In this document: one piece after another, positions 1 through 64,000 of the stretch
How positions within the stretch are numbered: position 1 is the stretch's first letter
How the letters are laid out: each line of letters starts with the position of its first letter
DNA from: Deuterostichococcus epilithicus
Lineage: Eukaryota > Chlorophyta > Trebouxiophyceae > Prasiolales > Stichococcaceae
Length of the DNA: 64,000 nt
Assembly: GCA_033439295.1 (NCBI GenBank)
Contig: JAVTLE010000018.1
Span: 620,001-684,000 of the forward strand
Direction: 5' to 3'
Program-made: the position numbers and the translations under genes
The notes under the pieces: model-generated
Databases searched by the model: none
The model's input: only the letters and a program-made list of their open reading frames with translations
Told to the model about the DNA's origin: nothing

Positions 1-1137
1 CTCGCCTTACAAAGGCATGACCCCGGCTCGAAAGATGTCTCCGCTTGCAGCACCTCACTCACCTCCGCTGGCGTCTAGAAGCATTTTGAGCATCGACCGC
101 GGCCCCAGCGTCGTGCGAATGATGTCTGCAACCGCCTGCGACGGCAGCGATACATGTTCAGTGTGCGCGCTTTCGAGGAATCGCGGTGGTCGGCCTTGCG
201 ACATGAAAAATTACATGCATGACGCCGTGCGTGCGACTGAATGGTTCTGAACACACATCACTTTCGGCAAAATGACGATCTGCTTCCCAATCGCATGCAG
301 AACGAAAGCTCGTGGCATGCACGCGGACATGCGCAACGCCTTATCCGAGACGCTCGGATGCATCCTGAGGAGTTTAGATACGGATCTGCACCACGAGGTT
401 GTGTTACAGCGGCGCTGCGCTCACCTTGCCGGCGGCGATGTTGCCTGCCTGTGCCTTTTTGCCAACCTCGCGCTTTGTATTCACTGTCAGCACCGGCATA
501 CCCCCGCCCTGCATCATGCTGGGCGAGTGTAACGCCGCCTCCCCCTCCCGACACGCTGCTTTGGCTGTTCTAGAAGCTGATCAAGCGACTTTGAGCAGGT
601 CACATCAGCGAAGCACGGCGACAGGGTCGCAACAGCGGCTTCTCTCTTCAGGTGCTGATGCAGATGGCAAGTTGCAAACGTTCCAAAGACGCCTTTGTTG
701 AAACTCGCATCTGTGAACGGAGTTGCAGAAAAAAGGGCGCGAGCTTGCAGGTGATGAAAGGACAGGGTTTAGCACTTCACCGATTTCAAGGCTTGCCGGC
801 AGGCATTTCGCATTTGCGATGCAGTTCACCGCGTCGCTGTAGTCTCTGCAGGGCAGTATCTGCCGAAGTTTTGCACAAGCATGCATGTGATTCAGCCGAC
901 GCGAGCTCGATAGTCCGGGAAGAGCTTGCGATGCCTGACGCACAAACGCTGGTGCAGTGCCGTTGAGCTTGCGATGCAGCAGCAGCCTCTCTCCTCGCCG
1001 AAGTACAGCAAGCCGGCCTTGAAGGTGGTTCAAGCAGATCATGTAGTGCAAGTGCACCCAATTTGCCCTGCTGCTGCTGATGTACCATCCTGCAGACAGT
1101 GCTGAGGCCCAATACGACCTGCATCGCACAGGGTGGC
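1..1137. other. Upstream region without a recognised gene
   Basis: Short overlapping open frames occur on both strands, but none shows a family motif or a frame-consistent exon chain. It probably holds the 5' flank of the apyrase gene and whatever lies before it. Confidence 0.4.
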
Positions 1138-4100
1138 ATGCTGTCCTGGCTGGACGGCGCTGGAAAGACTCGCATTCGTCTTCTGGCAGCGTTTTTCGCG
1201 GTGAGTACTTGTCCCTTTATCAGTCGAATTGGCTGCAGCATCCCCCAGGGGGGGAAACCGGCGGCGCTGGCCTGAACGGCAGATTCGCACGCGCTAGTGC
1301 AGGGATTGTACCAGCCCAGGCTGCTCTTGATCATCCTTTCAGACCGGCGCGTTAGCCACATTCAGCTCAGGGCTTCAGCCACGGCGGCTTGCTGGACGGT
1401 GGCAAGCAGGCGCCGCCGCCAGGACTGCTGGTCCTTACCCCTCCACCGCGTGCACCGCCGTCTGCGCCTGACTGCGGATTACCATTATGCGTCGTGCAGC
1501 TGCTGGCGTTGTACGGCTGCCTGACGGTCGTACACCTCTCAGGGCGGCCCGACTACATTTTGGTCATCGATTGCGGCAGCACCGGCACGCGCATGTAAGC
1601 ACGGTTGCCCAACATCACTGTGTTGTGCATTCACCTGCTTTCGCCAGCCTCCGGATCCTTCCACAGTCGCACTCTTCGCACCAAGCCAGCTGTATGGCCG
1701 TGCCATGACGCAGCGCGACTGCCGAGTAGTTCTCCAGTAGCCAAGTCTGATTGCCGGCGGCCAAGAACTGCCGCGCCTGTGCGGCGGATGAGCTGGTCGC
1801 AGGCACACGCAGACATCTCTGGCTGGCATTGCGGCGCAGTGCGACCTTTGGCTGCTGGTCCCGCAGATATGCTTACAAGTGGCATTGGCACCCTGGACAG
1901 CTGCCGCGCCTGCAACTCGTGCCGCCACGCGCCGCCCGCCACAAACGTAAGCGTCCTTGTGCAATGCATGCCCAAATATGGCGCAAACTCGTGCACAAGC
2001 ATGCACCGGCATCGAGCCGCCTCTGCTGGACCTTCATGATGAATTCAAAGGTGCAGCCATGGCTCGCTGGCACCGTTGGACGCCTGCATGCGGGCATGCT
2101 GCACTGAGCGCTGCCACGGCGATTGCTGTGCAGTGCCGCGCAAGAACACGGCGAGGCGGGCATACGACCGTGTGGAGACGGAGCCAGGGCTGCACACCTT
2201 CCAGGGGCGTCCCAGCAGTGAGGCCCCTGCAGTAGAATGGCTGTCTCAGCAAATGCTTCATGCTGTCCACAATGCAACACTGAACCCTGCCTGCTGTGGT
2301 GTCATGATCCGACCATGAAAGTGAAACCTGGCACGCGCTTCTACAACATGTCCCTGCATTGCTGCGGCCTGTGCGTCGGCCAACCCGCGACGCTGCGACG
2401 CTGTGTGAGTGCCTGTCACACTGTCTCCTCCTGAAAACACCAGCAGACGGTAACGGCAGCTTCACGGGCTCTCGGATGTTGATGCCGTCAAACCCGCTCA
2501 GGTCTGGCCGCCGAGGCACTGCACATGCCGCCGGACTGAGGGACGGCGGTCGCTTTTCCTGCTCACACAGCCTCCTGAGCTTTGGTGTCGCTGACGCTGC
2601 GCAGGCCTGGCGGCCGAGGCGCTGGCGCCGCTGCTGGACTGGGCGGCGGCGGTCGTGCCGCCTCGGGCACGCAGCCGGACCCCGGTGTTCCTGTTTGGCA
2701 CCGCGGGCCTGCGGCGGCTGGGCGGCGGCCAGCAGGGGGAGCTCCTGCGGCATGTGCGGGACACGCTGGCCGACTCGCCCTTCAGGTGGGGAGCCTGCAG
2801 GGCTGTGACGATGCTGTCGCCAGCGCGTGCACAGAGCGATTGCACTGCGCTAAGCAGGGGATGTGACAGCCAACGGAAGCCGCCCACAGTGAGGGCGGAG
2901 GCAGGGGCAGGGCACTGGCTCATCGGCAGTCCTGAGGCATGGCACTCGGCTGCGCACAACATGCTGCTCGCGTGCCGCGTGCCAGGTTCCAGCCCGGCTG
3001 GGCGCGGGTGGTGACGGGCTCGGACGAGGGCGTGTACGGCTGGATCGCGCTCAACTACGCGACAGGGCATCTGGCCGTGAACCCCGCACTGGCGGCGGCG
3101 GGGCCGCCGCCGGGCGGCGGCCGCGGCTCGCCCGGGCGGNTGCGGGCGGCGGNGGGNCGGCGCTCCCGGTGCGCCTCCCTGTGCGGCGCGCGAGCTGGCC
3201 TTCGCTCAACCGTAGCGACTTGCTGGCCACTGTGGAGGATCGGGGCCGCGGACGTGGCGCCTGGGGGGCCACCCGCGGAAGGGTGCCCAGCCATGGTGCT
3301 GCACATCGCTGCAAGCGTCGCCACGGCTGCGGCAAGCCGGAGCCTCTCGCACTGCATGCCTGGGCGTCCGTGGACCAACCGCAACATCTTGGCTTGGGAT
3401 GTGATGCTGCCGCCGCCGGCGGGGCACTGCAGGCAGTGGGGGCGCTGGATGGTCGCGGTCGCCACAGTCTTGAAGTTGCATGGCTTCCCTGTCGATAGAC
3501 CCGAGCTTTTCACCCATTGCCGCAGCCGGCGGCGTGCTGCAGACGGTGGGAGCGCTGGACCTGGGCGGATCCTCGCTGGAGGTCACCTTCGTGCCGCCGC
3601 CCGGGTCGCCCGCCCCTGATGCTGTGGACCAGGGTGCGCATCCATGAATAACCGTGCAACAGGGGCTTTGCCAGGGTATGTCAGGTACCATGGTGCGGTT
3701 CCTGGCTCGTGCAGCGCTAGGGTGTGAGAGCTTCGACACGAGCTGCTGTGCGCTGGCTGGCTCGTTTCCGTCTCGGGGTGCTGCGGCGCGGAGGCAGGGC
3801 ATGCGAGGCGGCAGCGCACACCGGCGAGGGGTCTGGCGCTAGCCTTCTGCGCCGCTATGCATCACCTGGCTGCTGGGATGGCATCATCGACAGGCTGCGA
3901 CACCGTGGCACAAAGCCCTCACACGAAGCTCAAGTACTCACGAGGGCTTTCTGCCATGCGGCACAGTGAACGTGACGGTGGCGGGCGTGGACTACCCGCT
4001 GTTCTCGCATGTGCACCACGGCTTCGGCCTCAACGACGCCTTTGACGCCTCCGTCGGTCTGCTCGTCCTGCAGGCACGCTGGCGTGCATTGTCGTGGCAC

Positions 4101-7100
4101 TTTGTTGACGATCGGACATCAGCTGGCCGGCATACCCCCTTCTAGATGTGCATGCAGCCTATGGGCAATGTTGGGTTGGCATTGGTGTATCTTGTCCAAG
4201 AGCTGGGTTGAAGAATGCGCGTGCGACTGAGTGCTGCGCTCCGCCCCGAGGCTTCAGGCTCTGCAACCCAGCTCGCCTGGCTGGACGCCCATGTGCATGC
4301 GTACAGCAATTCCTTCTGCAGGCTGCATGTTGACCCCCTCCATCTCCCTGCTACCTCTTGCAGCTTGGCGCATCAGCAGCACACGGCAAGCGGCGGCCGC
4401 GACTGGAGCTGGACTCAGCAGAGGCGGCAGCGCCAGACCCAGAGCCTGTGCTATCACCAGCACTGAAGGCTGCCAGGGAACGTGGCAAAGGTGGTGGCAA
4501 GCCCAAGCTGTACAGCAACAGCACTGGCGGAGGCCAGGCAGGCAGGCATAAGGGCAGCAGCAGCAGCAGCCAGAAGGGTGGCAGCAACAGCGGTACCAGC
4601 AAAACAGGCGGCCATGCCAGTGTCGGCAGTGGCCGTGCCAGCGGCGGCAGCGGCAGCGGCAGCCAGACCGGAAAGGCAGGCAGCGCACGGCAAAGGTCTC
4701 AGGGCAGCGGCAGACGGCTGCAGGCGGCAGGTGCCAGTGCAGGCACGGCGCGCAGTTCTAGCTACTCTGGCAAGCTGTGGCAGCTACGGCAGCAGGAAGC
4801 CGCCCGGCGCCGCAGCATGCAGCACGCCCTGGTACCTGTCGACAGCCTGCCAAACACACAAGACGAGTCGCAGCTAGGTGACAGCTCTGCACGCAAGACC
4901 CGTGAACAGCGCTTGCGGCGGCGGCGGCACTTCGAAGCTGCAATAGCTGAGGCCGGCGCACACATCAAGGGTTGGCAGCAGGGCAGCAGCAGCAAAGCTG
5001 GCGGCGGCAGCGGTGGCCAGGTAGCTGGGAGTCTGCCGGAGAACAGCCGCACAGCCAGCGGCGGCAACAGAGACGGCAGCAGCAGGCAGGTCCACGCTGA
5101 CGCCAAGGCTGCAGCTCCGGGCCAGGCCAGCATTGGCCACATGACGACGTCGGGCGACGGAGCTGGCGGCAGCAGGGGCGGCGGCGGCGGCGGCAGGGCC
5201 GCTGGACAGCGAAAGCAGCAGAATCTGAAAGCCGGCCTCAGCAGGTGCCTGGCAGTGCATGGCTCCTGACCTGTCGCCCAGAACAGCTGCTGCCCGGGTC
5301 TTGCCACACGACGTGCCTTGAAAGCTGAGGGCTTGGTGAGCGCAGTCTGCATGTGCCAGGCATGCTGCAGCTGTCCGTGTGATAGGAAGCCTACATCCTG
5401 ATGCGAAACCTCTGCCCTTCGGCTGCTTCCAGGCAGCGCGCCGGCGGCGCCGTGCTGCCGCCGCTGGGCCCGCCGGTGGTGCTGCACCCGTGCCTGCACG
5501 AGGGCTACAACGCGACGCACCGGCGGCTGGAGTCGCGCCTGCCGCGCGGCTCCCCGCCCGAGGTCCGCCTGCTCGGCAGGTGCGCGGCGCACGCTGACAG
5601 CACAAAGGCTTCAGCAGCACAGAGGCCTTGAGATACTACGTCCAGGTTGGACCTGGTATCCCCTACAGAGGCTGTTGGAGAGCATGCCACATGGCAGGCC
5701 ACATGCTCCAGCACTGCGGTCTGCCGGCGGCTGGATTGAAAGGTCTAGTGTGGCTGGGACTCGCCCCCAGGACGTATTGCATGCGCTGGTGGGGCAGCCT
5801 GCACCCTGGTGCCGCGTCAGTGCCGCTCTCGTTGCACTGGCGGTTCCTGTGGACGGCAGTCCCTGTGGGGTTGCGGCCCTTGCACCTCGAAGCACATGGC
5901 GCTGATCTTTGAGCCGACTGCGCCTCAGGCCGGACTGGGGCGCGTGCCAGGCGCTGGCGGGCGCTGTCGTGAATGCGAGCATTGGCCGGCCATGCCGTGC
6001 GCCGGCCTGCGCCCTGGGCGCGCCGCAGCCCGCTGCTGCCGGCGCCACGTTCTATGCGCTCACCGGTGCACCCCGCTGACGCAGTGCAGGGTTTGTAGGG
6101 TGTAAGGTTGAGTCGCCGCCGGAGCCAGCGTACGTATGAGTGTTGACGTGGCATGCTCGCGATGTCTCCCCCGTATCATCAACCGCATGGCATGTGCTCC
6201 TGTGCTTCGCGGGCGCCTGGCTGCTCTCTGCCCCACAGGCCCACCCCCTGGGGGGTAGGGTCTGAGTGATTAGACCGAGGGTCTCTCTGAGTAGCGGCCG
6301 CACACCACCGGGAGGCTCTTGAGAGCTGTGAGAGAGGGTACATGGCCGGATAGGGATGGACGCGACGCCCCTGGTAACCTCTTCCGTGCCACTCCCTGGC
6401 GCAGGCTTCCACGTGGTGTGGCACTTTTACCACCTGCAGCCCAGCGCGCCGCTAGCGGCGGTGGAGGCTGCGGCACGGGCCTGGTGCGACACGCCCTGGA
6501 GCGCCGTGCAGCATGGTGTGGGCCTGTCTGTGGATGCACTGGCCACCCTCTTTCAGGAAGTGTCGGTACATGAGAAGCGCCTGCCACCCTGTAGTGCGGG
6601 GACCCTGTGGCTGTGTGCAGTGCCCCGCACGGCGGCTCGCAGTGGGCTCCAGACTCCACGAAGTCTAGCATCATTTTTATGGGGTCCACCGGCTGCACGC
6701 GGCTCCGCGGCGTGCCTGACGGGTTCAGCTGCTGCTCTTGGGACAGGTCAACTTGCAAGAAGCTGCTTTCAATACGGGCTCCCGGCAGGGTTTGGCCGGG
6801 AGCCGCACCAGGACTCGTTCAGACGCTAGTCTTGGGGGCAACACAGATGGAAAAAGGAGTTCTTTTCTGACCTCTGCTTGTGGGGCACCGCAGAGCAGGG
6901 CACGGAATACCCAGAGCAGAGCAGGGAATATACCGCTTCTGGGGCGCAGTGCCGTGTTCCAAAGCTCCGAAGTGCAAGAGTCTTCTGTGTACTGTCCTAC
7001 TGAACACTGCTGACACCGCAGCGCCTTATTGTAATTGCAGAGCGGGGAGCGGAGCTACATGTGGACAAGTACTGCTTCCGGGCGCCGTATGTGTCGGCGC

Positions 7101-8393
7101 TGCTGCGCCACGGCCTGGGCGTTTCCGACGCGGACGTGCGCATCGGCGGCGGCGACGTCGCCTGGACCCTCGGTGCGGGCCCATGCTGCCAGCATTTCTG
7201 CTACCGCCACTTTGTTTTTGGTGTCTCAAGCTACAAGGGTTTGTCCAAGCCGAAGCCGTCGCTTGAAGATTTGTCAGCAAGAGGGGCGTCCATGTCACGC
7301 CGTCACCTGATGAGCGCCCGCGCCGGCGGCATGCGCTCAGGCGCTGCTGACGTGCGACACCAGCAATGCACGTATCTGTTCAGCTCTGCATGTCGAAAAC
7401 CTGCCGGTGTGTATGCCGACAGGGCGCCTCTGGGCCCCGGCACCCTCAGGCTGAGCGCAGTTTCAGACCTGAACTGTTCCCACTCATCTGCAACAGGCGC
7501 AACAATATTGGTGTTGATCTATCTAGTCCGAAGTGTGTGTCCGAGGGATTGAGACCTCGTCCCAAACATCATCAGGCGCGGCGCTGGCGGAGGGCTCCAA
7601 GGTGGTCTTCCCGCGCTCCCTGCACGCCTCCTACGCCGGCAGCGTGCTCAACTCGCCCCACCTGCGCGCCCTGCTGTGGCTGTCCGCCATCGCCGCCACC
7701 GCCGCCTGGCTGGCGGCCGCCGCCGCGGCAGCGGGCTGGGCGGCGGGCGGCGGCCNTCCCGGCCCCAGCGGCGCGGCGTTTGGCAGCGCCAGCGGTGGCG
7801 GCGGCGGCATGTATGGCGGCTGGGCGGCCGCGGTGCCGGCCCGGGCGGGAGCGACACTCATGGCGCGGGCGCCGAGCCTCCGGTCCCTGGGCCTGCAGCG
7901 GTTCCCCAGCATGCCTGCGCTTGGCGGCCTGCTCGGCGGCGGCGGCGGCGTCACGGGCGGCGGCATGGGCGGCAGCCTACGGCCGCTGCAGGGCACGGCC
8001 GTCGGCGGCGAACCCGGCGGCCCGCAGTACTTGCACAAGGCTTTCAAAGGCAACGGCATGACCGGTCAATCCGGTGGCACATCTGGCGGCGGCAGCGGCG
8101 GCGGCGGCGGCGACGGGGCGCCAGCCGATGCAGCAGGGTGGGGTATCCAGGGGGGTGCGGGCATCGGCGCCAGCGGTGAGCGGTCGTGGGACGCCGGCTG
8201 GACGATTGGTGGCTCAGCAGCGGCGCCGCCGCCACCGCCAACTGGTGGCCATGGGGGCGGCCCCTCGAGTGTCTCAGCGGGCGGGAACTTGCAGCAGCAG
8301 CCAGCGCAGCAGCGCAGTGCCTTCGGCGGCGATGGCCGCCCGCCCAGCCGGGCCGGGGGCACATTGGGCGCCAAGCGGCGAGTGCCGCGCTAG
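1138..8393 (+). CDS. GDA1/CD39 nucleoside phosphatase (apyrase), membrane-anchored, 14 exons
   Basis: This family hydrolyses nucleoside tri- and diphosphates, usually in the Golgi lumen or outside the cell. Exons by splice and phase: 1138-1200, 1371-1594, 1867-1946, 2134-2217, 2605-2785, 2986-3168, 3526-3633, 3967-4073, 4364-5244, 5433-5579, 5929-6065, 6405-6515, 7041-7172, 7576-8393, about 1,080 residues. All apyrase conserved regions are visible: VIDCGSTGTR, FLFGTAGLR, GSDEGVYGWIALNY, ALDLGGSSLEVTF, and GGDVAWTLG joined to AALAEG. Cys-containing motifs HPCLHEGY and DWGAC also fit. A hydrophobic stretch lies before the first motif and another at 7660-7745, so a two-anchor topology is likely. 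Oddities: exon 9 inserts about 290 Ser/Gly/basic residues in the catalytic region, the C-tail is Gly-rich, and phase breaks between exons 6 and 7 beside N bases (3140-3158), probably a sequence error. The exon 8 donor looks like GC. The plant APY7-like branch is a guess. Confidence 0.9.
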
Positions 8394-9717
8394 TTGCGGC
8401 CTGTGTGTTTCGGCAGGCCCGACTGGCGTCTGGGCCTCCCATTGACCAGAGTGCCAGCACACAGGCTGCTGCCACCGCTAATGATGCTTCTCGAGATTAC
8501 CTGCAACATTGGGTTTGGTGCTCGTCACACAATGGCAAACATTACGCTTCACAGGTGCACAGTGCGAGTATTGGCAATCCGCAGCTACATGTATCTGCGA
8601 GCTGGTGGCTAGGATGCAGGCGAGATGAAGCCCAGATGTTGGAAAAGATCGAGATGCTAGATCTTGAACACTCACGCTTCCTCGACCACTGTTCCATCAC
8701 TCAGCAGCGCATGTCGCTTGCTTGGGCCGCCGTTATCGAACTTGCACCGTGGCCCCACACTCATCCGCCAAGGCCATAACTCATCCCAAGAGCAGTGGCG
8801 CTTGTGTCAGCCAATCGAGAAAGTGCATGAGTACTCCAAGCTCGAGAGCTGATTCAGCTGCTGGCTTGCGCAGAGCCGCCGGCACATCTGCTGGCGAGTC
8901 ACGACACAACTCCGCACGCTGACCTGATGCGCCAGCTGGCGGAGCAAGACACCGTCGTAGGCAGCACGAACGACGAGCTGTTGGTGCCGGAGTTCCTCTC
9001 GCTCCTGCCGGCGGGCCCATTGTCACTATACCACTGATGGCTGCGGTGACATATGGCGGAAGTCTATGGGGTTGAGTGTGGTAGCCCCACTACATACTGC
9101 GGCATCCGGCATGGTAGCAGCAGTGGCGGCGGCACTGGTCAAACCGCACGGCTGATCGCAGTGGTGACAATCCTTTGGCTTCCCATGTCCAGCAAAGGTG
9201 CGGCAGCGAGTTGGGCATTGCGGTACTGAACTGCGCAAGGCTTTGCATAGTTTCTGATTGTATTGCTGTTCTGAGTGCACAACCTGAGTGCATGCAGGTT
9301 TAGGCATGACATCGGAGGTTAAACACGAAACCGCGCAGTGTCCACGAGAGGAAGGTATGTGGACGGAGCACATGCGTGCAGTGAATTTCTTAGGTTGGTT
9401 ATTTTCTGACGGAAAAGTCTGGGTTTCAGGGCTGAATGGCGGTTCAGATTCGATCTCAGGAAAGGTTCAGTACTAGGAATGCTAGGATGGCAATCTCCGA
9501 GACCGTCCTTCTCGGCAATGCACATATTGTGCACGCCGTAGCTCGCAAGACGAAGTGGAAAGATGGCAGCAAGGTGCACCAAGACTCTGCGACACATGCG
9601 AGGCATTGCATGCTAGCAGAATCATGCTGTGAGCACTGTCCGTGCATCAGACCTCGCATCAACGTCCGGAAGCATCACTAGTCGCTCCCATCCTCGGCGT
9701 GTGCCGAAGCCGGCGTC
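8394..9717 (+). other. Intergenic stretch with one possible orphan exon
   Basis: Positions about 8831-9037 give a non-repetitive open frame (includes HADLMRQLAEQDTVVGSTND and ends ELLVPEFLSLLPAGPLSLYH, then stop). Composition looks coding, but no partner exon or family was recognised. From about 9497 onward the sequence matches the stretch starting near 23315 (segmental duplication). Nothing else is supported here. Confidence 0.3.
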
Positions 9718-12447
9718 ATGATATCGTCTGGTCATGATCGTCATGGCCTTGCCGCCGAGCAATCCGCCGCCGAGCAGGTGCGTTTTGATTTTGCCGACAT
9801 TTGATGCCAAGCACCAGAGGGCCGCTGCAAACTGAGTTGCCTGCAGCTGCAAGTCGTCTCAGATGTGTGCATCGTGAGGCTGAAATGAGGCTAAATCTGC
9901 ATGCCCAGCTGCCTTCCTGCAGGCCAGGAGTGTGGCCTCGCATGAGTGACCATTGCCGCATGCATAGGGTGTCTCTTTCTGCTTACGGTGAGGTGTCTCG
10001 CTGAAATCTCGCAGGAAAAAGGTATTCTCCGGGCGTATTTGGCAGGTTGTTCGGCCGCCGATCTCCGTGACGCCCCAGCACACCGGTGCGCGCTTCCTTT
10101 TGGGCTGGCTTCTGTGCCCTTAGCCCTCTTTCGCTAGTTATACTTAAAACCGCAGCTGTGTGCAGATCGTGTCTTCCATGGTGATTGCATTCTGTTGGCT
10201 GCTGGTGGAACCGCCTCTGTTCCCAGATAGAGGTTTCAACGGAGGACAAACCGTCGGCGCCGGCGCCTGCGGCGGAACAGCAGCCGAGCAGGCTTCATCG
10301 GCAACGGCATCGGGCACGCCGCTGACAGCTGGCGCCGAGTCTGCTGCGGCGTCCGAAGACAAACTCGCCAGCGTCCTTGCCGGTTGCTGGGCTGCGCCAG
10401 GTGCATTTGGGACATGGGCGGATGGAACATCTCTTCGGGCAAGGCTTGGCCTGGCAGGCAGAAAATACTTCGGCTTGGCGAGTCATTCAAGCAAGTATGA
10501 GACTGGCTATGAATGCGTTTTCGTGGGCAGCGTCGGGAGCTGTCCGGGCTCTGTGCCAATGCTGCTGTTTGTGCACAGGCTGTGGTCCGCACGCTGGTCG
10601 CAGCCTCCGGATGCGCTTTGACTGCCTCCAAAAGTACAGGCAAGCATGAGTAGAGTGGTAGCAACAGGTCTTGAGGCCAGGCAAAAGCAAATTGCGTCGT
10701 TAGAATGGCAGTGACCATGGGAAGATCAACATCGCTGTCTCATCTTAGTAGCGACAGCTGCAGCACCCTCTTCTTTCCAACACACTGGCCTGGCGCCTGC
10801 AGCAAAACGATCACCGTGCATGCAGGTGTGTGGCACTGTGCAGGTGCTGGTTGCCTGTCTGCTGAGTAGACTTTGCTGTCACGATGTTGTCAACAGAGAA
10901 ACGAAGGCAGAAGGTTCTAACACCTCGCAGGTGTTCATCTTCCGTCATTATTCTGCAGGAGCCATGCGCCGCTGCAGCTAACCCTATTAAAGAGGATCCA
11001 GTGCCAACCCAGTGTCACCGACTTCTTGTCTTCTGCAACGTAATCTGGTCTGATTCTCCTCATGTGCCGTTTCCAGGGCCCATCTGAGTTCAATTCGTTC
11101 CTGGGGTGCCTCTCGGGGGACAACGCCACGTCGGAAGACCGCCGCAGACTCGCAGCAGCGGCCGCGGGAGCTGTCCTTTGGCGCAGCCTCCGCTCACATC
11201 GCCCCGCCAACCACAGCGCCACCGTCGACGCCTGTCGCCGCTGGCAGTGGCACCGTCCCGGACTACCAGGACGGTGCCCAGCGGGAGGCCAGCGCTGCCG
11301 CAGCCGCGGCCCGGGCGCTGATGATGCCTGCTGACGAACAGCTCGCCGCCGACATGGCCGCCAGCAGTGGCGCCGGCGCCAGCCCACGCGCTGCCGCCGT
11401 CGGCGGGCCGCCATGCGCAGCAGCAGGCACGACGGCCGGCGCCGGGCCGCCTGCCACTTCGGGCCTCCCCTCGCAGGGACGGCCGCAGAGCCGCGCTCCT
11501 ACAGCGGCACCGCGATGCTGCGGCACACCGAGGTGTTCGTGAGCACCGCGCAGCGGGACTCTGGCAGCAGCGGCGAGCGGCGGTCCCGCTCCAACGAGGA
11601 CAAACTGCCCTCCATACGCGTCGGTCCCGTATCATCGCCGGCCCGGCAGGCATGCGCTCCGCATCAAGGCGCTCCCCGCAGAGCTCCTTACGCCGGCTGC
11701 CGTTGCTCGTGTCTGGTGGCAGCGGCAGGCTCGCTGCTGGCTCCACTGATAACGGCGGCGACTGACACTGCGACGGCACGGTCTCTGCCGCCGCCAGTCC
11801 CACAGAAGCAACGCTGCATGACTGGGCGGATGCAAGCGGCAGGGAGAAGCCTCCTCACGCAGCTGAGCAGGCGCCTCCAAGCTCGACTGCCGAGGCAGCA
11901 GTCGGAACAACCGACGGCGGGAGCAGCAGCGTCTCGCTGGCTCCACCGCAGCCGCACCGTGAAGCTGACAGTCCCCGCGCACTCAAGACCGACCAAGACG
12001 CCGCCGCAGGCAACGGTACAGACGCAGATGCAGCAAACGTCGCTGAAGTGGCAGATGCCGCCGAGGCGGCTGTGGCAGCGGCGGAGGCTGCGGCCGCCAG
12101 CGGGGCTTTCAGCTCCAGCCTGTGGGTGCCGGCGCCGGCTGATGCGCCGCAAGCGCCAGCGATGATGTCGTCGAGGTACCCTGTCATTTGGCGGGTGTGT
12201 TGATCCATTCAGTGCAACTTCATCAAAGCTCAAGTCTGGGGCATGGTGCTCGGAAGCTTCATCTCACTGTTGTGTGCAGGGTACTGCTCATTTGAGACCC
12301 TGCCTCGGCCATCTGGCACAGCAACCAAGCCTCGTCGTACGTAAGCATAGACGATGCGCATGCTTGCTGTCCAGTGTCCGTCAGGTGAGTAAGATCAGTA
12401 AAGGCCTCATCTTTGAACTGTCTCGACTCTAATGGCGCACAGCAGCC
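9497..12447 (+). repeat. Segmental duplication, upstream copy (partner 23315-26280)
   Basis: Same-orientation similarity to 23315-26280 is continuous across exons and introns. Landmarks are GTGCACGCCGTAGCTC near 9533 and 23345, GCCGCCGAGCAATCCGCCGC at 9751 and 23571, and GCTGTCCAGTG near 12370 and 26190. It carries the decayed copy of the giant gene's first four exons. Borders are judged by eye. Confidence 0.85.
9718..12175 (+). pseudogene. Decayed copy of the 5' end (exons 1-4) of the giant Ala-rich gene
   Basis: Exon 1 (9718-9777) is still open and gives a 20-residue start like the intact copy, ending AAEQSAAEQ before a GT donor. The rest is broken when aligned to 23542-26009. Exon 2 (from 10015) has lost 4 bases. 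The exon 3 acceptor CTGCAG has become CTGCTG, and 4 extra bases follow soon after. Exon 4 (11077-12175) has a 2-base loss near 11140 and 2-base gains near 11478 and 11630, plus an in-frame stop at about 11763. No single frame crosses it. Kinase C-lobe exons lie just downstream, but nothing shows they belong to this gene, because the intact paralogue has none. Confidence 0.8.
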
Positions 12448-12624
12448 TTGATGAAGAGGTGCACGTTGGCACAGGCTGAGCTAATGCCTCGCCCATGTCA
12501 GCTGCTGCTGCTGCCATGTTCAGCGCTGGCATCTGCGACATTCTGGCTTGCGTTCCGCCACCTCTCGACGCCAGTATGCGCGTTGCGGCGGCTGACGACC
12601 TTCCCCTGTCGTCTTGCCTCGCAG

Positions 12625-13103
12625 ATCTTCAGCTTTGGGGTGATGCTGTGCGAGATCTTGACCAGCAAGCGGCCACTGCGCGAGCAGACGCGCAAGCTGC
12701 GGTGCGCTTCTCTGCCGCGTCTGGCATCCATCATGACAGACGGACAGCCGACACACACAATCTCAGTCTGCACTGCAATCATAGCTTGTGGCTCCGATCT
12801 GTGAGCTGGCGGGGCCGCACCGATCAAAACTAATCTGTGCTCGCCCGGCAATGGGCAACTGCCGCACCTCTCCCCGTTGTTCACACGTCTCTCCACCCCA
12901 GAGCGCCTGTGCTGAAATGCCCGCATCGCGATGCCCATAGCTGTGTCACAAAACCGTCCCCACGGAAGCAGCTCCTTCATTACAGTGTGCCCGAGGAGTG
13001 CCCGCCGCCGGACTTGGACTGCCTGATTGCGCGCTGTATGTGCACGGACCCTGCGGAGCAGCCCTCGGCAAAGGGGATCCACGAGGCCATGGTGGAAATC
13101 TAG
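12625..13103 (+). pseudogene. Protein kinase C-lobe exons (N-lobe and catalytic loop missing)
   Basis: Two exons, 12625-12701 and 12986-13103, join in phase (CG|T gives Arg). The first carries FSFGVMLCEILTSKRPL, which is subdomain IX of Ser/Thr/Tyr kinases of the Raf/TKL type. The second gives VPEECPPPDLDCLIARC and DPAEQPSAKGIHEAM, which is subdomain XI, then a stop. No HRD loop, DFG motif or N-lobe is found in the 450 bases before it or in the preceding pseudogene. A kinase N-lobe exon lies at 19076-19194, out of order. I read this as a relic or rearranged gene. A misassembly could also explain it. Confidence 0.65.
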
Positions 13104-13530
13104 TCCCCGGTGGAAATTCAGTATCCGGCGCTAGAGGCCCAATCGTTCGTGACGTTGTATTTGTGGCCTGTACGCCGGCCGCTGGCCGGCGGTGTTCGCA
13201 GTGTGCAGTTGCAGGCTATTCATATTGTTTCAGGCATGATGACCGGTTGCTGCGCAGCTATTAGCAGCTACCAAGATGGTCTCTGCATACAAATCCACAG
13301 TACTTTGTCGTTGAGGCCACAAAGCCTGCACAAAGCCCCCTCAGAGCAACATCTCCGCAGATTTCTCAAACTGCGGGGCATGGAGGTGCATGAGCAATGA
13401 CTTGCCCGCAGGACTTCATTTCGCCAGCAAGCCCGATTCTGCAGAGGCCCACAACTGTCATTAGACGAAGGTCCGGAAGGTGCCACTGCATCGCACTGCA
13501 GCACTCACAGACAGCCGGCTGACCAACACC
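13104..13530. other. Short intergenic region
   Basis: It separates the kinase tail stop from the start of the next plus-strand gene. No motif was recognised. Confidence 0.4.
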
Positions 13531-15731
13531 ATGCAGTCTCTCAGAGGCATCATCAGCAGTCCTGCCTGCTCCTCTCCGCCAACGGGCTGTTGCAGCAGGG
13601 CGGTGCCTGCAGGCATTGGAGCCGGGCTTCATCAACCACGAGGCTGCAGGACTTACTACCTGCACTCACCACCTCGCTTCCTGCCCATCATCGGGAACGC
13701 TGTGGGCGCTGGCGGTGATGAAGAGCCCTCCAGCAGTCAGCAAGAGGCAAGCACCACTGGGTGTCCGAGCAGCACTGCAAAGCTGAAGTTTGTTGGACTC
13801 TTTTGGTTTTATCGGGCATTACAGTCGCTCAGTGCCATCTGAGAGGAAGCATGCAGCCATTGCAACCCACACAGGCGGCCATCGCAGCGTGCATTGGTGC
13901 TTGAGGTGTCGGAAGATACGGCATCACTCAATTTCAACGAATACTGGTATTTTCAATATGCAGGACGACAAACTGATGAACGAATTGCGATCAAGCCAGG
14001 TCGCTTTTGAGCAGGACTGGGCGACCACCAAAAAGCGCGTGGACACAGTGGCAGAGGCGCGCTGCCTGAAGGTGTGCAGCATGGTATGTGAGCGAGTGGG
14101 GTGTCTACCTGTTACGACACTGAGCAGCACCAAGACATGCGCTGTTTCGTTGCGAGGCTGCCCTATTCAGTAGTCCACTAGATAGCACACTAATAGGGGC
14201 GTTATTTCAGGGGCGTCCTCCTGGACCGGATGCGGTCTCATTCACTCTTCTTACCTGGATGGAATAGGGTCGGTGACGGATAACCTCTACTATGGTGCCT
14301 CAGGAGGTTGTCGCAGGAAAGGACTGGGACAATGTTAGCGGCACGTTCCAGCCAAAAGAGCTCGTGCTGAGGCCCGGCGTTGCCGTTGCCGACGAGGCAG
14401 TAGTACTGGAGGTGATGTAACATGCCAACGACCTTCGTCTTCTTGCTAGAGCATGCAATCCCTGCGTTCAGCCGAGACATCCCTGCCCTGGTAGGTTTGA
14501 GGATGTCTGACCATGAGGGCGGTGCGCTCAGCTGGCTCATGCCGCCNGGGGGNAGGGGGTGAGGGGGGGGAGTGTCCACATCATTCTCATTCCTCATGCA
14601 CTTTCACTGCAGGCCAAGGATTTGGAAAAAGTGGTCAGTTTTGGCACCGTTGTCAAGGAGACAGACGACATCCTGCAGGCACTGCTGCAGCAGGCGTCCG
14701 AAATCCGTGGCAGGGCCATGGTGTTGCTGCAACAGCCCGGCCCATCGGTACATATGTCTTCATCCCTTTTGGGAAAGAGCTGCTTGCTCCTGTCAAGGGT
14801 TGCGCTTCTCATGAGAACCAGCTTCCTGTGGATCCATGCTGTCTATTGAGTGCCAACACGACCCTGACACAGGGCAGGCTAGAGCTACACACATGCATGT
14901 GGAGATGCGACTCCTCCATGAGATCCATGAAGCGTGGCACGGTGCAGTTGCTCGAAAGGCAAAAGCACTCGCATCGATGACATGCCAGTATGCTTCCAGA
15001 GCATCATTGCATGCTTCTGCTGCATTGCAGGGCAGCAGCAACCCGAAAGTGCGGAAGATCATCAGCCAGCTGGATGCCAAGTGTTGGGAGCTGCGGCGGG
15101 CTCTGGCGGCTGTGGCAGAGGCACAGCAGCGTGCCGATGCAGAGATGCGCGCAGCTGCCGTCGGCACCATGGTGGGTTCAGAAATGCTGTGCGTGCAGGA
15201 TGCCTCAGCAAACATGGTCTGCGTTATCAGCAGACGCACAAGTGCACATTAAGAGGAGAAACCGAAGGAAGAGCATCAGCACATTGGTGCCGGGCTGACA
15301 TGCATTGGATACCTCCCCATATTATTGGATGGGTAGTGGCTGGCGCATCTTCCTCATGTCCCTTTGCGTCCTTCCATTCAGGTGAGGCATTGGAGGCTGG
15401 CTGTGCCGTTTTAGGGTAGTGTTACTGTTGCAACCCGCTCCCGGATTGGGTTGCAACAACCCGCGCAACTAAATTCAAGCCATGGTGTACTGTGCATCAA
15501 ATTTGCAGGTGCAGCAGAAGGAGTTGCTGGAGGTTGCCATGGCCGTGCGGCTTCAAGAGACAGCGGGCGTCCAGTGGACCGGGGCGGTGGCAGCGGCGCT
15601 GTTCCTCAACATTGGCCCGTTCCTGGCCAAGGCGCTGCTGGGCAACACTTCCGCCGAGGTGCTGCCGCTGACGCAGGACGACCTATTCAGAGACATTCGC
15701 AAGTTTCTGACAGCAATCTCCTTCTTTTCAG
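13531..15731 (+). CDS. Unrecognised helical protein with organelle-type leader (3' end not found)
   Basis: Five exons chain in phase: 13531 to about 13701 or 13791, 13964-14083, 14613-14747, 15031-15171 and 15509-15731. The first is rich in Ser, Arg and Cys and contains GCRTYYLHSPPRFLPIIG, like a mitochondrial or plastid presequence. The following exons are amphipathic and coiled-coil-like (DDKLMNELRSSQVAFEQDW; KIISQLDAKCWELRRAL). Exon 5 has a hydrophobic run, GAVAAALFLNIGPFLAKALL, possibly a membrane helix. Exon 5 ends in phase 1 at a good donor (GTAGGT), so at least one more exon is expected before 17112, but I could not place it. No family is recognised. Confidence 0.65.
15426..15458. repeat. 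Perfect 11-bp inverted repeat in an intron
   Basis: TGTTGCAACCC and GGGTTGCAACA flank an 11-base spacer inside the last identified intron of the helical-protein gene. It can fold as a hairpin. No function is claimed. Confidence 0.7.
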
Positions 15732-17112
15732 GTAGGTGCAAAGCAATATCTCCATATCTAAACGCGCATAGGGGAGGGTTCTCAGACGGGCAGACCATGC
15801 GGCAGACAGTTCAGGCCCGTCACAACAGTGCGTAAGACGTATTCGCATGCCCAAGAGCGAGGCAAAATGACTCCTGGCTGACTGGCCGACAGAGAACGTT
15901 CCCTGCAAGGTATCGAATGCGGGACAAAGTAGTGCTGCATGATACCGGCGCTCAGTCGAGATCGGCTGCCTGCGCCCCTTCGCCAGGGCGCCAGGAGGCA
16001 TTGGTTGCATGTAGGGCCAGTCGTTGTGCTGCTCCTTAGTTCAAGGAGGAGGCTCACAGCTGGCCAACCTACAGTTATCGCACATTTGCCAGTATGCAAA
16101 GGCGTTGCGATACAGCTCGCTTGTGACGGGATTTTGCTCGCGCTTGAAACTATGGCTGCGTCGCAGGGGTGCCGTCTCTGCAACAGAGCCTACGCGATGG
16201 CGCCACCTTGAGTGAGAAGTGGCGCGCAATCTGTCAGAAATACGAGAAGGCGGCAGGCGCTACCGCAGGCGACATGGCAGTCCTCTTTACAGCATTCACG
16301 GGACTCTCCCCTCCCTGAACAAACGGAGCAGCCTTTTTGTAATGACATGGCATGGCTGAAAGGCAGCGGCGGGCGGCAGGCAGACAGGAGCAAGACTTGA
16401 AGCCACATGCGGGGCTTGGAAGCCTGCGACGGCAGTGTCAACATCAGCTGCACAAGCAAACAGAAGCCGGATGCGGGGCTTGAAGGCAGCAGCGGGCGGC
16501 GGACAGACAGCAGCACAAATGTGGTTGGCATGGAGGGGTTGCAGCGTCAGTTATGTAGAGGCTGGCAGCACAGCAGCCAAACATGCCATTGGCTGACAGT
16601 GCTTGCTACCCACAAACCAAGCAGAGATTCCTGCAGTAATGATGAGCGATGTGTCATGTGCCACATGCCTAGCGATGCTGTGCTCCTTGAGAGTATGGGC
16701 TATGGGCTGACAGGGTGTCATCTATCCGAACGCCAATTACAATGCATCGCCTTGTACGTGATAAAACATGCACCACGACATGAACGCATCAAATTCGAAA
16801 TGGCTCAGCTGCATCCAAACGATGGACCCCGGCACCTTCATGTACACAGGCCTACATAACATACTACTAGGCATAAGATGAGAATGGCTGACTCGCATGC
16901 GCCAGCAGCACGCAAGCAAGGCTAAAGACAGCAACGGTGGTGCTTGCCATGTTAGTCGGCCGTGTCCGGTCAGCAGACTCGACAAACTCAAAAACTATGC
17001 ACATAAGTAATGCACCAGGCGACGCGCGGCCTTGTCTTGATCAAAACCTGGGAACACGTGCGACTCAAGCATGTGCCATCACCCTTCACAGCCCATCCCG
17101 CCCTTAGGGCGG
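15732..17112. other. Region without a placed exon; imperfect direct repeat at 16357-16516
   Basis: The missing last exon(s) of the helical-protein gene should lie here. A unit of about 36 bases (TGAAGGCAGC start, GGCGG(C) core, CAGACAG end) occurs at 16357-16393 and 16481-16516, each linked to a GATGCGGGGCTTG-like piece. The rest is unremarkable, with short frames only. Confidence 0.45.
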
Positions 17113-18067
17113 TCAGAGGAGTCCCAGGGGATAGAAGTTCATGAGAAACAGCACGAAGTAGATGCCGAGCGTCACCGCTGGAAACCACTTCCAGCGGACC
17201 AGACTAAATCCTTCCTGCAGTGCACGCGTCTCGTTGCCTCATGCCTTAGAGCAGGCAGTCATGCGACGCCCTCCAGCAAGGCGGAACGCAACGTCCTTCG
17301 TGAAGCACTTGGTTTCCAACGTACCCGTGAGTGTCGCGTCCTGGTTGCCAGAGTGCGCCGCTTGCTTTTTCCGTTCCTGCAACACGACAGGCATGTTACG
17401 TGACTCTGGGTGGTTTGTATGGAGCCAGAGGGCACGCCGGCTCACGGGAACGCTTCTTGCAGCGTCGCCACACACACGGCGGCACGCGCACCCTGATGAC
17501 TGCTCAGCTCTGACAAGCAGGGCAGCCTTGCGGTCGGGCTGCCGGTGCGTGCGTGCAAGGGAGTCTCGTTGCAGTGGGGCGCTCGTGGATGGCCGAAGTG
17601 CTACGCTACGCATGTGTGGGCTCGACGGGGCAGGGATTCTTCTCAGGGATCGGGGGAAAGGCGTTGCCACCGTTTGCGCCTGCAGCTGTTGCATGATGAC
17701 TTCAGCGAGACAGGACAAACGCGAGCGGAGGCAGCAAAAGAAGAAGATTTACCGCACGCAGCAAACCGATGAGAACTCCTACGCAATGTGCGGACTCAGC
17801 TCTGTCAACGTGAAATCTCCATCGTCCATCAGGTTCAGGATTGAAGCTGATCACCAAATTCTGCAGACATCTGCTGTCTTGTGACTCAATGCGTGTCTCG
17901 GAGACTCTTAGAGGTCGCCGACTCCTCGAACTTGAACTCGAACTCGAAATCCATAACGGCAGAGTGCTGGTTGCCTTGCTTGGGGCGTGCTTATTGGCGG
18001 CGGCCGAAAGCGCAGAGGTGCCGCAGGACGGAGGCCTGGGCATCCCCCTGCGCAATGCTGGGAGCAA
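17113..18067 (-). CDS. Small protein with C-terminal membrane segment, unknown family
   Basis: Three exons on the minus strand stay in phase: 18067-17753, 17340-17245 and 17214-17113, about 170 residues. The last exon ends in a clear membrane helix close to the C-terminus (FPAVTLGIYFVLFLMNFYPL, then Gly-Leu-Leu and stop). The middle of exon 1 reads NLVISFNPEPDGRWRFHVDR. Intron 2 has no GT donor in phase. A GC donor, AAG|GCATGA at 17244, gives phase 0 and joins ACSK to EGFSLVRWKWF. The start at 18067 is the first Met of the frame, and an extra intron in the Ser-rich N-terminal part is possible. I do not recognise the family. The architecture suggests a tail-anchored membrane protein. Confidence 0.6.
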
Positions 18068-18275
18068 ATGGTGCTATGGACGACATCGCTCTCACAAGAT
18101 CAGTGAGCTGAGGTTTGAGCTCAGCTGGTGCGGCATGACAATGCATGGCCCACCGGCAGGCCAGCTCCTGTTCTGCCACAAAACTCATTGCCCTTGCGAG
18201 GCATGCGTGCCTCTAGCTGAGCTGTACATGCGGCGCAGTGCGATCACGAACAGCCATCTGGACCGGGGACGAGCC

Positions 18276-19194
18276 ATGGCCGCCCTGGAACTCCACTACT
18301 TTCCTGATATGGAGCTGCGGCAGGAAGCCGTCAAGCTTTTCTTGCGCCACGACGAGTGCAGGTGAAGGGTCGGACGCTGCATCCCTGCACCAACTTGATA
18401 ATCCAAGCAGCTGCTGTGCCAAGGGCTATGTTGTGTGGGAGCGCTATGAGAATTGCCAAGGAGCGCTGCCAAAACAAGCGGCAGCTTTGCGGGCAGCTGC
18501 CTGGCCGAATTGTCTGCTGCAACCGAGCCTTGAGGACGCATCACCGCCGACACGTTCCTCTGTGCTGCGAGGTCCGATGTTCTTGGTGCCATGCTTGCAA
18601 GGGTGCATGTCACCAGCGCAACACCGTCAAACATGCTCGTCTCTCGTCGCCTCTGGCATCAGGTACACAAGGCTGTGCTAGGGCACACCTTCCTAGCTTG
18701 TCAGGTCGGCACGGCACCATTGGATTCTCCAGTACGCAGTGTCAGTGAGGCGGCAAGTGCACATGGAGGTGCGGGGCGTCCAAGTTGAAAGGACACCAGG
18801 CACCACTCCTCTCTAGCCAAAGGACCTCACCTGTTCCCCTTTGTGGCGGTTGTACAAGGCGGCACTGGACTACGAGACGATCTGCATGGGATCTGCATGT
18901 TTTTCCGATTGATGTCAGTATTCTCCCAAAGACCCTGAAAGACACACCCCTGCCTCCACGGGGTGGCAGGTTGATCGGACGGGGCTGGGTGATTACACCT
19001 CAAAGGCCCGAATATTGAGTTCGTTGGGAAGCCTTTTGATCAAGATATACTGAACATCACTCCCCGTCGGCGCAGGTGTACGAAGCGATGCTGGCCAGAG
19101 TGCAGACGGTGGCGGTCAAGATGCTGAACAGACAACATGACCCGGCGGCCGCAGGCCGATTCCTGCCGCAAGTCGCCGTCCTGCGCAGCTGCCG
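18276..19194 (+). pseudogene. Protein kinase N-lobe fragment
   Basis: Exon 19076-19194 reads VYEAMLARVQTVAVKML and then RFLPQVAVLRSCR before a GT donor. This matches kinase subdomains I end, II (the VAVK lysine) and III, with the start of the CRHPNIV region. A plausible first exon is 18276-18361 (MAALELHYFPDMELRQEAVK...), ending at GTGAAG in phase 2, with unresolved exons between. The next kinase exon is absent: about 200 bases downstream the sequence becomes the duplicated apyrase fragment. The only other kinase piece in the window is the C-lobe at 12625-13103. Pseudogene status is inferred from this truncation. Confidence 0.55.
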
Positions 19195-19397
19195 GTGCGC
19201 ACTTTGCGTTTTTGTTCGCCCCCATGCACTGGAAGAGCTGCATGCTACCCAACTGCCGCGCCTGCTCGTGGCGATGTGGCACTCGGCTTGCTGACACGCT
19301 TCCTGTGTCTCACAGTTTCGGGTGCCACAGGCGATGCGGGACTTGCGGCGCCTACCGCAGTCCTGGCTGCATTCAGCTCCGCACATGGAAGCTCCGA

Positions 19398-21325
19398 CGG
19401 CGAGGCGGGCGTACGACCTAGTGAGACGGAGCCAGGGCTGCACAAGTTCCAGGGACAACCCAACAGTGAGGCCCCCGTAATACAACGGCCATCTCCGCCA
19501 GCGCTTCATGCTGTCCACGGCGCCATATTCATCTCTGCCTGCTGGGGTGCCATGATCCGACCAACCAAAGACGTCATAGCTGACAAGCGCATTTACAATG
19601 TGTCCCTGCATTGCTGCGGCCTGCACATCGGCCATCCCATGACGCCGGGACGCTGTGCAACATGCTTTCACACGGCAACCCTTTTGGAGACACCCACAGA
19701 TGGCAATGATATGATCAACGGCGTGGATATTGATGTTGAGGGCTGGAAGCCGAGGCACTGCAGCCGCTGCAGCCATTGCCAGAGTAGGCGGCAGCGGTTG
19801 CTCTTTATGCTCGCACAGCCTCCTCAGCTTTGAAATCGCTGACGCTGCGCAGGCCTGGCGGCCGAGGCGCTGGCGCCGTTGCTGGACTGGACGGCGGCAG
19901 TCGTGCCGCCGCGGGCGCGCAGCCGGACCCTGGTGTTCCTGTTCGGCACTGCGGGCCTGCAGCGGCCGAGCGGCGGCCAGCAGGGCGAGCTGCAGCGCCA
20001 CGTGCGGGACATGCTGGCCGACTCGCACTTCAGGTGGAGCTACAGGGCTGTGGCAATGCTGCCACGAGTGCGTGCATAGGGCGGTTGGAATGTGCAAAGC
20101 AGGGAATGCGATAGCCAGCGGAGACCGCAGGGGAATGTAACAGCCAGCGGCTCTCAAGGCTCGAAGGGGGGGGCACTGGCTCATTGGCCTGCTCAAGCAT
20201 TGTTGCCAGCTGTGCAAAACACGCTGCTGGCGTGCCGCACCAGGTTCCAGCCTGGCTGGGCGCAGGTGGTGATGGGCTCGGACGAGGGCGTGTGCGGCTA
20301 GATCGTGCTCAACCACGTGACCAGGCACCTGGCTGTCAGCCCGGCGCTGGCGGCGGCAAGGCCGCCGCCGGGCGGCTGCCGCGGCTCACCCGCGCGGCTG
20401 TGGACGGCGGGGGGCAGCGCTCTCGGTGCGGCTCCCTGTGCGGCATGCAAGCCAGCGCGTGCTCATCCTTTGCTGCTGTCTTGTATGGCCCATTGTGGAG
20501 GGTCGCGACCATATGGATGTACTGCCTGGGGTCACCCAGCGGAAGGGCGCAGCCATGATGTCGCACATTGCTGCAAACGCTGCACACGGCTGCGGCAAGC
20601 AGGAGCTTCTCGCGCACTGCACGCCTGGGCATTCGCCGCCCAGTCGCAACATCTGGGCTTGGAGTTCAATGCTGCAGCCAGCGGCGCGGCACAGCCAGCA
20701 CGGGCGCTGGATGGTTGTGGTCGCCACCAGCCTGGAGTTGCTTGATTTTCCTGTCGATGGACACGTTTAATCAATTGATTTTTCAGCGATTGCCGCAGCC
20801 GGCGGCGTGCTGCAGACGGTGGGGCGCTGGATGGTCGTGGTCGCCACAGGCTTGAAGTTGCATGGTTTCCCTGTCGACAGACCCGGGCTTTTCACCCATT
20901 GCCGCAGCCGGCGGCGTGCTGCAGACGGTGGGGGCGCTGGACCCGGGCGGATCCTCGCTGGAGGTCACCTTCGTGCCGCCGCCCGGGTCGCCCGCCCCCG
21001 ACGCTGCGGACCAGGGTGCGCATCCATGAACAGCCGTGTAACAGGGGCTTTGCCAGGGTATGTCAGGTACCATGGTGCGGTTCCTAGCTCGTGCGGCGCT
21101 AGGATGAGCAGCTTCGACACGAGCTGCTGTGCGCTGGCTGGCTCCTTTCCGTCTCGGAGTGCTGCGAAGCGGAGCCAGGGTATGCGAGGCGGCGGCGCAC
21201 ACCGGCGAGGGGTCTGGCGCTAGCCTTCTGCGCCGCCATGCATCACCTGGCTGCTCGGATGGCATCATCGAAAGGCTGCAACACCGTGGCACAAAGCCCT
21301 CGCGCAAAGCTGAAGTCTTCACGAC
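19398..21325 (+). pseudogene. Partial duplicate of the apyrase gene (exons 4-7 region), disabled
   Basis: It matches 2150-3945 across exons and introns in the same order. The ACR2 exon at 19853-20033 is intact (FLFGTAGLQRPSG). Disabling changes include a 1-base loss in the copy of exon 4 near 19410, and in the ACR3 motif Tyr to Cys and Trp to stop (TAG at 20299-20301). The ACR4 exon copy lies at 20907-21015 and keeps its acceptor. Just before it a unit of about 120 bases holding the intron end and acceptor occurs two or three times (20703-20800, 20826-20906), while the parent has it once (3441-3525). No sequence for the later apyrase exons follows. Confidence 0.88.
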
Positions 21326-21331
21326 GAAGCC

Positions 21332-21749
21332 CAGGGTTGCACCGCACGGCGCACGCTTGCGCACGCGCACGCGTTCCGCACGCGTGCGCACGGCCGCACG
21401 GCTGTAAGCACTGCCGTGCGCACGTTGTCAGACGCTGTCAGACAGTGATGTAATCCAGCTAGACAACAGTTGCCGGCATGCTACTGCGGCTGCAAATGAG
21501 ACGCGACTGCACATCACCGCCGTTTAACATAATCATACATCATCTCAACGCATAAGATATATGTACAGTGAGGTTGTATGCATTGTTCGGCCTGTTATGG
21601 CCCAGCGCAGCCTGTTTCTTCATTCCCCTGGGGGATTAACACAAGCAGCCGTGCGAAAGTGCCGTTCCCTGCCGTGCGACGTGCGCACGCGGTGCGCACG
21701 CGTGCGCACGGCCGCACGTCAGTGTAAAGTGACGTGCGGTACAACCCTG
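21332..21749. mobile_element. hAT-like MITE, 418 bp, with target-site duplication
   Basis: The ends are inverted repeats with one mismatch over about 17 bases: CAGGGTTGCACCGCACG at the left and the reverse complement of CAGGGTTGTACCGCACG at the right. The flanks are an 8-base direct duplication with one mismatch, ACGAAGCC (21324-21331) and GCGAAGCC (21750-21757). CAGGG-type ends with an 8-bp duplication are typical of the hAT superfamily. The inside codes for nothing obvious. It is rich in GTGCGCAC-type steps and holds an 18-bp perfect palindrome, GTGCGCACGCGTGCGCAC, near the right side. It sits between the dead apyrase copy and the minus-strand gene. Confidence 0.8.
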
Positions 21750-21778
21750 GCGAAGCCCACGGTGAGAACATTTCTCAC

Positions 21779-22933
21779 ACGCACATTCTCTGCCGCTGCC
21801 GAGGATGCCTTTGGGCTGCCCCACCGGCCGTACGAAATGTCCTCCACGCCCTCTGTGAGTTCCTCAAAGCTCAGTGGAGCCTGCCGCCGCCCTGCTGCGC
21901 CGTCCTGCACAGCACACCATCACCTTTGTGGGGATTTAGCGAGAGAAGGTGCAGACGCGGAGGAGAACAATCGCCATGTGGACGACACCCAGGACCGCCG
22001 AGTCCTTTGCTGATGATCCTGAGCTGGCAGGCTGCGCCAGCACACAGGTGTCATGACGGCGTGCATGCAAAACCTTCACAAGGTTCCCATACGGCAAAGG
22101 TGACCGACAGCAGCGCAGCTTGCAGCTGATTTTTTGTGCCAGCATCGATCTTGAGGCCCTCACAGCTGCATGCAGGATGCCCTACCAGGCTGGCAGCGCC
22201 AGAAGGCGAAGTGGGCGGCCATCGCTATGCGATTGCTGAGGCGCTGCCTGTTCCGTAAAGGCGTGCAGGAATTAGCATCACGCTGTGCAGGCGGTGCTCG
22301 TCAGCCCTCTGGCAGACCAGCACGCCGCTCGCACATGCCACAACCTGATCGTCTGCAGATGCTGCAGCAAACCTGTTTCACAACTGCCAACGGTGGAGGC
22401 GCAACATGCAGGTCGGGACGAGCAGGCATTATGCGTCTTGACGCCTGCGCTGCACTTAAATACACCTCTGCTGGTCAGGCTGGGGTGTACATCATCGCTT
22501 GAGCCTCAGCCAGCACCTGCGCAGGAGGGCTGCTGGTCGTTGGCGAGGGCGGGTCGCCTTCTGTGCTGGCCTCCGATGGCGAAGTAAGATCGGTCTCCTG
22601 TCGAGTCCGTTTCCGGAACTCCTGTGTGCACGGAGCCAAGCACAAGTAGGCAGGCTGAGTCACCAAGTTTCGCACATGCCACTCACGGCCAGTGGCACGA
22701 AGGCAGGGACCTTTTGGGGCGGAGCACAGCTGCATGACATATAGCTGCCCTTTTCGAGTCTCTCAGCGAACTCACCCGCTCGTCAGGCGTTGCTGGTGGA
22801 GGAAGCTCCTGCAGCAGCAGACTTTAAATCAACCGGGTTCAACTACTGCATCGCTTGAGCTGTACAGTACACTTAAATCCACAGTCAGTGCGCATCCGCG
22901 AGGCTTTCTCACCTGTCGCAGCAACTTGCTCAT
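21779..22933 (-). CDS. Unrecognised acidic/basic protein gene, partial model
   Basis: Minus-strand exons in phase 0: 22933-22913 (MSKLLRQ), 22808-22776 (ELPPPATPDER), 22621-22517 (start EFRKRTRQETDLTSPSEAST) and 21904-21779 (contains LSFEELTEGVEDISYGRWG). Each is bounded by a good acceptor (for example CTGCTGCAG) and a GTGAG or GTGCTG donor. At least one exon between 22516 and 21905 and the 3' end beyond 21779 are not placed. The 3' part borders the MITE. Upstream, in the same frame as MSKLLRQ, lies another coding-like block (22952-23163) separated only by one TGA. No family is recognised. Confidence 0.5.
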
Positions 22934-22951
22934 GACTGGTTCGCCTTCGAG

Positions 22952-23163
22952 TCAGCACCTGCCTCTTGCTTCTGCGGCGTGTTCACGGGCTTCAGCGCCA
23001 ATTCTGAATCGGATCTTTTCGCGGACAGGTGTGTTCTTGAAAGTTGCAAGTTTGACGCCGTCTGCGCCTGGAAGGGCGTCGGGCGTAAATAAATCGACAG
23101 AATTCTCAATCCCAAGTTGCTGACAGACAAGCTGACACGCCCCCTGCGGCGTCCTTCTTTTTT
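22952..23163 (-). pseudogene. Coding-like block cut off by a single in-frame stop
   Basis: After an acceptor (CTTCAG at about 23169-23164) the minus strand reads CQQLGIENSVDLFTPDALPG and then GVKLATFKNTPVREKIRFRI, up to a TGA. The next codons continue in the same frame into MSKLLRQ. The composition is that of a conserved domain, but I cannot name it. It is either an upstream exon of the gene at 21779-22933 with a nonsense change or sequencing error, or an exon spliced differently (GGCAG|GTGCTG just before the stop). Confidence 0.4.
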
Positions 23164-23314
23164 CTGAAGCTAACCACCGAATTCTACAGACATCTGCGCG
23201 TAACAAGTGATGCAATCCGCACTCCAGCAAACATCCGAACTTCCGAAGAACAGGGGAATAACCTTCTGGACGACAACGTATGGCGCCATGATCGACCCCT
23301 GAAAAGATCACAGA

Positions 23315-26280
23315 TGCGAGACCGGCCTTCTCGGAATGCACACGTTGTGCACGCCGTAGCTCTTTTATGAGACGAAGTATAATGGTGGCAGCAAGGTGCA
23401 CCAAGACTCTGTAACACATACGAGGCATCGCATGTTTGCAGTTTCAAAATGTGAGTAGTTTCCGTGCAATCAGACCTCGCACCAAAGTCCAAAAGCATCA
23501 CAACTCGCTGTCAGGCCTCGGCGTGTGCCGAAGCCGGCGTCATGACATCGCCTGGTGACGATTATGGCCTTGCCGCCGAGCAATCCGCCGCCGAGCAGGT
23601 GCTTTCTGGCCTCGACATTCACTTGCCGAAGACAGCAGGGGGCGCCGCAAGTCAAGCTGCCTACAGCTGCAAACTTTGTCGCCTTTTGTGTGTGCAATAA
23701 AGGCTGAGGTTTGCTTGCCCGTCTGCATGGAACGACTGAAACCGAGGCCATGCACGAGTGACCATTGCCGGAGGCAAATGGGTCTCTCTTACTTTCTGTC
23801 CACGTCGAGGGGTCTAATTTACTGCAACCTTGCAGGAAGAAAGAAAGTCGCCGGCGGGCGTGTTCAGCAGGCTGTTCGGCCGGCGATCCCCTCGGCGTCC
23901 CAGTACATCAGTGCACATCTTTTAGGCTGGCTGTGCTGTTTGCCCTGCGTCTTTCGCTTTAAAACCGCAGCTGGCGTGCAGATCGTGTTGTTCCTTGGTT
24001 ATTGAATTCTTTTGGCTGCAGGTGGAGCCGCTTCCGTTCCCAGATGTTTCAACGGAGGACAAGCCAGCGGCGGCGCCGCCTGCGGCGGAGCAGCAGCAGG
24101 CTTTAGCAGCAACGAAGATGGGCGCGCCACCAGCTGCTGGCGCCACCTCTGCTGCGGAATCAGAAGCCAAGTTGCCAGCGGTCACGCCGGCTGCTGGGCT
24201 GCGCCAGGTGCGTTTGGTACTTCACAGATAAAAGAGCTCGGCTTGGAGACAATCTCGGCTTGGCGCCTGATGATATAGACTTGGCTTGGCCAGAAAGGCT
24301 CGACTTGACGACCCATTCAAGCAGTATGCGGCTGTGAGTGTTGTTGAATGGCAGCATCACTCATATGCTGAAGACTCGGGGCAGAGGGGGCTCTGCGGGT
24401 AGTGTCGGGAGCTTTCTGGGTTCTGTGCCATTGCTGCGACTTGTGCACAATGGCACTGCACGCTGGTCGCAGCCTTGGAACGCACTGTGATTGCTGTGAA
24501 CAACATCGATGTTGGTTTTCAAGCAAACACTTCGATTACAGTGGACTGCAACAGGTCTTGAGGCAAGCAGATGCACCAGGTCGTCAGTCATCATTGGAAG
24601 TTGCATATCTCTGACTTATACCAGTGTCGACAGCTGCAGTGCCCTCTTCTTTCCACACGAGGGCCTAGCGCCTGCAGCAGAACGACCACCGTGTGTTGCA
24701 TTGTGCAGGTGCTGGTTGCCGCTTGCTGAGTAGACTTTGCTGCCATGACGTTGTCAACAGAGAGCGGAAAAGCTTCTTGGCACATGTGACTTTGCAGGCA
24801 TTCGTTGTCCAGTATTTTGCAGGTAGCGTCCGCGATGCAGCTATGGACCGCCGCAGCAAACCCTGTTAAGGAGGATCCTGTGCCATTAAATCGTGTTTTC
24901 TGCACTGTTTTTTGGTCTGTATCATCTGTTTCATCTGCGATTCTCAGGGCCCAGCCGAGTTCAATCCGTTCCCGGGGCGATCCTCAGGAGACACCGCCAC
25001 TTCAGAAGACAGCCTCACAGTCTCGCAACAGCGGCCGCTGGTGCTGTCCTTCGGCGCCGCCTCTGCCCGCATCGCCCCGCCAACCATGGCGCCGCCGCCA
25101 ACGCCTGCCGCCACTGACGGCGGCACCGCTCAGGACTACCAGAACGGTGCCCAGCGGGAGCCCAGCGCCGCCGCGGCCGCGGCCCGGACGCTGCTGATGA
25201 CTGCTGACGAGCAGGCCGCAGCAGACGCGGCCGCCAGCCGCGGCAGCCCCCGCGCTGGTGCATCCGGACCGCCAAGCACAGCAGCAGGCACGATGGCGGG
25301 CGCCGGGCTGCCTGCCACTGCGGGCCTCCCCTCACAGGAGGCCGCAGAGCTGCGCCCTTACAGCGGCACCGCGATGCTGCGGCACACTGAGGTCTTCGTG
25401 GGCACCGCGCAGCGGGACTCTGGCAGCAGCGGCGAGCGACGGTCCCGCTCCAGCGATGACACACTGCGCTCCATCAGCGTCGGGTCGCGGATCGCCGGCC
25501 CAGCAGGCGTCCGCTCCGCATCAGGGCACTCCCTGCCGAGCTCCCCGCGCCGGCTTCCGTCGCTCGCGTCTGGCAGCGGCAGGCCCGCTGCTGGATCCAC
25601 GGACATTGGCGCGGGCGCACCCCGCGACGGCGCCATCTTTGCCGCCGCCAGTCCGACGGAACCGACGCTGCGTGACTGGGCGGACCCAGGCAGCAGGGGG
25701 CTGCCTTCTCATGCAGCTCAGGAGGCACATCTCATCTCGGCTGCCGAGGCAGCAGTTGCAGGGCGCAGCAGCTTCTCGCTGGCTCCACTGCAGCCGCGCC
25801 GCAAAGCCGGCAGTCCCCACGCACTCAAGACCGACCAAGACGCCGCCGCGGGCAACGGCACAGGCGCAGATGAGGCCGACGCGGCTGAGGCGGCGTTGGC
25901 GGCGGCGGAGGCCGCGGCCGCCGGCGGGGCCGACAGCTTCAGCCTGTGGTCACCAGCGCCAGCTGATGCGCCGCACAATGGTGGCGACGCCAGCGCTGAC
26001 GTCGACAAGGTGCCTTGTCATTCAGCGAGTGTATCGATCCTTTCGGCGCAACTTCGCCGGTGCTCGAGTTAGAGGCATGATGTTCGAGGGCTGCCATTTC
26101 ACTGCGGCCGAAACTGCTCATGTGGGACTCTGCCTCGGACTATTGGCACAGCAACACCAAGCCTCGTGTTGTATGAGCATGCTCGCTGTCCAGTGCCTTA
26201 TGGCTGTCAGGCGAACAAAGAACATCAGTAAAAGACCTTATCTTTGGACACTCTCGAGTCCGTTTGCGCACAGCAGTCAC
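23315..26280 (+). repeat. Segmental duplication, downstream copy (partner 9497-12447)
   Basis: This copy keeps all frames and splice sites of the first four giant-gene exons, so it is the functional partner. The similarity fades just before an 11-bp tandem repeat at 26295. Confidence 0.85.
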
Positions 26281-29200
26281 GATGACTTGCGTACAAGTTC
26301 AGGATAAGTTCAGGATAAGTTCAGGATAAGTTCAGGATAAGTTCAGGATAAGTTCACGCACAAGTTCAGGATAAGTTCAGGCTGATCGGCTGCCATCCTC
26401 AATTCACTCGAGATGCTGTGGGGCAATCCCGCCGGCTGGGGCCAGAATTTGCTGGAGAGCAAGCGGCAGGTCAGAGACAAGATTAACTCTCCGATGCGAA
26501 TCTACCTCTCGCTGCAGGGCGAGCTGTCGGCCGGGGAGCGGGACTCGTTGGAGAGCCTGCGGCCCGGCGTGCGCGCCGCACAGTCGCTGGGCGGCCCCGA
26601 TATCGGGCTGTGGCGCGCCTCACCGCCGCCACCGCCCTCCTCTGTCGCGGCGACGGCGGCCGCCCCGCCATCCTGGCAGGCATGCCTTCGTCTCGGTGAC
26701 ACTGTTTGGGCTCGCATAGTCAAGCCATACCATATGGACTCTGACTGTGGATTTACAGTGTGCCACGCTGACCAATGTCTGGCGCAAGGCTGCCGCTGCA
26801 GATGGAGCACCGGCAGGTACCCCAGTTGCATTGCGCACAGGTCTCCATCGTGTGGATTCCTGCACGTTGAAGTCTTTCAGGAGCTTACACAAGCCGAATC
26901 TCTGTGTTTCCAACCTGATGGCGCCCATGATGTGTCACGGTCGAGACCGTATCCGACATCGTCGATGTCAGCTTGATGAAATCACAGGACAAGCATCACC
27001 TTTTTCCGTGGACCTCTTTCTTGATTCGCAGCCTGTGCAGTGCGTTTCTTGTCAGCGTATCGATGGAGCGTGCTGTCGAGTGCCTTATCGCACACCTCCT
27101 GGGCAGGTGGCGCAAGACACATCTAGCGCAACCGCTGCGCCGGCAGGCGGCGGCGCGGCTGGCCCGGCCACCCACAAACCTGACGCAGGCGAGCAACAAC
27201 AGCACGAGCTGCTGTGTATGGCTCACCCTTCCCTATTGTCGAAATGCGCAATCTCCCTGGTCGTCGTTCAGCTGAAACGACAGAGCTTGCCTCAACAAGC
27301 CTCCCCGAGAAGCAGGCTGCAAGGGCTGCACACGCTGCATTGTGGTGTGCCTGCTCATACCAGTTTTACCCCCTGTCGGGTCTCTGCGATGGGTAAGATG
27401 TAAGCACTGTCCAGGAAGCCCGCTCGAGACGGCTCCGTCAACCCGCTCACAGCACGAATTCCATCGCGCAGGCAGCTCCCATGCGCCAGCATCCCTCGGA
27501 TCGGCTGACACAGCCCGAGCCACGTCCGCGCCACCGGCGGCTGCGGGACGCAACTCTGCCAACGGCGCCGGCGCCCACACTCCCACCAGCGACGAATGGC
27601 AGCGCGCGGCGCAGCAGTGGCGGTCGGACGCTGCCAAACCGGTGGCGGCGGCAGCAGGGGAAGCAACCGCGCAGGAAGCAGAGAGCGGCGCGGTGCCCCC
27701 GCACCCGCCGCCGGATGCGCTGACAGCGGTGCGCATCGCGTCAGAGGAACGCCGGCAGCTGGCGGCGGCCCGGGACGAGACGGCCGTGGCCGAGCCCTCA
27801 CGCAGCAGGTGCCTCCTCAAAACTCATTTACTCATGAGAAGTACAAGTCCGAATAGACAGCAAATAGGATCCGTGCAAGCATTTGGCAAAAGCCCTCTAG
27901 CAACTGCCCCTGGCTGCGTCACGAAGCAGGTCGTGGACAAAATACATGCCTTCAGACGATATGTTTCGATGGTGTTGATGGTTCGTCAAAATGACGCAGG
28001 GAGCTGCAGGGACTTGAGGAGCGCCCGTTGCGCCCGCCGCCGGTCCCGGGAAGCGGCCCTCAGGATAGCCTCCGGGCACCCACCACCCTTGCATCGCTGG
28101 ACCTCTTCCAGGTTCGGGTCTTCAGATTTTGAACATATGAATCTCCGCAAGGCTGTTAGACTCGTGCAACACTGCAGCAGAGGTGCCTTTGGGTAGCTGC
28201 CTGAGGCTCAAGGCGCAGGCAGCCAGGCCAGGCCAGCTGCTGGCAGTATCTATGAACTGGCAGGAGGGCGCAGGACGCCCTGTTTCAGTGTGCACCCCTG
28301 TTGTAAAAATGGAAATTTTGCCGCAGTCCTGCAGTGTGCACTCTCAGCCGGCTGTGTGATGGCGCTAAGCAGCCATGCGCTATATATACCCTTGACCGCC
28401 TGAGTGCAGCTAGTGCGTTGGGACTCAGCTCTTCTTGAAACGCGCCTGGCTGCCTCATGAAGCAGTTCTCCTTTGTTTGTCAGCAGCCCGCACATGCTGC
28501 AGGTCGCTGCAGCTGCTTGACAACACCTTGTGGAGGCCTTGCTCAAATGCCAGCGTCAACCATCATTCACCTGTGGAGCACCTATCAGCTTGCTGCAACA
28601 GCCAATCACAGTATCGACCTAAGAGTACAGACAATGCGAGTATGCCTTCAGAGCTCTACTGACGTAAAGCCTGCATGCGCTGCAGACGCGGCGGGCGCCG
28701 CAGCCGCTGACCCGCACATGGCTCCAGCTGCGCGCCTCGCCGGCAGGATCCACCCAAGACGAAATCCGCTCCGCGGCAGCTGGCCTCGGCTTGGCTCCGG
28801 CTGCTGCGGATCTGGTAACAGCCGGCCCGCCAGCAGCGGCAGTCGCGGCAGCGGGTGCCGCCGGCGCCGCCAGCGCACCTGGTGCAGCGTCGCCACCGGC
28901 GTCTCCGCTAGGGCCGCCGCAGCCGGGCAAGGGAGCGCCCTCGAAAACGGCAGCGCCCGACGCTGAGGCGCTGGCAGCAGCGCAGCAGCCGGGCGCGCCG
29001 GCCGCAGCGGTAGACGACATCTTTCACTCGGCGCCGCAGTCAGTTGCGACGCCGTCCTCATCCGTCCGCTCGCTGGCCAGTGCGTCACAGATGCTCGGAG
29101 ACACCGACAACGACTCCAGCAACGGCGTCGCCGCCAGGCTGCCTGCCACCACATCTGCAGCAGCAGCCGCCGGCCGGGGCAATGCTGCAGGGGACGAGGC

Positions 29201-32200
29201 AGCGCCAGCGCCCGAGACTACAGGCCAGCAGACGCAGGTGGCGCAGGCGGCGGAGGCGCAGTCGGCAGAGATGCCGCGGCACCCACTCGCGGGACTGCCA
29301 GTGGCACGCTCCTTTGAAATCACCGCTGCAGATCCGCGCGTCTCTGCCAATGCCGCTGCCGCAGACAGTCTTGCTGCCGCCGGTGTCGCTGTGTCTCACC
29401 ACGAGGCTACAGCGGCGCCGCCGCCGCCGCCTGACGCGACGGCCGCTGCGCTGTCGGCAGCGGCGGCGGCCACCGCGGGCGCAACGGCGGTTGCTGCGGG
29501 CGTGCCGGCGGCAGCAACAGAGACGCTGCCTGCCGCCTCAGTCATGCAGCAGCGTGCTGCTGTGGGGGCAGCAGAGCCAGCTGCGCAGCCGGCGGCGGTG
29601 GCAATGGCGCGTTCCGACGCGTCGCCGGGTGGGGCGCTGTCGACATACACAGACGCCGCGCTGCAGGATGCCGCCTCCGCCGCGGTCCCGGCACTTGCTG
29701 TGTCTGCGCCTTCGCCCGGCAACGCCGCTCACGAGGCAGAGCCGGCTGCGGCTGCTGGGCAGGTGAAATTCTCAGAGTTGCTATGTAGTTCAAGTTCACA
29801 AGGAACCAAATTCATGCAGTATAACATTGGTGTGTGCGCTGGCAAAGGCAGCGGTTGAACAGCGGGCAGCAGTGGAATGCAACTGCATGACCCTGGCGCT
29901 TTGATTGTCAAGTTTGCAGCGCCACAAAAGACGGGGCCAGGCCGGTCGCCGATTAGTCTTGGCTGCTTCACACAGCAGCGTGGCAAGGCGCATGTTGAAC
30001 TCTCCTTGACTACATCAAATTCACCATGCCAGATGTCTGACATCTGCTGCCTTTCCTTCTGCTGCCTGAGCCCAGGCTGTTCTGCTGGGGGATCCGGTCT
30101 GCGTCGGTGCTTTGCAACCTATCCCTTACGACTTACGGGGAACCCCATACGCACCTCTGCCTGGGCATTGGCAGTCGCTGTGCATGCAATGGGGTCCAGC
30201 GTTGCTGGGGGTGCCTCACGACAGTGCGCATACTTGGTGAGCAGGTGCCGGGCCCAGCGCCGATGGACACGACGGAGTCGGGCGATGCATCCAGTGAGGA
30301 CCAAGGCGGCGGGGGCGGCAGGCTGTCACCCGAGGAGCTCCGGCTCGAGTTTACAGCAGCCGAAGCCGCCAACCACGGCAGCGACGGCTGGAGCCTCATG
30401 GCGCCGGCAACGCAGGCAGCCGCGGCGCCGGGCATGGAAGCGCCGCAAGGCGCGGCGCTACCGCCGCCGCCAGCGGTGCCGGTGCGGCGCGAGGCAGCTG
30501 GCGCACGCCAAGTGCCAGCCGTCAAGACAGGCAGCAGGCAGCCGGCAGCGGCGGCCGCCCCTGCGCCGGCAGCCCTGCAGCGCAGTAACAAAGACGCTTT
30601 GGCTGTGGACACATTCCTCCGGGCACGGCCTGTGCTGCTGGCTCGACAGATGCCGCAGGAAGCAGCTGCTGCACCGCTGCGTGGCAGCATGCTGCAGGCC
30701 AGCAAGCAGGAGTCGGCTGCCGCGGTCGCGGCTGCAGCGCCCGCCGTGACGGTTGTGGGCATGGTGACGACGCCAGGCGCCGGCTCGTGCCATGTCCGAG
30801 ACGCCACTCAGGGCACGGCGGCAGGCTCCAGCACCGCTGCAACGACCAGCCCGGGCGCTGGCGCCTTGGGCGCTGGTGCGGGCGACCCAGCGGCAGGCAG
30901 CACCGGAGCGGCGGAGCCGACAGCCGGCGCTGCTGCAGCCGGGGCCGTAGCCGCCGGGCCGTCCACAGCCGCCGACATATGGGCCGAGGGGGGCGCTGCG
31001 GCAGGCGCGGCGGCGCCGCACAGCGGGTCAGGCAGCGGCAGGGGCGTCGCATTCGACGGCAGCGTACACGACCCTCTCGCTTCGGCCGCAAGCCTCGCTG
31101 CCGGCGCGAGCGCAGGCCCGCCCCCGCCCGTTACCGCCGCCCTCCAGCACAAGTGCGGTCTATTCTTTTGGGAGGTTTTGGGAGGAGAAAGAGCGGGGGA
31201 GAGTTGAGAGAGCCTACACCACCACGCAGCCTCAGTCTGATAATGCATAAAAGCAGCAAATGAAATGACTTATGCATCCTGATCGCCAATTGGTTGTGAA
31301 ACGAACACTAGCCGGAAACACTGATGAGGCCCATGAGTGCATGGCGGGGAGTGTGGTTCTCACAACTAAATGCAAAACCCTGCAGCGCTCCTTCAGTCTG
31401 TCGATTCCCTGCCAGCAATTCGACCCCTGTCCTGCAGCCCTGGATTCGCAGTCCAGCGTTTCCGCCGTCGCCACATGACATGATGGTGTGTGTGTGCAGG
31501 CGTGATGTGGCCAACAATGGTGAGCTGGCGCCGGCCCCCAAGCCAGCGCCCCATCCTTCGGCTGCTACCGTTCCGCCAGCGAATGCGGGTGCCGCTGCCG
31601 CTGTCATACCTGCCGCTGCCGAGGCTGTAGGGGCGGGCGGCGAAGCCGGTGCAGCCGGCAGTGCGGTGCGCAATGCGGCGCCTGCTGCTGTCAGCACAGC
31701 TGCAGAGCCGGGCGGCGGCGGAGGCGCTGGCCTAGCCAGCCGCGCCTCTGAGGAGTCGGCCTCTGCGGGCCGCGGGCGTGACAGCTCGCCCCACGCAAGT
31801 GACGGCGGGTTGCCGCGCTCGAGCGTCGGCGCCTTGCCTCGCGCGGGCGGCAGCGGCGGCTTCAAGAACAAAATTTCCAGCATCTTCGGCCGCCGCAAGG
31901 CTGCCGCAGCTGAGGAGGAACCCCTGGTGCGAAACCCCATGGAACATACAGCAGTCCGAGGCGACCTCACGAAAGCACTGACCTAGGCTTGACAAGTTCT
32001 AATATTGGCGACTGAAGGGTCGAGCGTCTCGCCAGCGAGGCTTCTCTTCATTGAATTGTGGCCGGCACTCTGCACGGATGTCCTGCGGGCCTAGGGCAGG
32101 GACCAGCTGGTCTTGCTCAGCTGGAAGGGCGAAAGACACTCGAATGCCACAGCTGCGGGCAGCCTTCACACGCTGCCTCCCCTTGCACAAAGACAATCGG

Positions 32201-35200
32201 CACATCCTTAGGGACAAGTTGTTTAAAGGCTGGCGGCGCAGAGCTTCGTGGCATGAATCGGGTTGCATCCCTTGATTCATGCCAGCGTCACCTAAATCTC
32301 CAACCCTGGCTTTTTCTCCAAACCCCGCAGGCGGACACCCTGGCAGCAGCGCAGGCAACGCACAATACCCGGGCGGAGGCGGGAGCTCAGACGCCCTTCT
32401 GGTGGCGCTCCCCAAGCACATCTGACGAAACCGCATCCTGGTGACGTCATCTGCAGCATAGACCCTGCAATAGGTTTATCGTTTTTCCTTCACCCGGCAG
32501 TCGGACGACCTGGCGGTGGCGCAGGCAGCGCACGACCGGGCGGCCGAGGATCTGCAGGAGCTGGCCTGCGCACATGCCGCCCTGGGCCACAAGGTGCAGA
32601 AACATATCGATTTGCCATATATGTTGATTGGGAAGTGTTGCATTGTCAGCGGGCTGGTGGTGTGTAGTGGTGCCGAGGGCTCGCATGTGAACGAAGCCCT
32701 GCTCGAGGCTTGGCGCACGCATTTCCTGGGCAAGGTGATGCTAGCACCACATCTCCTCACGCTCTTGCTGTCGTGTGGCTGCTCGACTAATGCGGCGCTG
32801 CGTTCGCCTGCGCGGGTACTTTGATGTGTCGCTGGACGTCTATGGATATGCGACACTTGGAGCTTGGCTCCTGCATTGTTTGTTAGGCAGCGCCTTCTGC
32901 GGCATGCCGCTGCATGACCGCTGCAGCCATTGTCTTTGCTGATGCCGTGCGTGACTGAGCAAAGGCCGAGGTTTCGGCGGTACAAGCTCCACTTTTCGCC
33001 TTCCTGCGCCTCGGGCGGGCTCCCACTGGTCTTATCGCTGTGAAGACATCGCAGCTCCAGCAGGCTGGTGGCAGTGCAGGAGCTGCGCCTCTGGTCAACG
33101 CCTTGGCATATGGACATCGTGGTCTGATATGCCAGCATCACTGTCAGAACCGTGAAACTGACCCCGGCAAACTCTTCTCTGCAGAACAAGCGCACAGACC
33201 GGGCTGAGGCGGATGCCGAGGCACGTCTGAACCGCCATAGGGCGCACCTCGAGGGCCTGAAGGCATGCAGCGCGCCGCCAGCCGGCGAGGCTGGGGCGCA
33301 GTTCGCCGGCGAGCCCGCAACGGCGGCCACTGGCCCAGAGACGGCGGCGGTGACGCCCGTTGCTGGCGCTTCAGCTGCCGGCGGCGTCGAGGAGGCTGCC
33401 GGCGCCGAGCCGGCTGCGCCCGGCCCGATCCTGTTGGCCGCCAAGGTCCTCTCAGGCACCGCCGCCGTCGCCGCTGCTCCTGGCACGGCCGAGCCGCTGC
33501 CGGTGGCGGCGCCCGAAGAGGGTCGGCAGGCTGCCAAGGGCCAGCAGCCACCTGCTGGCGAGGGGCTGAGCCGTGGCGGCGCTGCTGCCGCCGTCAGGCC
33601 TGGCGCTGTGCAGGCGACTGGCACCGCTGCAGGCTTCGTAGCCGCCCCAGAGCCTGCTGCAGCCCCTACTGCTATTGCACCAACCAGCTCGGCAGCCGCT
33701 GGGGCGCGTACCGGAGAGACTAATGCTGAGCTTCCGCCTCCGCCGCCGGCTACCGTGGCATTCATGGCCAGTGGCGGCAGTCTGCCACACGCCGCAGCCC
33801 GTGACACAGAAGCCTTGCCGGCCAAGACGCCGTTTGCGGCGCCGTCTGCAGACATGCCACCATTGCCTGAGGCCATCTCGACGCCTGCCAAGGTCGAACT
33901 GCCGCCAGCAGTTCAGCACTCAGCCGTCGACAAAATCAGCCCCAGGACCCCGGCAACCCCCGAGAATGCCGCTCGGCTGCCGCCCGCCGCGCCTACGGCA
34001 GACGCGGCCACTGCGGCGGCCCCCGCTGCCGCCCGCCTTATCGATGAGGCTGCCACCGGCAAGGTCATTCCCAGCAAGGCGCTTGCAGCGATGCCGGGGG
34101 GCGGTGCAGCGGCATTCGTAACCTCGGCACAGGATGAGCGGCCCCCGCCGCCGGCGCTGCCGCCGTTGCACGTACCTAGTCACATTGCGCCGCCCGAGCA
34201 TGGGCCGCCGCCGCACGATGCAGCCCTGCGGCAGCGCGGCTTTCATGGTGGGTTGCTTATGGAAGTCGTCCAAGGAGTTGTTTGTTCTGCACCATGAACG
34301 GGCTCTGTTGCTGGTGCATACATCTGCTTGGTGCTCATCATAGACTGCTTGCATTTCACCAGTTGATGCAACTGTATACTGCTGCAACTCCATCAAGATG
34401 CACTTGCTGAGCTACATTGCAGCCAACTGCAGCTGCACATGTCATGGTGCTGAGCAGAATTCTGGTGCATATACATCTGGTGTGATGCAGCGGGGCATGT
34501 GTCGCCGCGCTCCGCGCTTATGATGGACGTCTACACTGAGGAGGAGACGAGTCTCGACGATGAGCTGGACGTGCCAAGCCCGCTGGCCAGCCCCAGTACC
34601 TCGGGCAAGATGCACTTTCCACCTGCTGTGAATTCCTGGCTGTCATGTGCATGGGGGGTTTGTGCCTAGTTCCTGGGGGCGCTGGATCTTCGGTGCTCTG
34701 CTGGCCAGCCCTGCACCGCAGGCAAGCTGACATTTTAACTGAGCGTATCTTGAGCTGTCAGTGCCACGAACATTCAAGCTTTTGAGGAGGTTGCCAAATG
34801 CAATGCAGCAGCATCGCGTGCAGGAACTGTCACCCCTGCTGCGCTGCCAACTGCTGACCCTTGGATCGACGATGGTGGAAGGCTGACGCCCCATGATTGC
34901 TTCCCTCTTTCGTATTATTGACCCAACAGGCCTATCATCTGGCATTGCAGGGGCCGCTGGCAGCGCTGCCGATGGGTTGCCCCATGCATGCAGATGACTC
35001 GCCATTTTGTGTATTCACTTCCGCATTATGAATTGCGAGTCGGAGGAACATTGATTTGATACTGCAGGGTCGCTGGCGGCGCTGCCGACAAGTCGCACCA
35101 TGACGCCACGCGCGCAGCTGATGCGGCACCTGGCTCACATGGACATTGACTCGGGCCGCGTCGAGCCGCCACCGCGCTTCTTCCCGCTGCCCTTTGGGCC

Positions 35201-38200
35201 GCCGGAGCACATCCCGCTGCCGGTCGGACGGACAGCCGCGGCGGCGGCGGCGCCCGCCGCTGCCNCCGCTGCCGCCGCTGCCGGAGGCGGCGGCGGCGCC
35301 GTGCCGGCACCGATCGGCGCTGCCGCCGGCCCCCTGCGTCAGCGCTTTGGTGTGACGCTGGCTGTGGCTGTGGACACCGCCGGTGGTGCTGCCTCCGGCC
35401 AGGTACTGCATTCGCGACACCCCTGCATGTATGCGATTCTGTGGATGCGTTGCGGAAGACTTCAAATCGGATTTGCACACACCTCTCCAAGGATGCAGAT
35501 ACACGACCGCACTACACGACCGCACAAGGACACATTCTAGAGCCCACTAGACATCTACAAGCATGCCTTTTGTAGGCTCGCAAATGCTCCACTCTCTATA
35601 TGATTGTTTTTTTTGTAAAATGTCGTTGATGTCGAACGATCAGCTTGAGCTCGAGCTCGACTGACACCTGTGCGTGATGACACTCCGCAGCAGGCACCAG
35701 TCGCCCCCGCGGCGGCGGCGACCGGCGCTGCGGCGGACGCTGCCCTGTGGGACGGCTCCTGGCTGGCGGCGTCAGAGGCTTCCCTCGTCAAGGCCCGCCA
35801 GGTGTTAGCAGCATTGCCCAGGAGTTTCCCATCACTGTGACCTGTCTGTCGAAAGCGCTTTCGATTTGTATGGCATGGAGAGCGCAGCACTCAAGAGTGG
35901 TATCGACGGTCCTGCGGAGGCAGCGCCTCAAGGCACCGGGTGTGCCGAAACCCATGTCGTAGGACACCAACCGCTCCTGGTGAACTCAGCAACATGCTGC
36001 GGCACATGCTGGCAGCACACTGGCGCGGGTGATTGATACATACTCGCCATGTTTCTGCGAGGAGGTTTTTGCAATGACTTTGCTTATCCCGTTGGCCTCC
36101 TCGTATCACCGTGTGCAGGATAGGTAGACTCCTGCTTCCTGTGCTTGCATATGCGGGCGGAGCAGCCTTTTCGTGATAGACTGAGAGTGTGCAGCTGATT
36201 GCAAGGGACGATGTGATGAAACCTGCACAGACACATCTGCAGGGCAAAGCGCACAGCATGCTGCAGTAGCATTCATGTTTCGTGAACGCGGCAATCTCAT
36301 TCAGTGTTAGCTGCCGCGCAAACGTGCTGTAGCACGATGCAGGCCTGCAGGCCAGGTAGCCCAGGGATTGCCCAAGTAGCACCCAGGTGGCATGTGATGC
36401 AGCCGGTGAGGCTCACAGGCTCTCTTCCTCACCACAGATGTCGCTGGAGGCTGCGGTCGGTGCGGACGCAGCGGAAGCCGCCCTCATCTCTGCTGCTGCG
36501 AGCACGGACGGGCCTGCACCTACCTCCTACCGCGCTGCTGCGGTGGCGGCGGAGGGCGACGCGGCAGCCATCGAGGCCATCGCCTTGACGACTGAGCTGG
36601 AGGCGGCTGCCGCCAGCGGCCCCGCAGCCGGCGAGGCAGCCGCCGCGGCCGTCTACACGGAAGCCAGAGCCGCGGCCGCCGCCGCGCCGCTCGATGCGGC
36701 CGTGNCNGGCGCGANAGCTGCCNCACTCTTTGCCGCCGCCGACANCCCGGNGGCGGCCTCATACCGTGCCGCAGTCGCCGAGGCGCATGGCGACGCGGCG
36801 GCCATTGAGGGCTCGCCGCGGCGGCCGAGGCGAAGGCGGAGGCCGGCGGCAGCGGNGNCGCGGCGGGNGAGGCGGCCGCCAAAGCCGTGTACGCGGTGGC
36901 CGGGGCAAATGCGGGGCAGGAGCTGGTGGCTGAGCTAACGGCGGAGGGCCTGGCTGCCGAGCTGCAGGCGGCTGAGTCGGCCATGGCAGCCGCGGGGGCA
37001 CTGGCGGCGCCGGCAGGCGCGACCGCGCCGGCGCTGGACGCCCTCGAGCTGCCTGCCGTACGCGCAGCGGGGGCTGGCGCGGCCGTGGCCGCAGGCACCA
37101 GCGCCTCGCCTGCAGCGGCTGCTGAGGCGGAGGCGACCGTGGTAACAGCTGTTGTGGCGGAGGCGCCAGCGCAGCCGGCGCCGCCTGTGGCGCCCATGCC
37201 GGCTCCTGCGCCCGCTGCAGCTGTGATGCCGCCGCCGGCGGCAGTGGCGGGTCGTATTGCAGTGCCGCTGATGGCGGCGGCGCCTGCCGCGCCCGCATCG
37301 GAGGTGCCAGCGCAGGCGCTGGCGCCGGAGGCTGCAGCGCCTGTGATTGCGGTCGGCCTGGCCGCAGGACCGGCAGCAGCGGCGTCGGCGGTGGCTGCGG
37401 GACCCGCCCCGGCGACGGCGCCGCCCGCTGCTGTCCTCTCCTCCGAGATCACTGCCATCGAGGTGGAAGCACCTGCGCCGGCTCCTGCAGGTGGGCCACT
37501 TCGAGAACCTGCAGTGATTTTCTGCAGGCGACATGTGCCATCCAATTTGTCTGCATCACCGTCGCCAATAGTGCCTGTTGCCTGTTTCTCTGCACAGCTG
37601 CGCCGCCTCCAGCCTCAAGTGCTTGACTGCTTCTGTAAACTTTGCTGGCCGATGTTGCTCCCAACAGGTACATCAGATCCTGCAAAGCCCGGGCCTGAGC
37701 GTCCTGCATCTGCAAAAACACACTCCGACATGCAGCTGGTCACACGGTCGCTTGCTTCCGGCTGCAGGCGCAAAGGCGCCTGCCGCATCGGCGGCCGCGG
37801 CTGCCAAGACCCAAGATCCGGAGGAGAACATTCCATGGAACCTGGACCCACCAATGGAGGAAGCGCCGTGGCCCTCCGGCTTCGAGCCGCCCGCTGCTCT
37901 GCAGGCGAGTACCCACAGTAATCCAGATGCTGCCCACTGGGGCAGCCTGTCGCAGACCATGGCCTAGCTCCAACCTCCAGCATTCAGGACAGCTGCCAAC
38001 ATCGGTCCTACAGGTGTCACGACGTTGGACCTCACTGGCGCCTCTGCAGCACGATGCTGAAGCGCAGCGCGCAGATGGTGACAGGCGTCATGTCAACGTG
38101 ATGCTTGCCGCCAGATCACTGCAGACACTGGCACACAGCCATAGCGCATGCTACGCAGGTCGGCGGCTTTGGCGCGGCGCCAGCAGCAGGGCCAGCGGCG

Positions 38201-41200
38201 GGCATTGCTCTGCCGCTGGAGGATGCTCCCTGGCCCAGCGGGTTTGCACCTCCTGGTAGGCTTCCAATCACTGGATCGCAGCATGTCGTTGCCTTGGACC
38301 CGCAAGGGGTGCACTGCAGCTAAAGTCCTACCTGCTTCGCATGTCTGTCCGTTCTTCACTGCATCCATTGAGGCTCTATTTTGGTAGACCACCAGCGTCT
38401 TTCGCGACGGAACAAGATGCAGGCTCTGTGGGGATGCCTCACATACCGATGCAGTGCGGCAGCAATGCAGTATACTGGGCAGTGAGAACTGCAGTCTGGG
38501 CAGTGAGAACTGCAGTCTGGGCAGTGCTGCAAATGCAGTCCCTTGAGCCCAATTTCAATTCCACCGCTGCAGGCGGCGCTGCGGGCATGACATCGCCGCG
38601 GCGCCACCGGCAGACGGTCACGCCGCGGCACGGCGCCGCCGAGGCCCCCGGTCTGGACTACCGCCCCGCCGCCTTCGACCTGGCGGCGCAACTGGGGCCC
38701 TGCCTGCCGGACCGCCCCTGCCCCAAGTGCGCCGCTGACTACAGGGCATCACCGCTGCCGCACGCAGCTGGCTATCATATCGATTCCTTTGGACCCCAGG
38801 CCTTGCAAGGCGCTTCTCAACCTGACCCAGGCGCATGCAGCCAAACTTGTGAATAGGCACGTCTCACCAACTAGGCTACGGCGAGAGAGGCCTTCGATGA
38901 AAGTGGGGATCATCCCTGCATTGATCGGAGAGGCATGTCAGTCTTGGACTAGCTGGTAGTGCCAAACAGAGTGTGCTTGTGCGGCAGGGCCGCTGCCGTG
39001 TCATCTCGGGCTGGTGGAAGTCGACGATGCATGATGCGCCGGCCTTCCGATGCTCACAGGAAGCAGCTGAGCATGGACGACATCTGGCCCGGCGTCCTCT
39101 TCGACGAGGACGGCATCAGTGGCCTGCCCTTCTACGAGAAGCCTGCCGCCGCCAGCTACGATGGTGCAACTTGTTGGTTTTTCGCAAGAGGGCCAGAGCG
39201 CACAGAAGCGGTGGCAGCAAATTCACATCGGCTCCATCTCTGATGAGTCGTACTGGCATTTCTGCTTTCCCTTCCAGGCCCATGCTCCCACCATCCTCTC
39301 ACCCGTGTGCACTGTGCCTGTCTGCACATTTGATCAGGAGGCTCAGGAAGCGTGTATGGCCCAGCGACCCGTGCTGGTTCGTCTCCATGCTGTTCGATCG
39401 TGCAAGCTGGCCCCCTTCTTGATTGCGCAGGCCGCGCGGCGCCCGGCCAGCCGCGGCAGCCCGGCAGCCCCGACACCGTCTTCGGCTTCGGCGCCGCGGC
39501 CCGGCTGTCCAGCAGCGACGACGGCCTGGGCGTTGACTTCGCCACGTCCGAGCTGCCGGCGGCGGCGGCGGCGCCAGCGCACACGGCGGCGGCGGCGGCG
39601 CCAGCGCACACGGCGGCGGCAGCGGCGCCAGCGCACACGGCGGCAGCGGTGACAGCGACGGCATGCTGGACGAAAGTGTCTCGCGCTGCGCCGCCCGCCT
39701 TAATCCTGTTGCCGCCACGACCCGAGGTATGAGTGCTGGAGTGCACGAGTGCCGGTGCATCAGTGTTGTGGCGCTCAGATTTCAGCCTTCCCTGGGAGGC
39801 AAAAGTGTTCGCCTGCAGCGAATCGATGCAGATGTTGCACTGAAGAACACCAGCCAGGTGCTGTGTTTTCAGGCGGCGGGGCGTCCCCTGGCTGATGGGG
39901 TGTCAATAGAGGAGAGGTGCCGCACCCACGGCAGGCAGCCCGTCGTGAAAGGCTGCCTCCTGTGCCACAAAGCCTGAAGGCAGCACTACAGGCAGCACTA
40001 CCTCATGCGCAGGGTGTGAAGATGGCAGAGATCCTGCCGGGCGGCTGCAGCCTGGACGCCAGCGGCGGCTTGGTGCTGGCCTGGAGCCTTAGCTTCCACG
40101 AGTGCGCTGCATTTGCACCTTCGCTGGCCGAAGATGGCTTAGGATTTGTGCTTGGATTGATGGCATCTAGATGTGCAAGAGCATCTTGACGACATCTGTT
40201 GTTCTCATCTCTTCTTTACTGACAATGCGTGTCGGTTTCAACCGCGGGAATGCTGCATGTCGATGATGCTGTTGGGAGCAGCCTGCAGCACGGCTTTGCC
40301 ATACACAGCTAGATAGGCATTCATCACATGTATGCCGCACACCTCTGATGGGCGGTGGCATACTGGACACCTTTTGGAATGGCTGGCCTAGCGCTGGACT
40401 CCTGCGGGCTGAAATGGGAGGGATATGCCTGGCGATCAGGCACCCATCTGATAACCACGCAATTTCTGCCCATTTCAGCCCTACCCACCGCGTGTCGCGT
40501 CCTCCTAGAGCGCACAATGCAAGCGCTCATCAGACGTCAGGGAGTGGCGCTGAGCCAGGACGCTGGGCGAGAGTGTGGCAAGGTCCAGCAACCGTGACAG
40601 TCCTCTTGGAGAAGTAAAACCTCAGCCTGCTGGCTCCTCTTCATCATTCATTGCTCAGCTGAATTGATTTCCGTGCACAGGGAAGTGGCAGCGGCGCCAG
40701 CGCCTGCGCCTGCGCCTGCGCCTGCGCCTGCAACGCCACGCCAAGACTGCGCCGCCGCCGCCGCCGCCAGCGGCCCCTTGCCTCCTGCCGCCAAGCGCCG
40801 CGCAGCTGCGGTGTCTGCTGGCGCTCCGCCTGGACCTGAAGAGGCAACAGAAGCGCTACTCGACAGCTGCTGAAGATGGCCTGTTCTGCCTAGCCTGATC
40901 ATCGACCACTACCAGTCCAGCGCTGTCATTCCGGCTCGGTCTCTGCATACATTGGGAAAGGGCATCAAACACTAGCCAGCATGCTCACTGGCTGCTCGCA
41001 GATGATCGCACCAGGAGCGGCAACCACAGGTAAGGCAGCGGCACCTGAACGCCGCCGCCACGAGCCCGCTGCAGGAACCTTTGCGGAGCCGTTCGCCGCC
41101 CCTGCCGGCACGGCCGCCGGCGCCGGTGCAGCGGCGATGACGGCGTCGCCTGCCGGAGGTCGTGCACCGCCGCCACTAGGCGGAGCAGCGCCGACGCCGC

Positions 41201-41289
41201 CGGAGATGCCTGAGGACGCGCAGCACGAGCTCGCGCGCCTCGGCATTGCTGTCCTTGGCCCGGCCGGTGGCGGCGCGGCGGCTCTATGA
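23542..41289 (+). CDS. Giant Ala-rich low-complexity protein, about 24 exons, unknown family
   Basis: Exons joined by matching phase: 23542-23598, 23836-23910, 24022-24207, 24948-26009, 26413-26695, 27472-27808, 28000-28111, 28686-29762, 30245-31152, 31500-31926, 32501-32593, 33185-34247, 34491-34595, 35068-35402, 35694-35801, 36438-37490, 37768-37904, 38159-38255, 38573-38744, 39060-39163, 39431-39726, 40013-40101, 40681-40810, 41002-41289, roughly 2,860 residues. Most of it is Ala/Pro/Gly spacer. Islands include VFSRLFGRRSP and KNKISSIFGRRK (similar basic motifs), a short coiled coil (DDLAVAQAAHDRAAEDLQ), two Ala-rich repeats in exon 16, APWPSGF twice, PCPKCAADY and MDDIWPGVLFDEDGISGLPF. 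One intron uses GC (37905). Weak points: a frame break in exon 16 near 36820 beside N bases, no clear donor at 38745, and an uncertain last two exons (a stop at 40873 is the alternative). A split into two genes is possible. No catalytic domain is seen, so a scaffold role is only a guess. Confidence 0.65.
26295..26391. repeat. 11-bp tandem repeat (AGTTCAGGATA), about seven units
   Basis: Near-perfect copies of AGTTCAGGATA run head to tail in an intron of the giant gene, with one interrupted unit (AGTTCACGCACA). It starts right where similarity to the upstream duplicate ends. Confidence 0.9.
32331..32382 (+). repeat. Degenerate copy of an exon 5' end inside the preceding intron
   Basis: CCCCGCAG followed by GCGGACACCCTGGCAGCAGC mirrors the true acceptor and exon start at 32494-32549 (TCGGACGACCTGGCGGTGGC). 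The copy reads ADTLAAAQATHNTRAE against SDDLAVAQAAHDRAAE and then runs out of frame. Confidence 0.75.
34945..34978 (+). repeat. Degenerate copy of an exon start with acceptor
   Basis: TTGCAGGGGCCGCTGGCAGC near 34945 resembles the true acceptor and exon start at 35062 (CTGCAGGGTCGCTGGCGGC), followed in both by GCTGCCGA. It lies in the intron just before that exon. Confidence 0.6.
38475..38530. repeat. 21-bp tandem repeat, about 2.5 units
   Basis: Units of CTGGGCAGTGAGAACTGCAGT follow each other in an intron of the giant gene. The last unit is partial. Confidence 0.85.
39559..39645 (+). repeat. 24-bp coding tandem repeat, three units
   Basis: GCGGCGGCGGCGCCAGCGCACACG-like units encode AAAAAPAHT three times within an exon of the giant gene. 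It is a length-variable simple repeat inside the protein. Confidence 0.8.
40406..40481. repeat. 13-bp perfect inverted repeat with inner hairpin
   Basis: GGGCTGAAATGGG (40406-40418) and CCCATTTCAGCCC (40469-40481) are exact complements. Between them TGCCTG and CAGGCA form a second small stem. It lies in a late intron of the giant gene. It may be the core of a small foldback element, but no target duplication was seen. Confidence 0.6.
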
Positions 41290-42333
41290 TGCCGGATCGC
41301 TGCTTTCGGCGGCGGCTCCCACAGCGATGCCCTGGTCGTGGGTCAGGACCATCTTTGTGGGGAGGAGGAGGAGAATCGACGCGCGTAGCGTGCCTTGAGG
41401 GTTAAGATGACGGCAAGAGCTTGATGACTTGCTTTGCTCACATTTGCATGCCCGAGTCCATTTGCTGTTCCGGCCGATGCCGCCAGTTGGACAGTGTATA
41501 GTGCTGAGATAAGCCAACACTCCATTCGAGCATGCAGCCACAGGGCGGCTAAGTTTGGAGTTTGTCGGTCGTTTTGCATTATGAAGCATGCGCATACATG
41601 TGTCGGTGTGCTCGCCACTATGTACCTTTGTCGAGGTGTCGCTTCCAAGGTTTCTAGCTGGGTTACAGCATTGCATGCGTTCATGTGATAAGGTGTGCAC
41701 ATCTATGCTACGGCTTGCCGTTGACAATCCACGCCCAGCAGCCTGTTCCTCTCAAACGCACGAGAGCGGCGTTGTTGAATAGGTTACTGTGCAAAACCAT
41801 TCCTACCAACGCCGTTTCGGAATTCATACGTGCAAGACTCCACCAAACAGGGCGCAGCATGCAGCACTCACAGTGCAGTACGTGAAGGTCACAAAGCATG
41901 GCGGCAGCTCCGGCGGAGTGGCGGTACCCTAGGCGCACTGGAACGGCTTCCTCTGCAGCCGCATGCTCCGACACACTCAAGCAAGCAATTTTCCCTCTTT
42001 CGCGGCCAGCGGAATAAACTACTTCACTCAGCTACCATTGAACATTCGTTTTGAAGTGTTTGCATCAGAAGCTTCGCATCCATCGGTCAGCATTCTGAGA
42101 TCGAGAGCATCGATCAGCAACACCAAACAGCGATCATGCCTGTCGTCTGCCACCCTTCGATATAGGAGCGTGATGAAATAGAGGCGATCTCCATAATGCA
42201 AGTCCCGATGTCGCGGGTGTAGACTCTTTAAAGCTTCCTGCGACACCAGGGTGGTTGTGCTGACCGCAGCTGTGTCAGGCATTCGTCTGTTGGTTTTTGA
42301 GCCGCGTGACGCGTCTGATACGCCAAAGCAGAC
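41290..42333. other. Intergenic region, about 1 kb, no gene seen
   Basis: It lies between the putative end of the giant gene and the GART start. It has lower GC than the exons and only short frames on both strands. It should hold the 3' end of one gene and the promoter of the next. Confidence 0.45.
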
Positions 42334-45193
42334 ATGCAACCGTTGATGGCTTTCAGTCGGCGCGGCAACTACCATCCGTCGTGGCAGCTCAGCCAGCCGG
42401 CGCAAACGCTTCCGTGCCGCCAGCGGCTGCGACATTGTACACCCATCTGCAGCTTGCAATCCCAGCTTAGGTCACCCACGGAGTGCGTCACCAGCCTCCA
42501 GCGTGCAGTCCCGCGGAACTGCTGTATCAGCAGGCAACGGCAGCCTGCGGCGGGAGCGCTCACGGCGGCGGCATCCAGGCCGCCGGCGCCGGAGCCCGGG
42601 CGGACTGTTACAAAGTCCGCCAGGCTGGCCGTGTTCGTCTCCGGCGGCGGCAGCAACCTGAAGGCGTTGCATGCGGCGACGCAGGACGGCCGAATCAATG
42701 GCAGCATCGTGGTGAGGGGCCGCATCCTTGCCGTGCTTTCACGGCTTCAGGGCTGCTCGCTGGCGAATACATGCTGGAGCGCTGGAGTGCTGCCGCATCA
42801 TGTCTGCAAGCTGCACCTTTGCAACCTCTAACAGCACATGGGCCTGCGAGCCGTTCGCCCGTTCCGAGGCAACAATACCGTCTGCACAAGCAATGCCGCC
42901 CGCACATGCAATGGTCGCAGATGCAGACCTTGCAGGTGCACAGCACGCAGCCAGGGCCCACAGGGCATCCCGTCATTTGAGCACCTAGTAATCATCCGGT
43001 TTTCCAATCCTCAGGCAGTGGTGGCGGACAACCCCGGCTGCGGCGGCTGGGGCTTTGCCGAGGAGCACGGCATGGCCACAATACAGTTCCCCACAAAGAA
43101 GCACCCGCCGGGGGCGCACGCGGTGGCGCTGGGGGAGCTGCCGGCGGCGCTGCAGGCTCTGGACATCGATTACATCTGCCTCGCCGGGTTCCTGAAGGTG
43201 GGGTCCTAGACAGAGGAAAAATGCCGAAGCCGAGGATGTCGTCCGTCAGGCAAGACTGCAGAGTGATAGTGCTGCAGACCCCTGGACGCCAATTATATCT
43301 GCCTCGCCAGCGTCCTGTAGGTGGGGTGGATGTCCAGTAGGCTTCACTCAACACGTGTCTTTTGAGGGACGAGTACATGGGCATCGGAGGTCGGTTGCAT
43401 TGGCCTCGCCAGTCTTCTGAATGTGGCAGTGTCAATTGGCTGTTTTAGCACATGGATGAGCTGCCGTCAGCGCTACAGGCACTGAATGTCAATCCAATCC
43501 ACATCTGCATCGCCAGCTTCCTGGAGGTGGGGGCCTTAAAGGTCACCCGAAATTGGTTCAGGTAGATCGCTGAGCTTTCCAGAGCCGGCACTAGTAAATG
43601 GTCTGGAGCTGGCGCAAGCATTCTGTGGCACGTCTTCGACACTTTCCCATCTCGAAATTCTCCACTCTGCACTCGATCTACTTAAGGAAAACCTTTTCTG
43701 CTGCAGCTCATCCCAGTGGAGCTGGTCAGAGCGTTTCAGCGGCGCATACTCAACATCCACCCCGCGCTGCTGCCGGCCTTTGGCGGTGCCGGCTTCTATG
43801 GCGCCCGGTGAGCCGCCAAGCACCTCTGTCTACTTAGAGACCTAGTTTTATGGGCTTTACCGTTATGAGTCGAGCGAGGGGTTGGCAGCAGTTTCACCGT
43901 AACTCTGTGCCAGAAGGGGTCCGGCTCGTGCTGTGGAGTGCCAGTCTGGAGGATTTCATGCATTTGCCTGACTTACCAGCGCCTGCACGACTGATCCCGC
44001 AGCAGCACACATCATGACTGCGGACATGGGACCCAATCCCATCCCGTTCGCCCTGCTCCCTGCGGACGCACAAGTGCCCAAGCGCGCGCCCCGACAACCA
44101 CACGCCGTGGCACGACGCCTGACGGCTTCGAGCACGTGCGCGCCACAGGACTGACCCTTCTGCACAATCCAGAAATCTGCAGAAACCGCACCCACCCNCC
44201 CCCCGTGTGCGCAGGGTGCACAAGGCGGTGGTGGCGTCGGGGGCGCGCTTCACAGGGCCTACCATCCACTTCATCGACGAGGGCTACGACACGGGCCCCA
44301 TCCTGGCGCAGCGCGTCGTGCGGGTGTCGCCGACGGACACCCCGGAGCAGGTCGCCGCCCGCGTGCTTGTGGAGGTGTGCCCTCTAAGCTCAGAGCTTAA
44401 CGCTTATCTCTTGCGAGATTCACATTCACGTAGTGGCGCAGGGCGGGTGATGCAGTCGATGGCTACCCCGGAGCGGGTTGCCGCCCGCGTATAGAGGAGG
44501 CCCTCTACAAGGCGTTGCCCTCAATGTCCCGATGTGAAAGTTTGGAGGAAAACTTTGACAGTAATCAGCGGCGCAGCGCGTGGTGTGAGTGCCGCCCACA
44601 GATGCCCCGAAGCTAGTCGCCGCCCGCATCGCTGGCCGAGGTGCGCCCCTGGAGACTGTGAATGGCAGTTGTGAGACACCGATTGGAAGAGGAATGTCCT
44701 AGCGCCGTGCTAGTCGACACGCGGCCACCCTGGGCAGACAGCTGCCTGTATACATGCCGAGGCGCGCCGTGAAGAAGGCGGCAGCGAATGTGGCACATGA
44801 GGGTCTTCCTTGCCGCTGAGAGTGCGACAAGGAGGCCATGCTGTTGCACATCGGTGCAGATGCCCGGCGTTTGCATCCACGCGTCGCAGCTGCTACTCAC
44901 ACTGTAGGTTTTGCTGTTGGCGCTGAATGACTTGTTACTAAGTCTGTGGCTATGACACCAGGCATGACCGGGGCATGGCGCCGGTGGGGCAGGACGTTGG
45001 GTCACACTGCAGGTTTCCTGCTGCGTCAATGGTCCTTGCAGCACAGAAGCGGCCTTCATCTTGTGATGAAGAGTACTTGTCGCTTATTGCACCACAGGAG
45101 CACAAGGTGTACCCTGAGGCAGTGGCGGCGCTGTGCGACGGCCGTGTGACGTGGCGGGAAGACGGCGTGCCCATCATTTGGGAGGCCTACTGA
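42334..45193 (+). CDS. purN: Phosphoribosylglycinamide formyltransferase (PurN-type GART), probably plastid-targeted
   Basis: The enzyme transfers a formyl group from 10-formyltetrahydrofolate to GAR in de novo purine synthesis. Exons 42334-42711, 43015-43197, 43707-43807, 44215-44374 and 45098-45193 join in phase, giving 305 residues. About 90 N-terminal residues rich in Ser, Arg and Ala look like a plastid leader. The PurN core follows: LAVFVSGGGSNLKALHAA, VVADNPGCGGW, IDYICLAGFLK, RRILNIHPALLPAFGG, IHFIDEGYDTGPIL, and the end VTWREDGVPIIWEAY. The catalytic Asn, His (NIHP) and Asp (FIDEGYDTGP) are present. Introns 2 and 4 carry several degenerate copies of the preceding exon end. This is the most securely identified gene of the window. 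Confidence 0.95.
43271..43532 (+). repeat. Three degenerate copies of the GART exon 2 end within intron 2
   Basis: The true exon end reads CTCTGGACATCGATTACATC and GCCTCGCCGGGTTCCTGAAG, then GTGGGG. Copies are at 43271-43325 (GCCTCGCCAGCGTCCTGTAG then GTGGGG), about 43381-43430 (GCCTCGCCAGTCTTCTGAAT then GTGG) and 43451-43532 (ATCGCCAGCTTCCTGGAGGT, preceded by GAGCTGCCGTCAGCGCTACA as in the exon). The copies contain stops or frame changes and cannot serve as exons. Confidence 0.85.
44456..44652 (+). repeat. Two degenerate copies of the GART exon 4 end within intron 4
   Basis: The exon end ACCCCGGAGCAGGTCGCCGC followed by CCGCGTGCTTGTGGAG is echoed at 44456-44500 (ACCCCGGAGCGGGTTGCCGC then CCGCGTATAGAGGAG) and again at about 44600-44652 (GCCCCGAAGCTAGTCGCCGC then CCGCATCGCTGGCCGAGGTG). 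Confidence 0.8.
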
Positions 45194-46271
45194 CCGCGCC
45201 TGCGGCCGCACATTCCAAGCGGGCACGCGGTTGGCGGCGGCGGCGGCGGCGGTATTGGAGGGCTGCGGCTCTGGCTGGGCTTGACAGCCACACGACTCTG
45301 AAGTCCGCAGTGCCTGCGAGCTCCGCTGAGCAGGCGCTGGAACTTGCCGGACGAGGTTTGCCATACACCTTCGGCGTGGTTGTGGGCAGCTGCGGTGTTG
45401 CGTCTGTGATGTAGTTACAATGCGCCATGCATCGCGTCCCGCCGCAAGGGGCACAACGAACGCCGTCTGACGAGTGCGCAGGCACTGTCATAGAGGCCGC
45501 TCGTGCACAGATGGTACAGTTGAAGGGCTTGCGGTCAACCAAAGCAGCGGCCACCGAGCATTGGTCTGCATCTGACTGTGGAGACACGTCATGCCAGCAC
45601 ACCTGCTTCCAATAGGAAGCAATTCTGGAGCTCGTTCGCCTTCATGGCGAGTTCGGCCACGAGATATGAACCCTGGAGCTGAAACCGCTTGCCAGACGAC
45701 ATACAGCTTCACTGAACCTTCACAAGCGTTCGCGCAGCACAATTTGCACCCGAGCACAAGCTGCACCTGGTGTGAAGGGCCGGGACGCCAAGCGTTGAGA
45801 TCGGCGTCAGGCCTACGTGCTTGTGCAATCTTTCATTTGCAGACGATAGTTTGCCCAGCGGTCAAAGTGCTGAGCGCAAGAGTGCACAAGTTTTGGGAAC
45901 GCCTGAAACTCGCCTGATCCGAGTCGACTGTCATTTCTGGTTGAGGTTCCCGCCGGAGGAGTTCGCCGCCAGATCTGCAAGGAATGGTCACGATGGACTG
46001 ATAATCCAGAAGCTGGTCTGGGATGCCAGCATCTGATGTTACACCGGACGTCGGCCTCGCCGCCAGTAGCGACTGCAGCAGGTGCGCACACTGTCGTCCA
46101 CTCCGCTGTTTCAATCAGTCTTGCTGGCTTGAATTCAGATACTAAGGCACCCAGCATCCCGACGTGCGCAAGTCTCAACCATCTGCCATCCGCAGCATGG
46201 CACGCCATGCGGTAGTGAGCATGCAACCACTCATAGACGGCGGCGCAACGTGGCAACCCATCACAGCGCAG
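45194..46271. other. Region between GART and the NFKBIL1-like gene
   Basis: The first exon and start codon of the NFKBIL1-like gene must lie here but could not be fixed. A minus-strand frame at 45813-46256 is open for 147 codons, but it has no motif or clear splice partner. No other feature is supported. Confidence 0.4.
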
Positions 46272-47245
46272 TGACAGCAGCCTCAGCAGCGACGAGGATG
46301 AGGATGACAGCCCGGAGGAGCTGCAGAGAGCGCACGCCGCACGCCTGGCGCACGGGGGCGCCCGGCGCCGCGCCGCCCAGCAGCAGATGGAAGACCTCCA
46401 TCGCTATCGGTGTGTATCTGGGATCATGGGCAAGACTAAACTATCCTGTCAGAAGCTCATAAGCGCGGCTGGGCGGAAGACCGGGATGCGCAGGTTGCAG
46501 TCGACTGCTTGTCTGCGAGCCTGGCAGTGGCCCGCAGCGCCGGGAGCGCCACCAACCACACCTTCTATCCGGAAGGATATCCGATGCTGCCTGTAGCTCA
46601 CGATCAAGGTTTGATCTCGGGCAGGATGCAGCAGATGCGGGACGCTGGACAGCAGTGGCGAGACGACTTCGCCGCCGAGATGAGGAGCACCCATCAGCTC
46701 ATGGCTGGCCGCGACATTGCAGCAGACACGATGCGGCGACAGCAGTACGAAGACAGGTGGGTTAGGGGAGACGTCATAGCACAGAAGTCTAGCTGCGATG
46801 CTGCATTGTCGTTTCGACCACAGCGGATCGCTTTGCGCCATCAGGCGCGTCGTACCGCCAGATCACACTAAGCACGATCCATCAATATCGCAGCTGGGCG
46901 GCCTTTGAGGCGCAGCCACCGGACCGTGTCACGTGCGCTTACATCCCCTGGCCGCCGTCTGCGGCTGTGCTGCTGGGTTGGCTCGCCGACGCGGCGCAGC
47001 AGCAGCCAAATCCGACGTGCAGCGCCGGGAATGCCGCACAGGCGCAGTCGCCGCCAGTGCGTCAGATCGTGTCGCGCATTCAGGCGAAGAGGGCAGCCTT
47101 CCGTCTGGCCTCGATCCGGTGGCACCCGGACAAGTTCGAGTCACGCCATGGGACCCGCATCACGACGGCAGATCGGCCGACGGTTATGGCAGCGGTGCAG
47201 GCGTTGATGCAGGGCATCAATGCGGCTTACAGTTCGTTCAGTTGA
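46272..47245 (+). CDS. NFKBIL1 (IkB-like)-family protein, 5' exon missing
   Basis: Exons 46272-46409, 46625-46756 and 46894-47245 keep phase 2 at each junction. The first is an acidic Ser/Asp run (SDSSLSSDEDEDDSPEELQ), then a helical basic stretch (RRAAQQQMEDLHRYR, MQQMRDAGQQWRDDFAAEM). The last exon has YIPWPP and ends with the family's signature IRWHPDKFESRHG, followed by VMAAVQALMQGINAAYSSFS and stop. The IxWHPD(K/R)F block near the C-terminus resembles a J-domain end and is typical of NFKBIL1 homologues in animals and plants, which are nuclear and linked to mRNA processing. No ankyrin repeats are visible in the part found. The N-terminal exon is unresolved. Confidence 0.7.
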
Positions 47246-47736
47246 TTTAGTCGTTCAGTTGACGCTGCGGAACGGAAGCGTTGGCCTCCTCCGATTCGAG
47301 CTGCAGCTGTTTAGCCATTTTCGCGCTTATCTCTTGGAAACTCCAACATTAATTCAAGGTAGCATTTCCTGGACTTTTCTGCGGATCAGGTTGCGGTTCT
47401 TGATTCAATCGATTATTCTATAGCTTGCTTGTTAGCCTTCAGTTGTCGACTGCACGCCTGATAGCCTCGGAGTCGGTGCTATCGTGCAAATACATCCTGC
47501 CGATCCTTGGCAACACGATTTCAAACATGCTTTCACAGCTGCAAGTCATGCTTGCAGAAGCCTCAAACAAGACGCTGAAATTGCTATAGACAATGCGACC
47601 ATCGTTCCGGGTGCGTCTGCCTGAGTTTCCGTGCTCTGCTTCGGAAGTGTCGACTGGCACAGAGTCCTGCGTGTCACGCCCCTGCAGTACTGCACTTCAA
47701 GCTTGGACATGACGTTTACGTGCAGTTTCCACAGCG
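47246..47736. other. Intergenic region
   Basis: About 490 bases of relatively AT-rich sequence between two plus-strand genes. It probably contains the 3' UTR of one and the promoter of the next. No element is recognised. Confidence 0.4.
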
Positions 47737-50206
47737 ATGGGGTCCTGGCAACGTAAGCTTCGACATGCGCTGCACATGCGTGAACCTGCCGCGAAGCCGC
47801 ACAAGCAAGCGGCAGCGGCAGCAGCTGGCCACGCAGCGACATGGCCGAGGGACGTTCACGTGCCTCAAATATCGTCAGCTCTCATTGGACGTCCGGCCGA
47901 AAGGTTCACCGGCGCCGCAGCGCCTTCCGGTGGCAGCATCATCAGCCTCACTGCGGACAGCTCTTCAGGGCTGCTGCCGTCTGCTGTCGCTGTCGCCGCG
48001 CCAGCCACCTGGCCATCTCTGCAGCTCGGGCACCAGCCGCAGAGCTGGCAGCACACGGCTGCCGTGAGCAACTGGGACACACCGGGCGGCGGCGGCACTA
48101 ACATAATGGCATCACAGCACGGCGGCAACCCCACAGAGGCATTTAGAACAGATCAATCTGCTGCACAGCGTCAGACGTTGCTGCTGCCGCACTACGCTGT
48201 CGCCCCGGTCAACATCGTGAAGAAAGGAGATGCCATCACAGATATTGTGTGCAGCTCCATCGCAGACGGCAGCAGCCAAGCCAGCGATGACGGCGGCAAA
48301 GGCAGCAGCGGCAACATCGATGTGAGCCACGCCAGCAGGAACGAGTGCGGCTGCTGCAGCGAAGTGGACAACAGCTGCTTAAGTGACCACGTTGTGCCGC
48401 CAGGAGGGGACCAGTCACCAGCAGGCGCGCATTGGCTGGTAGCTCCAGGGAAACCCCGAGTTCCGGCGGCTGGCGGCAGCAGGCAACTCAGGCAGACCAT
48501 CGCCACCATGTCGGCGGCAGGCCTAGCAGTCGCTGCCCTGCTTGCGCTGACCGCCATCGGCGTCTGCAGCAGCAGCTGCGGCGTGCAGCGGGCGGTGCCT
48601 GCGCATGATGCTGCCAGCTACTGGCAGCAGTGGACGTGCCTCCTGCAGCCACAGCCGGCCTTGCTGTCAGACTTCCGTCCTGGAGGCATTGCAGACCCTG
48701 ATGCCGCGTTGGCGCTGCCTGGCTGCCGAGCACTCGGCGAGACCAACATGGCAGCCAAGCGGGCGCTGCGGTCGGCGGTGCCGCTGCTCTGGCGGTCGGC
48801 GCGGCCGGCGGTTCAGGCGACAGCCGCTATTGCTATCCGCGTGGCGGTGGCGGTCGGACGGGAGGCACCGGCGGCAATGCGGCGGGTGTACATTGCCAGG
48901 CCGTCAATGCTGGGGTACCTGCTTGACAGCGCGCGGATGGTGAGATACTCGGCTACAACACAATTCCTTACAATACTCCAACCTTCCTCTATGCGACCCA
49001 GTAGAATGGCACGCAGCACCCCTGCATGTGTGTCCTGTCAGCTATGACTGCGAATTTTCATCTACAGCCTGCTCCTCCTGACGACAGACCTCCACCAACT
49101 AGAAAGCCTGCATCGCAGTCAGCCCGAACATCTGTGTTGCAGGTGCGTTCACTTAGGGAGACGGCGCAGCTGGCGCTGATGGCGGCGGCGCCGGTGGCGC
49201 TCTCGACATTTGGCGGCATTGGCCTCCTGCTGCGCTCGGCGCGCCGCCCAATGCGCGGTGGCAGCACTGCTCTCGTGCACTGGTGCATGAAAAGGTGTGA
49301 TCAACCAGGCCTACTGTGCTTTGGACATGCAACGTGTCCGTGATAGTGAAGTGTTAATCATGCCTGCTGGATGCACATATGCATAACAGGACTGTGCACG
49401 TGCAGGCTAGCATCTGTGGCGGTCCTGGTGCGGCGCTACATCATGGCAGCCGTGCCTGCAGCCGTCTCTGCATTCTTCATGGTGTGGGAGGCCTACCAGG
49501 TACCCTCGCACATCGTTCAGACAGTCCTGCACTGCAAGCTTTCAGACAGTCCTGCACTGCAAGCATTGCCTCGATGCATTGCCCCCTCATTGTGGCTCGA
49601 GGTGGACTCACACATCAGCTATGGCCGAAAAAAAACGCGTGGATGTGTATGTCAGTTGAAAGAAGAGGTTGTAGATGTGGCATGATGTTGTAGGTTGTGG
49701 CGGCCTTTGTGTCGGCAGTGCACCGCTGGGCCGAGTTCGTGCTATGGCCGCTGGCTCTGGACGTTGCAGCGGGCACTGCCAACCTGCTGCAGGTGAGGCG
49801 CCTCGAAAGTTTCGCAGTGGACCAATAATGTACTGGCTGTCTTGTGACACGTGACCATGGGTAGCACTGTGGCTTCCTGGGGAGAGCCCTGTTGCAGAGC
49901 CCTGTTGAAGTGCCGCGCCCGCATGCCGCCATAGCAGTGTCTACGGGATGACAAGATTGCGAGTGTGGTAGGTGACATGGCTGCTGAGTGTAACGCATTT
50001 GAGTACGGATCCTGCAGACGCTAGCGCGGGGCGCTGCTGCCGCTTCCGGCTCCCTGTTCGGACAGCTTCAGCGCAGTGCCGCCGGCCAGGCAGCCGCCGC
50101 GCAGGCGGCCGCTGCATGGAACACAACCGCCAGCGTCTTGCTGCACGACTTCACGACAGCATCTGCGAAAGCACCAGTCTGCTGCTGTCCATTGTTCTTC
50201 GGCTAA
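47737..50206 (+). CDS. Membrane protein of unknown family, five exons
   Basis: Exons 47737-48939, 49143-49294, 49406-49499, 49694-49792 and 50018-50206 join in phase, giving about 578 residues. The first 250 residues are low complexity with scattered His/Ser and a Cys cluster (NECGCCSEVDNSC). A clear membrane helix follows (MSAAGLAVAALLALTAIGV). The later exons are Ala/Val-rich, amphipathic or membrane-embedded (LMAAAPVALSTFGGIGLLL; YIMAAVPAAVSAFFMVWEAY; VLWPLALDVAAGTANLL). The last exon ends with Cys-rich KAPVCCCPLFFG. A 24-bp direct repeat follows the exon 3 donor (49516-49563). It is convergent with the CobW gene 410 bases away. I do not recognise the family. Confidence 0.7.
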
Positions 50207-50616
50207 CAAGCAGCAAAATTTCCGCTTAACAGTGAAAGCAGCTGTTTCCCTTGCATTGGCTACCGCTAGCACGGCCGAAACAACGAGTGTTGATTGTGAA
50301 TTTCAATGTCAGAATTTGAGCAGGAGTACCTCAAGGTGGATTGCTGCCGGCAGTTTGCTGCAAAAGCAGATGTGCAACGACTTTTTCGCTCTAGGATTAT
50401 TGTAGCTGGCCTCGATAATGCGTATAGCGCTTCAATCTATAGATTGCGTCAGATTAATGCGCTTCCTAACGCAGGCACATCATGCATGGGGTGCAACTTG
50501 GCCATTTCCATGGGAAATCATCCGCACTGAACTCCGTACAATGCAGTCCACACCAAAGCCCGGTGCTATGCTATAACCAACAAAACCACGACGGTGAATG
50601 GACGGTCAGCGCCGCA
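50207..50616. other. Spacer between two convergent genes
   Basis: About 410 bases, lower in GC than the flanking exons, expected to hold both 3' UTRs. No further feature is seen. Confidence 0.5.
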
Positions 50617-53600
50617 TCACTGGCCACCAGCCTGCTCCCCTGCTGCATCCACCCCCGCTGCCTGCTGCCGCAAGGCCTCCTCCCGTTCTGCCGTGACACG
50701 CTCAGCCAGGCAGTCCTCGAAGCCCGCCCTGAGCAGCTCGCCGTCCAGCTCGCGCCCGATGAACACCATGCGGCTTGTGCGCTTCTCGCCGGGGCCCCAC
50801 TCCCGCGCGGGCGACCCCTCAAACAGGCTGTGCACGCCCTGCGGTCGGTGGCTGAGCGCGCAGACGTCAGGGCGGGGACAAGAAACGACGCGTCTGCACG
50901 CGACTGGAACCGCCACATTCACTTGGCGCACGGTGTCCTGCCTGGCTGGCGGCGCACTATCTCAGAGCCAATGGCGGCCACTCACACCGGCACATGCGCT
51001 AGTCACAGGTCTTGCATGGTCTCGCATGGTCCAGATGACTGATCGCATGCAGTGACGCCAAAAATCTTTCAGGCAGCACTGCACCTGGAAGACGAAGGTG
51101 TCGGAGAAGCCGGCAATGGCGAGGACGCCCTTCATGCGGTACAGGTCCTCCCCCCGCACCTGGATCAGGCTGCCCAGCCAGTGGTTCACCTGCGGGCCGC
51201 ACACACGTGATGTCTGAAGCCCAAACAGTATTCTTCGGAGGGCTCGTAGGAGGAGAGGGAAAAGTGCCCAGGAAAAGTGCCCAGGAAAAGTGCCCAAGTA
51301 CCCGCAGTGTTTCACCTGTGCGCACACGTCGGGTCATGGCAGTGTCACCTTGCACATCCCACACTGTCATCGCGACTGCCCCAGCAGACCGGGAACTGCG
51401 CAACCTGCCGGGGTCCGGCAGTGACGCGGGGGGGGCTTTCTGCTGTCATCCAACCTCGTCACGACATGTTCCAGCGAGGCCCCATGGCAGAAGTGGGGCC
51501 GCATGACCCCGTGTGAGCTCAGAGAATGCCCAAGGGGGTGTGCCGAGACGCCGCCTCGGCGGCGTAAGGCACATGGCGGAATGCGGAGCGGCCAAGCGTG
51601 CCCCCAAGAACAAGAAACCAATTGAAAAACAGACGTACAAGACTTTACGCGTACAGAAAATCAATTTGAAACCCAAATGAAACACAATCTGGAACCCAAA
51701 TGAGTGTGCCGCACCATTTCCAGGTCCATGTCGCCGTCGATCTGGATGCTGACGCTGGACACGCGGTCGTCATGCACGTGGCCCGCGTGGCTGTGCCCAT
51801 GCCCGTGGCTGTGCCCGTGGTCGTGGCTGTGGTCGTGGCTGTGACTGTGCGCGTCACTGGACGACTCCGCGTGTGCGTGGCTGCCGGAGCGCTCGGGGTC
51901 GTGGCCATGGTCGTGGCCGTGGCCGTGTTCATGATGATCGTGGCCGTGGTCGTGGTCGTCATCATGATGGTCGTGGCTGTGGCTGTGCGCTGCATCCTCC
52001 TTCAGCAGCTCCGGGTTCACCTGCAGTCACGCCTTCGCACAGTCACCAGGCTAGGCCTCGGCAGTGCACGCCGAGCAGTGCACACCCGCAGGCGGATGCC
52101 TGCCGCACAATCAGGGCCAGCGGCAGCGGGGTGCTGTGTTTGTCGCTGCATGCGCCAGCTCGGCAAAGGAGGCGCCAATGGCAGTCTGTGCAGCATAGGC
52201 CTGCCGCAGTGTGCACAGCCACATGCCCACGAACCCGATGTCGATGGGTGGCCAAGCACCGGGGCCCACAGCTGCCAGCAGCCTCGCACCTGGGAGGTCG
52301 GGACCCGAAGAGCAGCGATTGAGCGAATTAGGGGGTATATCATAGTATGTGATGTGCATCATTTCATGTTCATTATATTCCCCTAGCAAAACCCTCACCT
52401 CGCCCTCCACGCGGTCGAGGTCGAAGCCGCCGACGCCGAGCACATAGTCGACGCCCACGTTGGCGCGCTCCGCCCGCACAATCTGCGCCATGCTGTTGAT
52501 GCCCCGCAGCCGACCCTCCAGCTGCTCCACCTCCTCCGCGCTCACCTGCGGCGCAGGACAGGATAGTCGTTCGCTGGGTTGCCACACATGCTCCCTCATT
52601 CTGCGCCTGCTGACGATGCCCCAAAGCCCACCGCCCATCTGATGAACCTCCTCCGCGCTCACCTGCGGAAAGAGCTCTACCCAACTCATGAGTCATTCCC
52701 AGAAGTGCGGCACATACACGGTTTGCGTCACGCTGCTTATTCCTCAACGCCAGCCCTCGCCACCCTCACCACGCTCATCTGCAGGGAGACGGGACGGCCG
52801 CATATGAAGTTTTGCATAAACCGGCTAGACTCCTGCGCAATTGACGCCCGCAGCAGCCGCCTGGAGTAGAGCCGCTGCAAGAAAGTAGAGCCGCTGCCAG
52901 TAGAGCCGCCTCCCCAAACGATAGAGACGTGGGTCGTCAGCAGCGGCGTGCTCTGAGATTTCGGTATACCGTTCGGCGCAACAACACTTGGTCAGTCTTG
53001 TTGAGCAGGATACGGGCACTTGCGCAACCTGCTGCAGCGCCTGGTCCCCACTCCATCCAAACGGAGTCACTCCAGGAAAAGAAAGCTCGGCAGTGAGCCG
53101 CGGCGCCGCACCAGGTCGGTCTTGTTGAGCACGATGCGGTCCGCGTACGCGATCTGCTGCAGGGCCTCGTTGACGGCGTCGCCGGGCTTCTCCTCGTCCA
53201 GGTGCAGCCCCTGATATTCATGAATTTTTCTCAACTATATTGGAGAAGCTTCAATGACCCAACTGTGCTGGTGGCATGCTTGAAAATCAATAACGCAATA
53301 CGTCCCCATCAAGCTGGTGGCATGCTTGAGATTGACAACGCAACAGAATCGTTCAACTACCACGTGCTTGGCGTCCACGAGCGTGACGACGCCGTCCAGT
53401 CGGATGTTGTCCGCCATGGAGGGGTCGAGAAAAAACGTCTGGATGATGGGCGCCGGCGATGCGAGGCCCGTCGTCTCAATGACCACGCGGTCGAACTCGT
53501 CGCGGCGGCCGGCCTGCTTATGGAATGGGTGCCGGCTTATGCCCCGGGCTTGGGCTTGAGGAGGACAGTCCCCCGGTGGACGGTCCTTTCGAAACCACGC

Positions 53601-54975
53601 TATCGACCCGTGCTGCCGGTCGGCCGGCCTGCGTTGAAGTTGCAGAGTGCAGGGCGAGGGGTGCAGGGTGGGAGGTGCAGGCTCGTGTGACGGGCCGCGC
53701 TGTTCGACGTGCATGCTTGTGTCCAGAAGAACGTGCTCCGGAGTGCAGTGCACTTGGTGCATGCCGCGCGCAGTCGGCCCCGTGTTCTACAGAGGCGGCG
53801 AGCCAGGCTCTGCCGACGCAACCGGCGGCGTGGGCATTCGTCGTTCAACGCCGCAACCGCATGCACCTCGCATGACGTGCGACAGGACGCATGCACCGAG
53901 GCCTCCCTGCTGCAACACCTGGGCGCTCACCAGCTCGGTAAGCATGTCGACGAGGTCGTCGCGCACGGTGCAGCAGAGGCAGCCATTGTTGAGCATCATG
54001 ATGCGCGCCTCCTCCTTGCCATCCAGCCGCTGGCTGCTCGCCACCAGCTCGCTGTCGATGTCAATCTCGCCCACCTGACGGACACACAGGCGCAGGGGAG
54101 ATTGATACATGAAACCCATCAGGGCTGCATGGCGGCAGGGCGCTGGTGTTCGAGCCTCCCCCTGCTTGCGCAGCTGGATGCCATTCCTGTGCCTTCCGAC
54201 CAATTCCTGGTTACGGCTATGCACTGGCCCTGGAGTGGTCTGCCCAAGGAATCGTGATGGCAGCGTTTGCAGCGAAATCCTTCTGACAGCAAGAAAGCGC
54301 GTCCTGATGCATGCAGCTGCCACATGGGCTTGCTCAGCTCGGCAGCCTCCGCGGTGCAGCGAGGGGCACGCTCTGAAAAATGTGGAGGGTTATGTAAAAT
54401 CGTTGAACATGCACGTGGCGAGGTCTGATCGCTCGCCTCGTTCTCGATGACGGCTAGGCGCTGTCCATGGTTCTGTGTCAGGATGTTGTTCAGCAGCGTT
54501 GTTTTGCCAGATCCCAGGAAGCCTGTGATGACCTGCAGCGTCATCAGGTGGTATGAACGTCAGACATGGCGCTATCCTGCCGCGCTTGCAATGGTGTTAT
54601 ATGCGTCTGGCTCTGCTGGGCGCCGCTGTAGATTGCATGCGTGTGCTCGCGCACCGTCACTGGGATGCGGTTGTCGATGACCTCTGCGTCGATGATCTGG
54701 CCGTCGAAATCGTCCAGGTCCGCTAGCTCAGCGCCCTGCGCCTGAGCGGTGGCGCGCGCCATGCGTGCCCGCCGGCTCGTCGCCGTGTGCCGCCTCGACA
54801 TTCCGGGGGGCAGCGTCTGGGATTTTAGTGGTGCTTTGGCAGCCACTGCGCATGCACAGCGCTGCACAAAGCCCGAGACCGAATTCCGAAACCGACTGCG
54901 TTGCACGCGCTGAACGCTGCCGCCGAACCGCCTGAGCGCGGCAGGCGCTGCAGCTGCGATGCCGAAAGATGCCAT
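50617..54975 (-). CDS. CobW/COG0523 (G3E) GTPase, candidate metal chaperone, nine exons
   Basis: Minus-strand exons in phase 0 throughout: 54975-54655, 54532-54437, 54074-53931, 53513-53361, 53210-53112, 52545-52399, 52020-51715, 51189-51085, 50838-50617, giving 530 residues. The N-terminus ([19 protein letters not shown]) looks like a plastid leader. Then come the P-loop [19 protein letters not shown], the metal-binding CxCC motif [27 protein letters not shown], and the GTP-base motif NKTD. The C-terminal domain has [15 protein letters not shown] and [10 protein letters not shown]. The loop exon 52020-51715 is strongly His/Asp-rich ([20 protein letters not shown] and more), typical of metal-chaperone members. 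Family members insert or traffic Zn, Co or Ni; zinc is my inference. Intron 2 starts with GC (GAG|GCGAGC). Introns 4-5 hold degenerate exon copies. It is divergent with the AP2 gene. Confidence 0.93.
51258..51299. repeat. 14-bp tandem repeat, three units
   Basis: GGAAAAGTGCCCA units repeat three times in the intron between CobW exons 7 and 8. Confidence 0.85.
52609..52670 (-). repeat. Degenerate copy of CobW exon 6 start with acceptor
   Basis: The exon 6 region at 52494-52555 (GATGCCCCGCAGCCGACCCT... CTCCTCCGCGCTCACCTGCG on the plus strand) is echoed at 52609-52670 (GATGCCCCAAAGCCCACCGC... CTCCTCCGCGCTCACCTGCG). The copy includes the CGCAG acceptor and sits upstream in intron 5. Confidence 0.85.
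52970..53041 (-). repeat. Degenerate copy of CobW exon 5 end
   Basis: On the minus strand GGCGCTGCAGCAGGTTGCGC followed by ATCCTGCTCAACAAGACTGA mirrors exon 5 (GCCCTGCAGCAGATCGCGTA, ATCGTGCTCAACAAGACCGA). The copy lies downstream in intron 5 and is out of frame after small indels. Confidence 0.8.
53266..53343. repeat. Direct repeat of about 30 bp in CobW intron 4
   Basis: GCTGGTGGCATGCTTGA followed by an AACGCAA end occurs at 53268-53297 and 53312-53343, right beside the exon 4 donor. Confidence 0.8.
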
Positions 54976-55669
54976 TGGGGCAAGGCAGTGCTGATATTCG
55001 ATAAAGACCAGAAGTGCACTGCTGCGCATAGTGAACCGAAGATCTTTCTTGCCAGTGCCACGTGTGCACTGAAGGGTCGACGCGGGAAGAATCGCTGAAG
55101 GTTGATGCGCAGCTGGGCCGGCGTCTACGAGGAAGTGCAGACGCAGCGCGGCACAGCAGCGGGCCACTATCAGTTGTTGCGTCACTCATAGACTGTCGAG
55201 GCCTCGCCGGCGACGGCTTGATCAACTGGATCTAAAATCGGCTGTTCCCCCCCCAGCGGGTTCTATATACATGTTGTAACGGCTGCACCAGCCGGCCTTA
55301 AGGAGCAGCAACCCTACAGGGTGCGCGTTCATCTGATCTGCATACGATACAGAAGAGCTACCGCGTTGCTTTCCTGGAACACTGCTCCGTACGTTTGCTG
55401 GACCTCTGCTGGCTCAGACCTCTGGCGCCCTTGCTGGGGGCGTCCCCGCGCCTTTCGATTCGGCTATGTGTACCGATGCGTCGACGCAAGTATCTTTGCT
55501 GCAGTGATGGCATGGTCTGATGGCCGGGCGATGCATGGACACTAGATGCCATCCTTCAGCAGTTGGGTTGATGCGGCCTGTACAACTGCATCTGGTGCTG
55601 CTGTTGCAATGGTCATCAACAAGAATCGACAGGGGTGCACCTGAGTGGCCACCTCCCGATCTGAACCGC
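54976..55669. promoter_or_regulatory. Divergent intergenic region between CobW GTPase and AP2 genes
   Basis: About 700 bases separate two start codons pointing away from each other. A TATA-like TCTATATAC is at 55262-55270, some 400 bases before the AP2 start. Open frames extend into the region from both sides, so the true starts could lie a little further out. Shared regulation is possible but not shown. Confidence 0.35.
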
Positions 55670-58600
55670 ATGATCCATGCTGCCGATTCGCAGCCGCTGG
55701 CGGCCGCAGCTCAACTTCACAGGCGGGCGTCGGAGCGGCGAACGACCAGCCTGGCGGCGCGGTGCAGCAGGATGGGAAAGTCCAGTCCGTATAGGGGCGT
55801 GACGCTGTTCCGCCCCACCGGCAAATGGCGTGCACAGGTGAACTTGGCAGCCAGCTGCAGCCTCTGCGCATGTCACACGCTGCTCTGCATTGGCACGCCC
55901 CTCGAACAGGCAGCTGAAACGCTTATGCAGCCCTGCAAACTGCAACGATTGCAAACCTCCTGTTGCTGACACATTGCCTAACCCCTTTGCGTACAGCGCC
56001 AGCATGGCAGGAAGTGACATCACTTGACATGCATGGGCATGTCCCAAACACTTGCAGCATGGCACAAGGCCGTCACATGCGAGCTGTTTCCCTCCGCAAC
56101 GTAGTGCTGGGTCAGGCCATCCCGAGAACTAAATCCTTGACATTCACACCCCTTGGCAGTGCACCCAACTCTTTGTCTCTGCTGTGCAGATATCGGCCAA
56201 CGGGCGCACCACCAGCCTGGGGGACCACGACACGCAGGAAGCAGCGGCTGCGGCCTTCGATCGCGCGGCCATCAACAAGGATGGTGCATCGGCAGCACGC
56301 ACCAACTTTGACAAAGCCAACTACTCCGGCGAGATGCATGTGCTGACGGGTGCGACCCTCATCGAACCCACACGCTCCTGTGTCCACGTGCATTTGGATG
56401 CAAGGCATGCGGCATGCGGACACAGGAAGTGCGCCTTTTTATGTTGAGTTGATAAACTCTCCCAAATATCCTTTCTTAAACCACCTTTTGATGGAAACGT
56501 TGTACTCGACCATTCAGGATGCGTAGACTGACGCGATTTCATATTTTGCATCGCCCGTTTGCATGCTGTGTCCATTCACGAGTCCAGAGGCAAGGCAAGC
56601 CGTGATGAAGCTAGGGTCGGGCCCCTGTCAGCTGTCTCGCAGCAGGAATTGCGATGCCCGCAACACCAAAGACGCGCCGCCATGAGTGAGCGCTGCGTGC
56701 ATGTGCCAGGCCTGACCTTCACGGAGATGGTGGCGGAGCTCAGGGCGCGCGCCCGCAAGGGCCCCGGCCACAGCAGCCACTACCGCGGCGTCAGCCTGTT
56801 GCGTGCGACGGGGCGTTGGCACGCGCAGATCAACGCCGCCGGCAAGCAGGTGGGCGGCTTGCGCCTTGTGCGCTTGCCTGGCGGCCGGCGCGATTCACCC
56901 GGGACTGGAGGACGTTCGTGACCTGCAGCCTGCACCGCCCAGAAGCCCTGTTCGCGGCTTGTGTTGCAGCCCTGTATGTGTCCTGCTTGCCCATTGAAGG
57001 TGATGACACGAAGATGACAGGACCAGAGGGGCGGCGCTCCTCCTCAGATGGAAGGTCAGAATCTCAGACTCAAGGAGCTCCTTGACCTGTCCCTCTAACC
57101 TGTCCCTCAGGTGCACCTGGGCTTTTTCGCGACAGAGGCGGCGGCGGCGCGCGCCTACGACCGCGCGGCGTTGGCCAAGGCGGCGCAGGCGGGCAGCTCC
57201 GTGCGCGTGCAGACCAACTTTGAGGCGTCGCAGTATCGGTACACTCTCCCCTGCTTCACCGTTTTCTGACCCGCTGTATGGATGGCAGAGAAGCTGTGAC
57301 TGCATGCGATTGCAGCAGACCCACCTCAGCATGTGGTCGGGCTTGGCTTTCAAGTCAGGCTCCTGAAGAGTGCAAGCCCTGGTTTGCGATTGCCTCGCAG
57401 GAACGAGGTGGCGGAGCTGCAGCGCATGACTTCGCCGCAGCTGGTGGCGGCACTGGCGCTGGACCCGCTAGCCACTTCTGCAGCGGAGGTGACGGAGGAA
57501 CCCGGCGAAGAGGGAGGCGATGGCCTGGCGGGCCCCGGCGTCAGCGGCGGCTGGTTCAACGGCGGCAGCGGCTGGTTCGGCGATGCGCCGGCGGGCTCAG
57601 GCAGCAGCATCACCGTCGCGGCGGCGCCACAGGGAGTGGGCCGGGATGCTAGCGCCGCCGCTGACATAGGCGGGACGACGCCGGCCTTGCTGCAGCACCT
57701 TCGGCAGCAGCAGCAGCAGTCGGGCGGCCCAGCCAACGATGGCGGCCCAAACCATCTGGGAGCCAGCGCGCCGCATAAGCCACAAGATAGGCCTGAGCAG
57801 ACTTCGGCGGCCAATGGCGCAGACAGCCGCGGCGGGGCTGCTGCAGGGGCAGTGGTGCAGCCCCCCCAGCCAGAGACGCTGCAGTCGCATCTGCACCGCC
57901 TGCAGCCGCAGGGACCGCTGCAACTTTGCGGCAACCAGCAGCCCCACTTGCCGCAGCCGCTGTCGTGGCCACGGCCGAAGCAGGAGCCTGGCGCTGAGCG
58001 GCAACCGGCGGGGCCGGCACAGCTTCACCCCTGGCTCGCACTGCCGCATTCGCCGCCGCGGACGCCAGCAATGAAGCTGCCGCCAGACAGCTGGCTGTCG
58101 CCGCAGCGGCCGTCGAGTGCGACCGGCGCGGCCGCAGGCAGCGCGGTGCTCGGCTCGCCGNGGCGAGGCAAGCTGGCGGCGGGCTCTTCCTCTCTNGCGG
58201 CGGCCATCGCAACAGTCGCGGCGCCAGAGTCGCCTGCGCAGGCGCTGCCCGGCCGCCCCAAGCGGGAGCTGTCGCGGGAGCCTTCAGACAGCCATCAGGT
58301 GCGGCAGTTGGAGCTGCTCTGTCCCTGTGCCGCTCGTTTGCATGATCAGGCCAGGGTGGCTGACTTGACTCGTGAACTCGGGTGTCTGTAGCACCTCGGA
58401 TTGGGGGCACCCCGGATTGAACATTCTCTACCACACCGCTCCTGATGTAGTCAGCCTTGTTAGGCAATGCAGAAGGCGATGACGGACGCCACGCATGTGT
58501 GCAGAAGTCGGCAAAGCAGCATGCGGCACAGAAGACGCTCGGCGCGTTCAGGGGATTGCTGTTCCCGCCGCCGCCAACTAAAGCAGCCACCGGGCGGAAG

Positions 58601-58732
58601 CGCGGTCGACCAGTGGCACAGGCTGCGGCGATGGCGCTGCCGCCCACCCCGCCGCGCAGCCGCCGCAAGGGCACCCCCGCCAGGTCGGCGCCTTTCGCGA
58701 GACCAGCCTGCATGTTGCGGACAACCAAGTGA
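55670..58732 (+). CDS. AP2/ERF-superfamily transcription factor with two AP2 domains
   Basis: Exons 55670-55837, 56190-56339, 56646-56849, 57111-57238, 57401-58298 and 58505-58732 chain in phase, about 591 residues. AP2 domain 1 spans exons 1-2 (SPYRGVTLFRPTGKWRAQ, then EAAAAAFDRAAINKDG, ending TNFDKANYSGEM). Domain 2 spans exons 3-4 (SHYRGVSLLRATGRWHAQIN, then VHLGFFATEAAAARAYDRAA, ending TNFEASQY). Each domain is interrupted by an intron at the same place, after the second strand, which suggests internal duplication. The long fifth exon is Gln/Gly/Pro-rich, like an activation region, and begins NEVAELQRMTSPQLVAALAL. The last exon has GRKRGRP, an AT-hook-like motif. The protein is nuclear and DNA-binding by family; targets are unknown. 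N bases at 58161 and 58196 leave the frame intact. The start is the Met nearest the first domain. Confidence 0.9.
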
Positions 58733-59643
58733 GGATGTCTGTTCAAACGGCGGCAGCCAGGCTGGCTTCGTATCAGCCCTGGCTCAAAGCATTGCATGCC
58801 CCAATGGCTCCGGTAGATCGAAAATGTCAGTGATGCTACATGTCGGCGGCACGGACATCGAGTGTGCTGATTGATTTCGTGCAGGGCAGCAACGTGAGGC
58901 GCCCATAGAGACTCTGCCGCCCATGATGGCATTCATGCACCAGTCTGAATGCTGGTGCCCTTGGCCTGCAGCCATGCACACACAATCTCACAGATGTAAA
59001 CGCACGTCATCTTTCAGGGCTGCAGTCGAGAAGACATCGTCAGCGTCGTTTTGTTCGGCCTTTCTTATTCGGACAGCCTTTTTGAGACCAGCTGACGTGG
59101 CGTGTTCAGGTGCGCCGTGGCGCCGATTGGCGTTCAAGATCGGCTTGCCTGGTTCGAAGTCAACTCACGGATTGCCATGCGCAGCATTTGAAATTCCTTT
59201 CGACTCGAGCTTGCATTCGCCAGGGGCAGACGCCGGTCATTGCCAGTTTCGAGACTGCATCTATCTCGCCCGCACTTGACAGCCTTGCTACCCTGCAGCA
59301 CATAGATGGCATTGAGAACTTGATTCCTGTCGAATGTTTCCTGTGGTGTCAGCGACACAGTCTAGCCGCGTTTGCCAGAATGCTGCATTGCGTGAGGCGG
59401 GTGGTCGAGTGAGACACTGCTGATGCGACAGGGGCATGAACGGTTCATTGCCCGGGATACAAGAGCTGAGGATAAACCCCTGGCGCGTCGCGCTTGCTCC
59501 AGAGGTGCACTTGGTCATCACTGCCGGGCAATGCGCCGCATGATGATTCTGTCACTGTCGAAAAGCTTTCGATTTGCCTGATGCACGTCAGCAGTAGGCT
59601 TCAAATTATCGCCACTGGATATCAAACAGCCGAGCGGAAGATC
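58733..59643. other. Intergenic region
   Basis: About 900 bases with only short frames, lower in GC towards 59000. No gene or RNA is recognised. It should include the AP2 3' UTR and the promoter of the next gene. Confidence 0.45.
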
Positions 59644-62600
59644 ATGCTGACGCGATGCGCTTCAATGCAGCCGGGGTGCGGCGGCAGGCTTCGATGGCGG
59701 CTCTCCGCCCGGGCGGCGGACCAGCTGCAGCCTCGCGGCGCTACGCCACGAAGGAAGGGACCGGAGGCGCCAGATCGCAGCCGCCTCGCTCCTGGGGCGT
59801 CCAGCGGAACGGCGGCCCCCAACACACACGGCGCAGAGGTGGATGATGGCGACGAAGCTGGCGCAGCCGCCAGTGTGCCAGCTGGGGAGGCGGCCCAACA
59901 GCAGGCGCCCCGTCGCGGCAAGCAAAGCATCAACAGCAACGGAAACAACGCTGCCGATGCACCTGACACACCTGCAGCCAGCGGTGCCGCCTCCGGCCGG
60001 CCGGCCGCCCAGCAGCCATGGGAGCGCAGCGGCGGCAGCGGGACCAGTCAGAGCAATCCCGGCAGGGAAGGCACGTCCAATGGTAACCCCGAGGACGCAA
60101 AAACGCCTGGATCAGCGCCGCCGTCTTCGGCACGCCAGCAGCTTGGGGCAGCTCAGAAGCAGGCAGCGGCGGCAGCACCGCGCTTCGGCAGCAGCAGCGC
60201 ATCGAGCGCTGGCGAGCCCGCCGGCGACGGTGCCAGCGCGAGCGGCAGGACAGCTGTCAGCAGCAAAGCAGGCGCTGAGGGTGCCGCTGGCGCCGACAGT
60301 GGCGGCGACGGGAGCGGCGGCACTGACGGCACGGTGCGGCTGCAGCGGCGGCGGCGGCCGCCGGTGGCATTGCCCGAAGGCCAGGGGCGCACAGTTCGCA
60401 TGGTGATGGGCCTGCCGCGGCGGCGGCGCAGCGTGCCGGCCATCTGCGCCCGCTGTGGCGGCCGCGGCATCGTCGAGCTGGACAGCGTGAGCTTCGCATT
60501 ATTCGAGTGCTCCAGCGCTGCCCATGTTCTGAGTCGGATGGGAGCCATGTCTCACGAGGTGCTACCGTTCTGCACGAGCCGCTACCCCGCTGTCAGCTGT
60601 CCCTGGCACGAGCATGTGCCCGTGTTCCTCCAGAACAAATCCACGTCCAGGTGCTTCCCATTGTATGGTGCCCAGTGCGAGCATGCTTGTGCACTTCCAC
60701 TGCAGGGGGCAATGGCGCCGTGCCCGGTCTGCAAGCCAATCGTGCAGCGGGCTCAGCAGCAGCGGGCGCAGCCGCCGCAGCCCCAGGCCCAGGAGCTGCA
60801 GGAGCAGAAGGCGGCCTGGCATCGGGGTCGCCGCGACTTCAACTCCTCGGAGCTGGCATCCGAGTTCGACCTGGAAAACGTCGACTGGGAGGCGCTGGAG
60901 AAGCTCGCCATCGAGGTACGTCACACGGCGTTGTCAAGACCGCGCAGGTGGTCTCAACCACGGATCAGACCTCATTCACCCAAAGCCGCGGTCGCGGGAT
61001 CTGGCGGGAGCGCCCAAGGCAGGAGCAGCGAGAAGCCGAGGCTGGACTCTATCAAATGCGTGGCACCATCGAGCGCTAGTTCTGTGTGGCTTTTCTGAAC
61101 CCGGCGCAGCTGCGGTAGGCAGTGCAGTGCAACGACTGACGCAAAGCCATCGAGTTGTCGCTGCCCGGATGCGCACTCTTCGGGTTCTCCGGGGGGAGTC
61201 GCAAGCTGCTCGACGCTCTGTGCCCGTGCGGGCCTGTGCAAGCAGCTCGACCCCCAGCGAATGTTCCACTGCCACATTCGAAAACCTGAAGACGTGTGAT
61301 TGTTGTGGTCCGGCGCAGGAGCTGCGACAGGGCAAAGAGGAGCGGCAGGAGGCGCGCAGGGCGGGCGGCAGCGGCAAGGGCAAGTGGCCGTCGCTGAGCG
61401 AGGAGCACCGCCAGAAGATCCGGGACAGCAACACCGGCAAGGTCAAGGGCCCGCACTCCGAGGAGCACCGCAGGCGCGCGCGAAAGATGCTCCGATTGCA
61501 CACCCGGACGTCTTGGAAATGGCCCTGGTTTCATGCGCCGAGCATACGCCACACCTGCCCGGCACAGTGGCGAGTTGTTGTGTGCGAGAAGGTTCACTGT
61601 GGGTCTGTCCGACGTCATCCACGCTGTGCATCCGACGCTGTGCACCCCTGTTGTGGCTGCAGCAAGCTCCGGGCGAGCATGCAGAAGACGTGGGAGGGGA
61701 AAGTGGGACTGCTGCGCCGCATGGAGTTCCGCGCACAGGTGCGTCGCCAGTGCGCGGAGGCGGCACATGCGCCGCCCTGTCCGGCGCTCGCAGGCTGGCT
61801 TGCTCGGGCCCTGACCCCTAAAGCCATAAAGCCCGTGCCTGCTTGCGCATCTGCACGCGCACCTGCCAGCGCTGCGGAGAGGCAGCTGCCCCGCCCTGAT
61901 GCCATGTGCCAGGATGTCTGTCAAGCGTCGGTTGTTCACGCAGCTCGGGCGCTCTGATGATCTCGTGACACCATGCGGCGTGACGAGGCGCCAGCCTCCC
62001 TGTTTGCTGGCCCCAGCTGAACCCGAACGGTGCGAGGGGGCTCGTGCGCAGGTGAAGGGGCGGCCCAAGGTGTGCGGCTACTGCGGCGAGGAGGGCCACA
62101 ACCAGAAAGGCTGCTATGTCCGCTGCCGTGAGCTGGTGCGCTGGACGTGCCCCGTTTGTTGGACAGACTTCAGAGACATTTGACGGGCTGCGTGATGGAG
62201 CTGGCCAAAACAGCAACTCGCCAGCAGCTGGTGCTTGTATGACTCAAGCAGCTCACACATGCAGCTGCAGTCTGTCCGTGCTTCGGCGGTATCTCATTCG
62301 GGTGGCCCAGCTCTTGCTGCAACGCCGGCAGCCTGAGCCGCAAGCCTGCAGCAGCTTCACGTTTTGTGGGCGGAGGCTCCTTGTGCCACTCACCGGGTGC
62401 CGAGTGGCACATGCCAGAGACATGGCTGGGACCTGCACGTGACGCATTCATGGACCATCTGCCCAGGGGATGCTGAGTCCAACTCAGCATCCCCCGGTGT
62501 GCGGCACCACAACGACCTGCGAAAATCTGCTGCAGGGCATCGAGCCGAAGTGCACCTACTGCCAGAAGACCGGGCACCTGGTGCGGGACTGCCCCCAGCG

Positions 62601-64000
62601 CGCCGAGGCGGTCGCCCTGAAGGAGCGGAACCTTGCCGCAAATGCCCGGGAGCAGGCGGCCGCCGCCGCGGCGCAGCAGGCGGCGCCGGGCGGCCCGCCC
62701 GCGCCCGGCAGCGGCGCCTCCGGCGCTCTTGGCAACGGCAGCGTCGGCCCCGGCAGCGTCGGCAGCGCCGCCGCGGCGGCGCCCGCCGCGAATGGGCCGG
62801 CCGCCAGCGCGGGCCTGGACGCCTCTGCTGATGGCAGCGCCTCCCCGGGGCAGGCGGGGGCGCAGGCGGCGGGCGGGCACCAGCAGGGCAGCAGGCGCAG
62901 CACCTGCTCGCGGTGCGGCTCGCCAGACCACCAGGTGCGCACCTGCCCGCTGGTCAACCCGGAGGCGGCGGCGCGGCGGGAGGAGCGCGAGGCGGCCAAC
63001 GCAGCACGGGTGCGCCTGCTTCCTGTCTTCCGGCGGCCCTGAGAGTGCCGGCGACTCTCAGAGTGCCTTCTGCTTGCTCTGCGACCGCTTCTTGTGTTTT
63101 ACCAACTGTATATTTCACCTCAGAACGGCTGGGCGCTGGGCGCCCCGCCTGACATTGTCGGCCTTGTTTTGCGACCATGTGCACGTATCCGAAGGGGGTC
63201 GAGCGATGAGGAGGGACGGGCGCAGACTCTGGTACCGACTCTCGTGCTCGGATCCGAGGCAGGTCCAGCCCTTCACGTGCATGGCCTGCCGTCACGGAGA
63301 AATGCAACAGTGCTGCAGCAGCAGGTCCCCCAGTCCTGCACCAAATCATGCGCAGGCGCGGCGGCGGGAGGAGCGGCGGGCGGCGGCAGCCGCCGGTCAG
63401 ACGTCGGATGCAGACGCCGCCAAAATGCTGCGCTGCGGCTACTGCAGCCAGAAGGGCCACAATCGCCGCACCTGCCCCGTCCTCAAGGTAAGCTGCACGA
63501 CTCTCGGGCGCCCGAGGGTTTAGGGTTAGGGTTTGCATGCCAAGGCACGAAGAACAGCCGCACATCTGGCGGGCCTTTCAGCCAGGGGAGGCGGTCGGCG
63601 ACGCGCTGGCGCCTGCCATGCGCCGGCACTCGCACACAGCCCCTCAGCAGACAGTTGAGCGACGCCAACCCTTGCGCAATGCCGCCGGCTGGGTAGCAAG
63701 CTTCGGACGGATCGGAGGGCAGCATTCAAGGAGACAACCCACCGCAGGGGGTGCGGGGTCGCACCGCAGGGGGTGCGGGGATGTGGAGCAAATGCAAGGC
63801 ATCCGGTCTGTTTCGCCCCTTTTTTGTGACGCTGGCGTCATGTCATCTGCAGGGGGACCAAGAGGCCGTCAATCGGCACGCGGTGGAGTGGCGGCAGCAG
63901 AACGAGACTCCCGGTCTGCGGCCGCTGGGGCACCGACCAGCGCCCGCTGCCGCCGCCGCCGCTGCGGGCACCAGGCGAACCCAGCGCCGGCGCAGGCGGA
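59644..64000 (+). CDS. DnaJ-type zinc motif + NUMOD3 + four CCHC zinc knuckles; runs off the window
   Basis: Exons in phase: 59644-60486, 60706-60915, 61319-61473, 61663-61738, 62052-62135, 62536-63009, 63356-63487 and 63853 to beyond 64000. The first 200 residues are low complexity with an Arg-rich start that may be an organelle leader. Next comes a CxxCxGxG...CxxC element (ICARCGGRGIVELDS joined to GAMAPCPVCK). NUMOD3 motifs follow: SEEHRQKIRDSNTGKVKGPH and then SEEHRSKLRASMQKTWEGK, the second made by splicing across a GC-AG intron (61474-61662). Four CX2CX4HX4C knuckles come last: CGYCGEEGHNQKGC, CTYCQKTGHLVRDC, CSRCGSPDHQVRTC, CGYCSQKGHNRRTC. NUMOD3 is a DNA-binding add-on of homing endonucleases, and the knuckles suggest RNA or single-strand binding. 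No nuclease domain is seen, so nucleic-acid binding is the only supported role. The start could be upstream (59494). Confidence 0.82.
62383..62494. repeat. Two intronic hairpins
   Basis: GTGCCACTC (62383-62391) pairs with GAGTGGCAC (62402-62410). GGGGATGCTGAGT (62466-62478) pairs with ACTCAGCATCCCC (62482-62494), a perfect 13-bp stem with a 3-base loop. Both lie in the intron just before the second zinc-knuckle exon. Confidence 0.75.
63516..63534. repeat. Short telomere-like motif (TTTAGGG type)
   Basis: GGGTTTAGGGTTAGGGTTT is two to three units of the plant/Chlorella-type telomere repeat, within an intron of the last gene. It is too short to be an array. Confidence 0.7.

Follow-up and report, generated by a model that had tools for sequence, protein, structure and literature searches.

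Decayed copies of exon edges in the introns of a GART gene and of a 314-kb genome sample: probable relics of local duplications across splice sites

Predicted introns in two contigs of one genome contain decayed copies of the edges of the exons that adjoin them. Such a copy was detected in 48 of 435 introns, 21 on the donor side, where the end of the upstream exon recurs within the intron, and 28 on the acceptor side, where the start of the downstream exon recurs, one intron having both; the corresponding chance expectations, obtained from length-matched introns of other genes, are 0.65 and 0.25. The copies are homologous to the neighbouring exon edge, lie in direct orientation and at a local offset from it, are in register with the splice site, occur at both ends of introns, bear no mark of coding constraint and are concentrated in long introns. 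They are most probably the relics of old local direct duplications, with units of about 75-185 bp that straddled a splice site.

The GART gene and the copies in its introns 2 and 4

The window, meaning the whole 64-kb stretch of DNA analyzed (positions 620001-684000 of contig C16, in a genome of 46.8 Mb and 21 contigs), includes a gene for phosphoribosylglycinamide formyltransferase (PurN/GART), which has five exons on the forward strand. Its product scores 162.3 bits against the NCBIfam model TIGR00639 (PurN), for which the cut-off is 150.1, and matches PDB entry 4ds3 with an E-value of 1.9e-37; Pfam Formyl_trans_N is matched by one of three single slices of the window, that of exon 3 alone. 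A search of the assembly with GART gave five matches among the best candidates scored, all of them the gene's own exons. The homology-supported part of exon 1 extends over 42619-42711, with a donor gtgagg at 42712. Exon 2 (43015-43197), exon 3 (43707-43807), exon 4 (44215-44374) and exon 5, stop codon included (45098-45193), follow. Intron 2 (43198-43706, 509 bp, donor GTGGGG) and intron 4 (44375-45097, 723 bp, donor GTGTGC) were delimited both by eye and by the gene finder, with the same limits.

The initial annotation had described three decayed direct copies of the preceding exon end in intron 2 and two in intron 4, and a repeat search combined with a gapped comparison confirmed all five. 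The source of the intron 2 copies is the last 70-80 bp of exon 2. The first of them (43271-43327) corresponds to the exon end (43149-43197) plus seven intron bases, with a decoy donor at 43321; the second (43386-43426) is the most decayed and has GTGGCA at 43423; the third (43453-43536) takes in a longer portion of the exon end (43130-43197) plus ten intron bases, with a decoy donor GTGGGG at 43527. The intron 4 copies have their source in the last 70 bp of exon 4. The first (44434-44505) has no GT at the donor place, and the second (44570-44648) corresponds to the exon end (44305-44374) plus eight intron bases, with a decoy donor GTGCGC at 44641. Each of the five copies scores higher than all of the 2000 stretches drawn from other introns (p = 0.0005 in every case, the lowest value that so many draws allow). 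The six further comparisons of exon edges with introns in GART remained at chance level (p 0.17-0.69, 500 draws each), and the edges of exon 3 were without copies in the search. A possible third and very decayed copy of the exon 4 edge was noticed at 44702-44768 in intron 4, with a weak p of 0.02 that is uncorrected for multiple tests.

The donor-like GTG first reported after the copies is present in four of the five, the first copy of intron 4 being the one that lacks it. Under a donor model, three GART decoys score near the real donors (4.71 and 5.33 against 5.78, and 6.98 against 6.18), and that of the second intron 4 copy is among the decoys that equal or exceed the real site. Stops, also reported at first, were judged by eye and occur in the first intron 2 copy, where CTG TAG stands before the decoy donor, and in the second intron 4 copy, which has a TGA in the exon frame; the third intron 2 copy is open in that frame and does not conform. 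The suggestion that divergence grows with distance from the exon did not hold, as the outermost copy scores highest in both introns (40.4 against 33.5 and 19.0 in intron 2, and 43.5 against 30.5 in intron 4).

The spacing of the intron 2 copies is fairly regular, at 123, 102 and 104 bp. All three have GCCAG where exon 2 has GCCGG, in the codon for a glycine shared with the bacterial enzyme 4ds3. This common GCCAG suggests, on the strength of few sites, that the copies probably descend from one another or from a common decayed copy, and not each from the exon.

Frequency, register and spacing of the copies

The survey took in 314 kb of the genome, made up of 264 kb of C16 (the window with its flanking 100 kb in each direction) and 50 kb of C1, on which an HMM gene finder built for this analysis was trained. 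The gene models are predictions, in which neighbouring genes are sometimes merged and some exons are tiny; they replace those of an earlier version of the gene finder, in which most genes were merged and many exons were tiny. Counting only predicted genes whose coding sequence reaches 300 bp, there were 534 introns, and the removal of 99 that adjoined exons shorter than 30 bp left 435. The last 80 bp of the upstream exon, or the first 80 bp of the downstream exon, served as the query against the intron body, and a Smith-Waterman score of at least 18 was taken as a match.

This comparison of introns with their flanking exons against a control, which the initial annotation had proposed, thus yielded on 314 kb a large excess over chance. 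Reverse-complement queries gave one match on the donor side and none on the acceptor side among the same 435 introns, and the reversed exon end gave one. The exon end matched the next-but-one intron in 0 of 362 comparisons and the intron upstream of the same exon in 2 of 362, with 0.3 expected, and 1079 comparisons of exon edges with introns of their own gene that do not adjoin them produced 0 and 1 matches. Copy-bearing introns number 18 of 137, 5 of 70 (the window) and 15 of 142 in the three stretches of C16, and 10 of 86 in C1. Within the window, acceptor-side copies of an exon start are found in predicted forward-strand introns at 2218-2604 (lag 103), 31927-32500 (lag 170) and 34596-35067 (lag 116).

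A whole-exon query with a threshold of 19 gave 36 and 38 matches. The controls, which comprised roughly three times the number of comparisons, gave 20 and 31, so that chance matches are admitted at this threshold. Later analyses used a threshold of at least 21 (27 donor and 32 acceptor matches). Simple self-scans returned 35 direct against 1 inverted repeats in the first 78 kb and, in a second scan, 171 repeats against 0 in one Markov-shuffled copy, these being counts in which exon-intron pairs are not told apart from other repeats.

The similarity between copy and exon is in register with the splice site (26 donor-side and 31 acceptor-side matches). In the 20 exon bases beside the splice site identity amounts to about 0.63-0.73, and it reaches background by about +10 in donors and about -30 in acceptors, counted into the intron. 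With the whole-exon query most of the better blocks, not all, span the splice site, and it is mostly the exon edge alone that is copied. The offset between copy and exon is 75-183 bp in 43 of 49 cases and 205-372 bp in the other six. In the four introns examined for one, with offsets of 205, 265, 266 and 323 bp, an intermediate copy is visible (by repeat search in GART, and by eye in two others); the remaining two offsets are 345 and 372 bp. The 100-175 bp bins hold 15 of the 27 donor matches, against 7.2 expected, and 23 of the 31 binned acceptor matches, against 8.7 expected, if unit sizes are taken as uniform between 40 and 400 bp and one of the 32 acceptor matches, whose offset exceeds 400 bp, is left out. 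Below 200 bp, donor-side offsets are longer than acceptor-side ones (medians 150 and 117 bp; Mann-Whitney p = 0.017). The 100-175 bp peak is seen in exon-intron pairs and hardly at all in intron-intron pairs, a point that tells against duplication, although old pairs of the latter kind would be hard to detect.

Introns with copies have a median length of 450 bp, compared to 262 bp for those without. The share of introns with a copy is 5 of 248 below 300 bp, 8 of 97 between 300 and 400 bp and 35 of 90 at 400 bp or more, and the length-matched permutation covers the chance matches which arise from the greater room in long introns. An intron of 262 bp to which one unit of about 130 bp is added comes to roughly 400 bp. 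Given this concentration, with chance accounted for and a single unit sufficing to reach about 400 bp, it is probable that a large proportion of the long introns grew in this way. The proposal in the initial annotation that duplication across a splice site may be a route of intron lengthening is well supported.

Several individual loci deserve description. On the minus strand at C16:601279-601688 (L010:1279-1688), a donor-side array comprises two copies within the intron, with lags near 167 and 330; its spacers look partly homologous, and over 76 bp its first copy shares 91% identity with the exon. One predicted intron at C16:728873-729503 (L016:4873-5503) holds copies of both flanking exons, with a lag of 139 on the donor side and of 266 on the acceptor side, where an intermediate copy is seen by eye. 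The clearest full-unit tandem duplication is an acceptor-side array on the minus strand of C1 (L024, about 5121-5670), consisting of two intronic units and the exon, with AT-rich spacers that look homologous by eye. A candidate for a newly gained intron, of 113 bp at about C16 560,800, was dropped since its upstream exon is a doubtful predicted start. The same 113-bp intron, with an offset of 110, is the exception among the 49 rows; in the other 48 the intron exceeds the offset by 70 bp or more. A tandem array with a period of 154 bp and about four to five copies, roughly 75-83% alike, lies in predicted intronic sequence at C16:574865-575531 (L007:4865-5531), and the window has at 26295-26381 a tandem array of the 11-mer AAGTTCAGGAT (7.8 copies, 92%). 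Elsewhere in the genome, on the 3.1 Mb contig C11 (1636278-1639424, L027), a RuBisCO small subunit gene is apparently split by an intron of about 0.6 kb; the presence of this gene agrees with a green algal source of the DNA.

Duplication across splice sites and alternative readings

On the donor side, a unit composed of the exon end, the donor and the intron start would be duplicated head-to-tail; the first donor would stay in use, and the second exon end with its donor would be left inside an intron that is now longer by one unit. On the acceptor side, the intron end, the AG and the exon start would be duplicated, the last acceptor would be used, and the first copy would be stranded in the intron. 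Splicing would in both cases keep to the site beside the intact exon body, such that the protein is unchanged, and the stranded copy, no longer coding, would drift while the true exon is held by selection. Repeated duplication at one site may produce arrays such as those of GART introns 2 and 4. A duplication that straddles the splice site is expected to give copies on both sides, direct orientation, register, non-coding drift and longer introns, all of which are observed. We infer that the mutation was a tandem duplication, although spacer homology can be seen in only a few arrays, that the outer site continued in use and that the copies are neutral. The local tandem duplication put forward in the initial annotation is well supported, and its restriction to the 5' splice site is not, as copies occur on the acceptor side (28 in the 435 introns) as well as on the donor side (21). 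The intron-border sliding that was suggested alongside it found no sign in this one genome.

The length of the exon part fits simulated tandem duplication when each unit is required to include at least 50 bp of intron (KS p 0.45 for 18 donor matches, 0.10 for 26 acceptor matches), and fits poorly when it is not (0.08 and 0.003). The better fit may be due to the need of an acceptor-side unit to bring its own branch point and pyrimidine tract. A strict upper limit on the exon part, suspected from the best matches, was weakened under the 50-bp condition. The mutational source may be break repair with fill-in, or a process at the scale of nucleosomes or Okazaki fragments.

The intronic flanks are the part of the evidence which fits duplication poorly. 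Where exon and copy are 80-90% alike, the flanks should still be recognizable and mostly are not; over 48 of 49 rows the mean flank score is 11.7, compared to 9.6 when permuted and 32.8 under an initial, simple simulation. When matched for identity and length, the intronic extent lies at a mean percentile of 0.21 and the flank score at 0.24, with 0.5 expected and a standard error of 0.044, in the 43 of 59 matches that had matched simulations and offsets within 70-200. Similarity ends at most 25 bp from the donor in 18 of 19 observed cases, as against 34% in a plain uniform-age simulation over the same identity range. Assuming greater age alone moves the simulated ends close to the observed ones, at the cost of lower identity. 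Agreement with neutral simulation is restored if the intron rate is 1.5-2 times that of the copies.

An unlikely alternative is that, instead of a whole unit being duplicated in tandem, only the exon edge with a few bases of splice signal (about 40-90 bp) was duplicated and placed 100-180 bp from its source, for instance through templated repair or a different process anchored to the splice site. The early fall of similarity to background within the intron, at about 10 bp in donors and 30 bp in acceptors, is as this reading would have it, and so is flanking homology far under simulation. Against it, the spacers look homologous by eye in two arrays, the flank scores do exceed the permuted ones, and the regular spacing in GART intron 2 is hard to obtain from independent insertions; the discrepancy with simulation, moreover, disappears with old age and an intron rate faster by the factor given above. 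The excess divergence of the flanks could reflect conversion of the copy by the exon, a weak constraint that acts on the copies, a mixture with insertions of the edge alone, or a decay model that is too simple. A past burst of duplication was also considered, as young matches are few (identity of at least 0.93 in 1 of 19, compared to 17% simulated), and the identity distribution alone does not prove one. A broader proposal, which for now appears doubtful, would combine a lineage-specific duplication process having a ruler of about 100-175 bp (the scale of nucleosomes or Okazaki fragments) with filtering by splicing, such that a large share of the long introns was built and the stranded edges evolve more slowly than the surrounding intron, through exon-to-copy gene conversion or a weak role in splicing.

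It is very unlikely that the copies are functional, whether as alternative or poison exons or as decoy splice sites under selection. They do appear better conserved than the intron sequence beside them, the decoy equals or outscores the real site in 5 of 27 donor and 7 of 31 acceptor copies, an AG lies within 3 bases of its expected place in 22 of 31 acceptor copies, and the third copy of GART intron 2 is still open. Their mismatch rates by codon position, however, are flat (0.179, 0.183 and 0.219; p = 0.13), 35 of their 39 indels are not multiples of three, only four being so, and six stops are present in 726 codons, which together speak against the copies as coding exons; the synonymous share of single changes is 0.337, with 0.288 expected at random. 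The retention of the copies as splice sites likewise found no support: compared strictly on the diagonal, 14 of 26 donor copies retain the GT and 15 of 31 acceptor copies the AG, rates that do not exceed those of the neighbouring exon dinucleotides (0.51 in both cases), and these signals have worn away along with the remainder of the copy. When a shift of up to 3 bases is allowed, only 16 of 27 donor copies retain a GT.

Mobile introner-like elements, or dispersed repeats that resemble exon edges by chance, form a third alternative. Some green algae are known to have introners. In the whole genome the end of exon 2 together with intron 2, the one intron tested, matches only itself, and matches of exon edges to introns other than the adjacent one are very rare, which leaves this reading scarcely credible. 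Equally remote is chance similarity or an artefact of gene prediction: the models do come from an HMM trained on the same DNA, with merged neighbouring genes and some tiny exons, but the strand, permutation and same-gene controls are near expectation and the GART exons are backed by protein homology.

Significance and relation to known systems

Intron growth that transposons do not obviously explain is difficult to trace, since duplications within introns are quickly erased beyond recognition. A constrained exon offers a fixed reference which keeps half of the duplication legible, and may thus provide both a clock and a counter for intron lengthening. The copies also supply natural pairs of real and decoy splice sites, mostly 100-175 bp apart, for questions of splice-site choice. 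Tandem duplication across an exon-intron boundary has already been published for a single case of intron gain. Among the open-access matches listed, as represented by their titles and the beginnings of their abstracts, none describes decayed exon edges as something that many introns share.

In tandem exon duplication, including that which gives rise to mutually exclusive exons, whole exons lie within an intron and both splice sites and the reading frame are kept. The introns described here share with such cases the presence of duplicated exon sequence, and differ in that mostly the edge alone is copied, decays and shows no codon constraint. A plausible mutational source is offered by the repair of breaks by CST-Pol alpha-primase, for which PMC8355091 describes small tandem duplications, with insertions below 100 bp and breaks with 43-bp overhangs. 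These duplications are likewise direct, local and head-to-tail, whereas the units in the present introns peak at 100-175 bp and have breakpoints too old to read. The potato RdRp gene (PMC4974935) provides a single case of intron gain by a local tandem duplication that crosses an intron-exon boundary. Exon and intron are both touched by local tandem duplication there as well as here; in potato a new intron resulted, whereas the present copies would have lengthened an existing intron and decayed inside it. In Drosophila, novel intron positions have arisen by sliding or by tandem duplication, the latter probably accounting for 5 of 31 positions (PMC2891723). That work, like the present one, is concerned with regional tandem duplication of exon sequence and compares introns with their neighbouring exons; its cases are few and concern new positions, whereas here about one intron in nine (48 of 435) carries a relic.
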